This document shows, piece by piece, positions 1-64,000 of a DNA stretch of 64,000 nucleotides. The position numbers and the translations under genes are program-made. The notes beneath the pieces were generated by a model. It had not been told where the DNA came from, made no database searches, and worked only from the letters and a program-made list of their open reading frames with translations. Position 1 is the stretch's first letter. Every line of letters begins with the position of its first letter. The stretch spans positions 1-64,000 of the forward strand of contig NZ_VAVZ01000004.1 of NCBI RefSeq assembly GCF_005771525.1, given 5' to 3'. The DNA is from Nesterenkonia salmonea (GTDB lineage Bacteria > Actinomycetota > Actinomycetes > Actinomycetales > Micrococcaceae).

Positions 1-270
1 TTTCTGGGGTTCTTCGCCTGGTACCGAGGCCTCGGCATCGGCCCCGTTTCCACAGTGAGCCAAGTACAGCTCGTGCAACCGATCATGAGCCTCACCTGGG
101 CTGCGGTGCTGATAGGCGAGACTGTCACATCCGTCACTGTTATCGGCGCCGGCGTCGTCATCTCCTGCGCCGCAGTCGCGGTCAATTCAAGGATGTCGCA
201 GATACCGGCCGGCAAAACACCTGCAGGGCGCCCAGCTGCTGTGCACCGCTCGGCCACAAAGAGGAAGTAG
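1..270 (+). CDS. EamA/DMT-family transporter, 3' fragment
   Basis: The open frame runs in from base 1 and ends at a TAG at 268-270, so only the last 89 residues are visible. They contain a Tyr-Arg-Gly-Leu loop followed by two hydrophobic helices of the last EamA repeat and a short basic tail, which fits the C-terminus of a ten-helix drug/metabolite exporter in the inner membrane. The substrate cannot be inferred. The LysE-type gene starts 10 bp downstream on the same strand, so the two may be cotranscribed. Confidence 0.7.
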   Translation, partial: FLGFFAWYRGLGIGPVSTVSQVQLVQPIMSLTWAAVLIGETVTSVTVIGAGVVISCAAVAVNSRMSQIPAGKTPAGRPAAVHRSATKRK

Positions 271-280
271 GTTATTCACA

Positions 281-904
281 GTGACGACATTTCTGCCCAT
301 CATTATCTTCTTCGTTGCCGGGGCTGCTACCCCAGGGCCGAACAACACCATCGCGATGGCAGCGGGGGCGAACTATGGATTCAAACGCACCATTCCTTGC
401 ATAGCAGGGGTGAATGTAGGTTTTCCTGTCATGCTCATCCTGGTCGGGCTCGGGCTGGGAGGCGCTCTCACCCAATGGCCGTGGGCACTCGATGTCCTGC
501 GCCCCATTGGCGTGCTCTATCTCCTGTGGCTCGCCTGGCATATTGCCACGGCGCCGACCGATGTCACAGCACGCGGGCAGGGCAAACCACCAGGCTTCAC
601 ACAAATGGCACTTTTCCAGTTCGTCAATCCCAAGGCCTGGACACTTGTGGTCGCGGCCGTATCCACCTATACCGGGTTCTGGAACTCGTTCTTCGCGGAA
701 GTTCTGATCATCTCAGCGTTAGCCCTCATCTTCGGTACCCCTTGCACCGTCTCATGGACTTTGCTTGGAGTAGGCGCTGGAAAAGTGATCTCCAAAGCGT
801 CCCATATGCGAGTGTTCAATGTGGTCATGGCGCTGCTGCTGGTGGCTTCGCTGATTCCTGCCTTGGGGCAGATCTGGGAATCAGCTCAACCGCTGCTTAG
901 CTGA
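281..904 (+). CDS. LysE/RhtB family amino acid or metabolite exporter
   Basis: A 207-residue membrane protein of the usual LysE/RhtB length, with about six hydrophobic segments. Near the N-terminus it has the family signature G-A-A-T-P-G-P-N-N (about residues 14-22), and in the middle the conserved F-V-N-P-K-A-W stretch (about 113-119). Members export amino acids or related small molecules using the proton motive force. The start is a GTG. The 3' end overlaps the convergent EamA-NUDIX gene by 8 bp. Substrate unknown. Confidence 0.88.
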   Translation: MTTFLPIIIFFVAGAATPGPNNTIAMAAGANYGFKRTIPCIAGVNVGFPVMLILVGLGLGGALTQWPWALDVLRPIGVLYLLWLAWHIATAPTDVTARGQGKPPGFTQMALFQFVNPKAWTLVVAAVSTYTGFWNSFFAEVLIISALALIFGTPCTVSWTLLGVGAGKVISKASHMRVFNVVMALLLVASLIPALGQIWESAQPLLS

Positions 905-2270
905 TCTCTTGGGCCATTCTCCGGGCGGTGTCAACGAGTGATACCCGGTCAAGACTGTCGATCTCTGCGGGAGTGAACCAGGCAACGTCGTCGGTGGATC
1001 CGTCTTGTTCCACAGTGAGTTCGCCGCCAATGATGCGGGCACGGTAGACGATCCGCAGGTTCTGCAGCGGGATCCCCTCCCGTCCAGAGGTTGGTGTGCG
1101 CCGATCACCTGGAATGACGAGATTGTCGATCCCCAGCAGCTCAGTCACGTGAACCCGGTAGCCGGATTCTTCGAAGACTTCGCGCACCACAGCGTCAGCG
1201 GGATCTTCTCCGGGATCGATTCCCCCACCTGGCATGGTCCATCCGGACCCGAACCCCTGCTCCATCCAATGCGGGAGCAGCATTCGTTTCTGATCGTCAG
1301 TAATCACAGCGTAGGCGGAGATGCGAATATCCATAGCTGTGACGGTATCAGCGGGATAAGCGGCTTGCCGGGCGGAACGACGACGCCCTCTGCGGAACCG
1401 AAGGCGTGGTGCTGCCCCGGCTGCCGAGCGGGTACCAGTGAGAGTGAGTCCATTGCTGAGCACGACCAACAGGATCCCAGACCAGGCAATCAGGGGCAGC
1501 TGCTGATTGAGCAGAAGCAGGCCGATAATTCCCGCGAAAAGCGGATGCAGGGACATGCCCACTCCGAAGATCAGCGGACTCACGTGGCGCAGCACCACAA
1601 GGTCGAAAGCATAAGGAATTGCCGTGGCCAGCAGACCTGCCACACATGCGAAGAGGTATGCCTCCGGGGGCGGCTGCGCATGCCAGATGATCACGACCAG
1701 AATCGGCAGCATTCCCAGAGAGGAGAGGACGGTCGCAGCCGCGGTGCCCTGGACTCCTTTGACTCGGCGGCCCACCACGCGGTTCGTGAGAATATAGCCG
1801 GCCCAGCACATTGCTGCGATCAGCGCGACGCCGATTCCTAAGAAATCAGTGGTGGGGCTGGGCTGGGTGAGCAGCATGACGCCCAACATGGCTAGAGCCA
1901 CTCCCACAAAGTCTCTCCCTCGACGGGATGACCAGGCGGCTACGGCCAAGGGGCCCAGAAATTCGATAGTCACCGCGGTACCAAGCCCTACTCGGTCAAT
2001 TGCGGTGTAGAGGGCTGCATTCATGACAGCGAAGAAGAATGCCAGCAGGGCGACTGCTCTCCATTGCGCGCCAGTGAAGCTTCGCAGTTTAGGGCGAGCA
2101 ATGGCGCACAACACAAGAGCGGCGGCTATCTGGCGGATTGCCACGACACCAAGGGGACCCAATGTGCCGAATGCGAAGGACCCCACGGCTGCGCCGCTCT
2201 GGGTACTCAGTGCACTCGTAGCTATGAGGGAAAATCCGCGGCCCTTGCGTCCCTTGATCCAACTGCTCAT
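897..2270 (-). CDS. EamA/RhtA-type exporter fused to a NUDIX hydrolase domain
   Basis: One uninterrupted frame joins two domains. The first about 290 residues form a ten-helix EamA exporter resembling RhtA. An Arg-rich linker then leads into about 145 residues of NUDIX hydrolase with a complete NUDIX box (G-x5-E-x7-R-E-V-F-E-E-S-G-Y). The NUDIX part begins at an internal Met codon (1334) that has no visible Shine-Dalgarno sequence, which favours a real fusion over two genes. The start is uncertain: the ATG at 2270 has a weak purine stretch upstream, and an in-frame GTG at 2303 is possible. The gene is divergent from a LysR regulator 68 bp away, the likely controller. NUDIX enzymes cleave nucleoside diphosphates linked to another moiety; the substrate here is unknown. 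Confidence 0.8.
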   Translation of the reverse strand: MSSWIKGRKGRGFSLIATSALSTQSGAAVGSFAFGTLGPLGVVAIRQIAAALVLCAIARPKLRSFTGAQWRAVALLAFFFAVMNAALYTAIDRVGLGTAVTIEFLGPLAVAAWSSRRGRDFVGVALAMLGVMLLTQPSPTTDFLGIGVALIAAMCWAGYILTNRVVGRRVKGVQGTAAATVLSSLGMLPILVVIIWHAQPPPEAYLFACVAGLLATAIPYAFDLVVLRHVSPLIFGVGMSLHPLFAGIIGLLLLNQQLPLIAWSGILLVVLSNGLTLTGTRSAAGAAPRLRFRRGRRRSARQAAYPADTVTAMDIRISAYAVITDDQKRMLLPHWMEQGFGSGWTMPGGGIDPGEDPADAVVREVFEESGYRVHVTELLGIDNLVIPGDRRTPTSGREGIPLQNLRIVYRARIIGGELTVEQDGSTDDVAWFTPAEIDSLDRVSLVDTARRMAQEIS

Positions 2271-2338
2271 AGCAGCATTCTCTGATGTCACGCGCGGACT
2301 CACTAATGCGCGCCCAGTACCTCATATACGCTTAACGC

Positions 2339-3184
2339 ATGAAGTGGGGCCTCCGACATATTCACTGTTTGGTAGCAATCTCAGATACGGGGAGCATCAC
2401 CGACGCGGCGATAGCCCTGGGTATTTCTCAGCCGCAGGCGTCGCGAATACTCCGCTCCTTAGAAAGGGCCTGGGGTGTGACTTTGGTGAACCGGGCCGCT
2501 CGCAAGACGGTTCTGACCGAACAAGGTCGTCGAGCAGTCGAACAGGGGCGGCACCTTCTGACTTTCGCAGAGTCTTTGGAGTCAACTGCCCGTGGAGAAC
2601 GGCTCATGCGCTTAGGGTATGTCTCCTCGGCGGCGGGGCGCTATACACCGTCGTTGCAACGGAGATGGAGAGAGTCTGTGCCAGGAATTGATCTGCGACT
2701 CATTCACGCCAAGGGTCCTCTGGCCGGCCTGGCTGAAGGTCTGACTGATGTTGCCGTACTTCGCAGAACTCCGGATCCCGCCAAGTATCGCAGTACGGTG
2801 GTAGGCACCGAAGGCCTCATGGCGGCCTGCGCGGACAACGACCTCTGGGGGCGGCGCCGGAAGCTCACACTGGAGGCCTTTGCGGGACGTCCGCTGGTAG
2901 TCAACACTCAGTCTGACCTGGAAATGGACCTGTGGCCTGTTGGAGTCGGCCCCCTAAGGGCGTTCGACGTTGACAGCGTGGACCATTGGCTAGACGCGAT
3001 CGCAGCGGGCCGTGGCGTAGGCGTCGCGACCCGAGCCACCGCAGATCAACACCGCCCGATTGGTCTGCGGTATGTGCCCATCGCGGATGTGCCAGACATT
3101 GAGGTCCGCCTGTGTTGGCCTCGGGGGCAGGCGATCAGTGGTCTGGACACGCTGGAGGACATTTTTCGGAGTCTCTACTCCTGA
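2339..3184 (+). CDS. LysR-family transcriptional regulator
   Basis: A 281-residue protein with an N-terminal winged helix-turn-helix typical of LysR (about residues 4-62, including S-I-T-D-A-A, S-Q-P-Q-A-S-R and L-E-R), followed by a periplasmic-binding-protein-like effector domain. It is slightly shorter than the usual ~300 residues. It starts 68 bp from, and reads away from, the EamA-NUDIX exporter gene, the classic arrangement in which a LysR protein controls its divergent neighbour. The effector cannot be told. Confidence 0.88.
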   Translation: MKWGLRHIHCLVAISDTGSITDAAIALGISQPQASRILRSLERAWGVTLVNRAARKTVLTEQGRRAVEQGRHLLTFAESLESTARGERLMRLGYVSSAAGRYTPSLQRRWRESVPGIDLRLIHAKGPLAGLAEGLTDVAVLRRTPDPAKYRSTVVGTEGLMAACADNDLWGRRRKLTLEAFAGRPLVVNTQSDLEMDLWPVGVGPLRAFDVDSVDHWLDAIAAGRGVGVATRATADQHRPIGLRYVPIADVPDIEVRLCWPRGQAISGLDTLEDIFRSLYS

Positions 3185-3209
3185 TGGTTTCCCTGACGGG
3201 CTCCGCAGC

Positions 3210-3713
3210 TCACCAGGACACTCGCACCTGCGGAGCACCTTCACTGTTCCACTGAAAAAGAGCAAGATGCCACAGCCCGGGCTGTTTCCGACTGGGATCA
3301 ATTACACCGTGAGCTCCGAGCACGTCGAGTCGCCTGCGGACTGCCCATGGCCGGGGCTGACCGCCTTCGGCGACGACCTCTTGCCACGGTGCGGTGGCAT
3401 CGGCGCGCTTCACCCCAGCTAAGCGGCAGGCCGCTTCATCTCGAAGGTCAAGTATCTGATCAGCCTGGACCTCAACCTCAATAATGTGCAGCTGCGGTGA
3501 GCGCGCATCACTATGAGCAATCATCGCCGCCTGTACGCCTTCGACGGAGGAGCTCAGATACAAAGCCGGAACGTGGGGCGGCGAGTAACGGCCGGGTTGC
3601 TGAGAGCCGGAGAGCGCAGCCACTTGATGTGCTGGATGAACTGCCCGGTAGAAGGATCCCGACACCTGGCAGAAAAACTGCCCGCTTCTGACCACCACTG
3701 GTCCTGTTTCCAT
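3210..3713 (-). CDS. RES-domain-like protein
   Basis: A 167-residue protein resembling the RES fold (NAD+-degrading toxins): F-Y-R near residue 22, G-R-Y-S-P-P near 41, A-L-Y-L-S-S-S near 50 and a distal D-P-S-R near 140 match, in order, the Arg, Gly-Arg-(Trp/Phe)-Asn, Tyr and Ser blocks. The Glu usually about 11 residues after the Tyr is not in place; a Glu lies only 6 residues on. No Xre/COG5642-type antitoxin lies next to it. Upstream on the same strand, 9 bp away, is an EamA transporter. It may be a divergent housekeeping RES protein rather than an active toxin. The family call is by motif only. Confidence 0.5.
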   Translation of the reverse strand: METGPVVVRSGQFFCQVSGSFYRAVHPAHQVAALSGSQQPGRYSPPHVPALYLSSSVEGVQAAMIAHSDARSPQLHIIEVEVQADQILDLRDEAACRLAGVKRADATAPWQEVVAEGGQPRPWAVRRRLDVLGAHGVIDPSRKQPGLWHLALFQWNSEGAPQVRVSW

Positions 3714-3722
3714 GAGCCCAGA

Positions 3723-4679
3723 TTACCGGGCTCGGCGTTGGGCAGCAGCGGTCCACCAGGCGCCAGCGATGATGGTGGCGCAACCGATCAGCTGCCAGGC
3801 CGTGGGGGCATCTCGGAACAGAAGAAACCCTAAGATGATGGCGAAAATCGGGCCTGTGAGCATCAGCGTGCTCGCCATGACTTCATTGAGGCCGGTCATG
3901 GCAATGTTGAAGCATAGGTACACCACCACTTGTCCGATGAAGGCAAGAGCCAGCAGCCACAACCAGTCCGGGGCTTGGGTCGGGACCTCGAACCGTCCCG
4001 AGACGACGGCGCCGAGTCCTGCGGTCACTCCTGATGTGAGACAGACAATGCTGAGCACGGTGAAGGGAGCAGGGCGCAGAGTCGTGGGGGCAGTGCGGCG
4101 GATGATCGCCAAATACGTGGCGTACCCTGCCCCGGCAATCAATCCTGCCACGACGCCGAACAGGTTGAGTTCGGCGTCGCCAAATGCTCCCGCTGCTAGA
4201 GCTACACCGGCGACCATCACGGGCACGATGAACACCAGCTGTTTCATGGGGCGAGTCCCCTCGAGGACCCAGGCAATGAGTGGCAGAAACACGATCTGCA
4301 TATTGATCAGGACCGTGGCCAGCCCGGGACCGATAAGCCCAATGGAGGTGTTGTAGAAGCTGTAGTCAATACCGATGGCGACGCCGCCCACCATCGCACC
4401 TATGACGGTGGCTCTGGGCAGCGCCTGCTTGTGATCCACCCGCCGCAGCTCCCACACCACGAATGGGAGGAGCATCGGGACTGCCAAGAGACACCGGAAC
4501 GCGGCGACGGTCATAGGCTCAGCGTCGAGATTGAAGATGATGGAGGCGGAACCGGCCATGGCTATGCTGCCAAGCAGCATCAGCATCACACCGCGGGCAG
4601 GAGTTATCACCTGCACAGTGTAGAGCTGGGTGGCGCCGCTATCTGAAACGGCGAAGGCGTAGCGAGTTCCCCACCACAC
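3723..4679 (-). CDS. EamA/DMT-family transporter
   Basis: A membrane protein of up to 318 residues with ten hydrophobic segments in two EamA repeats, the usual size. The longest frame starts at a GTG (4679) inside the end of copA, overlapping by 41 bp, but no Shine-Dalgarno is visible there; in-frame GTG codons near 4616 and 4610, just before the first transmembrane helix, are alternatives. It lies downstream of copA on the same strand and could be transcribed with it, though nothing indicates that it carries metal. Substrate unknown. Confidence 0.85.
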
Positions 4680-6945
4680 TCAGCGACGACAGCACCATTG
4701 CAGCACCCGCCAACATCGGGTTGAGCAGACCTGCTGCGGCAAGGGGGATTGCGGCCGTGTTGTAGAGAAAAGCCCAGAAGAGATTCTCGCGAATGGTCCG
4801 CAAGGTTCGCCGGGAGAGCCGTACTGCGTCAGCTGCGGAGCGGAGGTCACCACGGATAATTGTGATATCAGCTGCAGCGATGGCGACATCAGTACCGGTG
4901 CCCATGGCGATGCCCAGCTCTGCCTGCGCCAGGGCGGCGGCGTCGTTGACGCCGTCTCCGATCATGGCCACAGTCTTGCCTTCGGACTGCAGGGCTCTGA
5001 TCGTCGCCACCTTGTCCTCTGGAAGTGCTTCTGCCACAACGCTCGTGATACCCACCTCATCGGCAACTCGATGAGCGGCTCCTGCGTTGTCGCCAGTCAG
5101 CAGGAGCGGTTCCATACCCAGTCTCACCAGTTGCTCGATGGCCTCGGCGGAGGTCTCCTTCACCGTGTCCGAGACAGTGATGACACCGGCGAATACTCCG
5201 TCAATCGCCACCAGCACCGCTGTACTGCCGCGCGACTCTGCTTCGGTGACGAGATTCTGCACTTCGCTGGGCAGCTCTACGCCAGCGGTTCCCATGAGTC
5301 TGCGTTTACCGATGAGAACCCGGTGACCGCTTACCTCCCCAGAGACTCCGGTGCCCGCGTAATTGCGAAAATTCTCCGGCTGAGGAAGCGAGCCGCTGCG
5401 GGACCCAAGGGACTCCCGGGCGGCGTTGGTGATCGCATGCGCCACGGGGTGCTCCGAGGCAGACTCAAGGCTTCCCGCCAGTCGCAACAGTTCGGTGTCT
5501 TCGTACTCCCCGCCCCATTGGCGGGCCGATAACAGCGAGGTGAGCTGCATGGCTCCTGTGGTGACGGTCCCGGTCTTGTCCAGCACTACGGCGTCGATCC
5601 CGGTGGAGGCTTCCAGCACCTCGGGCCCCTTGATGAGGATTCCTTGCTGCGCTCCTCGGCCCGTTCCGACCAGTAGTGCTGTGGGAGTCGCGAGCCCCAA
5701 CGCGCAGGGGCAGGCGATGATCAACACCGCAACGGCCGCGGTGAAAGCGGCCTCGGCTGGTGCCCCAAAGAATAACCAGGCACCCAGCGTGATGAGCGTG
5801 ATGACAAGAACAATGGGAACGAAAACACCAGAAATCTTGTCCGCCAGTCGCTGGACTTCTGCTTTCCCAGACTGCGCCTCTTCTACCAGTTTGGCCATCT
5901 GAGCCAACTGCGTATCCGCTCCGATCCTCGTCGCGCGAACTACAAGCCGCCCGGAGGCGTTGATGGTCGCCCCGACCACCGAATCACCCTCAGCAACTTC
6001 TACAGGTACCGACTCTCCCGTCAGCATGGACATATCGACTGCTGAAGCACCCGAGATGACCACCGCGTCCGTCGCGATCTTCTCGCCGGGGCGTATGACG
6101 AACTCATCGCCCACAGTCAGTTCCTTGACCGGGATCCTCACTTCACGGTCGTTCCTCAGGACCGCGACATCTTTAGCGCCCAAATTTACGAGTGATCGCA
6201 GTGCTTCTCCGGCAGAGGCCTTGGAACGCTTTTCGAAGTAGCGTCCCAAGAGCAGAAATGTGGTCACCGCAGTGGCCACTTCGAAATACACATTGGCGGA
6301 GCCCATGGAATGACCTGACATCCAATAGGGCTCATCAAAGAGGGAGAAGCTGTGCCTCATCGAGGGGTCCCCCGCGTGCCCGAAGGACAGGGCGTACAGG
6401 GACCATCCGAGAGCAGCCAGGGTACCGACCGAGATCAACGTATCCATTGTGGCAGTCCCGTACCGCGCATTAAGCACCGCCGCACGGTGAAACGGCCATC
6501 CCGCCCAGAGAACGACGGGAAGGCTCAAGACCAGGGATATCCATGTCCAATAGTCGAACTGGGTAGCCGGCACCATGGCCCAGACCACAACCGGGATAGT
6601 GAGGATGCCTGACACGATCAGCCTGGTGCGAAGGATACGGAGGTCGCGGGCGCCGACGCTGGTGCTTTCCTCGTCGTCGGGCTCCGGTGGAACTTCTGCC
6701 GTGTATCCGGTCTTCTGAACCGTGGTGATGAGTTGATTGACGAGTTGTTGACGATCGTCGAAGTTTTCGGCGCTCACCCAAGCTTTCTCGGTGGCGTAAT
6801 TGACATTAGCCGTCACACCGTCGAGCTTGTTGAGTTTCTTCTCCACTCGCTGCGCGCAAGCGGCACAGGTCATGCCGCCGATGGCGAGCTCGATTCGTTC
6901 GGACTCGGCATCGCCGGAACGTCGGGGCGGGAGTGTTTGGGTCAA
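4639..6945 (-). CDS. copA: Copper-exporting P1B-type ATPase
   Basis: A 768-residue heavy-metal ATPase. The order is: one N-terminal HMA domain with G-M-T-C-A-A-C (residues 24-30); transmembrane helices; the T-G-E-S actuator motif; the metal-site C-P-C in helix 6 (about residue 411); the phosphorylation site D-K-T-G-T (about 455); the HP dipeptide in S-E-H-P-V; and G-D-G-V-N-D. The CPC motif with one CxxC-type HMA domain points to Cu(I) export. The start is TTG, overlapping the copZ stop in a TTGA tetranucleotide, so the two are translationally coupled. Confidence 0.93.
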
Positions 6946-7163
6946 CGGACGCGCTCTGCGGGGTATCCCGCTTCTTCAACGGCTTCGACGATTGTGGCAT
7001 CTGGGATTTCCACGCCGTCGGCGATGCTGACTGTCAGTGAGCCCGTCGGGGCTGAGACTTGAACTTTTTCGATACCAATCAGTTCAGCGAGCTCACCACG
7101 GATTGCCGCTTCACAGTGGTCACAGGTCATTCCAGTCACGGTGTACTTTCGTGTTTCAGCCAT
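6942..7163 (-). CDS. copZ: Copper chaperone, HMA domain
   Basis: A 73-residue single HMA domain with the metal-binding motif M-T-C-D-H-C near residue 12. Such proteins carry Cu(I) in the cytoplasm and hand it to CopA, whose gene follows with a 4-bp overlap. I chose the ATG at 7163, which has GAGG 5 bases upstream; the frame remains open upstream to 7307 but that part has no homology-like features. The pair copZ-copA is a standard copper resistance module. No CsoR-type regulator gene is visible in the window. Confidence 0.9.
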
Positions 7164-7215
7164 AGTCCTCACAACACAGTTTGCGGCTCTCATCTTCCCG
7201 GTCTTGTGGAACAGG

Positions 7216-7268
7216 AAAGCGGCCTGGCAGCGCAGTCTGCACAAGTGGTCGCTGCCAGGCCGCCCTTT
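7216..7268 (-). terminator. Strong hairpin terminator after the AztD-like gene
   Basis: A perfect 14-bp inverted repeat, GCGGCCTGGCAGCG (7219-7232) and its complement (7250-7263), with a 17-base loop, flanked by AAA on one side and TTT on the other. Read on the minus strand it is followed by TTTCCTGTT. It lies between the stop of the AztD-like gene and the start of copZ, so it separates their transcription. Confidence 0.75.
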
Positions 7269-7358
7269 ACTTCCCTGACCCGGCAGGCGCATCAATGATG
7301 CGCACACGCTCCGAACTCAGGGCCCCATCGCACCTGTGAAGGGGGTCCTGAGAGACGA

Positions 7359-8858
7359 TCAGTGGTCATGATCGTCCTCGTCATCATCGTGATCATGGTC
7401 GTGATCATGATCATCATCGTCGTCGTGATCGTGATCGTCATGGTGATCGTCGTCATGATCGTGGTCGTCATGATCGTGACCATGGTCCTCGCCGTCGTGA
7501 TCATGATCATCGTCGTGGTCATCGTCGTACTCGTCGGAGACACCTTCGACGGGGCGTCCTTCAACAACAACGATCTCGTTCGGCACGAAGTCGAGGTCAC
7601 CGGTGACGATGACTTCGCCTTCGGTGAGATCGACGATGTGGATCTGCTGCGCGTCAGGATCGGTGACGTAGACCAGGTCGCCGCTAGTGCGGATCGCCGG
7701 GCGTGGTTCCTGCCATTCTTCGGGCTCGGTCCACTCGTCCAGGATCTGCAGGTGATCCAGGTGTTCGCCGGTCTCCTCATCAATGATGTGAAGCTGTCCG
7801 TCTTCGGTCAGAACCAGCGCTTCACCGTCGGGACCGCGCTGCAGGTTGCGGAAGTTGTACGGAGAGTCGACGCTGGAAGTGGTGATCTCACCGGACTCTG
7901 CGTTGACCAGCGCCACCTCGGTCATGGGCTCTTCGCCGTCCTCACCGGTGCGGTAATCACCGAGGAAGATGGGGGAACCTTCAGCGGGGAAGAGATTGCC
8001 GATGCGGGAGAACTCTTCACCCGTATCGATTTTCTCGAAGTCATCTCCATCCCACACAAGGACTCCGTCCTCGCAGCCTACAGCGATGATGCCCTCAGGA
8101 CCGGCAGCTTCGCCGTGAACTCCGGGGCATTCCTCATTGCGAGCAACCTCTTCACCATCAGCGTCGATGAATCGCGCACCTGATCGGTCTTCCAGTGTTT
8201 CGAACCGGGAACCATCGTCGAGGACCACGGCGACCCCGTGGTGAGCACCTTCGGTTTCTGCAGACTCCGTTTCAATCTCGGACTCAGCATCAAGGTCTTC
8301 CAAATCGAACCAGTGGTACTCGCCGGACCCGTCGAAGAAGACGGTTCCGATACCGTCATGAGCCACGACGTGGGCTGGGGTGTCCCCGTCAACGGTGATG
8401 TCCGTCAGGAGCGGGTCGGTGGTGTAGTAGTGGTTGTGCTCGCCATGAGGCTCGCCCCAGGTGCCGGCGTCAAGCAGCCGGAAGCTGTCGCCCTCTGTCA
8501 GGAATGCATGACGGCCGTCGCCGGCCCCATTGACGCGGAGGAAGCCCTCAGCGTCAAAGTCACCAACAACTTCAGTGCTGACACCGTCCAGGACTGCAAC
8601 TCCGCCGTCATAGGTGACCACTAGACGCGGCTGCGGACCTCCAGCCTCGTGGCTCTCGCGATCAGAGGGCTCGATGGCGTCCTCTTCGGCGTCGTCCCCG
8701 TCTTCAGTATCTTGGTCGGCACTATTGTCATCCGTCTCAACTGCCTCGGTATCGCCATCCTCAGGCTCCTCAGCGTCTCCGTTGTCATCCGCGCATGCGG
8801 AGAGCGCCAAGGCTGATATCAGGGCAAGTGAAGTAAGCGTACTCATCTTTGTGTTCAT
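7359..8858 (-). CDS. AztD-like zinc metallochaperone lipoprotein with His/Asp-rich tail
   Basis: About 499 residues. A signal peptide with lipobox L-S-A-C is followed by an acidic linker, then a region of repeated beta-strand units resembling the AztD beta-propeller with His motifs (E-H-N-H-Y-Y, A-H-V-V-A-H-D, G-A-H-H-G-V, C-P-G-V-H-G). The last 58 residues are almost only Asp and His, with about 18 His. AztD-type proteins pass zinc to the AztC binding protein of an ABC importer outside the membrane; no aztABC or znuABC genes are in the window. I chose the ATG at 8858 because it sits 7 bases after a promoter -10, which would make the mRNA leaderless; Met codons at 8873 and 8846 are alternatives. 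Zinc is inferred from the family. Confidence 0.72.
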   Translation of the reverse strand: MNTKMSTLTSLALISALALSACADDNGDAEEPEDGDTEAVETDDNSADQDTEDGDDAEEDAIEPSDRESHEAGGPQPRLVVTYDGGVAVLDGVSTEVVGDFDAEGFLRVNGAGDGRHAFLTEGDSFRLLDAGTWGEPHGEHNHYYTTDPLLTDITVDGDTPAHVVAHDGIGTVFFDGSGEYHWFDLEDLDAESEIETESAETEGAHHGVAVVLDDGSRFETLEDRSGARFIDADGEEVARNEECPGVHGEAAGPEGIIAVGCEDGVLVWDGDDFEKIDTGEEFSRIGNLFPAEGSPIFLGDYRTGEDGEEPMTEVALVNAESGEITTSSVDSPYNFRNLQRGPDGEALVLTEDGQLHIIDEETGEHLDHLQILDEWTEPEEWQEPRPAIRTSGDLVYVTDPDAQQIHIVDLTEGEVIVTGDLDFVPNEIVVVEGRPVEGVSDEYDDDHDDDHDHDGEDHGHDHDDHDHDDDHHDDHDHDDDDDHDHDHDHDDDEDDHDH

Positions 8859-8911
8859 GTGAATTATTATCAACAGCGATAAGGCTCAATTGCAAATCGT
8901 TCGCAATTGAG
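8859..8911 (-). promoter_or_regulatory. Promoter and palindromic operator of the AztD-like gene
   Basis: On the minus strand TTGCAA (8895-8890) and GATAAT (8871-8866) are separated by 18 bases and look like a sigma-A promoter. The -35 lies inside a 9-bp inverted repeat, CTCAATTGC (8885-8893) and GCAATTGAG (8903-8911), with a 9-base centre. A repressor bound there would block RNA polymerase. The ATG at 8858 comes 7 bases after the -10, so the transcript may have no leader. The repeat could instead be a weak terminator for the upstream gene, but no T-run follows. Confidence 0.5.
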
Positions 8912-8938
8912 TGAAGTTCTCCGCTGAGGACCCGCGAT

Positions 8939-9892
8939 TCAGTTGACAGCCTGCTCCAATGCGTCAATCTGAGCGCTGAGGACTTCCTGCACCTCACCTG
9001 AATCCATCTCACCTTCTCCGACGAAGAAGACATGATTGTGACCGAGACTGGCCCCACCCATATGCACCTCCTCAGAATCACCAACCATGGTCATGTTCAC
9101 TGTGAATCCGTCCAGATCCTTATAGGGCTCGATTCCTACGTGCAGAAGCGACTCTTCACCAATTGATGTGCCGCACTCCCGTACTATGGCGTCGTAGTAG
9201 CCCGTAAAGAGGTCCTGCTCCTGAGGAGTGCTGGCTAGAAACATGTACGCATCGGAGCCCTGCACCCCCAGCGGAAGCACGACCATATGATCAACATCCT
9301 CGTCGATGGCATCGAAGGCCTCGACAGCATCCAGGCAGGGCTCGGAAACTCCCAAGCCATCAAGAGTGAAGTTCTTCGTGAGACTTCCATCGTTCCCGGG
9401 CCCAGTGACCACAAGACCTTCGCTGGTGATGCGCAGATCCTCCAGCTCATCCGCCGTGGCGTCCAAATACGCATCCTCAAGCAGTCGAGGATTGAGTTCC
9501 CAGCCCACAGGAAGCTCATCCACGTCCACTAGAACGTCAAGGAATGCGGCTCCGCCCATCGGCACATCGACAGTCCACGCTCTGGAGCCAACGTCGTCGC
9601 GAATGTCTCGTTCATGCTCGGCTGCAAACTGACCTTCCTCCTCCGCATCGGACAGGACACGGACAAGCTCCTGGAGCCGACCGTTGGCATCAAGCTCCGA
9701 TGCGAGCTCTTGCATAAAGGCCTCGAAGAACTTCTCTTCGATCGACACATCGACATCCGGATTAGCCTGAGCTGAGGCAGGTGCGGCACCCAGGGCCAGC
9801 CCCACGGCTGCACACCCGGCCACACACGCGGCCACCGCCCGAATCCGAGCGACTCGGGCCATTGCGGGAGTTCCTGATTGAGACTTGTACAT
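8939..9892 (-). CDS. Secreted protein of unknown function
   Basis: 317 residues. A positively charged start and hydrophobic stretch (about residues 16-36) end in A-P-A-S-A-Q-A, a clear signal peptidase I site. The mature part is acidic (many Asp/Glu), has two Cys residues that could form a disulfide, and has no catalytic motif I recognise. A G-H-N-H-V-F-F segment near the C-terminus could bind metal, but this is speculation. It is upstream of, and co-directional with, the AztD-like gene (gap about 80 bp), and its promoter carries three operator-like repeats, so its expression is probably tightly controlled. Start at ATG 9892 with GGAAGG upstream. Confidence 0.7.
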   Translation of the reverse strand: MYKSQSGTPAMARVARIRAVAACVAGCAAVGLALGAAPASAQANPDVDVSIEEKFFEAFMQELASELDANGRLQELVRVLSDAEEEGQFAAEHERDIRDDVGSRAWTVDVPMGGAAFLDVLVDVDELPVGWELNPRLLEDAYLDATADELEDLRITSEGLVVTGPGNDGSLTKNFTLDGLGVSEPCLDAVEAFDAIDEDVDHMVVLPLGVQGSDAYMFLASTPQEQDLFTGYYDAIVRECGTSIGEESLLHVGIEPYKDLDGFTVNMTMVGDSEEVHMGGASLGHNHVFFVGEGEMDSGEVQEVLSAQIDALEQAVN

Positions 9893-9911
9893 GGTCTACA
9901 CCTTCCAAATA

Positions 9912-9968
9912 TTTGCTCTAGCAAACGCTTACATTGCTACTGTAAACACTTGTGTTTGCTATTGCAAC
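9912..9968 (-). promoter_or_regulatory. Promoter overlapped by three evenly spaced operator-like palindromes
   Basis: Three related 14-mers occur: TTTGCtctaGCAAA (9912-9925), ATTGCtactGTAAA (9933-9946) and TTTGCtattGCAAC (9955-9968). Their centres are 21 and 22 bp apart, two helical turns, so they face the same side of the DNA. On the minus strand TTGCAA (9967-9962) and TACAGT (9944-9939), 17 bases apart, form a plausible sigma-A promoter for the secreted-protein gene; repeats cover the -35, the -10 and the initial transcribed region. This pattern suggests cooperative repression. The regulator is unknown. Confidence 0.6.
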
Positions 9969-10100
9969 CATTGCCGGTTCTCTGCCGATGCGTATGACAG
10001 GGAAGATTCCGCATAGTGAGAAGCAGGACATGCTGGGTTCACACGGCCGATAAAGCTGAGTAACCGCAGAGTTCTACGCTGATCAGCGAGGAGGTGGACG

Positions 10101-10424
10101 ATGGCTGAGCTGGCTGAGGACGTACTAGGCGATGACCACTATCTGTGTGTCCGCACTCCCCGCGGCACAGTGGAGATCATTGGAAGTGTTGTGCACCTTC
10201 CTGGATCTGATCCTGTTCGCCTGGCACCGGGGCCTATGTCTGTGATGCGCGCGCTGGTCAAGGCCCAGGGGGCTGTCATTTCACGGGAACGGCTGCTGTG
10301 GGTACTACCTGACTGCGGGTCAGTGCATGGACTCGAAATGTGGATCTCGCGCCTACGCCAATCGCTGCCTAACCCAGACACTGTGCAGACTGTCGTCAAA
10401 CGCGGATACCGGCTCGCCCTCTGA
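10101..10424 (+). CDS. Stand-alone OmpR/PhoB-type winged-helix protein
   Basis: 107 residues. The C-terminal two thirds form a winged-helix domain: A-P-G-P-M-S-V-M-R-A-L, S-R-E-R-L-L, L-E-M-W-I-S-R-L-R-Q and V-V-K-R-G-Y-R-L at the end. This closely resembles the DNA-binding tail that many actinobacterial uroporphyrinogen-III-synthase-like (HemD-like) regulators carry, but no receiver or HemD domain is attached. A strong GAGGAGG 7-8 bases before the ATG shows that the short gene is the real unit. It is divergent from the secreted-protein gene with the operator array about 130-190 bp away, so it is a candidate regulator of that promoter; this is inference. Confidence 0.72.
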   Translation: MAELAEDVLGDDHYLCVRTPRGTVEIIGSVVHLPGSDPVRLAPGPMSVMRALVKAQGAVISRERLLWVLPDCGSVHGLEMWISRLRQSLPNPDTVQTVVKRGYRLAL

Positions 10425-10475
10425 AGACCCGGACTCAATCCGTCACTCTTAGGCCCTCCGCGCACTGACGAATGG

Positions 10476-11309
10476 TCAATGCGGTGTGCGGACGTAGCTG
10501 AGGTCGAAGATGCGTCGTCCCGCCTCGAGTGCCTTGTACTCAAAATCGGTGACCACACGGGCTGCGAACCTCGGTGCCCATCCGCCCTCAGTATCGAGGG
10601 CATCTTCGAGCGGCAGCGGCTGTGTTTCTTTGCCCAGGCTTGCAGCGTCGAGGTCCCCCAGCCGAACCTGGGTCAGGGGAGAAAATTCTCCCGCGCGCTG
10701 CCCGCTATGAGGATTCCGAAAGCGGTCGGATGCACCAATCACCTCCCGCATCTGCACAGCGTAGTCTGACCAGTCCGTCGCCAAGCGCCAGACTCCGGTC
10801 GGAGCAATAACTCGCGCAGCTTTGTCCACGAACGGCGGTTGGATGAGCCGACGTTTCTTGTGCTTGGACTTATGCCAAGGGTCGGGAAAGAAGATCCAGA
10901 GTTCGGAGACTATGTCTGCCGGCAGGAGCTTATCCATGACTTCAACGGCGTCCAGGCAGGCCACGCGGACATTGGACAGTCCTTCTCTGCGTACACGCGC
11001 TGCGAGTTGCGCAGCACCGGGACGGTATACCTCGATGGCGAGAAAGTCAGTTTCGGGGTTCGCTGCCGCAGCTGCTGCAATCGCCTCTCCGGAGCCGGAA
11101 CCGATCTCAACGATGAGCGGAGCGGTGCGGCCGAACTCAGCTCGCCAGTCGATGCTGAACCCCTGCGCCACTGCGGTGTCCCGTTCGCCGTGGGGGACAT
11201 CAAGCAGTTCTTGTCCCAGTGACGCCTCCCAGGCTCGTTGATAGCTTGGTTTCAGGCGGTTGCTTCGCCGGACAAAGGACAAAGGCTTGCGGTAATGCTT
11301 CTCAGACAT
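10476..11309 (-). CDS. trmB: tRNA (guanine-N7-)-methyltransferase
   Basis: 277 residues of class I SAM-dependent methyltransferase. The SAM-binding loop is E-I-G-S-G-S-G-E (about residues 67-74), and the TrmB hallmark F-F-P-D-P-W-H-K-x-K-H-x-K-R-R is at about 144-158, followed by the conserved T-D-W-x-x-Y. It makes m7G46 in the variable loop of tRNAs in the cytoplasm. A roughly 45-residue N-terminal extension is common in actinobacteria. It is convergent with the winged-helix gene and 11 bp downstream of the penicillin-binding protein gene on the same strand. Confidence 0.95.
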   Translation of the reverse strand: MSEKHYRKPLSFVRRSNRLKPSYQRAWEASLGQELLDVPHGERDTAVAQGFSIDWRAEFGRTAPLIVEIGSGSGEAIAAAAAANPETDFLAIEVYRPGAAQLAARVRREGLSNVRVACLDAVEVMDKLLPADIVSELWIFFPDPWHKSKHKKRRLIQPPFVDKAARVIAPTGVWRLATDWSDYAVQMREVIGASDRFRNPHSGQRAGEFSPLTQVRLGDLDAASLGKETQPLPLEDALDTEGGWAPRFAARVVTDFEYKALEAGRRIFDLSYVRTPH

Positions 11310-11320
11310 AGGGTGTGAGT

Positions 11321-13246
11321 TTAGCCGTCCTGGTCAGCTGATATTTCCCGGGCGCCGATGAGGAACTCGCGCATCAAGGGCCCGTTGGTCGAGGAACCCC
11401 ATTCGCCTTCTTCCAAAAAGACTGCCACCGCGAGGTCCCCTTGGGCACCAATGACCCAGGTATGGGAGTAGGTATCGTCTCCTGAACCCGCCTCTGCAGT
11501 GCCGGTCTTGGCGTAGACGTGCGGACCCGGAATGGGGTCGAGGTCCCGCAGCGTCCCAAAGTCGACGGTTCCGCGCATCAGTTCGCGCAGTTGCTCGCCT
11601 TCCTCTTCAGTAAGCCCATCCCCTTCTGGATGGTCCTCACGTTCCACCAGCCAGGGGTGGACGGTGCGACCATCTGAGATCGAAGCCGCCGCAGCGGCCA
11701 TTCCCAGAGTAGAAGTTTCCACGGTGCCCTGCCCGAAGAGGTTCGCCGCGTGGAGATTCCCCTCGGCGTCCTCAGGAATCTGAGCTTTGATGGCCTGGAC
11801 GCCGATGCCTACGTCATTGTCCATACCCAAGTCCCTGGCTGCCTCGGCCAGCTCAGCGGAGGTGACATCATCCCAAGCCGCTGCGAAAGTCGTGTTACAT
11901 GACACTGCCACAGCCGTGTTGAACGGAATGTTCCCCACATATTGGTCCTGGAAACCAGTCACATTCCGGAACTGCTGTCCTTGAACCGTCACTGAGTTCG
12001 GACAGGGAACGCTGGAGGTGGGCGAAAGCCCGTCACGCAGCATGGCCAAGGCGGACACCATCTTGAACGTGGAGCCAGGTGCAAACGTTGATTCCACAGC
12101 AGTGTTGACATGAGGGGCGTCCGGGTTATGCGTGGCTGAGGCGACGATAGCCCCGTCAGAGGGCCTAATCGCTACCAGAGCTGTGGTGACATCTTGATCA
12201 TCAACAACCCCTTGGGCGAGGTCCTGCATTCTCGGCAGCAGGCCAGTGTGGACGTCCTCCCCGGGCTGCGGGTCCACCGAGTATTTCACTGTGTCACCGA
12301 CGGTGATGTTGATTCCGGGGCTACCACGCAGAGTTGATTCGTGCACCGACTGGATACCCGAGAGGCCGACCATATCTCCGACACTGAGTGAAGGATCGTT
12401 CTCAAGGTGTTCTGCCGTGACGTCTCCGACCCGCCCCAGTAATTGGGGCGCGAAGTCAGAGCTTTCAGCCAGCGGCATCTCGTCGTAGACCAAATGGATG
12501 CCAGGGATGCTCTCCACGTCGGCAGCACTGACGTGTCCGCCGTCGGTGCGCACCACAATGGCTTCTACGAATGCTTCATCCCCGTATCCAAGGACTCGCT
12601 CCTGGAAGGAATCGGCATTGATTCCGACCACCTCTGCCAACTCCTGCGCTGCCTCAGTCTGCTCTTCCTCGGAAGCCAACTGGGACTTGTCCAACCCAAT
12701 CCTGACCACATCGCGGTTGTAGACCATAGCCCGGCCATTGCCGTCCATGATGCGTCCGCGATCAGCGTTAGTCGTGGAGATGCTGACCGTTTCGTGACCT
12801 GCGTAGTCGGGAAGAATGATGTCCATCTCGCCGGCCAGAAGCCAGGTGTCGGATTCCTCGTCATAGGAGTAGTCAGCTTGTGTGGTGTAACCCCACTGCT
12901 CACCATCCACGCCGACCTCTTCGAGGTCCCAGCGGTGTTCAAAGCTGACCGCAGCCGTGGGAGGCCTCACCGAATCTTCAGCGGGCTCTTCGACCTCGGA
13001 CTCCGTCACCTCGACCTCAGGCTCGATGTCGCCGAAAGGACCATGCAAGTTCTCCACCGCATCCGAAAGCGTCTGCGCTTGACCGGACGAAAGGTCAACA
13101 GCGGAGAAGTCTCCAGTGGTGATTGCCTCGGCGGTCGCTTCCGCGGCATCGGAGATAGCTGCCCGTTCTTCCTCATCACCGCAGGAAGTGAGCACACTAA
13201 GCAGGGCACACCCCGCGACGACGACGCCCCACCTGGAATTTTTCAC
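11321..13246 (-). CDS. Penicillin-binding lipoprotein with MecA-type N-terminal domain
   Basis: 641 residues. A signal peptide ends in a lipobox-like L-T-S-C, anchoring the protein outside the membrane. An NTF2-like (MecA_N) domain follows (about 30-140), then a PBP dimerisation domain, then a transpeptidase domain with S-T-F-K (about residue 390), S-C-N (about 448) and K-T-G-T (about 578). Class B PBPs of this architecture cross-link peptidoglycan, and several relatives have low affinity for beta-lactams; resistance here is not shown. It lies between trmB and the heat-shock operon on the same strand, 47 bp after hspR. Confidence 0.9.
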   Translation of the reverse strand: MKNSRWGVVVAGCALLSVLTSCGDEEERAAISDAAEATAEAITTGDFSAVDLSSGQAQTLSDAVENLHGPFGDIEPEVEVTESEVEEPAEDSVRPPTAAVSFEHRWDLEEVGVDGEQWGYTTQADYSYDEESDTWLLAGEMDIILPDYAGHETVSISTTNADRGRIMDGNGRAMVYNRDVVRIGLDKSQLASEEEQTEAAQELAEVVGINADSFQERVLGYGDEAFVEAIVVRTDGGHVSAADVESIPGIHLVYDEMPLAESSDFAPQLLGRVGDVTAEHLENDPSLSVGDMVGLSGIQSVHESTLRGSPGINITVGDTVKYSVDPQPGEDVHTGLLPRMQDLAQGVVDDQDVTTALVAIRPSDGAIVASATHNPDAPHVNTAVESTFAPGSTFKMVSALAMLRDGLSPTSSVPCPNSVTVQGQQFRNVTGFQDQYVGNIPFNTAVAVSCNTTFAAAWDDVTSAELAEAARDLGMDNDVGIGVQAIKAQIPEDAEGNLHAANLFGQGTVETSTLGMAAAAASISDGRTVHPWLVEREDHPEGDGLTEEEGEQLRELMRGTVDFGTLRDLDPIPGPHVYAKTGTAEAGSGDDTYSHTWVIGAQGDLAVAVFLEEGEWGSSTNGPLMREFLIGAREISADQDG

Positions 13247-13293
13247 CCGTTAAGTCTACGGGCCAGCGCCTCAGTGCCGTGGAGCGGCACAGG

Positions 13294-13773
13294 TTATGAC
13301 CGGGACGACCGCCAGACGATCAATTCGCGCCCACTGGGTCGCGGACGCTGCCCGCGGGTCACCGTGACCACATCTCCGCGGGATCCCACGGCGAAGACCC
13401 TGGAACCCCCATGGGCTTCACGTAGTGCGTGACGGAGCTCCCCGACCTGCTCTTCGAGTTCTTCCACACGGTTCTGCAGAGCGATGATTCTGCGGATACC
13501 TTCTAGTGAGACGCCCTCTTGGCTGAGCTGTTGGATCTGCCGCAACTGCTCAATGTCGTAGGGGGAGTATCGCCTGTGGCGACCGCCCTGACGGCGTGGG
13601 GTCACTAGTCCGAGCCGGTCGTACTGGCGAAGAGTCTGCGGGTGCATATCTGCCAGTTCAGCAGCAACGGAGATGACGAACAGCGGGTCGTGGCGATGTG
13701 AGGCAGCCAGCATTCTGGGGTCGTCGCCGTATTCTGCGACGTTGTCGCGAATGCGCACTCTAGCGTATGACAC
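13294..13773 (-). CDS. hspR: Heat-shock repressor HspR (MerR family)
   Basis: About 159 residues. A MerR-type DNA-binding region (P-L-F-V-I-S-V-A-A-E-L-A-D-M-H-P-Q-T-L-R-Q-Y-D-R, then G-R-H-R-R-Y-S) is followed by a coiled coil (about 95-125) and a short basic tail. HspR binds HAIR repeats, with DnaK as corepressor, and switches off the dnaK operon when stress is over. I chose GTG 13773, with GGAGG 8 bases upstream; a GTG at 13782 is in frame but abuts the ribosome site. It is the last gene of the operon it controls. Confidence 0.93.
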   Translation of the reverse strand: MSYARVRIRDNVAEYGDDPRMLAASHRHDPLFVISVAAELADMHPQTLRQYDRLGLVTPRRQGGRHRRYSPYDIEQLRQIQQLSQEGVSLEGIRRIIALQNRVEELEEQVGELRHALREAHGGSRVFAVGSRGDVVTVTRGQRPRPSGRELIVWRSSRS

Positions 13774-13795
13774 GTGGTACACCTCCCTTCACCTA

Positions 13796-14755
13796 TTACA
13801 ACGCAGCTTTGGCCTCTAGACCTTCCCGAGGGTTGGAGCCGCGTGTTGCTTCAGCGAAGGCTCGAACCGCAGCTTCTGCCTCTTCGTTGAGTTCTTGGGG
13901 CACCACCACGTCGAGAACCACGCGCATATCGCCTGAACTGTTCTTCCGGCGGATGCCCTGCCCCTTAAGACGCAGGGTCTTTCCAGTGCTGGACCCGGCG
14001 GGAATCCGGATCTTGACCTTTTCTCCGTGGATAGTGGGGACTTCAGCTGTGGCGCCCAGTGCGGCCTCGTCGAATGTGACCGGCAGGTGAATGCGGATAT
14101 GGTCGCCGTCTCGTTCAAAGAACGGGTGATCCTGGACAGAGACCTCGACCAGAAGGTCACCGGCCCCGCCTGGGCCCTGCTGACCCTTCCCCTTGACTCG
14201 GACCTTCTGACCTTCCTTGATTCCTGCCGGAATCCGGACGTCTATGACATTGCCTGAAGCCTCACGGAGCCCCACAGTGGTACCACGGACGGCACCTTTG
14301 AAAGAGATAGTGGTCTTGGCTGTCCGGTCGCCGCCCTTCGGCGAGGCCCCCCCGAATCGTCCGCCGAAACGGTCACCCATTCCACCGAAGATGTCCTCGA
14401 AGCCGCCACCGAAGCGACCTCCGGCTGTGCCTGGTGCCCCGCCCTGGCCGAAGAGCCCTCCGAAGATGTCCTCGAATCCGCCACCATCGCCTCCGGGACT
14501 GCCGGAGAAACGGGCCCCCGAGCCCATGGCTCGGATAGCGTCGTACTGTTGCCGGTCCTCGGGGTCTGAGAGGACCGAATGTGCCTCAGAGATGTCTTTG
14601 AACCGCTGCTCCGCGGCAGCGTCACCTGGATTCTTATCCGGGTGATGCTGCCGCGCCAGCTTGCGGTACGCTTTCTTTATCTCTTCCGCGGTTGCGTCCT
14701 TGGAGACGCCGAGGATGCTGTAGAAATCTTTATTGATCCAATCCTGTGAAGCCAT
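13796..14755 (-). CDS. dnaJ: DnaJ-type co-chaperone without zinc finger
   Basis: 319 residues. An N-terminal J domain (about 8-75) contains the H-P-D tripeptide that stimulates DnaK ATPase. A Gly/Phe-rich stretch (about 80-135) follows, with a repeated G-G-G-F-E-D-I-F-G-G unit, then two beta-sandwich client-binding domains. There is no CxxCxGxG zinc-finger block, so this is a class B (CbpA-like) protein, as usual for the operon-encoded DnaJ of Micrococcaceae-type organisms. Third gene of dnaK-grpE-dnaJ-hspR; 54 bp after grpE. Confidence 0.95.
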   Translation of the reverse strand: MASQDWINKDFYSILGVSKDATAEEIKKAYRKLARQHHPDKNPGDAAAEQRFKDISEAHSVLSDPEDRQQYDAIRAMGSGARFSGSPGGDGGGFEDIFGGLFGQGGAPGTAGGRFGGGFEDIFGGMGDRFGGRFGGASPKGGDRTAKTTISFKGAVRGTTVGLREASGNVIDVRIPAGIKEGQKVRVKGKGQQGPGGAGDLLVEVSVQDHPFFERDGDHIRIHLPVTFDEAALGATAEVPTIHGEKVKIRIPAGSSTGKTLRLKGQGIRRKNSSGDMRVVLDVVVPQELNEEAEAAVRAFAEATRGSNPREGLEAKAAL

Positions 14756-14809
14756 GGTTCAGTGCGACCCCATACCTTTTCAGGCCGGCGTCTCCCTCCT
14801 CTCTCTTGC

Positions 14810-15634
14810 TTATTCTGCTCCAGCGGACACGATGACCTGCGCGGCACGAAGCAGCCGGTCGTTGAACCGATAACCGGCCCGCACCACAATAGCGATCCGG
14901 TCGGCCTCGATCTCCGGGTGCGGCTGCTGCATGATCGCCTCGTGCTCATTGGGGTCAAACTCTTCCCCCACCTCCCCGACTGGAGTCAGGCCCTGTTGAG
15001 TCAGGGTCTGCTCAAGCCGACTAGCGATATGAGCGAACGGGCCGTCTTCGAGGTCCCCAGCCTGCCTTGCTGCAGCGATGTCATCGAGCACTGGCATCAG
15101 CTCAGAGATCAGCTGCCCCTTGACCCGCTCCTTCTCAAGGGAGCGGTCACGCTCGACGCGTCGCCGGTAGTTGACGTACTCCGCCTGCACACGGCGAAGA
15201 TCGTTCTCCAGTTCCGCTTCCCGGTCATAACCGGAGGCATCGAGAATCTGCTCGGCAGCCTCGATGTTCTCCTCCGGCTCCGTTTCGACACCGCCTACGG
15301 CCTCGTCGAGGGGAACTTCTCGCAGTTCTGGATCCTCAACCACATGTGGATCCTCGTTCAGCTCTGGATCGTGATCAGCGTCCTCACCGGCTGGCTCCTC
15401 ATGCGCTTGAGGAGCCTCGAACGACTCGTCAGGGGCATCGGCCAGGATCCGCTCAGCCTCGGCCAGCGGGTCCGCTGACGGATCCGTTGCCGCGGCTTCA
15501 CGATCCTCCGCTGTAGCTTCGCCCTCAGCCGGCTGCCGGGCCGCTCCAGTCTCTGGATCGAACCGACGCTTATCGGTGAAGCGAATAGGCTCGGCTGGTT
15601 CTGTCGCTTCGGGGTTGTACTTGTCCTTAGCCAT
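14810..15634 (-). CDS. grpE: Nucleotide exchange factor GrpE
   Basis: 274 residues, longer than the typical ~200 because of an acidic, low-complexity N-terminal extension of about 130 residues. The conserved part begins with a long helix (L-E-N-D-L-R-R-V-Q-A-E-Y-V-N-Y-R-R-R), then the beta-domain with F-D-P-N-x-H-E-A-I. GrpE releases ADP from DnaK and acts as a thermosensor. It starts 13 bp after the dnaK stop. Confidence 0.95.
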   Translation of the reverse strand: MAKDKYNPEATEPAEPIRFTDKRRFDPETGAARQPAEGEATAEDREAAATDPSADPLAEAERILADAPDESFEAPQAHEEPAGEDADHDPELNEDPHVVEDPELREVPLDEAVGGVETEPEENIEAAEQILDASGYDREAELENDLRRVQAEYVNYRRRVERDRSLEKERVKGQLISELMPVLDDIAAARQAGDLEDGPFAHIASRLEQTLTQQGLTPVGEVGEEFDPNEHEAIMQQPHPEIEADRIAIVVRAGYRFNDRLLRAAQVIVSAGAE

Positions 15635-15647
15635 TGACTAGGACTCC

Positions 15648-17513
15648 TTACTTCTTGTCGGCGTCGTCGTCCTCGTCCACGACCTCGGCGTCGACGATAT
15701 CCTCGTCCTCGCCACCGGCCTCACCGGCTGGTGCCTCTTCAGCGCCAGGGGTGGACTCTGAACCCTGAGCATAGAGCGCTTCGCCGATCTTGACCTGAGA
15801 AGCCTGAAGCTTCTCGTATGCGGCATTGACCTCGTCCTCGTTGTCGGTGTTCTCAAGCGCCTGCTTGAGCGCGTCAACGTCGGCCTGGACTTCGTTCTTG
15901 ACTTCCTCAGGGAGCTTCTCTGCGTTTTCCTTCAGCAGCTTGTCCACCGAGTATGCAGAGGCCTCAGCGGCATTGCGACGCTCGGCTGCTTCCCTGCGCT
16001 TCTTGTCTTCGTCAGCGTGCTTCTCAGCGTCCGCGACCATGCGGTCGATGTCTTCCTTCTCCAAGGAAGTACCGCCGGTGATGGTCATCGACTGCTCCTT
16101 GTCGGTGCCCTTGTCCTTCGCTGAGACGTGGACGATGCCGTTGGCGTCGATGTCGAACGTCACCTCGATCTGAGGCATGCCTCGAGGTGCAGGCGCGATG
16201 CCCGTCAGTTCGAAGGTACCCAGCGGCTTATTGTCGCGAGTGAACTCACGCTCACCCTGGAAGACCTGGATGGCCACCGACGGCTGGTTGTCCTCAGCAG
16301 TGGAGAAGACCTCGGACTTCTTGGTGGGGATCGCGGTATTGCGCTCGATGAGCTTGGTCATCACACCACCCTTGGTCTCGATGCCCAGGGAAAGCGGAGT
16401 GACGTCAATGAGCAGAACGTCTTTGCGCTCACCGGCAAGCACACCGGCCTGCAGAGCAGCACCGACGGCCACCACTTCATCCGGGTTCACGGACTTGTTG
16501 GCCTCTTTGCCGGCGAGCTGCTTGACCAGTTCTGCCACGGCGGGCATACGGGTGGAGCCACCGACCAGAATCACATGATCAATTTCCGAGATCTGGATCC
16601 CGGCTTCTTTGATGACGTCATTGAACGGCTTTTTGGTCCGCTCCAGCAGGTCGGAGGTCAGATCCTCAAACTTGGCGCGGGAGAGCGTCTCATTGACGTG
16701 GACCGGGGAGCCGTCATGCTGAGTGGCGTAGGGGATGTTGATGTTCGCAGTGGAGGTTGAGGAGAGCTCCTTCTTGGCGCGCTCCGCCTCCTCCTTCAGA
16801 CGTGGCACGGCGATCTTGTCCTTGGACAGGTCAACGCCTTCCTTCTGCTTGACCTGCGCGACCAACCAGTCGATGATGCGCTGGTCCCAGTCATCGCCGC
16901 CGAGCCGGTTGTCACCGGCAGTGGAGCGGACCTGGATGGTGGAGAAGTCGTCCTCATCCTTGCCGACTTCCAGCAGGGAGACGTCGAAAGTACCACCACC
17001 GAGGTCGAAGACCAGGATCTGTTCGTCCTCTTTGCCCTTTTCCAGGCCATAGGCCAGGGCTGCGGCGGTGGGCTCGTTAACGATGCGGGAGACCTTCAGC
17101 CCGGCAATCTCGCCGGCTTCTTTGGTCGCCTGACGCTCAGCGTCGTTGAAGTATGCGGGGACGGTGATGACTGCCTCGGAGACATCCTCACCCAGGTAGG
17201 ACTCGGCGTCGTGCTTGAGCTTCATCAGGGTGCGGGCCGAGATTTCCTGCGGCGTGTACTTTTTGCCGTCAACCTCGGTTTCCCAGTCCGTGCCCATATG
17301 GCGCTTGACTGAGGCGATGGTGCGGTCTGGGTTTGACACTGCCTGGCGGCGGGCTACTTCACCGACGAGCACTTCACCGGACTTGGAGAAGGCCACCACT
17401 GAAGGGGTGGTGCGGGCACCTTCAGCATTGGCGATGACAGTGGGCTCACCGCCTTCGAGGACAGTGACGACTGAGTTAGTGGTTCCGAGGTCGATTCCGA
17501 CTGCGCGAGACAT
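15648..17513 (-). CDS. dnaK: Molecular chaperone DnaK (Hsp70)
   Basis: 621 residues. The N-terminal ATPase domain opens with [10 protein letters not shown] and contains F-D-L-G-G-G-T-F-D and V-G-G-S-T-R-M-P. The substrate-binding domain and lid follow, ending in an acidic tail rich in Glu/Asp. It lacks the 24-residue loop of proteobacterial DnaK, as expected in a Gram-positive. The ATG at 17513 has GGAG 7 bases upstream; the frame extends further upstream but into the promoter and HAIR elements. First gene of the heat-shock operon. Confidence 0.97.
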
Positions 17514-17558
17514 TCGGTCTCCTTTCGTGAGGATTTCCTTCAAAGCACTGCATCTTGC

Positions 17559-17632
17559 ATTGAGCGAGTTCGACTCAAGTCTGAAACTTGAGCTGACCCT
17601 TGTCAAACTGACTTGAGTCGACTGCACTCAAC
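17559..17632 (-). promoter_or_regulatory. dnaK promoter flanked by two HspR (HAIR) sites
   Basis: The HspR consensus is CTTGAGT-N7-ACTCAAG. Site 1 is CTTGAGT-N7-ACTCAAC at 17612-17632. Site 2 is ATTGAGC-N7-ACTCAAG at 17559-17579. Between them, on the minus strand, TTGACA (17606-17601) and CAGACT (17583-17578) lie 17 bases apart as a sigma-A-type promoter. Site 2 overlaps the -10 and site 1 sits just upstream of the -35; the centres are 53 bp (five turns) apart. A further half-site, CTTGAGC, lies in the spacer. HspR made from the operon would shut this promoter. Confidence 0.85.
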
Positions 17633-17769
17633 TTTGCTTTTCAGGGATTTCAACGACGGCGCCCTCGGCTCTATTCCCGCCCAGTCCAGCCCACTCCCCT
17701 CCGACTCCAGACCTCCGGAAGACCACGTTGTGAGCTCCAACAGCCACCTGCAGCCGCCACCAATGAAGG

Positions 17770-17832
17770 AGCGTCTCAGGATGTGGGGAACTGGGGCAAA
17801 ATGTGCCGAAGTTTCCAACATCCTGAGACGCT
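17770..17832 (-). terminator. Hairpin terminator downstream of gabD
   Basis: A perfect 15-bp inverted repeat, AGCGTCTCAGGATGT (17770-17784) and its complement (17818-17832), with a partly paired interior. It lies 20 bp after the gabD stop on the minus strand. No long T-run follows, so it may act as a stem-loop end or as a bidirectional barrier between gabD and the dnaK promoter. The stretch between 17633 and 17769 holds nothing else I recognise. Confidence 0.65.
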
Positions 17833-17851
17833 TTCTGGGGCGGCGGCGACC

Positions 17852-19324
17852 TTACATCGCGATGCCGATGTACTTGGTCTCGAGGAACTCATCAATTCCG
17901 GTGTCGCCACCTTCACGCCCCAGGCCGGACTCCTTCATGCCTCCGAACGGCGCAGCCGGATTGGAGACAACCCCTTGATTGAGGCCCACCATTCCGGATT
18001 CGATGTTCTCAGCGACGCGCAGTGCCCGCGTGAGGTCATTGGTGTAGACGTAGTTCACCAGGCCATATTCGGTGTCGTTGACCAGATCAACCACCTCAGT
18101 CTCAGTGTCGAAGGGCGTCAGCGGTGCCACCGGGCCAAAGATCTCCTCGTTCCACATACGCGCCTGCAGGGGGACATCCCGAAGAACTGTGGGCTGGTAG
18201 AAGAATCCTTCGCCTGGGCCCGCCTCGCCACCTACGACCACTTTGGCACCTGCTCCTACTGCGTCGTCAACCAACTCCTTGACCTTGTCGCGCTGCGTGG
18301 CGTCAACCATGGGTCCGACCTGAACACCTTCGTCTACGCCACGCCCTACCTTCAGCTGCCCCATTCGCTGGGCCAACTTCTCGGAGAACTCGTGCATCAC
18401 ACTGCGATGGATAAACATCCGGTTCGCCGCAGTGCACGCCTCACCTGAATTGCGCATCTTGGCCAGCATCGCACCTTCAACTGCCTTGTCCAGGTCCGCA
18501 TCTTCGAAGACGACGAAAGCCGCGTTGCCGCCGAGTTCCATAGAAGTCCGGAGTACTTTGTCAGCACACTGTTCCAGCAGCTTCTTGCCCACGGGAGTGG
18601 ACCCCGTGAAGGACAGCTTGCGCGCGATCCCGGAACGAATCAGGGGCTCCATCACCTGCCCGGCCGTCGATGTCACCACAATGTTCACCACACCAGGAGG
18701 CGCGCCAGCGTCTTCGAGAACCTGCGCCAAAGCCAGCATGGACAACGGTGTCAGTTCAGCCGGCTTCAGGACAGAGGTGCAGCCAGCAGCGATCGCAGGA
18801 CCGATCTTGCGGGTGCCCATAGCCAGCGGGAAGTTCCACGGAGTGATGAGCAGCGACGGCCCCACCGGTTCCTTGCGGATGACGAACCGCGCATTGCCCG
18901 CTGGTGCAGTCTGGTATCCGCCGCTGATCCTCGTGGCTTCCTCTGCGAAGTGGCGGAAGAACTCGGCGGCATAGGCCACTTCTCCGGCCGCCTCAGCCAG
19001 CGGCTTACCCATTTCCAGGGTCATCAGCATCGCGAGATCATCCTGACGCTCGTGCATCAGCTCAAAGGCCCGCATCAGTATCGAGGCCCGCTTGCGCGGA
19101 GGCATCGCGGCAAAGTCCTTCTGCGCAGCCTGGGCAGCGTCGAGAGCATCGCGGCCGTCTTCCGGTGAAGCATCAGCCACTGTGCACAGCACACTGCCAG
19201 TCGAGGGGTCGTGCACATTGAGCACGCGGCCCTCCCGAGCATCGCGCCATTGACCGTTGATGTAGAGCTTCTTAGGCGCGGCATCCACCACGCGTGCCTC
19301 GTGCTCCTGGGACGCTGAGACCAT
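17852..19324 (-). CDS. gabD: Succinate-semialdehyde dehydrogenase
   Basis: 490 residues of NAD(P)-dependent aldehyde dehydrogenase. Landmarks are T-P-W-N-F-P (about 150), F-T-G-S-T-P-V-G (about 228), E-L-G-G-N-A (catalytic Glu, about 255) and G-E-A-C-T-A-A-N (catalytic Cys, about 290), which fit the GabD branch. It oxidises succinate semialdehyde to succinate. The ATG at 19324 has AGGAGG 8 bases upstream; the open frame runs further upstream but is not needed. Divergent from gabT, so the two steps of GABA degradation are controlled from one intergenic region. Confidence 0.9.
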   Translation of the reverse strand: MVSASQEHEARVVDAAPKKLYINGQWRDAREGRVLNVHDPSTGSVLCTVADASPEDGRDALDAAQAAQKDFAAMPPRKRASILMRAFELMHERQDDLAMLMTLEMGKPLAEAAGEVAYAAEFFRHFAEEATRISGGYQTAPAGNARFVIRKEPVGPSLLITPWNFPLAMGTRKIGPAIAAGCTSVLKPAELTPLSMLALAQVLEDAGAPPGVVNIVVTSTAGQVMEPLIRSGIARKLSFTGSTPVGKKLLEQCADKVLRTSMELGGNAAFVVFEDADLDKAVEGAMLAKMRNSGEACTAANRMFIHRSVMHEFSEKLAQRMGQLKVGRGVDEGVQVGPMVDATQRDKVKELVDDAVGAGAKVVVGGEAGPGEGFFYQPTVLRDVPLQARMWNEEIFGPVAPLTPFDTETEVVDLVNDTEYGLVNYVYTNDLTRALRVAENIESGMVGLNQGVVSNPAAPFGGMKESGLGREGGDTGIDEFLETKYIGIAM

Positions 19325-19419
19325 TGAGATTCCTCCTGATAATCGACGACTGGCCCGACTCTGCGCAGCTGAGAACGATCCGCACCCATGGGGCGTCACT
19401 CTCCCTGGCCGAGCATCCT

Positions 19420-19474
19420 GTGACATTGCGGGCTTTGATGGGTAGCCTAGTCCAGGATGAAGATTGTCAACAAT
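19420..19474 (+). promoter_or_regulatory. gabT promoter with GntR-type palindrome
   Basis: GTGACA (19420-19425) and TAGCCT (19443-19448), 17 bases apart, form a plausible promoter for gabT. Fifteen bases after the -10 lies the perfect palindrome ATTGTCAACAAT (19463-19474), of the form bound by FadR/FCD-type GntR repressors. The same 12 bases recur upstream of the D-lactate-dehydrogenase-like gene (38907-38918). No GntR gene is adjacent; the only GntR in the window is of the YtrA type, with a different operator. Confidence 0.6.
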
Positions 19475-19491
19475 CCGAAAAGGAGTACTTT

Positions 19492-20769
19492 GTGGCTCAG
19501 CTCTCCCCACAATTGAAGCAGGCAACACCCGTTGTAGCTACCCATGGAGAAGGGGTCTACCTCTACGATGAGGCCGGCACCCGTCACCTGGACTTTACTG
19601 CAGGCATCGGCGTGACCAGCACTGGTCACTGCCACCCCAAAGTCGTTGAGGCCGCCCAGCGTCAGGTCGGGAACCTCATTCATGGTCAGTACACGACCAT
19701 CATGCATAAGCCCCTGCAGCAGCTCACCCAGAAGCTCGGGGAAGTTCTGCCTCAGGGCCTGGACTCGCTGTTCTTCGCGAACTCCGGATCAGAGGCTGCC
19801 GAAGCCGCGCTCCGCCTGGCCCGCCAGGCCACCGGCCGGCCCAACATCATCGTGTTCCAGGGCGGCTTCCACGGGCGTACTGTAGCTGCTGCCTCCATGA
19901 CGACCTCCGGCACTAAGTTCAAGGCAGGGTTCTCCCCGCTGATGCCCGGCGTCGTCGTATCTCCATTCCCCAACCCCTCGATGTACCGTGATCTGGGCTG
20001 GGGTCAGGAGCAGGTGACTGACTTCGCGCTGAAGCAGTTGGACTTAGTCCTCCAGACGCAGTCAAGCCCAGCCGACACTGCCGCCTTCATGGTCGAACCA
20101 GTGCTCGGCGAAGGTGGCTATGTCCCGGGCAACGAGAGGTTCTTCGCAGGGCTCCGCGAGCGCGCAGACAAGCACGGCATTCTGCTCGCGATCGATGAGG
20201 TGCAGACGGGCTTCGGCCGCACCGGGAAGTACTGGGGTCTTGACCACTTCCGAGGCGAAGACTCCGCCGTCACTCCGGACATTCAGATGTTCGCCAAAGG
20301 CATCGCGTCCGGATTCCCCATCTCTGGCATTGCGGCACGCTCGGAGATCATGGAGAAAGCCTGGCCAGGTTCTCAGGGCGGTACCTATGGGGCCAACGCA
20401 GTTGCCTGTGCCGCTGCGCTCGCCACGCTCGATGTGATCGCAGAGGAAAACCTGGTGGCCAACGCTGATGCCCGAGGTGAGCAGCTTCGTGCTGCGCTGC
20501 GCAGAATCGCGGCCGACTACCCGCATATTGTGGACGTGCGCGGGCTGGGCCTGATGATCGGAGTGGAGTTCGCCGACGCTCACGGGCAGCCTGATACCGC
20601 CACCGCTGCGGCCGTTCAGAAGGAAGCCGCCAAGCGAGGACTGCTGCTGCTGACCTGCGGGCCCTGGACCGAAGTGGTCCGGTTCATTCCCGCGTTGGTC
20701 GTCAACGAACAACAGGTCGACGACGCCGCGGAGATTTTCGCAGGTGCCGTAGCCTCAGTACTCGGCTAG
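19492..20769 (+). CDS. gabT: 4-aminobutyrate aminotransferase (class III)
   Basis: 425 residues of a PLP-dependent class III aminotransferase: N-S-G-S-E-A-A-E-A-A-L (about 98-108), F-H-G-R-T, I-D-E-V-Q-T-G-F-G-R-T-G (PLP Asp), and A-K-G-I-A-S-G-F-P with the PLP-binding Lys. With the divergent gabD it should convert GABA and 2-oxoglutarate to succinate semialdehyde and glutamate. GTG 19492 is chosen because AAAGGAG lies 6 bases upstream; the frame is open further upstream but runs through the operator. A related omega-amino acid specificity is possible. Confidence 0.88.
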   Translation: MAQLSPQLKQATPVVATHGEGVYLYDEAGTRHLDFTAGIGVTSTGHCHPKVVEAAQRQVGNLIHGQYTTIMHKPLQQLTQKLGEVLPQGLDSLFFANSGSEAAEAALRLARQATGRPNIIVFQGGFHGRTVAAASMTTSGTKFKAGFSPLMPGVVVSPFPNPSMYRDLGWGQEQVTDFALKQLDLVLQTQSSPADTAAFMVEPVLGEGGYVPGNERFFAGLRERADKHGILLAIDEVQTGFGRTGKYWGLDHFRGEDSAVTPDIQMFAKGIASGFPISGIAARSEIMEKAWPGSQGGTYGANAVACAAALATLDVIAEENLVANADARGEQLRAALRRIAADYPHIVDVRGLGLMIGVEFADAHGQPDTATAAAVQKEAAKRGLLLLTCGPWTEVVRFIPALVVNEQQVDDAAEIFAGAVASVLG

Positions 20770-20776
20770 GACCAGA

Positions 20777-21568
20777 TCACCAGATGCGATGGGTGAGCTT
20801 GGGGTACTTATGAGACATATGGTCGCCGGAGGATTTACGAGTCACACGACGCTTAACCCACGGATACAGGTAATCCTTGGTCCACACAGCTTCGGCAAAG
20901 ACTCGTTCCGGCAATGACGAGACCGGAGGGTCCTGCAACTCCGGCTCGGCGATCTCGTCTTTCTCCCCAAGCACCCTGAGCACTTCCTTGGCCATGAGAA
21001 TGTGGCCTTCAATACTGAGGTGCATTCGGTCCGGGTCCCAGAAGCGCCAGTCTTGGAACTGCTTCATGTGCCAGAAGTCCACAAGGTCCAGGTCTAAGTC
21101 ATCGACAAATTTGCGGATGTACTCGTTGTAGATGGCTGTTCTTCCGCGAGTGGCCCGGAACATGGGAGCCTTGCCGGAATCGAATCCGGTGAAGACAACC
21201 ACCCGAGCACCGGAATCGACAAGTTTCTCCAGCGCCCAGCGGTAGCGTTCCATGATCCCGTCGAGGTTGACCACAGGCCGGAGGATGTCATTGCCTCCGG
21301 CGTAGAACGTCACCAGGGTTGGATTCAGAGCGAGCGCGGCGTCGAGCTGCTCATCCAGAACCTGTTGAAGCTTCTTACCGCGGATCGCCAAATTGGCGTA
21401 TCCCCAACTGTCGTCATTCTCGATCAGCTGCGAGGCCACGCGATCAGCCCAACCGCGAACCCCATTGGGGCTGGAAGGATCAATATCACCCACTCCCTCG
21501 GTGAATGAGTCACCCAAAGCGACGTACCGCTTCTCAAACGGTCCGTCGAGCTCATCATGTGCTGCCAT
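20777..21568 (-). CDS. SGNH/GDSL-family hydrolase
   Basis: 263 residues. SGNH blocks appear in order: L-G-D-S-F-T-E-G (nucleophile Ser, about 19-26), a conserved Gly in the A-I-R-G-K-K loop, Y-A-G-G-N-D, and the C-terminal D-x-M-H-L-S with the catalytic His. These enzymes are lipases or esterases or remove acyl groups from sugars. There is no signal peptide, so it acts in the cytoplasm. ATG 21568 with AGGAGG about 10 bases upstream. The end is 7 bp from the convergent gabT end. Substrate unknown. Confidence 0.85.
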   Translation of the reverse strand: MAAHDELDGPFEKRYVALGDSFTEGVGDIDPSSPNGVRGWADRVASQLIENDDSWGYANLAIRGKKLQQVLDEQLDAALALNPTLVTFYAGGNDILRPVVNLDGIMERYRWALEKLVDSGARVVVFTGFDSGKAPMFRATRGRTAIYNEYIRKFVDDLDLDLVDFWHMKQFQDWRFWDPDRMHLSIEGHILMAKEVLRVLGEKDEIAEPELQDPPVSSLPERVFAEAVWTKDYLYPWVKRRVTRKSSGDHMSHKYPKLTHRIW

Positions 21569-21697
21569 GACCCCGTATCCTCCTGCACGTCGACATCTCC
21601 GCCACTGTACCGCGCATGGGCAGTCCGGCTGAAGCTGAGGCTGAGGCTCTTGCACTCTCAACCTCTCCACGGCTATGCGAGTCGCAGCAGCCAGAGG

Positions 21698-22822
21698 TTA
21701 GGTGCTGAGGGGGTTCACTCCCGGGGGCTGCTCTTCCACTGATAATGGGCCAGGCGCTGTGCCCTCGCCGAAGGGTGAGCCTCCAAGGGAGTCACGGCCA
21801 TGCGGCGACAGCCAGCTTTCGAGTTCAGGGCCAACTGGCACGATCTGGGTGGGGTTCACGTCTTCGTGCACCACGTAGTAATGGGCCTTGATCTGGTCAA
21901 AGTCGACGGTGTCGCCGAATCCAGGGGTTTGGAAAAGGTCCCGTGCATACGCCCACAGATTCGGGAACTCGGTGAGTTTGTTCCGGTTGCACTTGAAATG
22001 ACCGTGATACACCGGATCGAACCTCACAAGCGTGGTGAACAGCCTGATGTCCGGCTCAGTGATGTGGTCTCCCATGAGGTACCGGCGGCTCTCCAAACGT
22101 TCCTCAACCCAGTCCAGAGCGGTGAAGAGCCGGTCATAGGCTTCCTCATACGCCGACTGGCTTCCGGCGAAGCCGGAGCGATACACCCCATTGTTGATCT
22201 CAGTGAAGATCCGCTTGATGACCGGCAGCATGTCCTCGACCAGATCCTCTGGAATCAGGTTGGGCGCTCCGGGGCGGTGAAATTCGGACCATTGCGTGGA
22301 GAAGTCGAATGTCAGTTGCGGGTAATTGTTGGTGACCACTTGGCCTGAAGGGACGTCCACCAAAGCTGGGACGGTGATGCCTCGTGGATAGTCCGGGAAC
22401 CGCTTGAAGTAGTTCTCCTGCAGCCATTGGGTGTTCAACACCGGATCGCGTCCATCCGGGCTGAGGTCGAAAGTCCAAGAACGCACGTCGTGCACTGGTC
22501 CTGGGGTGGCTAGGGAGATCGCGTCTTCCAACCCGAGAAGCCGCCGGATGATGATGGTCCGGTGTGCCCACGGGCAAGCACGCGCGGCCACCAAACGGTA
22601 GCGGCCAGCCTCAACCGGCCAGGCCTCGGCGTCCTCAGTGAGTCCAGCGATCCGCGGGTCTCCAATAGTGGAGGATTTCTCGGCCGGTGCGCTCCGAACA
22701 GCGTCCACATCCGCCACCACACGGTCTTCAATGTAGTTGGTGTCGCGGGTGAACTCACCGCCGGTGACATATGCCCCTCGCGTCGAGTGTTCGGTGCCAG
22801 AAGTCTTATGCGGGTCACTCAT
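21698..22822 (-). CDS. Glutathionyl-hydroquinone-reductase-like (Ecm4/YqjG family) protein
   Basis: 374 residues with the Omega-class GST-like layout of Ecm4/YqjG. A thioredoxin-fold domain carries the active-site motif A-C-P-W-A-H-R-T (about residues 61-68), and an all-helical C-terminal domain includes R-x-Y-L-M-G-D-H-I-T-E-P-D-I-R-L-F. The family reductively removes glutathione from hydroquinones; actinobacteria lack glutathione, so mycothiol is the likely thiol here (inference). ATG 22822 is chosen; the frame continues upstream into the divergent MBL gene. Confidence 0.85.
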   Translation of the reverse strand: MSDPHKTSGTEHSTRGAYVTGGEFTRDTNYIEDRVVADVDAVRSAPAEKSSTIGDPRIAGLTEDAEAWPVEAGRYRLVAARACPWAHRTIIIRRLLGLEDAISLATPGPVHDVRSWTFDLSPDGRDPVLNTQWLQENYFKRFPDYPRGITVPALVDVPSGQVVTNNYPQLTFDFSTQWSEFHRPGAPNLIPEDLVEDMLPVIKRIFTEINNGVYRSGFAGSQSAYEEAYDRLFTALDWVEERLESRRYLMGDHITEPDIRLFTTLVRFDPVYHGHFKCNRNKLTEFPNLWAYARDLFQTPGFGDTVDFDQIKAHYYVVHEDVNPTQIVPVGPELESWLSPHGRDSLGGSPFGEGTAPGPLSVEEQPPGVNPLST

Positions 22823-22895
22823 GCTCAGCTCATTTCCGTCGTGGGACCACGTCGGATCAAGCCTAACGCCTCCGTCCGGGCATAAGCTGGAGAAC

Positions 22896-23684
22896 ATGAC
22901 GACGCCGCCGCCGTTACCCTCATCAGTCCATGTACTCACCTGTGACAACCCCTCCCCTATGACGCTGGAGGGCACGAATACCTACCTCATCGGCGAACCA
23001 GACGCCGAGGACGTCGTCGTCGTTGATCCTGGTCCAGTGGGACACGCTGATCATGTGCGACACATCATGAAAGCGGCGGCCGGGCGCGCGGTGGCCCAAA
23101 TTCTGGTGACTCATCGGCACAGTGATCACCTCGGGGCCGCCAAACTTCTGTCCTCCATGACTGGCGCTGAAGTCCGAGGACTGGACCCTGATGTGTGCCT
23201 GCCCGGTGGGGAGGGAACGGTCCTCCCTTTGGTCGACGGCGAACAGATCGGTGTGGGTCGCAGCACAGTGGCAGTGCTGCATACTCCGGGGCATACTTCT
23301 GACTCAGTGTGTTTCTGGCTGCCTGAAGCACACGCGATGATCACCGGTGACACTGTCTTGGGTCGGGGAACCACCATGCTTGACTTCCCTGACGGGACTC
23401 TGACCGACTATTTGGGCTCACTTGAGATGCTTTCCGGATACCAGGACGCCATGCTGCTGCCAGCCCACGGGCCCCTCCACGAGGAGCTGGGACCTGTGGT
23501 CAGGGCGTACCTGGACCACCGCCAGGAGCGTCTTGATCAGGCCCAGTCGTTGCTGGCTGAGCACGGTTCACTGACTGCCGAACAACTGGGACAGCTGATG
23601 TATGGCGACAAGACTGGTCTGAACCAAACGGTCATTACCCGAATTGCTGCGGCCCAGTTGGATCATCTCACCAGGACTCGCTAG
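22896..23684 (+). CDS. MBL-fold metallo-hydrolase (LACTB2/glyoxalase II-like)
   Basis: 262 residues with the metallo-beta-lactamase fold: T-H-R-H-S-D-H (about 69-75) binding two metal ions, the distal H-T-P-G-H-T, G-D-T-V-L-G and P-A-H-G motifs, then a C-terminal winged-helix-like tail typical of LACTB2-type proteins. It is probably a thioester hydrolase or ribonuclease-like enzyme; the substrate is unknown. ATG 22896 with GGAG 5 bases upstream. The 3' end overlaps the convergent hypothetical gene by 4 bp. Confidence 0.85.
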   Translation: MTTPPPLPSSVHVLTCDNPSPMTLEGTNTYLIGEPDAEDVVVVDPGPVGHADHVRHIMKAAAGRAVAQILVTHRHSDHLGAAKLLSSMTGAEVRGLDPDVCLPGGEGTVLPLVDGEQIGVGRSTVAVLHTPGHTSDSVCFWLPEAHAMITGDTVLGRGTTMLDFPDGTLTDYLGSLEMLSGYQDAMLLPAHGPLHEELGPVVRAYLDHRQERLDQAQSLLAEHGSLTAEQLGQLMYGDKTGLNQTVITRIAAAQLDHLTRTR

Positions 23685-24103
23685 AAAGGCCGCCTGATGT
23701 AGGGGTGTTCTTTCCAGCGGATTTCCTGGATTTCGATTCCTTCGGCTTTGAGTTCGTCCACCAGAGAGCGCGAGGCTTTGCCGAGACGTTCGAAAGCGTT
23801 GGGAGATGCTTCTCCCACGGGGCCTCCGGCGTAGAACCACACGCTGAGCGCCCTGCGGCCAAAGCTGTCAGTATCTGGGGACTGCGTGACGGCCAACTGC
23901 CCATCGGTCACACCTGTCAGAGGGGTCCCCTCAACGTCCTCGCGGAAATAGTCCATGAATCCGGTGAGCTCTTCGAGGACCCGCTCCACAGGATCCAAGT
24001 GAGTTGCCACGATCCTCGCCTCCAAAGGCGCCCACTGGTCTGGTTTGAGTCGGGGACCCCCGAAGAGCTCTGGTCCCCATTCGCCACGTCTGTTCCACCG
24101 CAT
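23681..24103 (-). CDS. Conserved-looking protein of unknown function
   Basis: About 140 residues, soluble, no signal peptide, starting M-R-W-N-R-R-G-E-W-G-P-E-L-F-G. It has a mixed alpha/beta pattern and a C-terminal R-W-K-E-H-P-Y-I-R-R-P. I do not recognise the family. ATG 24103 is preferred to the longer frame (start 24160), because the extra residues overlap the divergent SDR promoter area. It is convergent with the MBL hydrolase and divergent from the SDR gene. Confidence 0.6.
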   Translation of the reverse strand: MRWNRRGEWGPELFGGPRLKPDQWAPLEARIVATHLDPVERVLEELTGFMDYFREDVEGTPLTGVTDGQLAVTQSPDTDSFGRRALSVWFYAGGPVGEASPNAFERLGKASRSLVDELKAEGIEIQEIRWKEHPYIRRPF

Positions 24104-24192
24104 AGCTTCTCCTCTGGCTCTCCCACACGCATCTGGACCTGGGCTGAGTGTTTTGGCCACAGGCTGTTGTCTTGGACCTCTACGATATTCCT

Positions 24193-25017
24193 ATGGGAAC
24201 CCACACCGCAGTCATTACCGGCTCCACCGCAGGATTGGGTGCAGCCTTTGCCCGTCAGTTGGCAGCTCAGGGCTACGATCTGGTGCTGGCTGCCCGGACA
24301 GAACACCGTCTGGAGGTCCAGTCAGAGTCTTTGGAAGCGCAGTATGGGATTCGCGCTGAGACGGTGGTAGCGGATCTGACCACCGACGATGGCGTCGGTG
24401 CGGTCCAGGAGAGGCTCCTCGACCCCTCCCACCCGGTCCATCTGCTGATCAACAATGCCGGTCATGGTCTGGCCGGGAACTTCCTTGACACGGATCTGCA
24501 AGACGAGCGCGATTTGCTGCGATTGCATGTGCAGACACCTATGGAGCTCTGCCACACTGCAGCGCGTGCGATGACCGCCCAGCGCGCTGGACGGATTATC
24601 AACGTGGCGTCAGTGGCTGGGTTCGCCGCCACCGGTACCTACTCAGCAGCCAAAGCCTGGGTGGTGAACTTCTCGAAGGCTCTGCACACTCAGCTGAAAT
24701 CTGAAGGTCTCACCGTCACCGCCCTGTGCCCAGGCCTGGTGCGTACCGAGTTTCACGAACGCTCAGGGATCAGCATCAGTGGCGCGAAGAAGTGGATGTG
24801 GCTGGATGCTGAGGATGTGGTCCGTCAGGGTCTCACCGCGAACGCGCAGGGAGCATCGTTGTGCATCCCTTCCGCCCAGTACCGCGCATTGTCAGCGGGC
24901 TTGCGGTTCATGCCAGGTTCAGTGGTTCAGTGGGCGACTGACAGGCGTATTAGTGCGCCCGCCGACTTTGAGAATGCGGAGCCTGCAGTGACCGAGACTG
25001 ACTCCTCCACCAAGTAG
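24193..25017 (+). CDS. Short-chain dehydrogenase/reductase
   Basis: 274 residues of a classical SDR: the NAD(P)-binding T-G-S-T-A-G-L-G (about 8-15), N-N-A-G (about 89), the catalytic Ser of the N-V-A-S-V block, and Y-S-A-A-K (about 153-157). The absence of an acidic residue at the end of strand 2 and the A-R-T-E segment suggest NADP preference. Substrate unknown. The ATG at 24193 begins the Rossmann fold directly; an upstream in-frame Met at 24148 adds residues without homology-like features. Confidence 0.88.
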   Translation: MGTHTAVITGSTAGLGAAFARQLAAQGYDLVLAARTEHRLEVQSESLEAQYGIRAETVVADLTTDDGVGAVQERLLDPSHPVHLLINNAGHGLAGNFLDTDLQDERDLLRLHVQTPMELCHTAARAMTAQRAGRIINVASVAGFAATGTYSAAKAWVVNFSKALHTQLKSEGLTVTALCPGLVRTEFHERSGISISGAKKWMWLDAEDVVRQGLTANAQGASLCIPSAQYRALSAGLRFMPGSVVQWATDRRISAPADFENAEPAVTETDSSTK

Positions 25018-25063
25018 GGCCACCTGATGTGGGGTGCGGAGGGCTTATGCCAGCTTGGTGCGG

Positions 25064-25834
25064 CTAGACCAGCACGTCGATGATCAAGCGCGGACCATCA
25101 GGGTGCTCCCACACGGATACGCGGTAATCGCGTGCGGTGTCCAGACCGATGTAGTAGCTGGCGGACCCATGGTGAACGAAGGTTGTCACGGCCTCGGAGA
25201 AGACGGTGCCCTGAGTGTCGACGAGGTTCGACAATTCCAGGTGCCCGTCGGATTGCCCTGCATTTCCCGGTTCTAGTCCGACAACCCCAACGTAGAGGAT
25301 CGCTTCGGAGCTCATATCGATCGGAAATCCTGATCCCGGCTCCACTGCCTCATCAACGTACTCAGCCGACCAGCCAGGCGCCCCAGCCCCTGAATGTTCG
25401 AAGACTATGCGGTGGTACTCCTCATGGATTCCGACTCGCACTTCCTGCAGAAGCAGGTGCGCATCTTCGGGTACATCAGTCAGAAGTTCGGGAAAGCCGT
25501 TGGATTCTTGGGGCTCAGCAGAGAACTCTGTGACATCCAGTACGCCGTTGGGAGAGTCGGATTCTGGCTCCGCATCGCCCTCGGGGGATTCAGGAGCGGC
25601 TTCATTCGTTTCGACTTCCGGCTGTTCGGCTTGTGCAGACTCCTCATCCGAGGCTGTCGTGACCGGCTCATCACGTGGCTCATCCAGCGGGGGCTGTTCT
25701 TCGGTCGCAGCGGCTTCCTGACCATCCTGCTGCGGTTCACTCGGGTCACCGACACAACCTGCGGCGAATAGGCACGCTGCCAACGCGGCAGCGAGTGCAG
25801 CGGGTGGCGTGGTCCTTCGCGGCACGTCGTTCAC
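25064..25834 (-). CDS. AMIN-like-domain lipoprotein
   Basis: 256 residues. The N-terminal signal has lipobox F-A-A-G-C, followed by an acidic Glu/Pro linker of about 80 residues, then a beta-rich domain (about 120-256) with V-R-V-G-x-H-x-x-Y-H-R-I-V-F-E, ending in W-E-H-P-D-G-P-R-L-I-I-D-V. This resembles the actinobacterial AMIN-like domain, related to domains that target proteins to cell wall glycans. It is probably anchored to the outer face of the membrane. Its precise role is unknown. Confidence 0.72.
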   Translation of the reverse strand: MNDVPRRTTPPAALAAALAACLFAAGCVGDPSEPQQDGQEAAATEEQPPLDEPRDEPVTTASDEESAQAEQPEVETNEAAPESPEGDAEPESDSPNGVLDVTEFSAEPQESNGFPELLTDVPEDAHLLLQEVRVGIHEEYHRIVFEHSGAGAPGWSAEYVDEAVEPGSGFPIDMSSEAILYVGVVGLEPGNAGQSDGHLELSNLVDTQGTVFSEAVTTFVHHGSASYYIGLDTARDYRVSVWEHPDGPRLIIDVLV

Positions 25835-25926
25835 AGGCAGGTCCGTTTCATGTGGCTGACATAGGTCCGCCTGCCAACGGTAATGGCACTTTCGAGGAGT
25901 GAACAGCCAGATCAGCGACTGTAGCT

Positions 25927-25952
25927 ACATTGCAACCTAAGCGTTGCAATGT
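25927..25952. repeat. Inverted repeat between mscS and the AMIN-like gene
   Basis: Perfect 10-bp arms, ACATTGCAAC (25927-25936) and GTTGCAATGT (25943-25952), with a 6-base centre. It lies just after the mscS stop (minus strand) and about 93-118 bp before the start of the lipoprotein gene, so it may end mscS transcription or be an operator. No T-run follows, and the TTGCAA core recalls the palindrome before the AztD-like gene. Confidence 0.5.
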
Positions 25953-25957
25953 TGTTA

Positions 25958-27403
25958 TCAGTCGTTCTGACGGTCTTTCCGCTCCCGGTAGGCATTCTCT
26001 CCTGGGCCGGAGAACTCTCGGTTTCGCTCCACTGCGGAGATCGAGCCGGTGAATAGCCCTTCCTCCACTGGGAACTCAGTAGTGGGCACGGAAGCGTCCT
26101 GGGATGTGTGGGGACGGTCCTGCGCTGGGCCCGCGATGGGCTCTTCACCGTAACTAGTCTGAGGGTCGGCCGAGATGGTGTTGACCTGGCCGGTGGCAAT
26201 GGACTCAGCTCCACCAGCCAGGGCTTCCTCATTGGTCATGAGCATCCGTTGGGTCAACACCGCGTAGGGATGTTCAGCGCGGAGGAAATTGACCAGGTCT
26301 TCGCGAATCAGACAGCGCAGGTCCCAGAGTTCCCCCGAATTACGTGCCGAGACGACCACGCGAGCCTGGACGTGCCCACCGGTGGCCTCCGTGATCTGCA
26401 GATTGGATGTCTGCCCATCCCACAGATCCGTAGTGGTCAGGAGGCGTTTCAGACGGCCGCGAAGCGCATCAGTTGGGACCCTCCAATCCACGTCCAGCTC
26501 GACGACGCCCAACAGCTCGGTGCCGACTCGAGTCCAGTTCTCGAAGGGAGTCGCCACAAAATGTGCGCTGGGGTAGATGAATCGGCGGCCGTCCCAGGAT
26601 TTGATGACCACGGTGGACAGAGTGATCTCCTCCACGGTGCCAAAGTTCTCTTCAATGACCACCACATCGCCCACGCGGATGGAATCGGTGAAGGCGAGCT
26701 GGATGCCGGCGAAGAGGTTGGCCAAGGTCGACTGCATCGCCAGACCTGCCACGACTGAGACAACACCAGCTGAGGCGAGGAGACCTGCGCCCAGACCTCG
26801 GACACTTTCGTTGAGCAGAAGTACTGCCGCGACGGCCACTGTGATGATGACTGCTGCCAGGATGCGCCCAATCAGATCAACCTGAGTTTGGACTCTGCGG
26901 CCGCGGCGATCTTCTGCACCAAGTTCACCCTCACCTATGTACTTGGACAGGATCACTGCTTCAACGATCTTCACCACGCGAAGAGCCCACCAAGCGATGG
27001 AAATGATCAACGCGATGTTGAGAAGGACAAACAGTGGGCCCTGCCACCAGAGCTCAGCGTCCACGGCGTAGCGGACGCTGAGTGCGGTACCCGCCAGGAG
27101 CACAATGCAGAAGCCCGGGATCCGGGTGCGGTTGATCGATCGCTTGACGGCGGCGTTGCGGCGGAAGACCTGCTTCAGGGCCACGGAAAAAATAAGGGTG
27201 ACGATCAACGCGGCAATTGCTGAGAAGGTCAGTCCGATGAGGACCCCCATATAGGGACCTGCCGCGGACACGATCGTTTCGAATTCCTGAGGAATATGGT
27301 CGTCCACATCAGTGGTGATGTCGGCCAAGGGCCCGGCACCCTCTTGTGAGGGGGGCCCAGACTCGGCGGAATCGTCCAATGTCTGAAAGGGGAAGCTGAT
27401 CAT
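25958..27403 (-). CDS. MscS-family mechanosensitive channel
   Basis: 481 residues. Helices occur at about 50-80, 100-120 and 125-150. A core MscS pore helix and beta domain (about 175-330) contains G-A-G-L-L-A-S-A-G-V-V-S-V-V-A-G-L-A and the F-A-G-I-Q-L-A-F-T-D-x-I-R-V-G-D-V-V motif. A cytoplasmic cage and a long polar C-terminal tail (about 390-481) follow. Such channels open on hypo-osmotic shock. The tail is longer than in E. coli MscS. Divergent from hisD. Confidence 0.9.
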   Translation of the reverse strand: MISFPFQTLDDSAESGPPSQEGAGPLADITTDVDDHIPQEFETIVSAAGPYMGVLIGLTFSAIAALIVTLIFSVALKQVFRRNAAVKRSINRTRIPGFCIVLLAGTALSVRYAVDAELWWQGPLFVLLNIALIISIAWWALRVVKIVEAVILSKYIGEGELGAEDRRGRRVQTQVDLIGRILAAVIITVAVAAVLLLNESVRGLGAGLLASAGVVSVVAGLAMQSTLANLFAGIQLAFTDSIRVGDVVVIEENFGTVEEITLSTVVIKSWDGRRFIYPSAHFVATPFENWTRVGTELLGVVELDVDWRVPTDALRGRLKRLLTTTDLWDGQTSNLQITEATGGHVQARVVVSARNSGELWDLRCLIREDLVNFLRAEHPYAVLTQRMLMTNEEALAGGAESIATGQVNTISADPQTSYGEEPIAGPAQDRPHTSQDASVPTTEFPVEEGLFTGSISAVERNREFSGPGENAYRERKDRQND

Positions 27404-27505
27404 GGCCGAAATTGTTCCACGCTAAGTTGTACGCCGGCCAGCTTTCCCGATGCGAGCTTCGTCATGAGTCGCCACTTTGGTGAATGACAGGGAAGAATAG
27501 TCTCC

Positions 27506-28813
27506 ATGCTGACTACCACTGATCTTCGTGGCCGCGAATTGGATGTTGCTCAGGCTCTGCCTCGGGCGGAACACGATGTTTCGGCGACTATCGAGACTGT
27601 CACCCCCATTTTGGAACAGGTCCGCACTGGAGGGACCGAAGCTCTGCTAGACCTCTCCGAGCGGTTCGATGGGGTGCGACCAGCTGCTCTGCGCGTCCCC
27701 TCAGAGGTGCTCTCACGCGCGCTGTCTGCGCTGGATCCGGCGGTGCGCAAAGCGCTGGATACCCTCATATTGAGGGCCAGAGAGGTTCATACTGCACAAC
27801 TTCCAGCGGCGTCTCAGGTCTCCCCCGGCCCTGATGCGCGGGTGACCAACAGGTGGGTGCCGGTGCAGCGTGTAGGTTTGTACGTTCCCGGCGGACAGGC
27901 GGTGTACCCCTCGTCTGTGGTGATGAACGCGGTGCCTGCCCAGGTCGCGGGAGTGCCACAGTTGGCGATCGCGTCACCTCCGCAGCGTGATTTCGGCGGA
28001 TGGCCCCACCCAACGATCTTGGCGGCAGCCAAGTTGCTGGAAGTAGACGAGGTCTATGCGGTAGGCGGCGCCCAGGCTGTGGCCATGTTCGCCTATGGCG
28101 CCAAGGACTCTGATGGTGGCGTCGAAGTGCCTCCAGTGTCATTGATTACTGGCCCGGGGAATGTCTACGTGGCGGCGGCCAAACGGGCGGTTCAGGGCAC
28201 TGTCGGAATCGATTCTGAGGCTGGGCCCACTGAAATTATGGTGCTGGCTGACGGGACAGCGCCGGCGAATCTCATAGCAGCGGATCTGGTGTCCCAGGCA
28301 GAACATGATGAGCTTGCCGCTGCGGTACTGGTCACCGACTCACCTGATCTTGCGGAACGTGTGATCACTCAGGTGAGCGAAAAGGCAGCCGCCACAAAAC
28401 ACACAGAGCGTGTCAAGCAATCACTTGCTGGACGCCAGTCAACGGTCCTTCTGGTCGATTCGATGGATGCTGCAGTTGAGATCGCCAATGCTTACGGAGC
28501 CGAGCACTTGGAAATCATGACACATGACGACGACGCTTTCGCTCATCGGATTCACAACGCGGGTGCAGTGTTCCTCGGCGCCTACACGCCTGTTTCCCTG
28601 GGCGACTACTGTGCCGGTTCCAACCACGTGCTGCCTACCGGTGGAGCTTCCAGGTATTCATCTGGATTGAACGTGACGAGTTTCATGCGCTCGCAGCAGG
28701 TGATCCGCTACGGCCGTGAGGGCTTGGCCCAGGTGGCCGACCACGTCACCGCGCTGGCCGAGGCCGAGGACCTGCCCGCACACGGCGACGCGGTGCGGGC
28801 AAGGTACCCCTAG
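27506..28813 (+). CDS. hisD: Histidinol dehydrogenase
   Basis: 435 residues, the usual length. Family motifs: Y-V-P-G-G (about 129), G-G-A-Q-A-V (about 188), I-T-G-P-G-N-V-Y-V-A-A-A-K, D-S-E-A-G-P-T-E-I, S-Q-A-E-H-D, and the zinc/catalytic E-H-L-E-I and G-S-N-H-V-L-P-T motifs. It catalyses the last two steps of histidine biosynthesis (histidinol to histidine). No other his genes are in the window. Its stop overlaps the stop of the convergent cell wall hydrolase gene by 4 bp. Confidence 0.96.
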   Translation: MLTTTDLRGRELDVAQALPRAEHDVSATIETVTPILEQVRTGGTEALLDLSERFDGVRPAALRVPSEVLSRALSALDPAVRKALDTLILRAREVHTAQLPAASQVSPGPDARVTNRWVPVQRVGLYVPGGQAVYPSSVVMNAVPAQVAGVPQLAIASPPQRDFGGWPHPTILAAAKLLEVDEVYAVGGAQAVAMFAYGAKDSDGGVEVPPVSLITGPGNVYVAAAKRAVQGTVGIDSEAGPTEIMVLADGTAPANLIAADLVSQAEHDELAAAVLVTDSPDLAERVITQVSEKAAATKHTERVKQSLAGRQSTVLLVDSMDAAVEIANAYGAEHLEIMTHDDDAFAHRIHNAGAVFLGAYTPVSLGDYCAGSNHVLPTGGASRYSSGLNVTSFMRSQQVIRYGREGLAQVADHVTALAEAEDLPAHGDAVRARYP

Positions 28814-31341
28814 ACGTTCATCACGAAGGTGGTGTTGACCCACCCGACCACGCCGTCGTGCTCGACCTGCAGCCATGATCCTCGCCGTTCGCCGGTGCGC
28901 AGCACCTCGCCGCGAGGAATCTGGGCCAGCTTGTCCGCACTCGAGCTGGGGTCTTCGCGCAGCGGCACTGAGTAAGTGGCCCGCCAATCGCCTGCTGAGG
29001 TGACGGTGGAGCTTGTCTGGGTGCCACCATGAGCGTCAAAGTAGCTGTCTCCCCAGCCACCGGGGTTGCCACTGAGACCCAGACGCTGCGAGCACGCTGG
29101 CCACGCACCCCACCCCTGGCGTTGCCAGAGCTGGTATGCGCGTTCAATCTGTTCCTGCTTCGATGCCTGATGCGGCAGTCCGCTTCCGCCGACCCACCGC
29201 CATGATGACTCAGAGAACTGTAGTCCGCCGTAGTAGCCGTTGCCGGTGTTGATGGACCAGTTTCCTGAGGACTCACACTGAGCCAAACGATCCCAGGCGG
29301 AGCTGTAGGGTCCGCGAGAGCTCTGGGCGTGCTGACCACTTGTTGGACCGGTCCGGCCCGATGAGCTGCCCGACCCGGAACCTGAAGATCCGGAGGATGA
29401 CGAGCCAGAAGAGGACGAACCCGATCCTGAAGATGAGCTGCCCGAGCTTGATGATCCGCTGGAACCTGAGGAACTGCCAGAGCCTGAGGATGAGGACCGG
29501 ACGTCGAGGAAGTCTTCCCACACCCACCCGGTGTTGCCGTTGGTTCGCACCTGGTACCAACCTCCGCGGGAGCTCAGCACCTCAACATTGGTTCCAGCTG
29601 ACAAGGTCCGGGCCACGCTGCTACTCATGCTCGGGCCCGACCTCATGTTCACACCCGATGTCACCCGCGCACCACTGGATGAGGAAGACGAACTGTTCGA
29701 ACCCGACGACGACGAACCAGAAGACGAGCCCGAGGACGAGGAACCCGACGAAGAGGAACTGCCCGAGCCTGAGGACCCGGAACTTGATGAACCTGAACTT
29801 GATGAACCAGAGCTCGAAGAACCAGATGAGACGTTGAGGTACTCACCCCACACCCAACCGGTATTGCCACTGGCTCGCACCCGGTACCAACCACCACGCT
29901 GCTCCAGCACAGTGACGGACGTCCCAGCCGAAAGCACACGATCCACTCGGCCACTCATGCTCGGGCCCGACCTCATGTTCACACCCGAGGTCACCCGCGC
30001 ACCACTGGATGAGGACGACGAACTGTTCGAACCCGAGGAGCTGCTCGCTGGGGAAGAACTGTTGGAGCTTGATGAGCTGTTCGATCCGGAAGAGCCGTTA
30101 GAACCCGATGACGAACCAGAAGAACTAGTGCTCAGGAAGTCCTGCCACACCCAACCGGTATTGCCATTGACTCGCACCTGATACCAGCCACCACGAGAAC
30201 CCAACACATCCACACTGGTCCCAGCCGACAACGAACGCGCCACGTTATTACCCATACTCGGCGCCGAACGCATATTCACCCGCGACGTCACACGAGCCGA
30301 AGAAGAACTCGAACTCGACGACGAACCCGAGGAACTATTCGAACCCGACGAGCCACTCGAACCGGAAGAACCGTTAGAACCCGACGAGCCACTCGAACCA
30401 GAAGAACTAGTGCTCAGGAAGTCCTGCCACACCCAACCGGTATTGCCATTGACTCGCACCTGATACCAGCCACCACGAGTACCCAACACATCCACACTGG
30501 TACCAGCCGACAACGAACGCGCCACGTTATTACCCATACTCGGCGCCGAACGCATATTCACCCGCGACGTCACACGAGCCGAAGAAGAACTCGAACTCGA
30601 CGACGAACCCGAGGAACTATTCGAACCCGACGAGGAAGATCCACCAGCCGGACCAGTGCCCCCGGACCCGGAGGATCCGGAACAGACACTGGGGAGGAAC
30701 ACCCGTGCTGCGGCGGCCCGCATGTCCACTCCGCGTTCGGCCAGGAAAACCTGAGGGTCCAAAGCGGTGCCGGAGTACCAAGCACCCTCCCAGATTTCGA
30801 GATGCAGGTGAGGCGTGCTGCTCACACCGGAGTTGCCCACCAGTCCGATCGTCTGGCCGGCGCGGACTGAATCTCCCACTTGCACATGGGTTGTGCCGCT
30901 CCAAACGTGAAGATACCGGGAGTGGTACGTCTTGCCCCCGATATTGTGCCGGACCATGACATGTCCAGCGCGGCTGGATGTGCCCGTCTGAGTACTGACC
31001 ACCGTGCCTGCTGCTATAGAGCGGAAGGGCGTGCCGTCGGGTGCCACGAGGTCTTGACCCAGGTGGAACGACGATGCCCCTGGGGTCGAGCTGCAGCGTG
31101 GCCCGAATCCACTGCTGTAGGTGAAGGTGCCGGTGAGCGGCTGGACGAACTGCCCAGAACTTCGCGAGGCAGTAATCACGGTCCCCTGGGACAACGACGA
31201 CGATCCTGCGGCCGCTGTGCCCGCCAAGGGCTCAAGCTGCGGAGAATACGGGGCAGCTTCTGCTGCTGCGGCGGTGGTGAACGGCAACGTCAGTCCGGCG
31301 GCTAAAGCGCCAACTGCAGCCGCTGGTAGTTTTTTCGGCAC
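28810..31341 (-). CDS. Multidomain cell wall hydrolase: M23 peptidase, SH3 repeats, Rpf transglycosylase
   Basis: 843 residues, exported. The order is: signal peptide (about 1-28); M23/LytM endopeptidase (about 80-205) with H-L-G-Q-D and H-L-H-L-E-I zinc motifs; SH3b domains at about 255-312, 349-406, 450-505 and 560-615; an Rpf-type transglycosylase domain (about 680-765) with the catalytic Glu in C-E-S-S-G-N-W; and a final SH3-like domain (about 780-843). The parts are joined by Ser/Gly linkers. It should cut both the peptide and glycan parts of peptidoglycan, as in growth or resuscitation. It has a long untranslated leader. Confidence 0.9.
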   Translation of the reverse strand: MPKKLPAAAVGALAAGLTLPFTTAAAAEAAPYSPQLEPLAGTAAAGSSSLSQGTVITASRSSGQFVQPLTGTFTYSSGFGPRCSSTPGASSFHLGQDLVAPDGTPFRSIAAGTVVSTQTGTSSRAGHVMVRHNIGGKTYHSRYLHVWSGTTHVQVGDSVRAGQTIGLVGNSGVSSTPHLHLEIWEGAWYSGTALDPQVFLAERGVDMRAAAARVFLPSVCSGSSGSGGTGPAGGSSSSGSNSSSGSSSSSSSSSARVTSRVNMRSAPSMGNNVARSLSAGTSVDVLGTRGGWYQVRVNGNTGWVWQDFLSTSSSGSSGSSGSNGSSGSSGSSGSNSSSGSSSSSSSSSARVTSRVNMRSAPSMGNNVARSLSAGTSVDVLGSRGGWYQVRVNGNTGWVWQDFLSTSSSGSSSGSNGSSGSNSSSSSNSSSPASSSSGSNSSSSSSSGARVTSGVNMRSGPSMSGRVDRVLSAGTSVTVLEQRGGWYRVRASGNTGWVWGEYLNVSSGSSSSGSSSSGSSSSGSSGSGSSSSSGSSSSGSSSGSSSSGSNSSSSSSSGARVTSGVNMRSGPSMSSSVARTLSAGTNVEVLSSRGGWYQVRTNGNTGWVWEDFLDVRSSSSGSGSSSGSSGSSSSGSSSSGSGSSSSGSSSSGSSGSGSGSSSGRTGPTSGQHAQSSRGPYSSAWDRLAQCESSGNWSINTGNGYYGGLQFSESSWRWVGGSGLPHQASKQEQIERAYQLWQRQGWGAWPACSQRLGLSGNPGGWGDSYFDAHGGTQTSSTVTSAGDWRATYSVPLREDPSSSADKLAQIPRGEVLRTGERRGSWLQVEHDGVVGWVNTTFVMNV
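30113..30352. repeat. Intragenic direct repeat, copy A (SH3 domain 2)
   Basis: About 240 bp within the cell wall hydrolase gene, matching copy B (30395-30634) at an exact offset of 282 bp (94 codons) with only two mismatches by eye. One of the changes makes Ser versus Thr in the protein. The later SH3 units of the same gene are clearly diverged at the DNA level, so this pair points to a recent tandem duplication or gene conversion. Confidence 0.9.
30395..30634. repeat. Intragenic direct repeat, copy B (SH3 domain 1)
   Basis: Partner of copy A, encoding the first SH3b domain and its Ser-rich linker. Between the copies (30353-30394) lies a short Ser/Gly-coding linker whose repeats (Gly-Ser codons) could also promote slippage. 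The number of SH3 units may vary between strains. Confidence 0.9.
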
Positions 31342-31835
31342 GGGTCAATCCTCACTAGTCGAATGCCACGACTCCTTGCGCACATCACCTGGGCGGTGAC
31401 GCGTGTGGGACTGTCCGGGGCCGCCCACAAGTGGGGAAGCATGCGATGGGAAATCTGAGCGAATCCCCCGGTCAGCTCGCGCCCAGGTTAACAAGTTGGT
31501 TACGACCCACGGCAGGGCGGCGTTCGACCGGAGGTTGAAGCTGTGCTCAACCTGTGACCCTTCGAATCTTGCTGGCGACGGAGGAACCTGCGTCTGTGAG
31601 GTCAGGGGGCAGGACAGGATGAACGGCGCGATGCCACTACCGCAGGACACCTTCCGAACGCTGCACTGCCCCCTGAGTTAGCTACTCTTTCAGCGATTAC
31701 TCAGGGTTTGACTGCACCAACGCCGAGGGACACACATTGTGATCAGACCGTTACCCGGCTGAGCCCAAAAATTCATAGGAAACGTCCAGCCGTTATGGGG
31801 TGTTCCGTTCAGAATGATGAGTACCTTGGATAGTG
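31342..31835 (-). other. Long leader region of the cell wall hydrolase gene, possible structured RNA
   Basis: About 490 bp without a convincing gene. An 11-bp inverted repeat, TCAGGGGGCAG (31602-31612) and its complement (31666-31676), is separated by 53 bp. Rpf-type genes of actinobacteria often carry a c-di-AMP riboswitch in such leaders. I see AGCTGACC- and AGCTAACTC-like pieces but not a full canonical core, so the class remains open. Small open frames here have no coding features that I trust. Confidence 0.35.
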
Positions 31836-31918
31836 CCTCTTCAAGGTGCGAGTGATTCAAGCTCCCCGGCTGGCCATTATGCGTCCCCCTCACGCGGCCA
31901 CCGGGGAGCTTTCTCGTG
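31836..31918 (+). ncRNA. Putative small RNA, copy 1
   Basis: About 82 nt, nearly identical to copy 2 (32847-32928). After a 5' part (CAAGGTGCGAGTGATTC) comes a long hairpin: AAGCTCCCCGG (31859-31869) pairs perfectly with 31901-31911, TGGCC (31871-31875) with GGCCA (31896-31900), and GCGT (31881-31884) with ACGC (31892-31895), leaving a C-rich loop CCCCCTC; TTTCTCGT follows. A weak promoter (GTGTTC 31800-31805, TACCTT 31822-31827) lies upstream. It ends about 16 bp before the S4 gene, so it could also be a leader attenuator of that gene. The C-rich loop recalls the 6C RNA, but 6C has two such hairpins. Confidence 0.55.
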
Positions 31919-31933
31919 TCTACACTGGTCAAC

Positions 31934-32320
31934 ATGACAGATGCAGCGCTATCGCCTGTGCGCGTGGACGCATGGCTGTGGTCTGTTCGGATGTTCAAAA
32001 CACGTTCTGCAGCAACGGACGCATGCCGTGCAGGGAAGGTCAAAATCGGAGGAGACCCGGTCAAGCCCTCACTGAAAATCAGTCCCGGCACACGGGTGAG
32101 CATCAGTAGGCCCGGCCATGTAGTGATTCTGGAAGTGGTATACACCCACGCCAAGCGTGTAGGGGCCCCAGTCGCGCAGATGGCTTATCGGGATCTTTCC
32201 CCCGAGCAGATTAAGCCCCGTGACGTTGGTCTTCCGATGCGCGAACGCGGGGCCGGTCGGCCCACCAAACGGGAACGCCGTCAACTGGAGCAGCTGCGCG
32301 GTTACACGAAGAATGAGTGA
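31934..32320 (+). CDS. S4-domain RNA-binding protein (Hsp15/HslR-like)
   Basis: 128 residues. An N-terminal S4 domain (about 10-60) has R-V-D-A-W-L-W-S-V-R-M-F-K-T-R-S-A-A and G-K-V-K-I-G-G, as in Hsp15, which binds nascent-chain-blocked 50S subunits. A basic C-terminal tail (about 95-128) is rich in Arg/Lys. ATG 31934. Whether it handles stalled ribosomes or other RNA is not shown. The putative small RNA ends just upstream, and a Rieske-type gene follows 15 bp downstream. Confidence 0.85.
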   Translation: MTDAALSPVRVDAWLWSVRMFKTRSAATDACRAGKVKIGGDPVKPSLKISPGTRVSISRPGHVVILEVVYTHAKRVGAPVAQMAYRDLSPEQIKPRDVGLPMRERGAGRPTKRERRQLEQLRGYTKNE

Positions 32321-32335
32321 CGCTAGGCTAGTGAT

Positions 32336-32683
32336 ATGACACATCGCGTAAATCTCGGCCCAGCTGACCAGCTTCCCGAGCGCCAGGTAATGCAGGTGAC
32401 AGCCAAAAAGGCTGGCACTAAGGGAGACATCGCCGTAGTCCACGCCGAAGATGGCGGGTTCTACGCGGTTGACGATGAGTGTTCCCACGAGGCCGTTTCT
32501 CTCTCCGAAGGTTTTGTCGAGGACGAGACGCTCGAATGCCCCATGCACGGTGCCGCTTTCTGTTTGCGGACCGGAGCAGCGGAGACTCCGCCAGCATTCG
32601 AGCCCATTAAGACTCATTTGGTCACTGTGGAGGATGGAGACCTCGTTCTTCACCCAGGCGTCCCCCACCCTGAGGCTGAATAG
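32336..32683 (+). CDS. Rieske [2Fe-2S] ferredoxin-type protein
   Basis: 115 residues forming one Rieske domain. The cluster ligands are visible as a C-S-H (about 49-51) and a C-P-M-H (about 68-71) box. It is the size of the stand-alone ferredoxin of dioxygenase or nitrite-reductase type systems (NirD/BphF-like), but no partner oxygenase is nearby. Cytoplasmic. ATG 32336, 15 bp after the S4 gene, so probably cotranscribed with it. Confidence 0.88.
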   Translation: MTHRVNLGPADQLPERQVMQVTAKKAGTKGDIAVVHAEDGGFYAVDDECSHEAVSLSEGFVEDETLECPMHGAAFCLRTGAAETPPAFEPIKTHLVTVEDGDLVLHPGVPHPEAE

Positions 32684-32846
32684 TCTTTCCAGTGCTGGGG
32701 TCCAGTGACGGTGAGCATCAGTTCACGAGCTGGTAAGACCCAGTTCACCGGTTGTTGAACCTCGCAGAGACCTTGCGAGAAACTCACAGATAATGTTCAG
32801 CAAATACCGGGTTGTTCTCCAAGGTAGGTCCCTATATTAGGTACTA

Positions 32847-32928
32847 CCTCATCAAGGTGCGAGTGATTCAAGCTCCCCGGTTGGCCATTATGCGTCCCCT
32901 CACGCGGCCACCCGGGGAGCTTTCTCAT
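32847..32928 (+). ncRNA. Putative small RNA, copy 2
   Basis: Second copy of the 82-nt element. The hairpin is kept: AAGCTCCCCGG (32870-32880) pairs with 32912-32922, TGGCC (32882-32886) with 32906-32910, and GCGT (32892-32895) with 32902-32905, with loop CCCCTC and TTTCTC following. A promoter is visible upstream: TTGTTC (32812-32817) and TATTAG (32835-32840), 17 bases apart, placing transcription start close to 32847. Here no gene follows in the same direction; the end of the convergent membrane-protein gene is 10 bp away, so this copy should act as a free RNA or terminator. The rest of 32684-32811 holds nothing I recognise. Confidence 0.6.
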
Positions 32929-32937
32929 GTCCGGGCT

Positions 32938-33729
32938 TTAGGCGGGGGTCGCCCTGCGAATCACTCCGTAGTTGAGTCCCGCCAACCCGACGGCGAGAAT
33001 CGCTAACCACCCGGTTAATGAAAGAGCGCTTTGCTGCATGATCCACTCCCAGATGACGGGCCACCCATCATTCTGAAAAATGAGCATTGTCCCGGCAAGG
33101 CCCACGACGGCGAGTCCCAGGATAATCACCCATAGGGTGAACAAACCGGCCCGGAGATACAAGATCGCCCAAAAGAAGCCCACCATCATGAGTACCAGGC
33201 AGAGTGTTGCGGCCAACGCTCCGGCAGCCACGATCCCTCCCGAACCCTGAGTGAGGTAGGGCAGGTTGAAGGTGTAGAAGTGCATGCCGAATCCGTCGGT
33301 CACCCGTTCGATCCATGCTGCCAGTATGAATGCTGCGCCGAAAGCCACCGAGACTAATCCGAATGCCAGAATCACACCCAGCATGAAGGTCCGCCGGCTA
33401 TAACTCAGCGCCATCGAAAAGGGAAAGGTGTGCGAGGCGGAATAGGCTGCCACAAAAACCAATGCCCATAGCGGAGCCTGCGCGGCTCCGGTGAACATGG
33501 GCTCGCCTGACGAGTCGCCGGACCCCTGCATAGTGTGAATCCACCACCCAATACCCACGGCGATCAGCCATGCGGCAAAGAAAACCGAAAGTGGCACACC
33601 GATGAGTGTGACCGCCGGTGAAAACTGAAGCCTCACGGCCGAAGGGACCCGGGCAAACGCGGATCGCTTCCCGCGGTGGGGTTCCTGAGGCTGGAGGGTT
33701 CGATCAGTGCGTCCCGTTGGGGTTGTCAT
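32938..33729 (-). CDS. ABC transporter membrane subunit of a YtrA-type operon
   Basis: 263 residues with about six hydrophobic helices (about 36-60, 80-105, 118-145, 170-200, 205-225, 235-255) after a polar N-terminus. It has no motif that identifies a substrate. The start overlaps the stop of the ABC ATPase gene by 4 bp (ATGA), so it should be the permease partner of that ATPase. Operons gntR(ytrA)-ATPase-permease respond to cell-envelope antibiotics in several Gram-positives; that role here is inference. Confidence 0.75.
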   Translation of the reverse strand: MTTPTGRTDRTLQPQEPHRGKRSAFARVPSAVRLQFSPAVTLIGVPLSVFFAAWLIAVGIGWWIHTMQGSGDSSGEPMFTGAAQAPLWALVFVAAYSASHTFPFSMALSYSRRTFMLGVILAFGLVSVAFGAAFILAAWIERVTDGFGMHFYTFNLPYLTQGSGGIVAAGALAATLCLVLMMVGFFWAILYLRAGLFTLWVIILGLAVVGLAGTMLIFQNDGWPVIWEWIMQQSALSLTGWLAILAVGLAGLNYGVIRRATPA

Positions 33730-34664
33730 TTTTCTCCCTCCCCATGGCCATGGTTGCTGTCATTGAGGTCTCGGGCAGCTGACTGACGCGTCGTGAGGCG
33801 CACGATCAACTGCTGTAAAGAGACCGGCTGCAGGTCAAGGTCCAGGTCGCGGACGCGCTGGTGCTCCTGTTCACTGAGCCGACCCAAAACAGTGGTGCGA
33901 GTGATCCTGCCCATACTCTCCTGGTTCAGCACTTCACGCCCTGCGGTGACTTCGGCAACAGCGTCGGATCGTCCCACTAACGTGACGGCACGATCACGCA
34001 GGTCCTCCACCGGTTCATCAAGCAGCACCCGGCCGCTGTCGATCAGCACCACGTTTTCAATCAGGTGCGCAATCTCATCGATGAGATGCGAGGACAGCAC
34101 CACGGTGCGGGGATGCTCGGAGTAATCTTCCAGGAGCCGGTCATAGAACAGCTGCCGAGCCACGGCATCCAACCCCATGTACGGTTCATCGAAGAAAGTC
34201 ACTTCAGCACGGGCAGCCAGCCCAATAATCACGGCCACAGCTGACTTCTGACCCCGGGACATCTTTTTGACCTTCGTCTTCTCTGGGACCCTGAAGTCGC
34301 GAATAAGCCGGTTGGCAAATTTCCAGTCCCAGTTCTCATAGGCAAGCGAAGCTGCCTTGAACGCGTGTTTTGCCTGGGCGTCGTCGGGATACCGCTGATC
34401 CTCTCGGACAAAACACATCATCGGCAGCACTTGTTCGTTCTCATGCGGGGTGTGACCCAGCACTCTGACCTGTCCCTCGGTGGGCCAGTCCTGGGCCGCA
34501 ATGATCGACATCAGGGTCGTCTTGCCCGCACCATTGCGTCCCAATAGTCCGTGGATCTGATCCTTGGCGAACCTGACCGTGACTCCATCCAATGCAGTGG
34601 TGTTGCGATACCGACGACTGAGGCCGGCGACCTCTATAGCAGCTGGGGCGGTGTTGACGCTCAT
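33726..34664 (-). CDS. ABC transporter ATP-binding protein
   Basis: 312 residues. Walker A is G-R-N-G-A-G-K-T-T (about 43-51), the signature is M-S-R-G-Q-K-S (a variant of LSGGQ, about 136-142), Walker B is V-T-F-F-D-E-P (about 155-161), and there is a switch His in S-S-H-L. The C-terminal 90 residues are an extension seen in exporter-type ATPases. The middle gene of the gntR-ATPase-permease operon, overlapping both neighbours by 4 bp. Confidence 0.9.
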   Translation of the reverse strand: MSVNTAPAAIEVAGLSRRYRNTTALDGVTVRFAKDQIHGLLGRNGAGKTTLMSIIAAQDWPTEGQVRVLGHTPHENEQVLPMMCFVREDQRYPDDAQAKHAFKAASLAYENWDWKFANRLIRDFRVPEKTKVKKMSRGQKSAVAVIIGLAARAEVTFFDEPYMGLDAVARQLFYDRLLEDYSEHPRTVVLSSHLIDEIAHLIENVVLIDSGRVLLDEPVEDLRDRAVTLVGRSDAVAEVTAGREVLNQESMGRITRTTVLGRLSEQEHQRVRDLDLDLQPVSLQQLIVRLTTRQSAARDLNDSNHGHGEGEK

Positions 34665-35083
34665 CGGCTTTCTCCTCTCACTTCATGATTCGGTGTCTGC
34701 TGCGCCCGCTCACGCAACAGATCAATGACGGTGTCCACCGAAAGCCCAATATTCTGAGCTTCGGCAAGCATCGGTGTGAGGTAGTGGTCGGCGAAGCTCA
34801 GCTTCCGCTCTGTCCGCAGCCTTTCGGCGGCGCCTTCCGCGACGAACATGCCGAGTCCGCGGCGTTTGATGAGTATTTCCCGGTCCACCAGAAGGTTGAT
34901 GCCTTTGGCTGCCGTCGCTGGGTTAATGCGGTGGAATGCCGCTAGCTCGTTGGTCGAGGGAGCACGCTCGCCTTCAGCCAAAGAACCATCCAGCACAGAT
35001 GCCTCGATCTCCTCAGCGATCTGCACAAACAGCGGTCGGCCTTCTTCCACGAGGTCACCTCTTTCAGCGGTTACAGGAACCAT
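34661..35083 (-). CDS. GntR-family regulator, YtrA subfamily
   Basis: 140 residues. A winged helix (about 14-85) carries P-L-F-V-Q-I-A-E-E-I, S-T-N-E-L-A and G-M-F-V; only a short helical C-terminal part follows, which marks the YtrA subfamily. Such proteins repress their own operon with an ABC transporter. A matching inverted repeat lies 29-54 bp upstream of the GTG/ATG start. Confidence 0.9.
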   Translation of the reverse strand: MVPVTAERGDLVEEGRPLFVQIAEEIEASVLDGSLAEGERAPSTNELAAFHRINPATAAKGINLLVDREILIKRRGLGMFVAEGAAERLRTERKLSFADHYLTPMLAEAQNIGLSVDTVIDLLRERAQQTPNHEVRGESR

Positions 35084-35111
35084 CTCATCCTATTCGACTC
35101 CACTACCTAAG

Positions 35112-35137
35112 TGGTTCATTACTTTACTAATGAACCA
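35112..35137. promoter_or_regulatory. Operator of the YtrA-type regulator
   Basis: Perfect 10-bp inverted repeat TGGTTCATTA (35112-35121) and TAATGAACCA (35128-35137) with a 6-base centre, in the divergent space between the gntR gene and the HAD gene. It fits the pattern of autoregulated YtrA-type operators, and it could affect both genes. Confidence 0.7.
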
Positions 35138-35191
35138 TAGAACGACGACGGCGTCAAGGTTTCTTTGTGCGAGGCCACCTAAGATGGGGTC

Positions 35192-36004
35192 ATGAGCCCT
35201 GAGAACATCGAATGCTGGCTAACAGACATGGACGGCGTGCTGGTGCGCGAACACGAGGCCCTTCCTGGGGCTGCCGAACTTCTGGAGCAGTGGCGGCGCC
35301 AGGATCTGCCTTACCTTGTGCTGACGAACAATTCGATATACACCGCGCGGGATCTCTCGGCTCGGCTACGCCATTCAGGGCTTGTTGTGCCGGAGAATCG
35401 AATCTGGACTTCCGCGCTGGCCACTGCCACCTTCTTGGCGCAGCAGGTCGACGTTGACCAGGGCAGTGGTAGCGCTTATGTGGTGGGAGAAGCTGGCCTG
35501 ACCACGGCGCTTCATGAGGCTGGGTTCATCATGACCGAGACAGACCCTGACTATGTAGTGGTGGGAGAAACCCGCAACTACAGCTTCGAGGCCATTACCA
35601 AGGCAGTACGTCTGATCAATTCGGGCGCACGCTTCATTGTCACCAATCCGGACGCGACCGGCCCAAGCCCAGAAGGTGTCCTGCCGGCCACCGGCGCCAT
35701 CGCGGCGCTGATCACAAAAGCCACCGGTTCAGATCCCTACGTGGTGGGTAAGCCCAACCCCATGATGTTCCGCTCAGCTCTGAACCACCTAGGGGCCCAC
35801 TCGATGCAGACGGCGATGATCGGTGACCGGATGGACACGGACATTGTCGCCGGTATGGAGGCTGGAATGCACACCATCTTGGTGATGTCCGGAGTCTCGT
35901 CCCAAGCAAACATCTCGCACTATCCGTTCCGCCCGAACCGCATTATTGACGGTGTCTATGAGCTCCTGGATGAACCGTGGGAAGCCGATTCTGAGGAAGC
36001 CTGA
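35192..36004 (+). CDS. HAD-superfamily phosphatase, NagD-like
   Basis: 270 residues. Class II HAD motifs: motif I D-M-D-G-V (about residues 9-13), T-N-N-S (motif II), the cap domain, and motif IV G-D-R-M-D-T-D-I with K-P-N-P-M-M-F upstream. NagD-type enzymes dephosphorylate sugar phosphates or nucleotides in the cytoplasm. ATG 35192. Its last 49 bp overlap the end of the FAD/Fe-S oxidoreductase gene on the other strand. Confidence 0.9.
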   Translation: MSPENIECWLTDMDGVLVREHEALPGAAELLEQWRRQDLPYLVLTNNSIYTARDLSARLRHSGLVVPENRIWTSALATATFLAQQVDVDQGSGSAYVVGEAGLTTALHEAGFIMTETDPDYVVVGETRNYSFEAITKAVRLINSGARFIVTNPDATGPSPEGVLPATGAIAALITKATGSDPYVVGKPNPMMFRSALNHLGAHSMQTAMIGDRMDTDIVAGMEAGMHTILVMSGVSSQANISHYPFRPNRIIDGVYELLDEPWEADSEEA

Positions 36005-38889
36005 GCCAACAGCTCAGCCAGGTGGATGGCCGGAACGTCAGCCAAGTCGTCCAACTGAATTCGGCATGACATCCCGTCAGCCAAGACAACGCTCCTCCGG
36101 CCTTCATTGCTCTCGGCTGACTGTTGCCGGCGAACTGCGGGCATGAGGTTGGTCTCAGACACGGCCACCGAAACCTCGTAGTGGCCCTTCTCCACCCCAA
36201 AGTTCCCAGCCAAGCCGCAGCACCCGGCGACCTTCGTCACCGACGCTCCCGCCATGTCCAGCAGAGCCTGATCAACATCCCATCCCATGATGGAGGACTG
36301 GTGACAGTGCGGCTGGGCCACAACATCCACGTCACTGAGGTCGGGAAGGTCAATGCGTCCTTCGTCCACCAGGCGGTTGACCAGCTCCGCGAATGTCAAG
36401 ACTCCATCCGCAACTGTCCGAGCGTCTTCCTCCGCAGAAAGCTCTACGGCGTCGGAGCGCAGCGTGGCCAGACAACTCGGCTCAAGGCCGATTACCGGCA
36501 CCCCTGAGCTGACGTATGGGGCGAGCACCGACGTTGCTTGGTTGATCAGCTTCTTGGCTTGGTCCAACTGGCCGGTGGTGATCCACGGCAGGCCGCAGCA
36601 GCCCTGCTTGCCGATCACCCGGACATCCAGGCCCTGCCCACGCAGGAACTCCAGCGCGGCGAGCCCTGACTGTGGGAAGAAGTGATTCGTGAAGGAATCC
36701 GCCCACACCCACACATCAGGATCACCCGTCTTCGACTGGGGGTCCTTGGCGGAACGCCGAAGCGTCTTGGCTGCAAATTTGGGCACGCTGCGCCGCTGGT
36801 CAATACCAGCAACCCATTTGGCCAAAGCCGCCACAGGAGGCAGCTTCATGGTGGCATTGGCCACTGGTGCCATGGGACTTGCGAGCTTGGCCCAGAACGG
36901 AAGCCTGCCGAGAATGTAGTGACTTCGCGGGCGCAGGCGACGCTTGGGCTGTCCGTCCCGGTCCCGGTCATAGGTTTGGTAGAGAGCCTCCGCCTTGTAC
37001 GCGGCCATGTCTACTCCGGCCGGACAATCACTCGCGCAGCCCTTGCAGGACAGGCACAGGTCCAGTGCTTCATGGACCGCCGGATCGGACAATCCCTTGA
37101 CGAGTGTGCCGTCCATCGCTTCCTGGAGTATTCGTCCACGTCCGCGCGTGGAGTCCTTCTCCTCCCGAGTCGCCAGATAGGACGGACACATCACTCCATT
37201 CGTCTTCGGCGCCACGCAACGTCCGACTCCCGAACACCGATGAACAGCAGCTCCAAAGTCTCCAGCATCGTGGGTCATGAGCATCCCAGGCCACGGCAGG
37301 TCCTGCTTGGGTTGAGTGGGCTTGATATGCGCGGTTTGGGAAGCTGTGGTTCCACCATCAGGTGCGGTAATGATGCCGGGATTGAGGAGGTTGTCTGGGT
37401 CACAGATGGCCTTCGCCTGCGCGAACAGCGCCATTGACGTCTCGTCGTACATCATCGGCAGCATTTCCGAGCGGGCACGGCCATCACCGTGCTCCCCCGA
37501 CAGTGAACCTCCATAAGTGGCCAGTCGCTCGGCGCAAGCAGTAAGGAACTCTTTGAACACTCCTGTGCTGTGAGGGTCCCCGTGCTTGAACGGGAAGTCG
37601 ATGCGGCAGTGAATGCAGCCATCACCAAAATGTCCATAGGGGTAGCCCTGGAGTCCGAATTCCGTCATGAGGGACTCGAACTCACGCATCCACCGACCCA
37701 GGTGCTCAGGTGGAACTGCAGCGTCCTCCCATCCAGAATGGGCAGGGGTGGGCAAGCTGATTCCGGCAAGCCCTGCGCCGTCCTCACGAATCTTCCACAG
37801 CGCGGCGGCCTCCTCTGAGGCCTCAATCATCCGATGCCCTATGGCTCCGGAGGCTCGCTTGACCTCGTCAAGGATGCTCAGGGCGTCGTCGCCCGCTGTT
37901 TCAATGAACAACCATGACTCGCCGTTAGGCAGCGTGGGCACGCGTCGGCCAGCTCCACGGACCAGGGCGACGAGCCGGGAGTCCATTCCCTCGCAGGCGA
38001 TGAGCTTCCCGGATCCTGCTGCCAAAATATCAGGAACAGCATCGGCAGCCTCTGCCACCGAAGGGAAACCTAGGACCATGAGGCGTCGGCTTGGATCATC
38101 GCGGACCAGATTGACCGTAGCTTCCAGAGTGGTTCCCAGAGTCCCCTCTGTTCCTGCCAGGAAGCGTTCAATGCGCCCCCTGTTCTCCGGCAGAAGATGC
38201 TCCAAGCTGTATCCGGAGACCTGTCTGCCGAAGAGTCCGAAGTTCGTTCGAACATGACCGAGATTCTGCTCTGCCAAGGCCAAGAGCTGGCGTGCTGTGG
38301 TGCCCGAGCCCCGACCGGAGCGCGCATCAAGACGAGCCGTTTCTCCGTTGCCGAAGAGGACTTCGACCGCCTCAATATTGTCTGCGGTGCGGCCGTACCC
38401 GAGGGCGCGGGAACCGCAGGCATTGTTTCCGATCATCCCGCCAATGGTGCAGCGCGAATGGGTGGACGGGTCCGGTCCGAACCTCAACCCGTGTGGTGCC
38501 GCCGCACGCTGCAGATCCGCATGGACGACGCCGGGCTCCACGCGTGCGGTTTGTGCCTCTGGATCAATGTCGAGGATGGCCTTCAGGTCACGAGTGTCGA
38601 GGACAATGCCCTCCCCCACGGCGTTTCCGGCGATCGAAGTGCCTGCACCTCGCATAGTCAAGGGCACGGCCAGTTCTCGGGAGACTTGGTGGGCGGCGTG
38701 GAGCTCGTCAATGTGTTGGGGCCGAGCCACAACTTGCGGCACGACGCGGTACAGGCTGGCATCGGCGGAGTACATGCCACGAGCGAGCTCAGAACCGTCC
38801 ACACCGGACACCCCGGCCCGGCGCAGCGCGGCGACCAGATCCCCGGAGTCACCGAGCGCGGTCGCAGCGGAATCGGACGTGATAGTCAC
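35956..38889 (-). CDS. FAD/Fe-S D-lactate dehydrogenase-type oxidoreductase (Dld2/GlcD-GlpC fusion)
   Basis: 977 residues. An N-terminal FAD-binding domain of the VAO type (about 35-260, with R-G-A-G-T-S-I-A-G-N) and an FAD-linked oxidase C-domain (about 270-510) are fused to two 4Fe-4S motifs (C-S-G-V-G-R-C..C-P-S, about 548; C-L-S-C-K-G-C..C-P-A-G, about 609) and two CCG domains (G-C-C-G-L, about 757 and 885). This layout fits quinone-linked D-lactate (or related 2-hydroxyacid) dehydrogenases. The promoter carries a GntR-type palindrome. Substrate by family only. Confidence 0.88.
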   Translation of the reverse strand: MTITSDSAATALGDSGDLVAALRRAGVSGVDGSELARGMYSADASLYRVVPQVVARPQHIDELHAAHQVSRELAVPLTMRGAGTSIAGNAVGEGIVLDTRDLKAILDIDPEAQTARVEPGVVHADLQRAAAPHGLRFGPDPSTHSRCTIGGMIGNNACGSRALGYGRTADNIEAVEVLFGNGETARLDARSGRGSGTTARQLLALAEQNLGHVRTNFGLFGRQVSGYSLEHLLPENRGRIERFLAGTEGTLGTTLEATVNLVRDDPSRRLMVLGFPSVAEAADAVPDILAAGSGKLIACEGMDSRLVALVRGAGRRVPTLPNGESWLFIETAGDDALSILDEVKRASGAIGHRMIEASEEAAALWKIREDGAGLAGISLPTPAHSGWEDAAVPPEHLGRWMREFESLMTEFGLQGYPYGHFGDGCIHCRIDFPFKHGDPHSTGVFKEFLTACAERLATYGGSLSGEHGDGRARSEMLPMMYDETSMALFAQAKAICDPDNLLNPGIITAPDGGTTASQTAHIKPTQPKQDLPWPGMLMTHDAGDFGAAVHRCSGVGRCVAPKTNGVMCPSYLATREEKDSTRGRGRILQEAMDGTLVKGLSDPAVHEALDLCLSCKGCASDCPAGVDMAAYKAEALYQTYDRDRDGQPKRRLRPRSHYILGRLPFWAKLASPMAPVANATMKLPPVAALAKWVAGIDQRRSVPKFAAKTLRRSAKDPQSKTGDPDVWVWADSFTNHFFPQSGLAALEFLRGQGLDVRVIGKQGCCGLPWITTGQLDQAKKLINQATSVLAPYVSSGVPVIGLEPSCLATLRSDAVELSAEEDARTVADGVLTFAELVNRLVDEGRIDLPDLSDVDVVAQPHCHQSSIMGWDVDQALLDMAGASVTKVAGCCGLAGNFGVEKGHYEVSVAVSETNLMPAVRRQQSAESNEGRRSVVLADGMSCRIQLDDLADVPAIHLAELLAQASSESASHGSSRSS

Positions 38890-38906
38890 CTGGAACGACC
38901 TCCCAC

Positions 38907-38918
38907 ATTGTCAACAAT
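38907..38918. promoter_or_regulatory. GntR-type palindrome upstream of the FAD/Fe-S dehydrogenase
   Basis: ATTGTCAACAAT, 18 bp before the ATG of the dehydrogenase gene, identical in all 12 bases to the palindrome in the gabT promoter. FCD-type GntR regulators such as the lactate regulator LldR bind sites of the form TTGT-N2-ACAA. The site lies in the short gap between the dehydrogenase and pabB. Confidence 0.6.
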
Positions 38919-38955
38919 CTGCAATCCTGGTGTGACTTGCACTGTACCGGGAGGC

Positions 38956-40347
38956 TTAGTCCTGCGGAAATTCCGCTCCGAGCGAGTTCAGAACTCCGCG
39001 GGACTTGGTGATGATCTCATCCCACTCCGCATCGGGAACCGAATCTGCCGTGATGGCGCCACCGAGGCCCAGGTGGAAGGACCAGGTGTCGGTTGCCTCC
39101 GACCCGCCGCGGTCCGAACGCAGCACTGCAGTGCGAATCAACACCGAGAGATCGCATGATCCGGTGGAGCTGAACCACCCGGCCACTCCTGAGTAGGGCC
39201 CACGCTCACCCGTCTCGAGACGAGCAAGAATATTCATCGTTGAGCCCTTGGGCGCCCCGGTCATAGATCCCGGCGGGAAGGCATCTTTGAGCGCCCTGGC
39301 GCGCCCAGCTTGAGCTGCTAACCGCGCACTGATCGTGGACACCATTTGGTGCACAGTGGCGTAGGTTTCCACCGCGCACAGTCTCTCGGTGCGCAAACTT
39401 CCCGGTTCGGCATGAATTGAAAGATCATTCCTCACCAGGTCTGCAATCATCACGTTTTCGGCACGGTCCTTCGGATGTGTCTGAAGATCGAATAGTTGCG
39501 AGGCATCATCCTCCGCGGTCATTCCCCTGGGCCGTGTTCCCTTGATCGGCTCAGAGAGAATTGTGCCGTCGGAAGTGATGGACGCGAACCTTTCCGGTGA
39601 GGTCGACAGAACCGCCATGGCTTCCTGTGCGGAGCCAGGAGGGAAATGCAGATACTGTGTGAAGGGTGCGCGGTTGTGTTCGCGCAGCCGTCTGTAGGCC
39701 TGCCACGGCGATCCCCGAAACTCGCCGTTGACCGCCGTGGTGAGACAGACCTCGTAGGAGTTGCCTTCGCGAATCTCGGCCTGCGCGGCCTGGATCTTAG
39801 CCAGGTACTGAGCCCGAGAGTCTCGGGCTGTAAGTGCACTGAGTTCTCCACCGATGGGACCAGGCTGCTCCTGATGCAGCGCGTCGAGCTCTTCAAGGAC
39901 CACTTGCTGCCACCAGGCGTCGCGATGAGTGGACTGAATCTCGGCGGTACCGAGGTGGTGGTCCACCACGACCGCACGGTGGGCAGCGAACAGGCGAGCC
40001 TGGCCCTCGTAGCCGATCCATCCCACCCACCCCAGCTGGAAAGGAGAAGGCGAGATGGCGGCGTCGCCCTGGTGTGCTGCGCCTTTGTGCCGCCAACGCT
40101 CCGCCAGCCAGTCAAAAGCTGCAGCATCGACACTAGTGCCGAGATCCTCAGCGGATGAGAAGGCAAGGATGCTGTACCGGCTGCGTTGAGGTGCCGTCGT
40201 CCGGGCATGGTCGCTACTATCCAGAAACGCAGCAGCGACGTGTGCGCCGAGCCGACCCCAGAGAGCAGCGAACAGCTGGGCGGCTGCGTCCTCTTCTTCG
40301 GGGAACGGAACGGAAGTCCAGCAGCGGCGTGACGGCATGGAGATCAT
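38956..40347 (-). CDS. pabB: Aminodeoxychorismate synthase component I
   Basis: 463 residues of the chorismate-utilising family: an N-terminal part with G-W-V-G-W-I-G-Y-E, and a C-terminal catalytic half with F-A-S-I-x-S-D-G, S-E-P-I-K-G-T-R-P-R-G, E-x-V-M-I-A-D-L-V-R-N-D, G-S-M-T-G-A-P-K and a conserved terminal G-G-A-I-T-A-D-S. The P-I-K-G-T-R-P motif with Lys marks PabB rather than TrpE. With an amidotransferase (not in this window) it makes 4-amino-4-deoxychorismate for folate. pabC lies 6 kb away. Confidence 0.85.
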   Translation of the reverse strand: MISMPSRRCWTSVPFPEEEDAAAQLFAALWGRLGAHVAAAFLDSSDHARTTAPQRSRYSILAFSSAEDLGTSVDAAAFDWLAERWRHKGAAHQGDAAISPSPFQLGWVGWIGYEGQARLFAAHRAVVVDHHLGTAEIQSTHRDAWWQQVVLEELDALHQEQPGPIGGELSALTARDSRAQYLAKIQAAQAEIREGNSYEVCLTTAVNGEFRGSPWQAYRRLREHNRAPFTQYLHFPPGSAQEAMAVLSTSPERFASITSDGTILSEPIKGTRPRGMTAEDDASQLFDLQTHPKDRAENVMIADLVRNDLSIHAEPGSLRTERLCAVETYATVHQMVSTISARLAAQAGRARALKDAFPPGSMTGAPKGSTMNILARLETGERGPYSGVAGWFSSTGSCDLSVLIRTAVLRSDRGGSEATDTWSFHLGLGGAITADSVPDAEWDEIITKSRGVLNSLGAEFPQD

Positions 40348-40371
40348 CCTATGAGCCGTACCATAGTGCCC

Positions 40372-40974
40372 ATGGCAGATGATGCAGAGTCACGGAGGGG
40401 CCGGCCTCGCAGCGAAGAGGCTCACCAGGCTGTTCTCGACGCTGTGGCCCGACTGCTCGATGACTATGGCCACAGTTACGAGGAGCTCACCGTGGAGCGC
40501 ATCGCAGCCGAGGCGGGGGTCGGCAAACAGACCATTTACCGCTGGTGGAAGAACAAGGCAGCTGTGGTGCTCGAATCCCTCATGACCGGGCGCTTGAAGC
40601 TCAGCTTCGAACGCGTGCCGAACACCGGTGACCTGCGGGCTGACCTCACTGCATGGCTGGACTGCGAGCTTGAGAAGTCCGAGATGGATGACACGGTCGT
40701 GATGGCGCGCAGCCTCATGGGGGCACTTGTCACCGGGGGTGAGCAGACGCGGCAGCTCTTCCAAGACCGTTCGGTGTGGGATGACATGGAACTGACCGAA
40801 CGCATCCGCCAAGAGGCCGCCGCGGGAGGCCTGCGCGATGGCGTTGACCCCGCAGCTGTGGCCTCGGCCATTATGGATCCCTTCATCATCCGGCTGCTGA
40901 CCGTGGGTCAACCTGACCGGCAGTGGCTGCAGGCGCAGATCGACATTGTCCTCACGGGAACCCTTCGCAGGTAG
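40372..40974 (+). CDS. TetR-family repressor, likely of the MMPL exporter
   Basis: 200 residues. An N-terminal helix-turn-helix (about 10-55: G-R-P-R, T-V-E-R-I-A-A-E-A-G-V-G-K-Q-T-I-Y-R-W-W) is followed by a ligand-binding domain of TetR_C type, a common AcrR-like layout. I prefer the ATG at 40372; an in-frame start at 40351 would leave only 3 bp to pabB. It lies 106 bp upstream of the MMPL gene on the same strand, the usual place for its regulator. Confidence 0.87.
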   Translation: MADDAESRRGRPRSEEAHQAVLDAVARLLDDYGHSYEELTVERIAAEAGVGKQTIYRWWKNKAAVVLESLMTGRLKLSFERVPNTGDLRADLTAWLDCELEKSEMDDTVVMARSLMGALVTGGEQTRQLFQDRSVWDDMELTERIRQEAAAGGLRDGVDPAAVASAIMDPFIIRLLTVGQPDRQWLQAQIDIVLTGTLRR

Positions 40975-40998
40975 TGTGATCTTCCTCTCAAAAAACTC

Positions 40999-41023
40999 TG
41001 GCATAATAACGAGACGCAACGTT
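40999..41023 (+). promoter_or_regulatory. Promoter and possible TetR operator of the MMPL gene
   Basis: An extended -10, TG-G-CATAAT (40999-41007), is followed at once by the imperfect palindrome AACG-N8-CGTT (41008-41023), in the 106-bp gap between tetR and the exporter gene. A repressor there would cover the start of transcription. This is a visual call. Confidence 0.4.
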
Positions 41024-41080
41024 CCATATATGATGGCCGTGTCGCCTGCACTCTCCTGACTCCCGAAGGACCACTGATTC

Positions 41081-43855
41081 ATGGCCACGATGCTTTACCG
41101 CCTCGGTACGCTCGCCGCTCGCCGCGCCAAGACAGTCATCGCCGCATGGTTTGTCCTACTGCTGGCGGCCGTAGCGGCCTTTGCAGGATTCGGCGGACAG
41201 CTCACAGATCAGATCACCGTGCCGGACCTAGAGACGACTCGGGTTGCCGATCGGCTGGCTGAAGAACTGCCAGACATGGCCGGCGGGTCCGCCAACACCG
41301 TCTTCCGCACAACTGACGGCGAGCCGTTCACTGATGAGCAGATCACCGCAGTTGAGGACCTACTCGGCGAGGTCGAAGAGCACGGGGCCGTTGACTCAGC
41401 GACGAGCCCTTTTGAAATGGAAGACGAGCTCTCCGAAGGCCGCGAAGAGCTCAATGAGGCCCGGGAGCAACTCGATGAGCTGCCCGAGGACTTCAGCGTC
41501 GAAGAGGCTCGCCAAGACATTGATGACGGCCGCGCCGAGCTGGAACAGGCACAGGAGGAACTCGACGCCGGATGGGCGGAGCTGGAGGGCGGGCTCGAAG
41601 CCGGCGGGCTGAGCGTGGACGAGCTCTCAGAAACACGCCAGGAAATCGAAGGCGGGCTGGCAGCACTCGACGATGCGGATGCTGAAATTGACGCCCAAGT
41701 TGAAGAAGCACTGGCAGGGGGCTTCTGGCCCGCAGTAGAGGAAGAACTCAACAGCGCTCGCGCAGAGGTCGTAGCAGAACGCGAACAGCTTCAGGCAGCT
41801 CTGGCTCAGGTGGAGCAGGCGGAGCAGGGCGTTGCAGAACTTGAGGCCGCCGAGGCCGAACTCGATGAGGGGCGCGCTGAACTCGACTCTGCCGATGAGG
41901 AACTGAGCGAGCTCGAGAACAGCCTAGACGGCGACGACCCATTTCAGGCAGTCGAACGCGGTGAACGCGCACTCGACCTCGCAGCGGGCGCCAGCATGGT
42001 GTCCGAAGATGAGGGCACTGCGATCGGCATGATCACTTTCGGCGTTCCGCTTGAGCAGGTGGGCATTGAGGACCTTGAGGACGTCGCCGGTGAGCTCACC
42101 GCTGCAGATATTGACGGGGTGGAAGTCCTGCCCTCAGGCGATCTCAACATGGAATTGCCACACTTATTCTCCGTTGCCGAGGCTATCGGGCTGATGATCG
42201 CTGCCGCGGTGCTGATCATCATGCTGGGCACCCTTGTCGGAGCCGGCTTGCCGCTTCTGAACGCCGTGGTCGGAGTGGGCATCGGCGTGGCCGGAGCAAT
42301 GTCGCTTTCGTCAGTTGTGGAAATGATGTCCATCACTCCGATCCTCGGACTGATGCTTGGTCTTGCTGTGGGCATCGACTACACACTGTTCATCATCCAC
42401 CGCCACCGTCGTCAACTGAAGGATGGCATCCCGCTGAGGGAATCCATTGCCATGGCCAACGGCACAGCGGGCAATGCCGTGGTCTTCGCTGGGGCGACCG
42501 TGGTGATCGCTCTGCTGGCGCTCAACGTGTCCGGGCTTCCATTCCTGGCGTTGATGGGGACCGTCGCTGCTTTTTGCGTGACGATCGCCGTCCTGATTGC
42601 TGTCACGATGACCCCCGCCCTGCTGAGCCTGGTGGGGACCCGGATCTTGCGCCGCCGTGAGCGTCGGTACGTCGGCATGCAGCAGCTCAAGCCCATCACC
42701 ACACCTATGCACACGGGCAAGGCCGTGCTAATCGCCGCAGGTGCCCTGGTACTCCTAGCCGTGATGGCGATTCCAACCTTCTCCATGCGTTTAGGGTTGC
42801 CGGATGCAAGCTCGGAAGCCGAGGACTCCACCAGCTACCAGGCCTATGTGGCGACGGAAGAAGCCTTTGGAGAAGGTATGAACGGCCCCCTGATCGTTGT
42901 AGCAGATTTGGCTAGCGACCTATCATCCGATGAGGCCGAGGACTTCCAACTCGACGTCGCCGAGGAAATGACCGATCACGAACACATCGACACTGCTGTG
43001 CCTGCCGGGATGAATGACGACAACACCGTCGCGGTGTATCAGGTCATTCCACTAGAGGGGCCAGCTTCTCAATCGGTGGAGGAACTGGTGCATGAGTTCC
43101 GCGATGGGGCAGTTCTCACTGGCGACCTCGCGGAGCAGACCGAACTGTCCGTGGCCGGGTTGACTGCGGCCAACATCGATGTGTCGGACCATATCGCAGA
43201 CGCGATGCCGCTCTACCTAGGACTCGTTGTTGGGCTTTCACTGGTGCTGATGGTGATGGTGTTCCGCTCGCTGCTGCTGCCAATTATTGCCACCCTAGGG
43301 TTCATCGGCTCAGTATCCGCCGCCATGGGTACTGTGGTGGCCGTCTTCCAATGGGGATGGTTCTCCGATATCTTCGGCATTTCCAATCCGGGCCCTGTCC
43401 TCACCTTCTTGCCAGTGATCCTCATCGGCATCCTGTTTGGGTTGGCAATGGATTACCAGCTGTTCACCGCATCGGGAATGCGGGAGGCCTATGTCCACGG
43501 TGCTGCGCCCCGTCTGGCGGTGCGCCAAGGCCTCCACGCTGGGCGGTCAGTCGTCATTGCTGCAGCGCTGATCATGACGAGCGTGTTCGCAGGGTTCATA
43601 TTCACCCCCGACCCCATGGTCGCTTCCATAGGTATGGGTCTCGCGGTCGGTGTGCTGCTGGACGCTTTCGTCGTGCGGCTGCTCCTCGTCCCAGCGTTGC
43701 TTCACCTGTGCGGGCCCGCTTCATGGTGGCTGCCGAAGTGGCTGGATAAGATCCTGCCGAATGTTGACGTCGAAGGTGCAAAACTGGAACGCACACCGGA
43801 TCCAGAAATGGATCAGGCTGACGCTGCACCGGCACCAGAGCTTTCTAAGGTGTGA
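41081..43855 (+). CDS. MMPL/RND-family exporter with coiled-coil insertion
   Basis: 924 residues with about 12 membrane helices in two halves: one at the N-terminus and a block at about 360-530, then one block at about 700-880. The first extracytoplasmic domain contains a Glu/Leu-rich coiled-coil insertion (about 113-285) of repeated E-E-L-x-x-A/G-x-x-E-L heptads; such insertions are unusual compared with plain mycobacterial MmpL proteins, which have them elsewhere or lack them. The G-I-D-Y-T-L-F and A-M-D-Y-Q-L-F motifs place the proton-relay Asp-Tyr pairs. A TetR gene precedes it, so the exporter is probably inducible; substrate unknown. Confidence 0.88.
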   Translation: MATMLYRLGTLAARRAKTVIAAWFVLLLAAVAAFAGFGGQLTDQITVPDLETTRVADRLAEELPDMAGGSANTVFRTTDGEPFTDEQITAVEDLLGEVEEHGAVDSATSPFEMEDELSEGREELNEAREQLDELPEDFSVEEARQDIDDGRAELEQAQEELDAGWAELEGGLEAGGLSVDELSETRQEIEGGLAALDDADAEIDAQVEEALAGGFWPAVEEELNSARAEVVAEREQLQAALAQVEQAEQGVAELEAAEAELDEGRAELDSADEELSELENSLDGDDPFQAVERGERALDLAAGASMVSEDEGTAIGMITFGVPLEQVGIEDLEDVAGELTAADIDGVEVLPSGDLNMELPHLFSVAEAIGLMIAAAVLIIMLGTLVGAGLPLLNAVVGVGIGVAGAMSLSSVVEMMSITPILGLMLGLAVGIDYTLFIIHRHRRQLKDGIPLRESIAMANGTAGNAVVFAGATVVIALLALNVSGLPFLALMGTVAAFCVTIAVLIAVTMTPALLSLVGTRILRRRERRYVGMQQLKPITTPMHTGKAVLIAAGALVLLAVMAIPTFSMRLGLPDASSEAEDSTSYQAYVATEEAFGEGMNGPLIVVADLASDLSSDEAEDFQLDVAEEMTDHEHIDTAVPAGMNDDNTVAVYQVIPLEGPASQSVEELVHEFRDGAVLTGDLAEQTELSVAGLTAANIDVSDHIADAMPLYLGLVVGLSLVLMVMVFRSLLLPIIATLGFIGSVSAAMGTVVAVFQWGWFSDIFGISNPGPVLTFLPVILIGILFGLAMDYQLFTASGMREAYVHGAAPRLAVRQGLHAGRSVVIAAALIMTSVFAGFIFTPDPMVASIGMGLAVGVLLDAFVVRLLLVPALLHLCGPASWWLPKWLDKILPNVDVEGAKLERTPDPEMDQADAAPAPELSKV

Positions 43856-43893
43856 AGGCAGGTGCGGTACGCGAGCGCGGCTTCCCGAGGGAA

Positions 43894-44823
43894 CTAGGTG
43901 TCGCCGGCCTGGGAGTCCGCGTAGTCAGCCAACTTTTGAGCTTGGACTGCGGCTAGCTCAGCGAACTCGCTCTCACTAAGGCCTACGGCGGAGAGCATCA
44001 CAAGGTTGTCACCAAAGTCGACCGTCATAGAGTGCCGCACAGCGGCTGCGGAGTCGATGGGAGCGCCATCGCGGTGGATGACCATGGATACTCCGTCGGT
44101 GCTGAGCTCGGCACTGTCCCCAAGAGCGAACGGTTCGATCTCTACCTGCTCGGCACCGGACTGCAGTTGTCCTGCTGTGCAATGTTCGTGGACGTAGCTC
44201 CACACGCTGGAGGTATCCACTTCCCGGTCATAGCTGAGCATCCACACATAGACCTGGGGCCGGTACTCATCGTCTGATTCTTCCTCAGGCGGCAGCGTGT
44301 AGGCATGCGCCAGGCCGCTCTGCGGATCTTCGCCGATCAAGTCAACGTTGATGCGGTCCATAGCTGTAGCGCATTCAGTCTCCTGGAAAGTTTCCGTGTA
44401 GTGGGTGTACTCCACCGCAATGCTCTCTTGAAAGTACGAGAGGCCATCGTGGGTGGCATGTCCCTCCGGGGAAACCGGCAAATCAGCGGAGCTGAGCAGA
44501 ACGTCGAGCTTCTCATCATGAGACAGCGCGCCGGGATCCATCTCCTCGGCCTCATCCTCAGCAGAGGCCTCCTCAGAGCCTTCCGGGGCATCGGCAGGCC
44601 CTTCGGGTGCCGCCGTCCCAGTCTCGGGAGCCTCAGTTTCTCTCGGCGTGAGGTTGGCTGCACCTCTGCCAGAATCACCGCATCCCGTCAGCAAACCCAG
44701 CACGGTGACGGCAAAAACTGATACCACTGCCCGGGAGCTGTTCCGGGTTGGGGACCACCGCCAGGGGGAGTGCACGCGAACAAGGATAGTTGAAATTTTC
44801 AGAACTCGGCAGTGAGTTGACAC
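43894..44823 (-). CDS. Lipoprotein of unknown function
   Basis: Up to 309 residues. A signal region of about 50 residues ends with the lipobox L-L-T-G-C; an acidic, Ala/Glu/Pro-rich linker (about 55-95) and a mixed alpha/beta domain (about 100-300) follow, with a few conserved-looking Trp/Tyr. No motif that I recognise. The frame starts at GTG 44823 directly after the cardiolipin synthase stop; the start could also be a later GTG nearer the signal peptide. Cotranscribed with cardiolipin synthase, probably; surface-exposed by prediction. Confidence 0.65.
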   Translation of the reverse strand: MSTHCRVLKISTILVRVHSPWRWSPTRNSSRAVVSVFAVTVLGLLTGCGDSGRGAANLTPRETEAPETGTAAPEGPADAPEGSEEASAEDEAEEMDPGALSHDEKLDVLLSSADLPVSPEGHATHDGLSYFQESIAVEYTHYTETFQETECATAMDRINVDLIGEDPQSGLAHAYTLPPEEESDDEYRPQVYVWMLSYDREVDTSSVWSYVHEHCTAGQLQSGAEQVEIEPFALGDSAELSTDGVSMVIHRDGAPIDSAAAVRHSMTVDFGDNLVMLSAVGLSESEFAELAAVQAQKLADYADSQAGDT

Positions 44824-46332
44824 TCATTGAAGTGCAGAGGTAAGCCGGAACACATTGTCCAGGTACCGGGTTCGCCACGGCCTGGAGGCCCATTCTTCCA
44901 GTTCAAGCTCATGCGAGATGCTGCGATACTGCTCGAAGATCTCGTTCAACTCAGCAACTTTTGCGTCGTCAACGAGCATCATTGTGACTTCCAGATTCAG
45001 GGAGAACGATCGCATATCCATGTTTGAGGAGCCGAGAACTGCCACGTCATAGTCCACAATCATGAACTTCGAGTGCAGGACATATGGTTCCGGGTAGCGG
45101 AAGATCCTTACCCCCGCCTCTAACAGTGCTTGGTAGTAGGACTGCTGAGCGTGCTGAACGGTGAACTGGTCAGCCTTGCGGGTCACCAGCACTACAACGT
45201 CGACATCACGGTGAGCAGCGTTGGTGACTGCGTAGAGCAGCGAATCGTCCGGGACGAGGTACGGGGTGCAGATGATGAGCCGATGTGTGGCTTGGTAGAT
45301 GAGGTCATTGAACAGCCGAAGGTTGTTCTCCTCAGGAAAGCCGGGCCCGGAAGGCACAATCTGCACCAACGAACCACCACCGGACTCCTCGTCAGCTTTC
45401 AAGTCGACCAAGAGCTTCTCCCCCAGGTTCTCACCGGTCTCGGCGTACCAATCTGAGGCGAAGACGATGTCCAAGCCGGTGACAACAGGCCCGGTGACCT
45501 TGGCGTTGATCTCGACCCAACGCCGTCCCATGCGTTGGGCCGCCGGACGCTGGTAGTGCGGTTCAATCAGGTTCGCCGAGCCGGTGAAGGCCAGACGAGA
45601 ATCCACCACGACAATCTTGCGATGATTGCGCAGATCCAAACGTGAGAATCGTCTTCGCAACGGACGGATGGGGAGCATCCGACGCCATTGGAACTGCGGC
45701 CATGTCTGGCTTGCCTCCTTCAGCCGCCGGCGCAGTCTGCCATAGCCGCGCACGCGCATCGTGCCCAGGTGGTCGAACAGGAACCTCACTGTCACGCCCC
45801 GTGCGGCCGCGCGCTCCATCGCGTCCAGGACTGGCCCTGCGTACTCGGGGTCCTCCCCCACGATGTAGAACATGACGTGTACGTATTCCTGGGCGCTGTC
45901 GATTTCAGCGGCCAAACGGATGAAGAACTCCTGGTAACCGGAGATCAGCGTGATGTGGTTTCCCTCTTGAATGGGGAAGGCTCCGAGGTTGCGATTAAGC
46001 GCCGCGGTCGCACCGAGTTGCTCGTCGTAGTCGCGCAGTTGGTCCGAGAGGTCCATATGGCTGGTCGCTTCCAACAATGCCTTATTGATGGCACCCTGCC
46101 GCTGCTGCCGCCGAGCCGAGAGTTTGTTCCGTCCAATGAGGAGGAACAGCGGCAACGCAATAAGCGGCATAAAGAAGATGGCCAGGAGCCACGCCATAGC
46201 CGTGTTGGGCCGGCGTTTATCGGGAATGATGCCAATGACAGCTACCCGGATACCGATCTCTATGACCACAACAATGATCACTATCCAGATCGGGAGTGCA
46301 TCAATGCCCAGCCCACTCAGCGGCCACAGCAT
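44824..46332 (-). CDS. cls: Cardiolipin synthase (phospholipase D type)
   Basis: 502 residues: two N-terminal transmembrane helices with a phospholipase-like N-domain, then two HKD motifs, H-R-K-I-V-V-V-D (about 233-240) and H-S-K-F-M-I-V-D (about 420-427). It joins two phosphatidylglycerols (or PG and PE) to cardiolipin at the membrane. The length matches the bacterial ClsA-type. Divergent from pabC, 57 bp away. Confidence 0.93.
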   Translation of the reverse strand: MLWPLSGLGIDALPIWIVIIVVVIEIGIRVAVIGIIPDKRRPNTAMAWLLAIFFMPLIALPLFLLIGRNKLSARRQQRQGAINKALLEATSHMDLSDQLRDYDEQLGATAALNRNLGAFPIQEGNHITLISGYQEFFIRLAAEIDSAQEYVHVMFYIVGEDPEYAGPVLDAMERAAARGVTVRFLFDHLGTMRVRGYGRLRRRLKEASQTWPQFQWRRMLPIRPLRRRFSRLDLRNHRKIVVVDSRLAFTGSANLIEPHYQRPAAQRMGRRWVEINAKVTGPVVTGLDIVFASDWYAETGENLGEKLLVDLKADEESGGGSLVQIVPSGPGFPEENNLRLFNDLIYQATHRLIICTPYLVPDDSLLYAVTNAAHRDVDVVVLVTRKADQFTVQHAQQSYYQALLEAGVRIFRYPEPYVLHSKFMIVDYDVAVLGSSNMDMRSFSLNLEVTMMLVDDAKVAELNEIFEQYRSISHELELEEWASRPWRTRYLDNVFRLTSALQ

Positions 46333-46389
46333 ATTGCACCTCCCTTCCTGTCCACCTTTCCAATCCTATGCTGGGTATAAGCTAAGCGT

Positions 46390-47322
46390 ATGGCTGAGCG
46401 TTTTGATGAAGAGGCCCTGCGTGCCGTAGGAGTGCGGATCGACGCTGAACACCCGGAAGGGATCGTCTTTGACCCCCATCAGCCGCAGCTGAGGGTCACC
46501 GATCTCAGTGCGGTGCGCGGCGACGGAATCTTCGAGACCATGCTTGCTGAGCGTGGACACGTCCGGAAGTTCGCCGCCCACCTGGACCGGCTGCAGAGCT
46601 CGGCCGCCATCACAGACATCGGCATTCCGCCTCAGGATGCATGGCGTGCTGCCGTTGAGCTGGGCTTGGATGAATTCCGCAGCCGCGGAGGGCTGCCGGA
46701 TGAGGTGGCCGTTCGCATCACTGCCTCACGCGGGGTTGAGGGTGAGCCTGCCAGCGATGACCCCGCGTTCTCCGGAACGTATTGGGTGCTGCTGACTCCC
46801 GTCACCGAAAAGGTGAAGACATCGCGGGGCCGCACCATAAGCGTCACTCTTCTTGACCGCGGATATGACTCCGGAGCTTCTGAACGCGCGCCCTGGCTTC
46901 TTCTGGGAGCCAAGACCCTCAGCTATGCGGTGAATATGGCCGCACTGAGGTGGGCTGCCAAGCACGGGCACGATGATGTCATTTTCACCTCCTCAGACGG
47001 CAACGTTTTGGAAGGACCGGTCTCTTCGATTCTGCTCGGGCGTCGCTCAAGCGACGGCCGGGTGCATCTGAGGACGCCGAGTCCGGACGCGGGCATCCTG
47101 CCCGGCACGACTCAGGCTACGATCTTTCGCGCCGCCGAACAGGCTGGTTGGGAAACTTCTGCGGGGCCCGTCACGACTGAGGATCTCCACAGTGCCCAGT
47201 TCTTGTGGCTCACGGGATCAGTGAAACTCGTCTCGCCCATCGGCCGAATCGACGATCACAGTGTCGCCGTTGACGATGAGCTGACAGCGGCCCTGCTGAG
47301 TTTTCTCAACGAGGCCGGCTGA
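46390..47322 (+). CDS. pabC: 4-amino-4-deoxychorismate lyase
   Basis: 310 residues of the class IV aminotransferase (BCAT-like) fold: V-R-G-D-G-I-F-E-T (about 39-47), the PLP Lys in G-A-K-T-L-S-Y (about 175), E-G-P-V-S-S and G-I-L-P-G-T-T-Q. It converts aminodeoxychorismate to p-aminobenzoate and pyruvate for folate. D-amino acid transaminase is the main alternative. It ends just before the TPP riboswitch. Confidence 0.82.
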   Translation: MAERFDEEALRAVGVRIDAEHPEGIVFDPHQPQLRVTDLSAVRGDGIFETMLAERGHVRKFAAHLDRLQSSAAITDIGIPPQDAWRAAVELGLDEFRSRGGLPDEVAVRITASRGVEGEPASDDPAFSGTYWVLLTPVTEKVKTSRGRTISVTLLDRGYDSGASERAPWLLLGAKTLSYAVNMAALRWAAKHGHDDVIFTSSDGNVLEGPVSSILLGRRSSDGRVHLRTPSPDAGILPGTTQATIFRAAEQAGWETSAGPVTTEDLHSAQFLWLTGSVKLVSPIGRIDDHSVAVDDELTAALLSFLNEAG

Positions 47323-47384
47323 ACAGAGGGCGCCCCTCCTCAGCGGTGCTAGGATGACGCCGAACAACTGAATACGGTAACCCG

Positions 47385-47495
47385 TCCGACAGGGGAGCGT
47401 CCGCAGCTGAGCCGTTACTGGCTCCCAGGCGCTGAGAGTGGGCTAACGGCCCAGACCCTTGAACCTGCACAGGCTAGAACCTGCGAAGGAAGTCG
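47385..47495 (+). ncRNA. TPP riboswitch (THI element)
   Basis: The conserved core is visible: GGGGAGCG (47392-47399), GCTGAGAG (about 47430-47437), ACCCTTGAACCTG (47455-47467) and GCGAAGGAAG (about 47483-47492), with CGAC (47387-47390) pairing GTCG (47492-47495). The conserved GAAGGAAG also serves as the Shine-Dalgarno of ykoE, whose ATG is at 47498. So thiamine pyrophosphate binding would hide the ribosome site and turn off translation. Confidence 0.95.
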
Positions 47496-47497
47496 TC

Positions 47498-48145
47498 ATG
47501 AAATCATCTGCACCTGCGCCCATCCGTCAACGCTGGACGGTGAGCGATATTGTTGTCGCATCCACGCTGGCAGTCGCCTCGGGAGTGATCTTCTGGGGAT
47601 GGAACCTGTCCTATCACGCGGTCAGCACCCTCTTCATCGCTTATCCCCCCGCTGCCTCACTCGTGGCAGGGATGTGGCTGTTCCCCGCAGTGCTGGGGGC
47701 ACTGATCATCCGCAAACCGGGTGCAGCCATCTATTGCGAAATGGTGGCCGCCGCGGTGTCTGCGCTTCTCGGCTCTCAGTGGGGGCTCGGCGTGCTGCTC
47801 TCAGGGTTCGTCCAAGGCGTGGGAGCAGAATTGATTCTCCTGGTCTTCCTCTACCGGAGGTTCACAGTGGATGTCGCTGTGCTTGCCGGGGCTGCCGCGG
47901 GCCTGGCGGGAGGCATCAACGAGAACTGGATCGCCAGCTACTACCAGTACGACGCCATCGGAACCTTGACACATATTGCCGGTTTCGCCATTTCTGGTGC
48001 GGTCATAGCTGGCTTCATCCCCTGGCTTGCCACCCGAGGTCTGGCCGCGACCGGCGCACTTGCGCCACTTCGCTCCCGCAAGGCCCACCGCGAGTCTGCG
48101 TTCGGCACGGGGTCCCGCGAGGCTCCTGCGGCGCCCTCATCCTGA
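47498..48145 (+). CDS. ykoE: Thiamine/HMP ECF transporter substrate-binding (S) component
   Basis: 215 residues with about six hydrophobic helices; starts with a short polar segment, then W-T-V-S-D-I-V-V-A-S. N-E-N-W and A-Y-P-P-A-A-S-L are typical of the YkoE family. In B. subtilis YkoE binds a thiamine precursor (hydroxymethylpyrimidine or thiamine) as the S subunit of an ECF importer. The TPP riboswitch directly upstream supports this. The ATPase-T fusion gene follows after 1 bp. Confidence 0.9.
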   Translation: MKSSAPAPIRQRWTVSDIVVASTLAVASGVIFWGWNLSYHAVSTLFIAYPPAASLVAGMWLFPAVLGALIIRKPGAAIYCEMVAAAVSALLGSQWGLGVLLSGFVQGVGAELILLVFLYRRFTVDVAVLAGAAAGLAGGINENWIASYYQYDAIGTLTHIAGFAISGAVIAGFIPWLATRGLAATGALAPLRSRKAHRESAFGTGSREAPAAPSS

Positions 48146-48146
48146 A

Positions 48147-50546
48147 ATGGGCACGACGACGCCTGGTCAGCCTTCAACGACCACCAGCACCGCATATGTC
48201 GGCGTTCATGTCACTGCAAGCGGCTTCACCTACCACCACGCTGATCGTGAGCGGCCCGCCTTCGCAGGCATAGACCTTGATATCGCCGCCGGTGAGAAGG
48301 TTCTGCTCGCGGGCGCCTCAGGTGCGGGCAAGTCCACTCTGCTGCACTCCATCGCAGGAGTACTTCAAAACGACGACGCCAGCTCCACCGGAGACCTGCT
48401 CCTGAACGGGCTCCCTCCGGAGCATGCCCGCGGACGCGCCGGTCTGATGCAGCAGGACCCCGAATCCCAAGTGGTGCTCTCCCGCATCGGCGATGATGTG
48501 GCCTTCGCCTGCGAAAACCTCGCGGTGCCCCCAGCTGAGATACCGGGTCGGTGCCAGCAGGCGCTCCAAGCGGTGGGGTTGGACTACCTCCCCCTTGAGC
48601 ACCCCACAGCTGCACTCTCAGGGGGGCAGAAACAGCGGCTGGCCCTGGCCGGCATCCTAGCGATGCAACCGGGGCTGCTCCTGCTTGATGAACCGACGGC
48701 AAACCTTGATCCAGATGGCGCTGAGCAGGTGCGCAATTCAGTAATCACGGCAGCGCAGTCCACCGGCGCCACCCTGATCGTCGTCGAGCATCATCTGGGC
48801 AGGTGGCTGGACCAGGTCGATACGCTGATCGTGCTCGAGCCCGGTGGCGGCGTTCGGCACCGTGTCTCTGCCAGCACCCTCCATCATGACAAGGCGCTGC
48901 GTGCGGAATTGATCGCGGCTGGGTTGTGGGTACCCGGTCACGATGTGTTGGAGACATTGCCAATGTGGTTCTCCCGCGAAAGGGAGCCCGGGGCACCTGC
49001 TGATCACACTTTGCTCACCGGAACCGGACTGGCGGTCAGCCGTGAGAGTCCTCACCGATCGTGGCGAAAAACGCCCCCGTCACAGCCTGTGCTCAGCGGA
49101 GTCGACATCACTCTCCACAGCGGAGTCGCAACAGGTATTACTGGGCGCAACGGAGCAGGGAAATCGACACTCCTGCTGACTTTGGGCGGGCTGCTGGAAC
49201 CCCACGACGGCGTCATCACCGCAAGCTCCGTGCTCAAAGGAAAACACGGTGCCCAGCTTCACGAGTCCCCGCACCAGTGGCGTTCAGCGGATCTGACCTC
49301 GCGCATCGGCACCGTTTTTCAGGAACCGGAGCACCAGTTCGTGCGTCACACGGTCAATAGCGAGCTCCGACTCTCGGCGGAGCAGGCAAAGGTCCCAGGA
49401 ACCAAAGAGTCCCTCTTCACTGAGCAGGAGGTGGCAACACGGGTTGCTTCACTCCTGGATCGGCTGCGGCTGACCCATCTGGCCGACGCAAATCCCTTTA
49501 CGCTCTCCGGTGGAGAGAAGCGCCGACTCTCCGTGGGAACCGCTCTCGCGGCCGGTCCTGAAGTCCTGATGCTCGATGAACCGACCTTCGGCCAGGACGC
49601 GCATACCTTCGCGGAGCTTATCGGGCTGCTGAGGGAACATGTGGACGCAGGGGGGACTGTGGTGGCTGTCACCCACGATCAAGACTTCCTACGGGGACTG
49701 AATGTGGATCTTTTCGCACTCTCCTCTCCTGAGGTGCGGCAGACCCCGGGGGACGATCCAGCGCCACCCGGGTCGCGCAGCACCCCGCTGCTCTCTGCAG
49801 TTCGGGACGCATCCTGGCTCGGCCAACGTGGTCCCCTGGCGAAGCTGATCGCACTGAGCTTCATCACCCTGGCGCTGATCTCAACGATCGATCCTGTCTC
49901 GGCTGCCGTCGTTGCCGCTGCGAGTTTCGCGCTCCTGCCAGTGGCGAACATTCGCTTGGGCACCTTTCTGAAACGGATATGGATCTTCGCAGCTGCCGCT
50001 GTCATGGCAGTGTGGGGGGCAGCCGTCGCCGCCGAAGAATCAGGCCGGGTACTGCTCGATCTGGGACTCACCACTGTCTCCACCGGTTCCCTTGAAATGG
50101 GGCTCTCGCTCGGCGCCCGCGCGTTCGCGATCGTCTTACCGAGCGTACTCATCTTCTCTACGACTGATCCGACCGACCTAGCGGACGCCCTGGCACAGCA
50201 ATTGAAGCTCCCGGCCCGGTTCGTCCTGGGCGCTCTGGCGGCCATGCGCCTGCTGGGTCTGATGGCGGCGCACTGGACAACTCTGGGACACGCGCGGCGC
50301 GCTCGGGGCCTGGGCACCCGGTTCTTCTCTCAGGCTTTCGGCCTGCTCGTTCAAGCGATCCGGATCGCCACACGGTTGGCGGTGACCATGGAGTCACGCG
50401 GCTTCGGGGCAGGGCAACGCACCTGGTCTCGCTCAGCGGACTTCACCCGGGCCGACGGCGTCGTCGTCCTCGGCGGGCTAGTGATCGCCGTATCGGCCAC
50501 CGCTTTGGCAATTTGGGCTGGAACGTGGAACCTTGTGTGGATGTAG
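48147..50546 (+). CDS. ECF transporter A-A'-T fusion protein (YkoD-YkoC type)
   Basis: 799 residues. Two ATPase domains: the first Walker A G-A-S-G-A-G-K-S-T, signature L-S-G-G-Q-K-Q-R-L-A and Walker B L-L-L-L-D-E-P at about residues 55-200; the second G-R-N-G-A-G-K-S-T, L-S-G-G-E-K-R-R-L-S and L-M-L-D-E-P at about 330-490. From about 560 on comes a CbiQ-like T component with A-R-R-A-R-G and E-S-R-G-F-G motifs. B. subtilis uses separate YkoD and YkoC. Together with YkoE this forms the whole ECF thiamine transporter. Confidence 0.9.
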   Translation: MGTTTPGQPSTTTSTAYVGVHVTASGFTYHHADRERPAFAGIDLDIAAGEKVLLAGASGAGKSTLLHSIAGVLQNDDASSTGDLLLNGLPPEHARGRAGLMQQDPESQVVLSRIGDDVAFACENLAVPPAEIPGRCQQALQAVGLDYLPLEHPTAALSGGQKQRLALAGILAMQPGLLLLDEPTANLDPDGAEQVRNSVITAAQSTGATLIVVEHHLGRWLDQVDTLIVLEPGGGVRHRVSASTLHHDKALRAELIAAGLWVPGHDVLETLPMWFSREREPGAPADHTLLTGTGLAVSRESPHRSWRKTPPSQPVLSGVDITLHSGVATGITGRNGAGKSTLLLTLGGLLEPHDGVITASSVLKGKHGAQLHESPHQWRSADLTSRIGTVFQEPEHQFVRHTVNSELRLSAEQAKVPGTKESLFTEQEVATRVASLLDRLRLTHLADANPFTLSGGEKRRLSVGTALAAGPEVLMLDEPTFGQDAHTFAELIGLLREHVDAGGTVVAVTHDQDFLRGLNVDLFALSSPEVRQTPGDDPAPPGSRSTPLLSAVRDASWLGQRGPLAKLIALSFITLALISTIDPVSAAVVAAASFALLPVANIRLGTFLKRIWIFAAAAVMAVWGAAVAAEESGRVLLDLGLTTVSTGSLEMGLSLGARAFAIVLPSVLIFSTTDPTDLADALAQQLKLPARFVLGALAAMRLLGLMAAHWTTLGHARRARGLGTRFFSQAFGLLVQAIRIATRLAVTMESRGFGAGQRTWSRSADFTRADGVVVLGGLVIAVSATALAIWAGTWNLVWM

Positions 50547-50552
50547 CCTCCC

Positions 50553-51374
50553 TCAGAGTCTGAGGTCCTGACGCGCGTTGGCGAGCACCGGTAGTACTTT
50601 GCGGGCTTCCTGAACTGTCTCGGCGTCGATATCGGCGACTAACAACTCAGGCGCTTCACCGGCAGCTGCCAGGATGTCGCCCGTGGGAGACACAATCAGG
50701 GAGTGACCTACCCCGGTCGGCGCACCCTCTGGAGCGTCAACGCCGGCAGCGGCGGGAAGACCCTGTCCGCAGGCAATCACATACTGCGTGGAGTCCAGCG
50801 CTCGGGCCACTGCGAGAGTCTTCCACTGCTCGACTTTCCCCGGACCTGCAGCCCAGGAGGCAGGCAGGATCGTGGCGTGGGCGCCGTTGAGCGCATGGGA
50901 CCGGAAGAGTTCGGGGAACCGGATGTCGTAGCAGGTGGCCAAACCGAAGTGCAGGCCCCCAGTGCTGAATCGGACCTGCCGCTGACCAGGTTCTACCGTC
51001 CTGGATTCTTGGAATCCGAACGCATCGTAGAGGTGGAGCTTGTCATAACTGACGAACACGGAGGGCCCGGCGGCCAGGAGAGTGTTCTTCACCCGCTGAC
51101 GGTTCTCGTCCTGCGTCGGCTGGCCCGGAGTGAACATTCCCACCACAACCACGACGCCGTACCGCTGACCGATCTTGTGCACCTCATCCCCCCAAGGCCC
51201 TGAGACATCCTCCGCAATGGGAGACAGGGAGTAGCCGAAGGCGCGCTGGGTGGCCTCCGGGAAGATCACGAGTTCGGCGCCGACCTCGGCTGCTCGAGCA
51301 GTCCAGGTCTCTACCAGGCGCAGATTCTCTTGGGTGTCCTCACCTGTGACGATCTGTGCGACAGCAATTCTCAT
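50553..51374 (-). CDS. Carbon-nitrogen hydrolase (nitrilase superfamily)
   Basis: 273 residues with the Glu-Lys-Cys triad: F-P-E-A (about 40), Y-D-K-L-H-L-Y-D (about 109), A-T-C-Y-D-I-R-F-P-E-L-F (about 147). This subtype resembles Nit/omega-amidase-like deaminated-glutathione amidases and general amidohydrolases; actinobacteria lack glutathione, so a different substrate is likely. The ATG at 51374 begins M-R-I-A-V-A-Q-I as usual in the family. Convergent with the ECF fusion gene. Confidence 0.9.
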   Translation of the reverse strand: MRIAVAQIVTGEDTQENLRLVETWTARAAEVGAELVIFPEATQRAFGYSLSPIAEDVSGPWGDEVHKIGQRYGVVVVVGMFTPGQPTQDENRQRVKNTLLAAGPSVFVSYDKLHLYDAFGFQESRTVEPGQRQVRFSTGGLHFGLATCYDIRFPELFRSHALNGAHATILPASWAAGPGKVEQWKTLAVARALDSTQYVIACGQGLPAAAGVDAPEGAPTGVGHSLIVSPTGDILAAAGEAPELLVADIDAETVQEARKVLPVLANARQDLRL

Positions 51375-51465
51375 ATCTCAACTCTACGGGGGTCTAGGCT
51401 CTGTTCAGCGGACTCCGATAGTGTTGAGCCATCTTTGAAAGTTTTTGAGCTATAGGAGCCGCACC

Positions 51466-51738
51466 GTGGACAAACTGATCGAGAAGGGCCTCACCCTTGG
51501 CATTTCTTTGGGAGCCGGCTTCGTGGCGTCCAAAGTCTTCGACTTCGCATGGGAGCAGGTCACCGGCGAGGCGCCCCCGAAGAATGATGAGGTGGATGCA
51601 GTCGACATCAAGCGCGCCCTGGTCTTCGGCGTCACCTCTGCGGCAGTCAGTGCTGCAGTTCAGGTGCTGTCCCAGCGTGGAGCCAAGGCGAGTGTGCGCA
51701 AGATGAGCAGCTCTTTCGGAGCTAAGTCCGAGGTCTGA
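51466..51738 (+). CDS. DUF4235-family membrane protein
   Basis: 90 residues. Two hydrophobic helices (about 6-25 and 45-72) with G-x-x-x-A-S-K-V-F-D-F-A-W-E between them and a basic tail fit the DUF4235 family of small actinobacterial membrane proteins of unknown function. GTG 51466 with ATAGGAG upstream is preferred over 51445. Divergent from the nitrilase-type gene. Confidence 0.8.
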   Translation: MDKLIEKGLTLGISLGAGFVASKVFDFAWEQVTGEAPPKNDEVDAVDIKRALVFGVTSAAVSAAVQVLSQRGAKASVRKMSSSFGAKSEV

Positions 51739-51740
51739 GG

Positions 51741-51911
51741 CTAGAGAGCCTTTTTGCCGTCACGGCCTAACAGATAGGCCAGGCTGATACCGGACAGCAC
51801 AGCGCTGCCGAAAGCGAACGCCGAGGCGACCGCTGGTTCACCAGTGATCGCAACGATTCCGGCCACGGTTGCCAGAATGGCAATTGCTCCAAAGGCGAGT
51901 TTCAGTATCAT
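51741..51911 (-). CDS. Small membrane protein (56 residues)
   Basis: A short frame from ATG 51911 to TAG 51741. Two hydrophobic helices (about 3-22 and 29-48) end in R-D-G-K-K-A-L, a pattern typical of small inner-membrane proteins. It directly follows mnhG (9 bp gap) on the same strand and fits the operon end, so it may be cotranscribed with the Mrp antiporter. Function unknown. Confidence 0.65.
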   Translation of the reverse strand: MILKLAFGAIAILATVAGIVAITGEPAVASAFAFGSAVLSGISLAYLLGRDGKKAL

Positions 51912-51920
51912 GTCTCTACC

Positions 51921-52307
51921 TTAGTCGTCTTTGACTTCCCGGCGCACCCCACGTTGTCGAGACAGCCGGTCCACTGCGCTGGCCAGTTCGTCATCTGCAA
52001 GCAGGTCAGCCCGCATGTGCTTAGTCCGGTAACCTGCCCGGCCTACGACGTGGGCGCTGACTGGAGCGGTGAGGATCATCAAACCCCAGGCCAGCAAGGC
52101 GATGGCGACCCACGACCAGGAGCGCCACATAATCGCCGCAGACAACACCAGCATCAGCAGGCCGAGCACCTGAGGTTTCGTGGCGGCGTGCATGCGCGAA
52201 TGCAAGTCGGGGAAACGCACGAGGCCGATTCCGGCGGCCAAGGACATCAGACCGCCGACGAGCATGAACACTGCCGCTGTTCCGTCGAGCACGGTGTCGA
52301 GAGTCAT
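51921..52307 (-). CDS. mnhG: Mrp Na+/H+ antiporter subunit G
   Basis: 128 residues, three hydrophobic helices (about 8-30, 42-62, 65-88) with the MnhG pattern G-I-G-L-V-R-F-P-D-L-H-S-R-M-H-A-A-T-K. A small membrane subunit of the Mrp complex, which exports Na+ (or K+) in exchange for H+. Last classical gene of the operon; start overlaps the mnhF stop by 4 bp. Confidence 0.93.
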   Translation of the reverse strand: MTLDTVLDGTAAVFMLVGGLMSLAAGIGLVRFPDLHSRMHAATKPQVLGLLMLVLSAAIMWRSWSWVAIALLAWGLMILTAPVSAHVVGRAGYRTKHMRADLLADDELASAVDRLSRQRGVRREVKDD

Positions 52308-52858
52308 TGAGCACCTCCTGGTCCTGGCTTGTTGTCCGTACCGTCATCCGGGCCGTCGGGGCTGCTGCCAGGTGGAGGTTCGGTGGCGTCGTCGTCCTGT
52401 TTGCGTTTGGGGACAAAGCCGGAGCGTGCCAGGGCAGCGAACCAGGAGGTTGATTCGTCCTCCAGCAGGGTTCCTCCATGGGGCAGCGCGCCGGATCCCC
52501 ATGGAGACTTGGGGGTTTCGGGTTCCGAGGCAGGTTCATCGGTGAGGGCTCTGGCTTGTTCCTCCGTGCGGCGGATCAGGTCTTCGGAGTCCGGTTGGCG
52601 GACTGCCACGTAGCGGGCAATTGCCACCGCACCGAGGAAGCCGATCACAGCGGTGACCACCACAAACAGGATGTAGTCCGTTGAGCCGCTGTAAGCCATC
52701 TCTACCAACATCACGGATCCAACGATAATGAGGATGACGTCAACGCTGATGACCCGGTCCAGGACTGAGGGTCCCTTATAGACCCTGTAGACCGCGCAGA
52801 GCACGCCAAGCGCCAGCAGAAACTGGGTGATCCAGTACGAATAGTCCAGTAGCGTCAC
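52304..52858 (-). CDS. mnhF: Mrp Na+/H+ antiporter subunit F with extended tail
   Basis: 184 residues. The first about 90 match MnhF (three helices, with the R-V-Y-K-G-P-S-V-L-D-R-V motif). The rest is a polar, Glu/Pro/Asp-rich cytoplasmic tail that the usual ~90-residue MnhF lacks. Overlaps mnhE and mnhG by 4 bp on each side, so the tail is not an artefact of a misread stop at the operon junction. Confidence 0.9.
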   Translation of the reverse strand: MTLLDYSYWITQFLLALGVLCAVYRVYKGPSVLDRVISVDVILIIVGSVMLVEMAYSGSTDYILFVVVTAVIGFLGAVAIARYVAVRQPDSEDLIRRTEEQARALTDEPASEPETPKSPWGSGALPHGGTLLEDESTSWFAALARSGFVPKRKQDDDATEPPPGSSPDGPDDGTDNKPGPGGAQ

Positions 52859-53484
52859 TGTGTTTCCTCTCCTCGCGGCTCGCTCGTCGGAGCCGCGAAG
52901 GGAGTGTCTCGCTGAGTCTTCGAGAGTCCCGCTACTCGGCCCAATCGTGTTTCAGCCTTCACCACGGCCAGATCCGAGCGGCTGCCGGCCGTCCGGATAA
53001 GCAGCGCCTCAGTCCGCAAGGCATCCTGCCTGATTCGCTCTGCTGCATGGTCGTCGGTGACGTTGAGGGCATGGAGGTACAGCGTGGCTGTGGTGCGGTC
53101 CACGTCGATCACCAGCGAACCGGGAACCAAAGCCAGCGCGTGACCAGTCAGGGTGATCATGAGATCGTCATGGCTGCGCAGCTGGATGGCGATGATGGAG
53201 TTGCGGATTCGTGGGCCCTTCACCACCGCTAACCATGAGACCTGGAAGCTTGCGAGCACCATTTTGGAGAGGAACCGCACTAGGAACACCGCGCCCCAGA
53301 AAAGGTTCACTCGGCCGGTCCCGCGCAGGGGCGGCAGGTAGAAGACCCGCACAAGAATTGTGGCGTAGACCAGGCCGATCAGAAAGGTGCCGATCTCAAA
53401 GCTCTGCCAGACTGCCATCCAGAACACCCCGAGGAACAGGATGAGAGGAAGGTCCAACATGAGCGGGGTCTTGGGCCGGCGCAC
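52855..53484 (-). CDS. mnhE: Mrp Na+/H+ antiporter subunit E
   Basis: 209 residues with two N-terminal membrane helices and the MnhE pattern (L-F-W-G-A-V-F-L-V-R-F, S-I-I-A-I-Q-L-R-S-H-D-D-L, T-L-T-G-H-A-L-A-L-V-P-G-S-L). Part of the Mrp complex. The start overlaps the mnhD end by 1 bp, giving tight coupling. Confidence 0.92.
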   Translation of the reverse strand: MRRPKTPLMLDLPLILFLGVFWMAVWQSFEIGTFLIGLVYATILVRVFYLPPLRGTGRVNLFWGAVFLVRFLSKMVLASFQVSWLAVVKGPRIRNSIIAIQLRSHDDLMITLTGHALALVPGSLVIDVDRTTATLYLHALNVTDDHAAERIRQDALRTEALLIRTAGSRSDLAVVKAETRLGRVAGLSKTQRDTPFAAPTSEPRGEETQ

Positions 53485-55238
53485 TACTGATCCCCTCCTT
53501 CGGCGGGGTCGGCCTGCTCGTCGATCTCAACCCTGGTGAAACCTCGATCATCGGTCTCCATATCCGGCTGCAGGGAGGTCCGCACCGGGGCGAATTCAGC
53601 TGCACCGTCGTCGTCGGTGTCTAGGTCGATCACATAGCCGGTGGTGAATTCTACGAGCTCGTCACGCACACCATCGACACGGTCCTCCCCCAGAACCGCC
53701 TCCAGGTAGGGAGTCCGTTCGTACATGTCCTGGGCGGCGGCGCGGGAGAAGTTCATCAACGGTCCGGCGAACACTGTGAATGCCAAGCTCATCGCCACCA
53801 GCAGAGCGGTGGGGGCGACCATCGCGGCGGGTAGAAGGCGCTTATTCGCCGCACGGGCGTGGGCGAGTGACTTTTGGATCAGGATGCGTTCGGGCTTCTC
53901 CACATCTTCTGCCTTGCGCCAGAACCCACGGGCCCAGATGCGGGCCACCGCGAGGAGCGTCAGCAGAGACGTCAGTACGGAGGCGAACACCAGGGTCCAG
54001 GTGATCCACGTGTTCTCCGCAATACCGCCCTGCATCATCCCCAGTTTGCCTACGAATCCTGAGAACGGCGGTATCCCGGCCAGGTTCATAGCAGGTAGGA
54101 AGAACAGGATGGCCAACACCGGGGAGATGCGCGCCAGCCCGCCGAGCTTATCCACATTGGAGGTCCCGGCGCGCCGCTCAATCAGCCCGGTGACCAGGAA
54201 CAGCGTGGTCTGGATGGTGATGTGGTGGGCCACGTAGTAAATGGTGGCGGCCATCCCGATCACACTGCTCAACGCCAGTCCGAACACCAGATAACCGATA
54301 TGGCTGATCAGGGTGAAGGAGAGCATACGTTTGATGTCCGACTGCGCCAAGGCACCGAGAATGCCGACGATCATGGTCAGCGCGGCCACCACCATGAGCA
54401 CGGTATTGATCCGCTCCCCCGGGAACAGCAGCGTCTCGGTGCGGATCATGGCGTAGATGCCCACCTTGGTGAGCAGACCGGCGAACACTGCGGTGACCGG
54501 CGCTGGCGCGGTGGGGTAGGAGTCCGGCAGCCAGAAAGCCAGTGGGAAAACAGCCGCCTTGATGCCGAAGGCCACCAGGAGCATGACGTGGAGCATCAGT
54601 TGCGTGCCGTGATCGAGTTCGGTGATCTTCAACGCCAGGTCGGCCAAGTTCACTGTGCCCGTCGCGGCGTACATGAGCCCGATGGTGATGAGGAACAGCA
54701 TCGAGGACAGGATCGAGACCACCACGTAGGTCACCCCGGCCCGGATACGCGCCTCACCGCCACCGAGGGTCAGCAGAACATACGACGCCGTGAGGAAGAT
54801 TTCGAAGCCCACATACAGGTTGAAAAGGTCACCAGCGAGGAACGCATTGGAGACCCCAGCTACCAGGATCAGGAAGGTCGGGTAGAAGATCGAGACGGGG
54901 CCCGAGTCGTTCTTCTCCTCGGCGGCGCCTTGTCCCACGGCGTAGAGCAGCACTGCCAGGGTGATGATCGAGGAGACGACGAGCATCAGTGCGGCGAACC
55001 GGTCGATCACCATGGAAATGCCAAACGGGGCGGGCCAGCCCGCCAGCTGCACGGCGTGGGTGCCTCCGTGCCACACCTCAGACAGTAGGACGATCTCCAA
55101 AACAACGGTGATGATGAGGGCGCCGATAGTGATGGCCTTCTGAGTCGCCTGGTTGCGATAGAACGCAAAGGCGAAAGCCGCACCGAAGAACGGAATGAGC
55201 ACCGCCAGCGGGACGAAGTTGACTACATCAAACTGCAT
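53484..55238 (-). CDS. mnhD: Mrp Na+/H+ antiporter subunit D
   Basis: 584 residues with about 14 hydrophobic helices, homologous to NADH dehydrogenase subunit NuoN/M. The conserved A-F-G-I-K-A-A-V-F-P-L-A-F-W-L-P-D-S-Y-P (about 220-240, with the key Lys) marks the proton path. The last about 80 residues form an acidic polar tail. Membrane subunit of Mrp; overlaps mnhC by 1 bp. Confidence 0.93.
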   Translation of the reverse strand: MQFDVVNFVPLAVLIPFFGAAFAFAFYRNQATQKAITIGALIITVVLEIVLLSEVWHGGTHAVQLAGWPAPFGISMVIDRFAALMLVVSSIITLAVLLYAVGQGAAEEKNDSGPVSIFYPTFLILVAGVSNAFLAGDLFNLYVGFEIFLTASYVLLTLGGGEARIRAGVTYVVVSILSSMLFLITIGLMYAATGTVNLADLALKITELDHGTQLMLHVMLLVAFGIKAAVFPLAFWLPDSYPTAPAPVTAVFAGLLTKVGIYAMIRTETLLFPGERINTVLMVVAALTMIVGILGALAQSDIKRMLSFTLISHIGYLVFGLALSSVIGMAATIYYVAHHITIQTTLFLVTGLIERRAGTSNVDKLGGLARISPVLAILFFLPAMNLAGIPPFSGFVGKLGMMQGGIAENTWITWTLVFASVLTSLLTLLAVARIWARGFWRKAEDVEKPERILIQKSLAHARAANKRLLPAAMVAPTALLVAMSLAFTVFAGPLMNFSRAAAQDMYERTPYLEAVLGEDRVDGVRDELVEFTTGYVIDLDTDDDGAAEFAPVRTSLQPDMETDDRGFTRVEIDEQADPAEGGDQ

Positions 55239-55768
55239 CAGCTCTCACCCGCCTGATGCGCATCACTGCTGGAGGTCGGCTCCTCGGACGCCTCACGATT
55301 CCGCTCAGCGGGGTTGACTGCGCGCACGGATCCGGTGACTGGGTCAACGGAGTCAATGAACTCTGAGGTTTCGGTGCCGACGTCGTCGTCCTCTTCGGGG
55401 TCATGAGCACCGATTGTGGTGGCCACCCGGCGATCCTCCTCGTCATCGGTCACCTCATCCTGGCGGGCGATCACCCAGGAGCGGTAGATGAGCGCCAGAA
55501 GTATGGCGACCATGGCGAAGGCGATGACGATCGCCGTCAGCAGCAGCGCCTGCGGCAACGGGTCCAGGTATTCTTCTGCACCCAATCCGTCCCTGACGAT
55601 GGGACTTTCACCGGCGCGCCCGGCAGTCTGGAGGATCAGCAGGTTCACGCCGTTGGAGATCAGAATGATGCCGAGTAGGACACGTGTCAGCGATCGTTCC
55701 AACATCAGGTAGATGCCGATGGCCAGCATCGCGCCCATCACGATCAGCAGAGTGAGGTTGATGGTCAC
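55238..55768 (-). CDS. mnhC: Mrp Na+/H+ antiporter subunit C with extended tail
   Basis: 176 residues; the first about 110 match NuoK-like MnhC (three helices with G-I-I-L-I-S-N-G-V-N-L-L-I), followed by an acidic polar tail of about 60 residues. Together with the MnhF and MnhD tails this suggests an unusual cytoplasmic face of the complex. Overlaps mnhA by 4 bp. Confidence 0.92.
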   Translation of the reverse strand: MTINLTLLIVMGAMLAIGIYLMLERSLTRVLLGIILISNGVNLLILQTAGRAGESPIVRDGLGAEEYLDPLPQALLLTAIVIAFAMVAILLALIYRSWVIARQDEVTDDEEDRRVATTIGAHDPEEDDDVGTETSEFIDSVDPVTGSVRAVNPAERNREASEEPTSSSDAHQAGES

Positions 55769-58700
55769 CGTGCCACCCCCAGTGAAGTCTGGGAGTGGAT
55801 ACCGTGGCCCAGCGAGGTGTCCCTGCGGTGGTCCTGCTCGCTGCGGACATCGATTTCGGAACCGAGACTGCGCAGTACGTCAACGATGAGACCGATCACC
55901 ACAAGATAGACGCCGACGTCGAACAGCACAGAGGACACCAAATGATGCTCGCCCAACACGGGGAGGTAAAGATCGATGATAAAACTCTGGAAGGCCTGAC
56001 CACCGAAGATCAGCGGCATCACACCGGTGAAGCAGGCCACCGCCAAGCCCCACCCCATCAGCGCTCCGGCCGAGAAGGGAATAGCGGCTTCCAGCTCGTA
56101 GCGGCCACCTGCCAGGTATCGCAACACGAAGGCTAGTCCTGCCAGCAAACCTCCGGCAAAGCCGCCGCCCGGTGTGTTGTGGCCAGCCAAGAGAAGGTAG
56201 ACCGAAAGCAGGATGATCGCGTGGAACATGAGCCTGGTGACGACTTCGAAAATAATCGACCGGTGCTCGGGCGCCAGGGTCCGCCCAGCCACCAGCCAGG
56301 CCTCCCGGGCCACGGTGGCGAAGCTGCGTGCGACCTGAACCTCTTTGGCTTGTTGCGGAGACAGAGCCCTATCTGAGAGCACGCGCCCGACTGAGCCAGT
56401 TGGCACCTCATGCAGCTCTCGGCGCTGCACATCACGGCGTTTGACGAAAATAAGGCTCGCCACGCCAGTGGCAGCCGCGGCAATGACAGTGATCTCACCA
56501 AAGGTGTCCCAGACGCGAATATCGACCAGGGTGACGTTGACGATATTGGCGCCGTGGCCGACGTCGTAGCTCATCCACGGGTACTCCACGCTGACGGGAT
56601 TCGCTACGCGACGGTCCATCGCAATTGCCGTTGCGATCATGACGATCAGCCCAAATCCTGCACCGAGCAGCGCCCTGCCTGCCCGGAATCGGGTGGGGTT
56701 CTGAGTCCAAATTCCTGCAGGTAGTGTGCGCAACGCCAAGACGAACACCACAAGGATGATCGACTCTACGAGGAGGAGGGTCAGTGCCAGGTCTGGTGCG
56801 CCTTGGAGCGCAAACTGGCCAGCGATCCCCCACCCACAGAGACTGACCATGAGCACTGCCATGAAACGTTTTGGAGCCCACACCGCACCGAGACCGCCGG
56901 CGATGATCAGCGCCCCGAGCACAACCTGCATCGGGCCTTCGGCGAGAATGATGTGATTCGGGATGGTGTGGCCAGTGAAGGCCACCACTCCGGCCGGGAC
57001 CCCAGTGGCTACGGCAACGATAATGAAGAGGTACCAGCCGAGGGATCCACGTTGGGTCTTGGATGTAACCCATGCGGCTAAGTTGTCGAGGCCGCGGATG
57101 TTCGCACGGTAGAGCCGTTCAGCATCCAACGCTGACGGAAGTGACCGCATCACGCCCTCACTCCGGCCGCGCAGCCAGAATAGCCCCAGACCTAACCCCC
57201 AAGTCAGCACTGACAGGGCTAGCACTGGGGTGAGGCCGTGCCACAGGGCGAGGTAAGTCGGCTCCACGGCGGGGTCGGCTGGATCGAACATGGCGGCGAA
57301 CGGCTCGATCAGGTGCTGCAGGGGCTGCGGGGCCACCGCGAACACCACCGTAGCTGCTGCCAGTATCGCCGGGGCTGCGAGAAAAACTGCGTCTGGCTTG
57401 CCATGGAATGTGGTGGGCCGCAGGACTTTACCGGCTTCGGCGTGGCCCGCAGGGTGGCGCTTGGTCGCGAAAGTGCCCCACAAGAATCGAGCGGAGTAAG
57501 CCACGGTGAGCGCCGAGGCGACCACAATGCCGCCGAGCACCAACCAACCCCATACTCCGTTGATCTCCGCGTATCCGTAGAACGATTCGAAGACCACTTC
57601 CTTGGCCACGAAGCCGAACAGCGGCGGCAGCCCCGCCATGGAGGCGGTGACGATCACTGAAACGATGAACAGCGGCTTCTGTGCTGCCCCGATCCCGGAG
57701 AGCGCGCGCAGATCACGAGTCCCCGTCTTGTGGTCGACGATTCCGACCACCATGAACAGTGCAGCTTTGAACAGCCCATGAGCGAGCAGCATGGCGATAC
57801 CAGCCAGGGCAGCGTCCTGTGTGCCGAGCCCATTGACCATGATGAGGAAGCCCAGCTGGGACACTGTGCCGTAGGCGAGGATAAGTTTGATGTCTGTCTG
57901 ACGCAGGGCGCGATAGGCGCCGACCAGCATGGTGATCAGTCCCAGGCCGAGTACCAGCGGGAGCCAGAATGCGGTGTCGTGGAACCCTGGTGCGAATCGG
58001 GCGACCAGATACACCCCGGCCTTCACCATGGCAGCCGCGTGGAGGTAGGCAGACACTGGGGTGGGTGCGGCCATAGCGGCTGGGAGCCAGAAGTGGAACG
58101 GGACCAGGGCCGACTTGGACACAGCGCCGATCAGGATGAGCACCATCGCGATGTCCACTGCTGTGCCGGTCAGCTCATCGGATGAGGCGAGGATGTCGGA
58201 GAGCCTGTACGAGCCAGCGAGCTCACCGATCCACAGCAGCCCTACCAACATCACGAGCCCTCCGAGGGTTGTCACCACCAGCGCTTGGATGGCGGACCGA
58301 CGGGCGAAAATGCGGTGGGCGGAGTAGCCGATGAGCAGGAAGGACAGGACGGTGGTGAGTTCCCAGAAAATGAACAGCATCACCAGGTCATCAGAAAGGA
58401 CCAGACCCAGCATGGAGGCTGCGAAGGCGAACAGCTGAGCAGCGAATGGGCCCGCGCCTCGCTCAGTGGCCGGGAAGTAACGTGCACAGTAGAGCATCAC
58501 GGCAGCGCCCACACCTGTGATGAGCATGGACATCACCAGGCTGAGTGCGTCCATACGGAAGGCGAGTTCCACCCCGAGTTGGGGGATCCACGAGAAGACC
58601 TCGGCCGGTGGCGCATCGGGCGCTCCGATGAGAGCACCCTGGTCTGCTGGGAGGATGTCAGGCAGGTAGACGAAAGTCCACAAGAAGGCGGCTGTGAGGA

Positions 58701-58797
58701 CCCCGGCGAGGAGGTAGAAGGTCTTACGTCCCCACCAGGAGAAGAACACTGGGGTAAGGACACTCACTGCGAAGAGCACAGCAAGAGCGATGATCAC
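55765..58797 (-). CDS. mnhA: Mrp Na+/H+ antiporter fused subunit A/B
   Basis: 1010 residues, about 20 helices. The N-terminal part is NuoL-like MnhA (with S-A-L-V-P-F-H-F-W-L-P-A-A-M-A-A-P-T-P-V-S around residue 240); the C-terminal 140 residues are an MnhB domain (H-N-T-P-G-G-G-F-A-G-G-L). First gene of the operon mnhA-C-D-E-F-G. The A/B fusion is common in actinobacteria. The promoter should lie in the 69-bp gap to the divergent MFS gene. Confidence 0.95.
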   Translation of the reverse strand: MIIALAVLFAVSVLTPVFFSWWGRKTFYLLAGVLTAAFLWTFVYLPDILPADQGALIGAPDAPPAEVFSWIPQLGVELAFRMDALSLVMSMLITGVGAAVMLYCARYFPATERGAGPFAAQLFAFAASMLGLVLSDDLVMLFIFWELTTVLSFLLIGYSAHRIFARRSAIQALVVTTLGGLVMLVGLLWIGELAGSYRLSDILASSDELTGTAVDIAMVLILIGAVSKSALVPFHFWLPAAMAAPTPVSAYLHAAAMVKAGVYLVARFAPGFHDTAFWLPLVLGLGLITMLVGAYRALRQTDIKLILAYGTVSQLGFLIMVNGLGTQDAALAGIAMLLAHGLFKAALFMVVGIVDHKTGTRDLRALSGIGAAQKPLFIVSVIVTASMAGLPPLFGFVAKEVVFESFYGYAEINGVWGWLVLGGIVVASALTVAYSARFLWGTFATKRHPAGHAEAGKVLRPTTFHGKPDAVFLAAPAILAAATVVFAVAPQPLQHLIEPFAAMFDPADPAVEPTYLALWHGLTPVLALSVLTWGLGLGLFWLRGRSEGVMRSLPSALDAERLYRANIRGLDNLAAWVTSKTQRGSLGWYLFIIVAVATGVPAGVVAFTGHTIPNHIILAEGPMQVVLGALIIAGGLGAVWAPKRFMAVLMVSLCGWGIAGQFALQGAPDLALTLLLVESIILVVFVLALRTLPAGIWTQNPTRFRAGRALLGAGFGLIVMIATAIAMDRRVANPVSVEYPWMSYDVGHGANIVNVTLVDIRVWDTFGEITVIAAAATGVASLIFVKRRDVQRRELHEVPTGSVGRVLSDRALSPQQAKEVQVARSFATVAREAWLVAGRTLAPEHRSIIFEVVTRLMFHAIILLSVYLLLAGHNTPGGGFAGGLLAGLAFVLRYLAGGRYELEAAIPFSAGALMGWGLAVACFTGVMPLIFGGQAFQSFIIDLYLPVLGEHHLVSSVLFDVGVYLVVIGLIVDVLRSLGSEIDVRSEQDHRRDTSLGHGIHSQTSLGVAR

Positions 58798-58866
58798 AGA
58801 TTAACCCTTCCAATCCCCAGTACCGAATTCTCCTTATCTTAACAGAGAGGGAGTACGATTCGCCCC

Positions 58867-60312
58867 ATGAGCCGCACCACAGAGCCCGTCAAGCACGCTG
58901 TGCGTGCCGGGGACGCCCCCGCCTCTCCCGAAGAGCCGCTGAACAAGTCCCTCATTGCCAAATGGAGCTTGTGGTCGTGGGGAAACGCCACAGTTTCTGC
59001 GGTGATGACCACGTTCGTGTTCGGCACATACCTCACCTCACCCGTGTTCGATCCAGCCGGGCTGCCAGAGGGCGCCAGCCCTGGAGACCGCGGCGCGCAG
59101 TACCTGGCGGTGGCGACCGCAGTGGCCGGTGCCGTGGTGGCGCTGACCGCGCCGGTGATTGGCCAACGCACGGATAAAGCGGGACGCCGGCGCCTGTGGC
59201 TGACGCTGAACACCGTCATGGTGATCACTATGGTGGCGCTGTGCTTCTTCGTACGGCCAGAGGAGGGCTACCTCCTGCTAGGCGTGACGCTGATGGCACT
59301 TATGGGCATCTTCGATGAATTCGCCAACTTGAACTACAACGCGATGATCACTGATATCTCCGACCACGATCGTATGGGTCGGGTATCTGGGATCGGTTGG
59401 GGTGCAGGCTATATGGGCGGCATCGTGCTGCTGTTGCTGGTCTATGTCGGCATGATCGAAGGAGACTGGCTAGGAATCGGCAGCGACGATGCGGTCAACA
59501 TCCGAGCTGTCGCTCTGGTCGCAGCCGCCTGGCACCTTCTGTTTGCCCTGCCGTTGCTGCTGACAAAGCTGAAGACTGCCGACAAGCATGATGTTCAGGA
59601 CAAGGTGTCCGTGGCCGAGTCCTACCGCAGGCTCTTCCGAGTCATCGGTGGCCTGTGGCGTGAGGACCGCAACACTTTGTGGTTCCTTCTCTCCTCCGCG
59701 ATATACCGCGATGGACTCTCCGCTGTCTTCGTGTGGGGAGCAGTTCTCGGCGTGCATGTGTACCGGATTGAGGATGCGAACATTCCGTTCACCGAAATGG
59801 CTGGAAGCGTCTTGCTTTTTGGTGTTGCCGGCAATGTGGTGGCCGCCCTGGGGGCATTCATTGGCGGGTGGTTTGACGACCGGCTCGGGCCCCGTAGGGT
59901 CATCGCGATCAGCCTGGGGAGCTTGCTGGGCATCGCTGTGCTCCTGTGGATTTTCGTCGAACCCCGAGACATGGGGCCCGTATCGCTGTCCCCGGTGGGC
60001 GCATTCTGGCTGTTCGGGCTTCTGCTGTGCGTGTTCGTCGGACCCGCGCAGGCCTCTTCCCGAGCGTTCCTGGGACGCCTCGCTCCGCCGGCCCGGGCAG
60101 GGGAACTGTTCGGCCTCTATGCCACGGCTGGTCGCGGATTCTCGTTCTTGACCCCAGCGTTGATCGGTCTGCTGATTTTTATCTTCGGCGGTCAGGTGAT
60201 GGCCATCGTTGGCATCACCATTGTGCTTTCAGTGGGTCTGCTACTCCTGCTGGTCAAGGTTCGGGACCCATCAGGTCCGGCGAAGATGTACGACCACTCC
60301 GCAGCCCGCTAG
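58867..60312 (+). CDS. MFS transporter, UMF1/Atg22-like
   Basis: 481 residues with about 12 helices. The opening W-S-L-W-S-W-G-N-A-T-V-S-A-V-M-T-T-F and the loop G-W-G-A-G-Y-M-G-G match the UMF1 family of bacterial Atg22-like permeases, which are suspected to export amino acids. ATG 58867 with GAGGGAG upstream. Divergent from the Mrp operon; the 3' end overlaps the AEC gene by 4 bp. Confidence 0.85.
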   Translation: MSRTTEPVKHAVRAGDAPASPEEPLNKSLIAKWSLWSWGNATVSAVMTTFVFGTYLTSPVFDPAGLPEGASPGDRGAQYLAVATAVAGAVVALTAPVIGQRTDKAGRRRLWLTLNTVMVITMVALCFFVRPEEGYLLLGVTLMALMGIFDEFANLNYNAMITDISDHDRMGRVSGIGWGAGYMGGIVLLLLVYVGMIEGDWLGIGSDDAVNIRAVALVAAAWHLLFALPLLLTKLKTADKHDVQDKVSVAESYRRLFRVIGGLWREDRNTLWFLLSSAIYRDGLSAVFVWGAVLGVHVYRIEDANIPFTEMAGSVLLFGVAGNVVAALGAFIGGWFDDRLGPRRVIAISLGSLLGIAVLLWIFVEPRDMGPVSLSPVGAFWLFGLLLCVFVGPAQASSRAFLGRLAPPARAGELFGLYATAGRGFSFLTPALIGLLIFIFGGQVMAIVGITIVLSVGLLLLLVKVRDPSGPAKMYDHSAAR

Positions 60313-61268
60313 GCCAGGAACAGAGCGACGGCGACCATGGAGGGGATCCCAAGGATCGTGGTCACCAGCACCGTGTCGCGGGCAATGGTTTCCCCGGTGC
60401 CGTAGCGTACTGCGGCTACCAGAACGTTCTGCGCCGTAGGCAGCGAAGCCATCACAACAGCGGCCAGCAGCATGAGACCGTCCATGCGGAAAACGAAGGC
60501 TGCAATGACGTAGGCGAGCAGTGGGTGCAGCACCAATTTGATGGACACGGCAATAAGCACATCACGGCGGCGGCCGGACGCTTTGTCCAGCGGGTGCGAG
60601 CCGACGAGCGATAAACCGAAGGCAAGCAGCATCAGTGGAATGGACGCCCCTGCCAGGAGCTCTACAGATTCGTGAATCTGCTCCGGGAGCCTCCAGTTCT
60701 GCCATGAGAAGATCAGCCCCAGTGCGCATCCGATGATCATCGGGTTCCCCAGTGTTTGGCCGAGCCGGCGGAGAACCTCAACACTGGCGCGGGGGCGAAC
60801 CCGCGACGTCGAGCGTTTTCCCGCAGTGAGCTGGTCAAGCAGACCAACGTAGATGGGGGCGTAGAGAGCCAACTGAAACATCACGATGGGCGCAGCGAGG
60901 CTGATGTCTCCCAGCACATAGGCGGCAATGGGGAACCCCAGGTTGGCGGCGTTGACCAGTGAAGCGCTCATCCCGCCAATGACCAGATCGGCCCCTGAGC
61001 GGCCGCGCAGGAAGAATCTTCCGAAGAGAAAGAACAGTCCGAGCATCGTGAAGGCGCTCAGGGCAGCGACTGCGAATTGCGGTCCCAGGACTTCGCGAAT
61101 GGGCGACTCAGAGATGGTGAGGAACAGCAAGCAGGGTGAGGCGACGAAGAAAGCCACCCTGGAGAGAACTACCCGCGCCTCCGGTCCAAGGACTTTGATG
61201 CGGCCCAGCACATAGCCGACCGCGATGATCATCCAGACCACAGCAAATCCGGACAATACTGCCGCCAT
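60309..61268 (-). CDS. AEC (auxin efflux carrier) family transporter
   Basis: About 319 residues with ten hydrophobic segments, the AEC size. G-Y-V-L-G-R (about 19-24), N-A-A-N-L-G-F-P-I-A and N-P-M-I-I-G fit the family, whose bacterial members transport organic acids or amino acids. ATG 61268 with GGAGGAG upstream is chosen rather than 61274. Divergent from dcd. Confidence 0.86.
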   Translation of the reverse strand: MAAVLSGFAVVWMIIAVGYVLGRIKVLGPEARVVLSRVAFFVASPCLLFLTISESPIREVLGPQFAVAALSAFTMLGLFFLFGRFFLRGRSGADLVIGGMSASLVNAANLGFPIAAYVLGDISLAAPIVMFQLALYAPIYVGLLDQLTAGKRSTSRVRPRASVEVLRRLGQTLGNPMIIGCALGLIFSWQNWRLPEQIHESVELLAGASIPLMLLAFGLSLVGSHPLDKASGRRRDVLIAVSIKLVLHPLLAYVIAAFVFRMDGLMLLAAVVMASLPTAQNVLVAAVRYGTGETIARDTVLVTTILGIPSMVAVALFLA

Positions 61269-61376
61269 GCACATCTCCTCCGGTCAGGGGCTTCAGGGGT
61301 TGGGAGAGCCTTTTGCAGGCACCCCCGCACCACCCTACGCCTGCCTGGATGCGGTCACTGCTGGTAATTTGGGTCC

Positions 61377-61958
61377 GTGCTGCTTTCCGATAATGATATT
61401 CGTGCCGCGATCGACGTCGGCCGCATTCGTCTTGATCCGTTCGATGCGGAGATGATCCAACCCTCCAGTGTCGATGTGCGCCTAGAGCGCATGTTCCGAC
61501 TTTTCGACAACCACAAGTACGCTCATATTGACCCTTCCGTTGAGCAGAGTGACCTCACCCGCTTGGTGGAGGTCGACCCGGATGAACCGTTCGTGCTGCA
61601 CCCTGGTGAGTTCGTCCTGGGGTCCACCTATGAGGTTGTGACACTGCCCGACGACGTCGCAGCCCGTTTAGAAGGCAAGTCTTCACTGGGCCGTTTGGGG
61701 CTCCTGACGCACTCCACAGCAGGTTTCATTGATCCCGGTTTCACCGGACAGGTGACGCTGGAGCTCTCCAATATGGCCACACTGCCCATTAAACTGTGGC
61801 CTGGGTCGAAGATCGGGCAGCTGTGCTTCTTCAAGCTCTCTTCGCCCGCATCCACCGGCTATGGTTCAACAGCCCATCAGTCGCGCTACCAAGGCCAGCG
61901 TGGGCCCACTGCTTCGCGCAGCCACGAAAACTTCCACCGGACGATCATCACGTCATGA
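61377..61958 (+). CDS. dcd: dCTP deaminase (actinobacterial bifunctional type)
   Basis: 193 residues. Family blocks: M-L-L-S-D-N-D-I near the start, [20 protein letters not shown] (nucleotide-binding Ser and Arg), and T-A-G-F-I-D-P-G-F-x-G-x-x-T-L-E-L with the catalytic Glu. This class, found in actinobacteria and archaea, turns dCTP straight to dUMP. GTG start at 61377. The stop overlaps the next gene start (ATGA). Confidence 0.94.
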
Positions 61959-63085
61959 GCGATATCCCTCAGCACTCCTCACCTCGTCACACCGGCCATG
62001 GGCCGGTGCCGAACCTTTCAGCGGATGCTGATGAGCACCCTGATTTTGTCCATGAACGCTCTGCCCCCGAGGACGACCAAACCTCCCGTCCCGGCATCGT
62101 CGCTGTGGCAGGGTGGGCGGTGGGCCTCGTGGTAGCGGCTGTGGCAACCGTTGTCGCGGTATGGCAGGTCAACGAGCATTTCTACGCGCCCGATGCGACA
62201 GCCGAAACCTACTGGGATGCTCTCAGCGCTGGTGAAGGCGCGGAGGCGCTGAGCCTGTTCGAATCAGTGCCTGAGTTCGCCCAGAACGGCGAGGTCGACA
62301 ACCTGCTTCTGACCGGTGCGCCGCTGAGCCGTTCCGCTGAACTGATCGAATCCGCTGAAGTTGCCGAAACCGGCGACGGCGCCGAGTTCAGCTTCACTGC
62401 CGGGGAGGACACCTACACCACCGAGCTGCCGGTGACGCATACCGGAACCTCTTGGGGTTTCTTTGACGACTGGGAAATCGCTTCCGCCGGGATCACCTGG
62501 TTTGAGGTGGACGTCCCCGGCGCACGCCAGGGCGGAATCGGGCAGGTCCAGGTCAACGGTGAACCGGTTAATTTGGACGAGGAGACGGCTCAGCTCTCTG
62601 CCTACGTTCCGACGGTCGCCGAGATCAGCATCGACACCCAATGGCTGACCGGGGCCACCACCCATGTTGTCACGGCTGCCGATGGCGGTGACGCCGCCTC
62701 AGCTGAGCGCGTGACCATGGAACTTGAGGCCTCTGAGGAGGCTGCCCAGCGCCTAGAGGAAGAACTCGCCGCCTATTTCGACGACTGCGACCAGCAGGTG
62801 CTGATGCCCGCCGGCTGCCCAGTGGGCACCACCACACCACATCGGGTTGACCCGGACACCATCAGCTGGAATTTCCCCGAAGCCGAAGAGTTCTCCCTCA
62901 CTTTCGACGCCGAAGGGTGGGAAATCACACACAACGAACTGGTGGCAGAAGCCAGCTTTGACGCCATCCATCACCACACTGGCGAGCAGCTGAACGAGAC
63001 AGAACAGGTGCCGTTCGACCTCGACATCCAGATCGGTGCCAGCGGTGATGACCTGGTGGTCTCCATCAACGGAACCACGCCTTAG
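61955..63085 (+). CDS. Single-pass membrane-anchored extracytoplasmic protein
   Basis: 376 residues. A polar cytoplasmic N-terminus (about 1-48), one transmembrane helix (about 49-72), and a beta-rich acidic extracellular part. Two Cys around [11 protein letters not shown] can form a disulfide. NTF2-like or DUF4878-like features at Y-W-D-A-L-S-A-G-E (about 88) are seen, but the family is not certain. Translation is coupled to dcd by a 4-bp overlap. Confidence 0.65.
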
Positions 63086-63096
63086 ACTTAGGCCCC

Positions 63097-64000
63097 GTGG
63101 CTAGAGCAAAGATCGAAGAACGCGATCCTGCGGAGCTGAGGTCAGCGCCCGACCCCGAGGTCCTCGAATCCAAGGGGCTGAACTCTGTTCAAGTTTCCGA
63201 ACGACTCCAACTTCAACTGGCCAACGTCCAGCCACACACCACGTCCCGGTCAATCGCTGAGATCCTTCGAACCCACTTGATGACCCTGTTCAACCTCATC
63301 ATTGCGGTCTGTGCCGTCATCATCATCCTCCTGGGACGTTGGCTGGATCTACTCTTCGCCATTGCCGCGGTCGGCAATGTAGTGATCGGGCTCGTCCAGG
63401 AATACAGCGCCAAACGGAAACTCGATGGTATTGCCCTGCTTCATCAGGACCGCATCCGGGTGCTACGTGACGGAATGATCATCCAGATCCACCGTGAGCA
63501 GGTGGTTCTCGACGACGTGCTGGAGCTCCGCCGCGGTGACCAAGTCCCAGCGGACGGGGTCGTTCTCTCCAGTAATGACCTGGACATCGATGAGTCCATG
63601 CTCACCGGTGAGTCTGTTCCTGTCGCAAAACGCCGTGGGGACGGCATACTTTCCGGCACGGCCGTGATCGCCGGCTCCGGCAGGTTCGTGGTCACGGCGG
63701 TCGGGGAGAGGGCTCATGCGGTGAAGCTCACTACTGCGGCTAAGAAGTACCTCAAGATCAATTCTGAGATCCGCCGCGCGCTGGAGCGCATCGCATTCTG
63801 GCTGTCGATCGTCCTCATTCCGATCACGGCGGTGGTGTTCAACGGTCAGATGCTGGCCAATGGTGGATGGCGGACTGCTTGGGCCACCGGGGAGTGGCGT
63901 GAGGCGCTCGTCACCGCCGTGGCGTCTATCACCGCTATGGTCCCCCAGGGTCTGGCACTGATGACGACAATTGCGTTCGCGGTTGCGGCGGTGAAACTGG
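63097..64000 (+). CDS. CtpE-like cation P-type ATPase, 5' part
   Basis: About 301 residues are visible before the window ends, starting at GTG 63097. The actuator motif L-T-G-E-S-V-P, the cytoplasmic V-L-R-R/R-D-G region, and a helix-4 region M-V-P-Q-G-L-A-L-M-T match the CtpE type of calcium (or other divalent cation) pumps in actinobacteria. In that type the motif is usually P-E-G-L; here it is P-Q-G-L. The phosphorylation domain lies beyond the window. Confidence 0.85.
   Translation, partial: MARAKIEERDPAELRSAPDPEVLESKGLNSVQVSERLQLQLANVQPHTTSRSIAEILRTHLMTLFNLIIAVCAVIIILLGRWLDLLFAIAAVGNVVIGLVQEYSAKRKLDGIALLHQDRIRVLRDGMIIQIHREQVVLDDVLELRRGDQVPADGVVLSSNDLDIDESMLTGESVPVAKRRGDGILSGTAVIAGSGRFVVTAVGERAHAVKLTTAAKKYLKINSEIRRALERIAFWLSIVLIPITAVVFNGQMLANGGWRTAWATGEWREALVTAVASITAMVPQGLALMTTIAFAVAAVKL

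Follow-up and report, generated by a model that had tools for sequence, protein, structure and literature searches.

Sibling small RNAs of Nesterenkonia and other Micrococcaceae with a conserved 5′ module predicted to pair with solute-binding protein mRNAs

Analysis of a 64,000-nt stretch of the Nesterenkonia salmonea genome (contig NZ_VAVZ01000004.1, positions 1 to 64,000; hereafter the window) revealed two closely similar RNA elements of an apparently uncatalogued RNA family that is widespread in the Micrococcaceae, a family of soil and skin bacteria. With a probability of roughly 0.8, we read them as trans-acting, response-regulator-controlled sibling small RNAs (sRNAs) that would repress nutrient uptake by pairing with the mRNAs of ABC-importer solute-binding proteins (SBPs). 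This reading draws on sequence evidence, namely a conserved anatomy, covariation, a shared promoter layout and an enrichment of complementary sites at SBP gene starts. The family offers a testable regulon: it is conserved across many genera, its pairing module is sharply defined, sRNAs and targets both vary naturally, and there is a candidate box for the regulator. To our knowledge, few base-pairing sRNAs with predicted regulons have been described in Actinobacteria.

Two sibling RNA genes with a common fold

By BLAST, the N. salmonea genome holds only these two copies, which are 94% identical over 85 nt and each about 87 nt long. An earlier note on this DNA had reported a duplicated element of about 82 nt; the duplication stands and the length is revised upwards.

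31835..31921, + strand: sRNA copy 1, whole inferred transcript (BLAST and covariance-model match; fold z −4.98)
31835..31858, + strand: copy 1 5′ antisense module GCCUCUUCAAGGUGCGAGUGAUUC (near-invariant over 85 copies; complementary to SBP start regions)
31859..31911, + strand: copy 1 GC-rich terminator-like hairpin, apical GCGU-CCCCCUC-ACGC (covariation over 83 distinct sequences)
32846..32932, + strand: sRNA copy 2, whole inferred transcript (BLAST and covariance-model match; fold z −4.75)
32846..32869, + strand: copy 2 5′ antisense module ACCUCAUCAAGGUGCGAGUGAUUC (85-copy conservation; SBP-leader pairing)
32870..32922, + strand: copy 2 terminator-like hairpin, apical GCGU-CCCCUC-ACGC, loop 32896-32901 (fold and covariation)

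The predicted minimum free energies are −39.5 kcal/mol for copy 1 and −38.5 kcal/mol for copy 2, and equal stability was reached in 0 of 200 shuffles. Both copies fold as previously drawn, into a stem of 11 bp + 5 bp + 4 bp with a C-rich loop that reads CCCCCTC in copy 1 (31885-31891) and CCCCTC in copy 2; a weak U tract lies 3′ of the copy 1 hairpin. All 85 compared copies keep a purine at the position of 31835 (G) and 32846 (A), and we therefore placed the start there, one base 5′ of the one proposed in the earlier note. The note's description of the flanks as different proved inexact, promoter positions 5′ of both copies being conserved.

Copy 2 has no co-directed downstream gene, the adjoining gene at 32938-33729 being on the − strand, and the start, module and covarying hairpin are common to 85 distinct copies from the genus; both observations bear out the earlier view, the second in favour of a transcript of its own. 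The promoter layout is kept in nearly all 85 copies, across more than one genomic setting. Conservation of this kind supports the interpretation of both elements as RNA genes with their own promoters.

A near-invariant 5′ module and a covarying hairpin

The anatomy was read from the 85 distinct Nesterenkonia copies and from 215 alignable rows of 239 core matches (the 239 include at least two chance matches, L002 and L129, both outside the 215 rows). It begins with a purine at +1 and the 5′ module RCCUC(A/U)U(C/G)AAGGUGCGAGUGAU, followed by the hairpin. The module, about 22 nt long, is the best-conserved part and stays near-invariant while the stems change. Within it, a small 5′ hairpin could form between ACCU and AGGU, with a loop of 3 to 6 nt; covariation leaves this hairpin unproved because its four pairs hardly vary.

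Covariation gives strong support to the main hairpin: among 83 distinct sequences, in an alignment fitted to the model, which favours pairing, 96.7% of cells are paired versus 77% in shuffles, and 296 cells show double changes versus 88 in shuffles. Sliding the partner by one to three columns left 27-55% paired.

Apical loops were classed by the rule of our script in 229 core matches, the chance match L002 included. At least four consecutive C occur in 144 of them. CCTCC was scored in 16, comprising two Nesterenkonia tail matches and 14 cases of CCTCCTT in the loop or upper stem, outside Nesterenkonia, and neither type was scored in 69, among them 13 Nesterenkonia CCC loops and, in other genera, many hairpins resembling plain terminators. 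Within Nesterenkonia, the loop letters are retained and the stem letters vary. A sibling class (L136, L142, L180 and similar) carries UUUCACCUCCUU in the top of the hairpin, which we take to match the anti-Shine-Dalgarno sequence of 16S rRNA. The module unit AAGGUGCGAGUGAUG is directly duplicated in some copies of genus g4, probably Citricoccus, and a Micrococcus copy (L131) has a second module in altered form. The duplicated-module copies are:

L077, 1291-1382, − strand
L079, 1080-1171, − strand
L080, about 1780-1889, + strand
L196, from a genome named Citricoccus

Promoter and candidate regulator box

A direct repeat, a promoter-proximal half-site and a −10 box precede each copy.

31773..31790, + strand: copy 1 direct repeat TCATAGG-AAAC-GTCCAGC, putative OmpR/PhoB-family box (85-copy and 215-copy conservation)
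31808..31814, + strand: copy 1 promoter-proximal half-site TTCAGAA (close to the repeat's −26 position)
31822-31827, + strand: copy 1 −10 box TACCTT (conserved TANNNT)
32784..32801, + strand: copy 2 direct repeat TCACAGA-TAAT-GTTCAGC, putative response-regulator box (85-copy and 215-copy conservation)
32819..32824, + strand: copy 2 promoter-proximal half-site CCAAGG (85-copy and 215-copy conservation)
32833-32838, + strand: copy 2 −10 box TATATT (conserved TANNNT)

TANNNT lies at −13 to −8, 7 nt ahead of the inferred first base, and no conserved −35 box was found in the 85 Nesterenkonia copies or the 215 rows. CAG-type half-sites recur every 11 bp, at −59, −48, −37 (weak) and −26, with (T/C)CAAG-like letters conserved at −27 to −23. 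The consensus of the upstream pair is approximately TCnCAGG-N4-TTCCAG, and in copy 1, whose first half-site is TCATAGG, the repeat consists of two 7-bp half-sites with a 4-bp spacer. The same geometry is found in the M. tuberculosis PhoP site, given as TCACAGC-N4-TCACAGC in PMC4832192 (also PMC9019756). MtrA motifs, which have a GTnAC-like core in PMC6265350 and PMC5650626, fit the repeat less well by eye than the PhoP box. The period of the repeat and its PhoP-like layout point to an OmpR/PhoB-family response regulator as the likely controller of the sRNAs, the box being judged solely by likeness.

A search for the box in the N. salmonea genome returned 51 matches versus 38 for the control, which is barely higher. 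Scored by position weights, the collected loci yielded a single weak match (9.5; the median of known copies is 50.7). Among the 85 known copies, 4 fall below 0 on the promoter matrix, so the scan misses shifted or weak boxes.

Distribution of the RNA family

Rfam 15 gave no family in the whole window at the gathering score. A lax scan (E ≤ 10) of 31500-33200 produced two implausible matches, both off the sRNAs, and a scan of 20 loci from relatives yielded two SAM-IV riboswitches only, away from the sRNAs. Literature searches (by module sequence, small RNAs of Micrococcaceae or Nesterenkonia, and actinobacterial sRNAs with SBPs) found no description of the family in sources that barely cover subscription journals; the Micrococcaceae and Arthrobacter small-RNA literature retrieved concerned Ms1 RNA.

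Within Nesterenkonia, 29 of 30 genomes have BLAST matches, 2 to 6 each and N. salmonea included, and one (G017) has none. The earlier note had suggested a covariance-model search of the genome and its relatives; such a search matches both copies and places the family widely in the Micrococcaceae. The model (R1, built from 54 copies) matches 128 of 197 Micrococcaceae genomes in 29 of 32 genera at E ≤ 0.01, with 1-10 matches per genome, a set with many single weak matches that are individually untrustworthy; at E ≤ 1e-5 it matches 73 of the 197, from 14 genera. In an order-level sample of 297 genomes, seven match at E ≤ 0.001, six within the Micrococcaceae; the seventh (G405, L096), in which the 5′ core is missing, is probably a chance match.

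An exact 5′-pattern search of named genomes found at least 118 stretches, and among the 80 listed all but one are Micrococcaceae by name. Genera among the matches listed include Arthrobacter, Glutamicibacter, Paeniglutamicibacter, Zhihengliuella, Kocuria, Micrococcus, Citricoccus, Yaniella and others; the module is invariant in these records because the search pattern itself fixed it. One exact module match in an Ignavibacteria MAG (L129) was rejected, since it lacks the promoter and purine start, and a phage-borne element was set aside, with the exact pattern in 0 viral contigs. A strict hairpin pattern matched 3 of 295 genomes across the family, all Nesterenkonia.

Module complementarity at SBP gene starts in Nesterenkonia

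Near-complements of the module were sought in 30 Nesterenkonia genomes, and 20 sites were chosen from the matches listed. Eight coincide with a likely start or lie shortly ahead of one (L295-L302), and the remaining 12 (L303-L314) fall within ORFs, run antisense to them or lack a convincing start. Three of the eight start sites belong to one SBP_bac_8/SBP_bac_1 lipoprotein gene in three genomes. In this leader, the 3′ end of GATCACTCGCACTTTGATGAG lies 16-17 nt ahead of the ATG, and the predicted duplex with the copy 2 module has 21 pairs (−37.1 kcal/mol for L315, −36.9 kcal/mol for L317). In some orthologs and paralogs the site is altered or split, for example CACTCGTACC...TTGATGAGGA (L320 and L321, −28.8 kcal/mol) and CTCGC..TGATGAGA (e.g., L339, L342 and L329, about −23.5 kcal/mol). 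Other ortholog or paralog leaders show nothing notable, and the matchless rows of the 30-locus leader table are partly uninformative because the strand was misread for some (e.g., L318 and L324); L325 and L327 are unread.

Among the chosen sites without a convincing start, L311 resembles a further sRNA copy and L308 opens only 17 codons. At L297, L298 and L299, from three Nesterenkonia genomes, AATCACTCGCACCAG stands directly 3′ of the ATG of a gene of about 215-238 codons whose product begins MNHSH and which gave one weak Pfam match, in the L298 copy; this site may reflect the conserved N-terminus and not an RNA target. A recurring match with three mismatches, TGACNCGNACYTTGAAGAG, showed third-position variation and was taken as coding.

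Pairing in N. salmonea and in other genera

No ortholog of the 21-pair target was found in the N. salmonea genome at E ≤ 1e-60, so all 15 of its PF13416 matches were tested, with mononucleotide shuffles and with translation starts guessed from the lipobox and Shine-Dalgarno (SD) sequence. Pairing with the copy 2 module reaches p<0.02 at eight of these start regions (0.3 expected) and is not significant at the other seven; the copy 1 module likewise gives 8 of 15. The mean pairing of the SBP set was reached by 0 of 500 shuffled modules. For comparison, 4 of 92 other N. salmonea genes, taken from the window and from 30 loci, pass (200 shuffles; Fisher p = 7.5e-6 versus the SBP set), and one of these four is itself a binding protein (Peripla_BP_2). 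Another passing control is the hisD start region (window positions 27464-27484, −23.7 kcal/mol), which may be due to chance.

At −20 kcal/mol, the full module finds partners in 8 of 15 start windows versus 17 of 120 comparison windows (p = 0.0086), and the module without CCUC in 5 of 15 versus 0 of 120; the comparison windows come from other parts of the same loci. Part of the pairing signal is generic SD pairing by CCUC. An exact search for ATCACTCGC in the same genome found 33 sites versus 14 for the reversed control. Among 28 non-sRNA sites (three further sites, which had no locus, are outside this number), three are at SBP gene starts (two SBP_bac_1/8 and one SBP_bac_5), another (L367) precedes a 491-codon ORF yet lies inside another ORF, and the remaining ones lie within an ORF, are antisense to one or have no clear start. 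The near-perfect 15-nt complement had 0 forward matches in this genome and 4 reverse matches, two of which are the sRNA copies and two of which have 2 mismatches. A target scan within the 64-kb window gave no persuasive site.

In a second genus (G048; 26 genes found, one without a locus), 9 of 25 leaders pass, and their mean was attained by 0 of 500 shuffles. Its positional control is weaker, with 15 of 25 versus 70 of 200 for the full module (p = 0.0067) and 4 of 25 versus 5 of 200 without CCUC (p = 0.044). In a third genus (G030), 0 of 5 leaders pass at p<0.02 and 69 of 500 shuffles are as good, in a small sample of which one gene is below the Pfam cut-off. Computed complementarity with its controls thus agrees with base-pairing near SBP translation starts except in G030, and supports predicted SBP targeting that is strong in Nesterenkonia, less so in one other genus and absent in the third, small sample.

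Proposed mechanism and alternative explanations

In the mechanism that we propose, an OmpR/PhoB-type response regulator acting at a PhoP-like site would switch on the sibling sRNAs of about 87 nt, each of which would end in its own hairpin terminator and present the constant 5′ module ACCUCAUCAAGGUGCGAGUGAU. In mRNAs that encode solute-binding lipoproteins of ABC importers, the module would pair with the leader or the first codons. By covering or abutting the SD sequence or start codon, this pairing would reduce SBP translation, and the siblings together would turn nutrient uptake down. Cofolding of both copies with four leaders (three from N. salmonea and one from G018) left the terminator hairpin intact and the module paired with the leaders, at a gain of −13 to −26 kcal/mol. 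Since the best sites cover or adjoin the SD sequence or first codons, a translation block would be the most likely effect. Transcription, the identity of the regulator, a repressive effect and any role for the C-rich loop are inferred.

The earlier note had anticipated translational control, through pairing of the C-rich loop with ribosome sites. Control of translation finds support by way of the 5′ module; the loop shows no excess at SBP starts (p = 0.96 and 1). That several genera retain the C-rich loop suggests a second function, and the loop may have targets of its own. A broader reading, which we hold tentatively and at less than even odds, is a Micrococcaceae-wide two-component RNA regulon that would combine a constant antisense module silencing SBPs as a class with apical loops that can be exchanged (poly-C, the anti-SD-like CCUCCUU or neither), giving each sibling a second target set.

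The division of labour could also be reversed, with the module mainly a protein-binding tag (for an RNA chaperone or a ribosome-linked protein) and the variable loops pairing with SD sequences. The runs of at least four C in 144 of 229 core matches, the 14 CCTCCTT cases outside Nesterenkonia, the retention of loop letters over varying stems and the doubling of the module in some copies would suit this reading; we consider it unlikely, since module complementarity concentrates at SBP starts, where the loop is without excess, and the loops of 69 of the 229 core matches are of neither type. Somewhat less probable still is that the sRNAs pair with the same leaders but activate or stabilise the mRNAs. 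Some sites are upstream of the SD sequence and pairing there could open leader structure, yet the best sites (L315, L385, L384 and L369) reach or overlap the SD sequence or first codons, a position linked to repression for AbcR1/2 in PMC8844928.

We find it very improbable that the elements are mere intrinsic terminators or a dispersed repeat with no regulatory function, as the short U-rich stretch 3′ of the hairpin and the numerous copies might suggest. A terminator has no need of the conserved promoter positions, start and 22-nt module, the stems differ yet keep pairing, and the exact module is absent from viral contigs. The earlier note had raised the case of an element found only as a terminator of upstream genes, but copy 1 follows no co-directed Pfam-supported gene. 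Least credible of all is a module that encodes a short leader peptide or ribosome-stalling uORF, with AAGG as SD sequence and a GUG or AUG start: AAGGUGCGAGUGAUG does have SD-like and start-like elements at plausible spacing, but among 40 examples inspected the GTG and ATG frames end at 2 to >90 codons, with no shared reading frame or common peptide.

Comparison with known systems

AbcR1 and AbcR2 are tandem homologous sRNAs that pair near the ribosome-binding site of SBP mRNAs and lower translation, according to PMC8844928, which also describes two 8-nt anti-SD motifs (CUCCUCCC and UUCCCCUC) and an interaction with Hfq. The present sRNAs resemble this pair (alpha-r15, Rhizobiales) as siblings with predicted pairing at ABC SBP-mRNA starts, and differ in their 5′-terminal module of about 22 nt, their actinobacterial hosts and their response-regulator-like promoter; the Rfam scan gave no AbcR match in the window. 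The five LhrC sRNAs of Listeria (LhrC1-5), according to PMC5880928, are multicopy, activated by LisR and lower oppA, and have CU-rich single-stranded regions, including the terminator loop. Multicopy siblings are common to both, and response-regulator control is a candidate parallel, but LhrC acts by its CU-rich regions, whereas our sRNAs have a mixed-sequence 5′ module and a C-rich loop unmatched to the SBP targets. The several near-identical copies per genome that mark LhrC and the streptococcal csRNAs are seen here as well, with 2 in N. salmonea, up to 6 in Nesterenkonia and 10 in the family.

GcvB of enterobacteria pairs with many ABC SBP mRNAs through one conserved single-stranded region, and is a single-copy, Hfq-dependent, GcvA-controlled RNA of about 200 nt. 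The streptococcal csRNAs (CiaRH) are several siblings of about 90 nt, with an OmpR/PhoB-family regulator and an 11-bp direct repeat; their host phylum and targets differ from those of the Micrococcaceae sRNAs. The 6C RNA (B11) of Actinobacteria, GC-rich Gram-positives, has C-rich hairpin loops, arranged as two stem-loops with at least 6 C per loop, whereas each copy here has one C-rich hairpin with 5 or 4 consecutive C. The scan of the window returned no Rfam match for GcvB, the csRNAs or 6C, which, with the single C-rich hairpin, agrees with the earlier judgement that the layout is unlike 6C; 6C is presumably among the 4227 Rfam families, and AbcR and GcvB presumably in Rfam too. By analogy, the mode of action would be like that of AbcR, LhrC or GcvB, and we claim no homology. 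If our reading is true, the AbcR/GcvB/LhrC pattern of separate sRNAs shutting ABC uptake would extend to another lineage, probably by convergence.

Genomic neighbourhood

28810-31341, − strand: Peptidase_M23/SH3/transglycosylase gene (Pfam), upstream of copy 1 and divergent
31403-31681, + strand: mechanically called ORF of 92 aa, upstream of copy 1
31934..32320, + strand: S4-domain protein gene between the copies (Pfam PF01479; syntenic, no part claimed in the mechanism)
32336..32683, + strand: Rieske protein gene between the copies (Pfam PF00355; syntenic only)

The order sRNA-S4-Rieske-sRNA recurs at Nesterenkonia loci, and in other genera the S4 gene, with or without hisD, stands beside the sRNA in some loci. 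Copy 1 is not the terminator of the gene at 28810-31341, because that gene runs away from it. Its product of 843 aa has a Peptidase_M23 domain, an Rpf-like transglycosylase domain and several SH3 domains, which are set on linkers rich in serine and glycine. An imperfect inverted repeat (31602-31617 and 31661-31676; 16-nt arms, 88%, 43 nt apart), without an Rfam match at the gathering score, lies 5′ of this divergent gene. Beyond copy 2, positions 33726-35083 (− strand) hold a GntR regulator gene, then an ABC ATPase and then a membrane-like protein without a Pfam match, a set that we take to be a YtrA-like arrangement.
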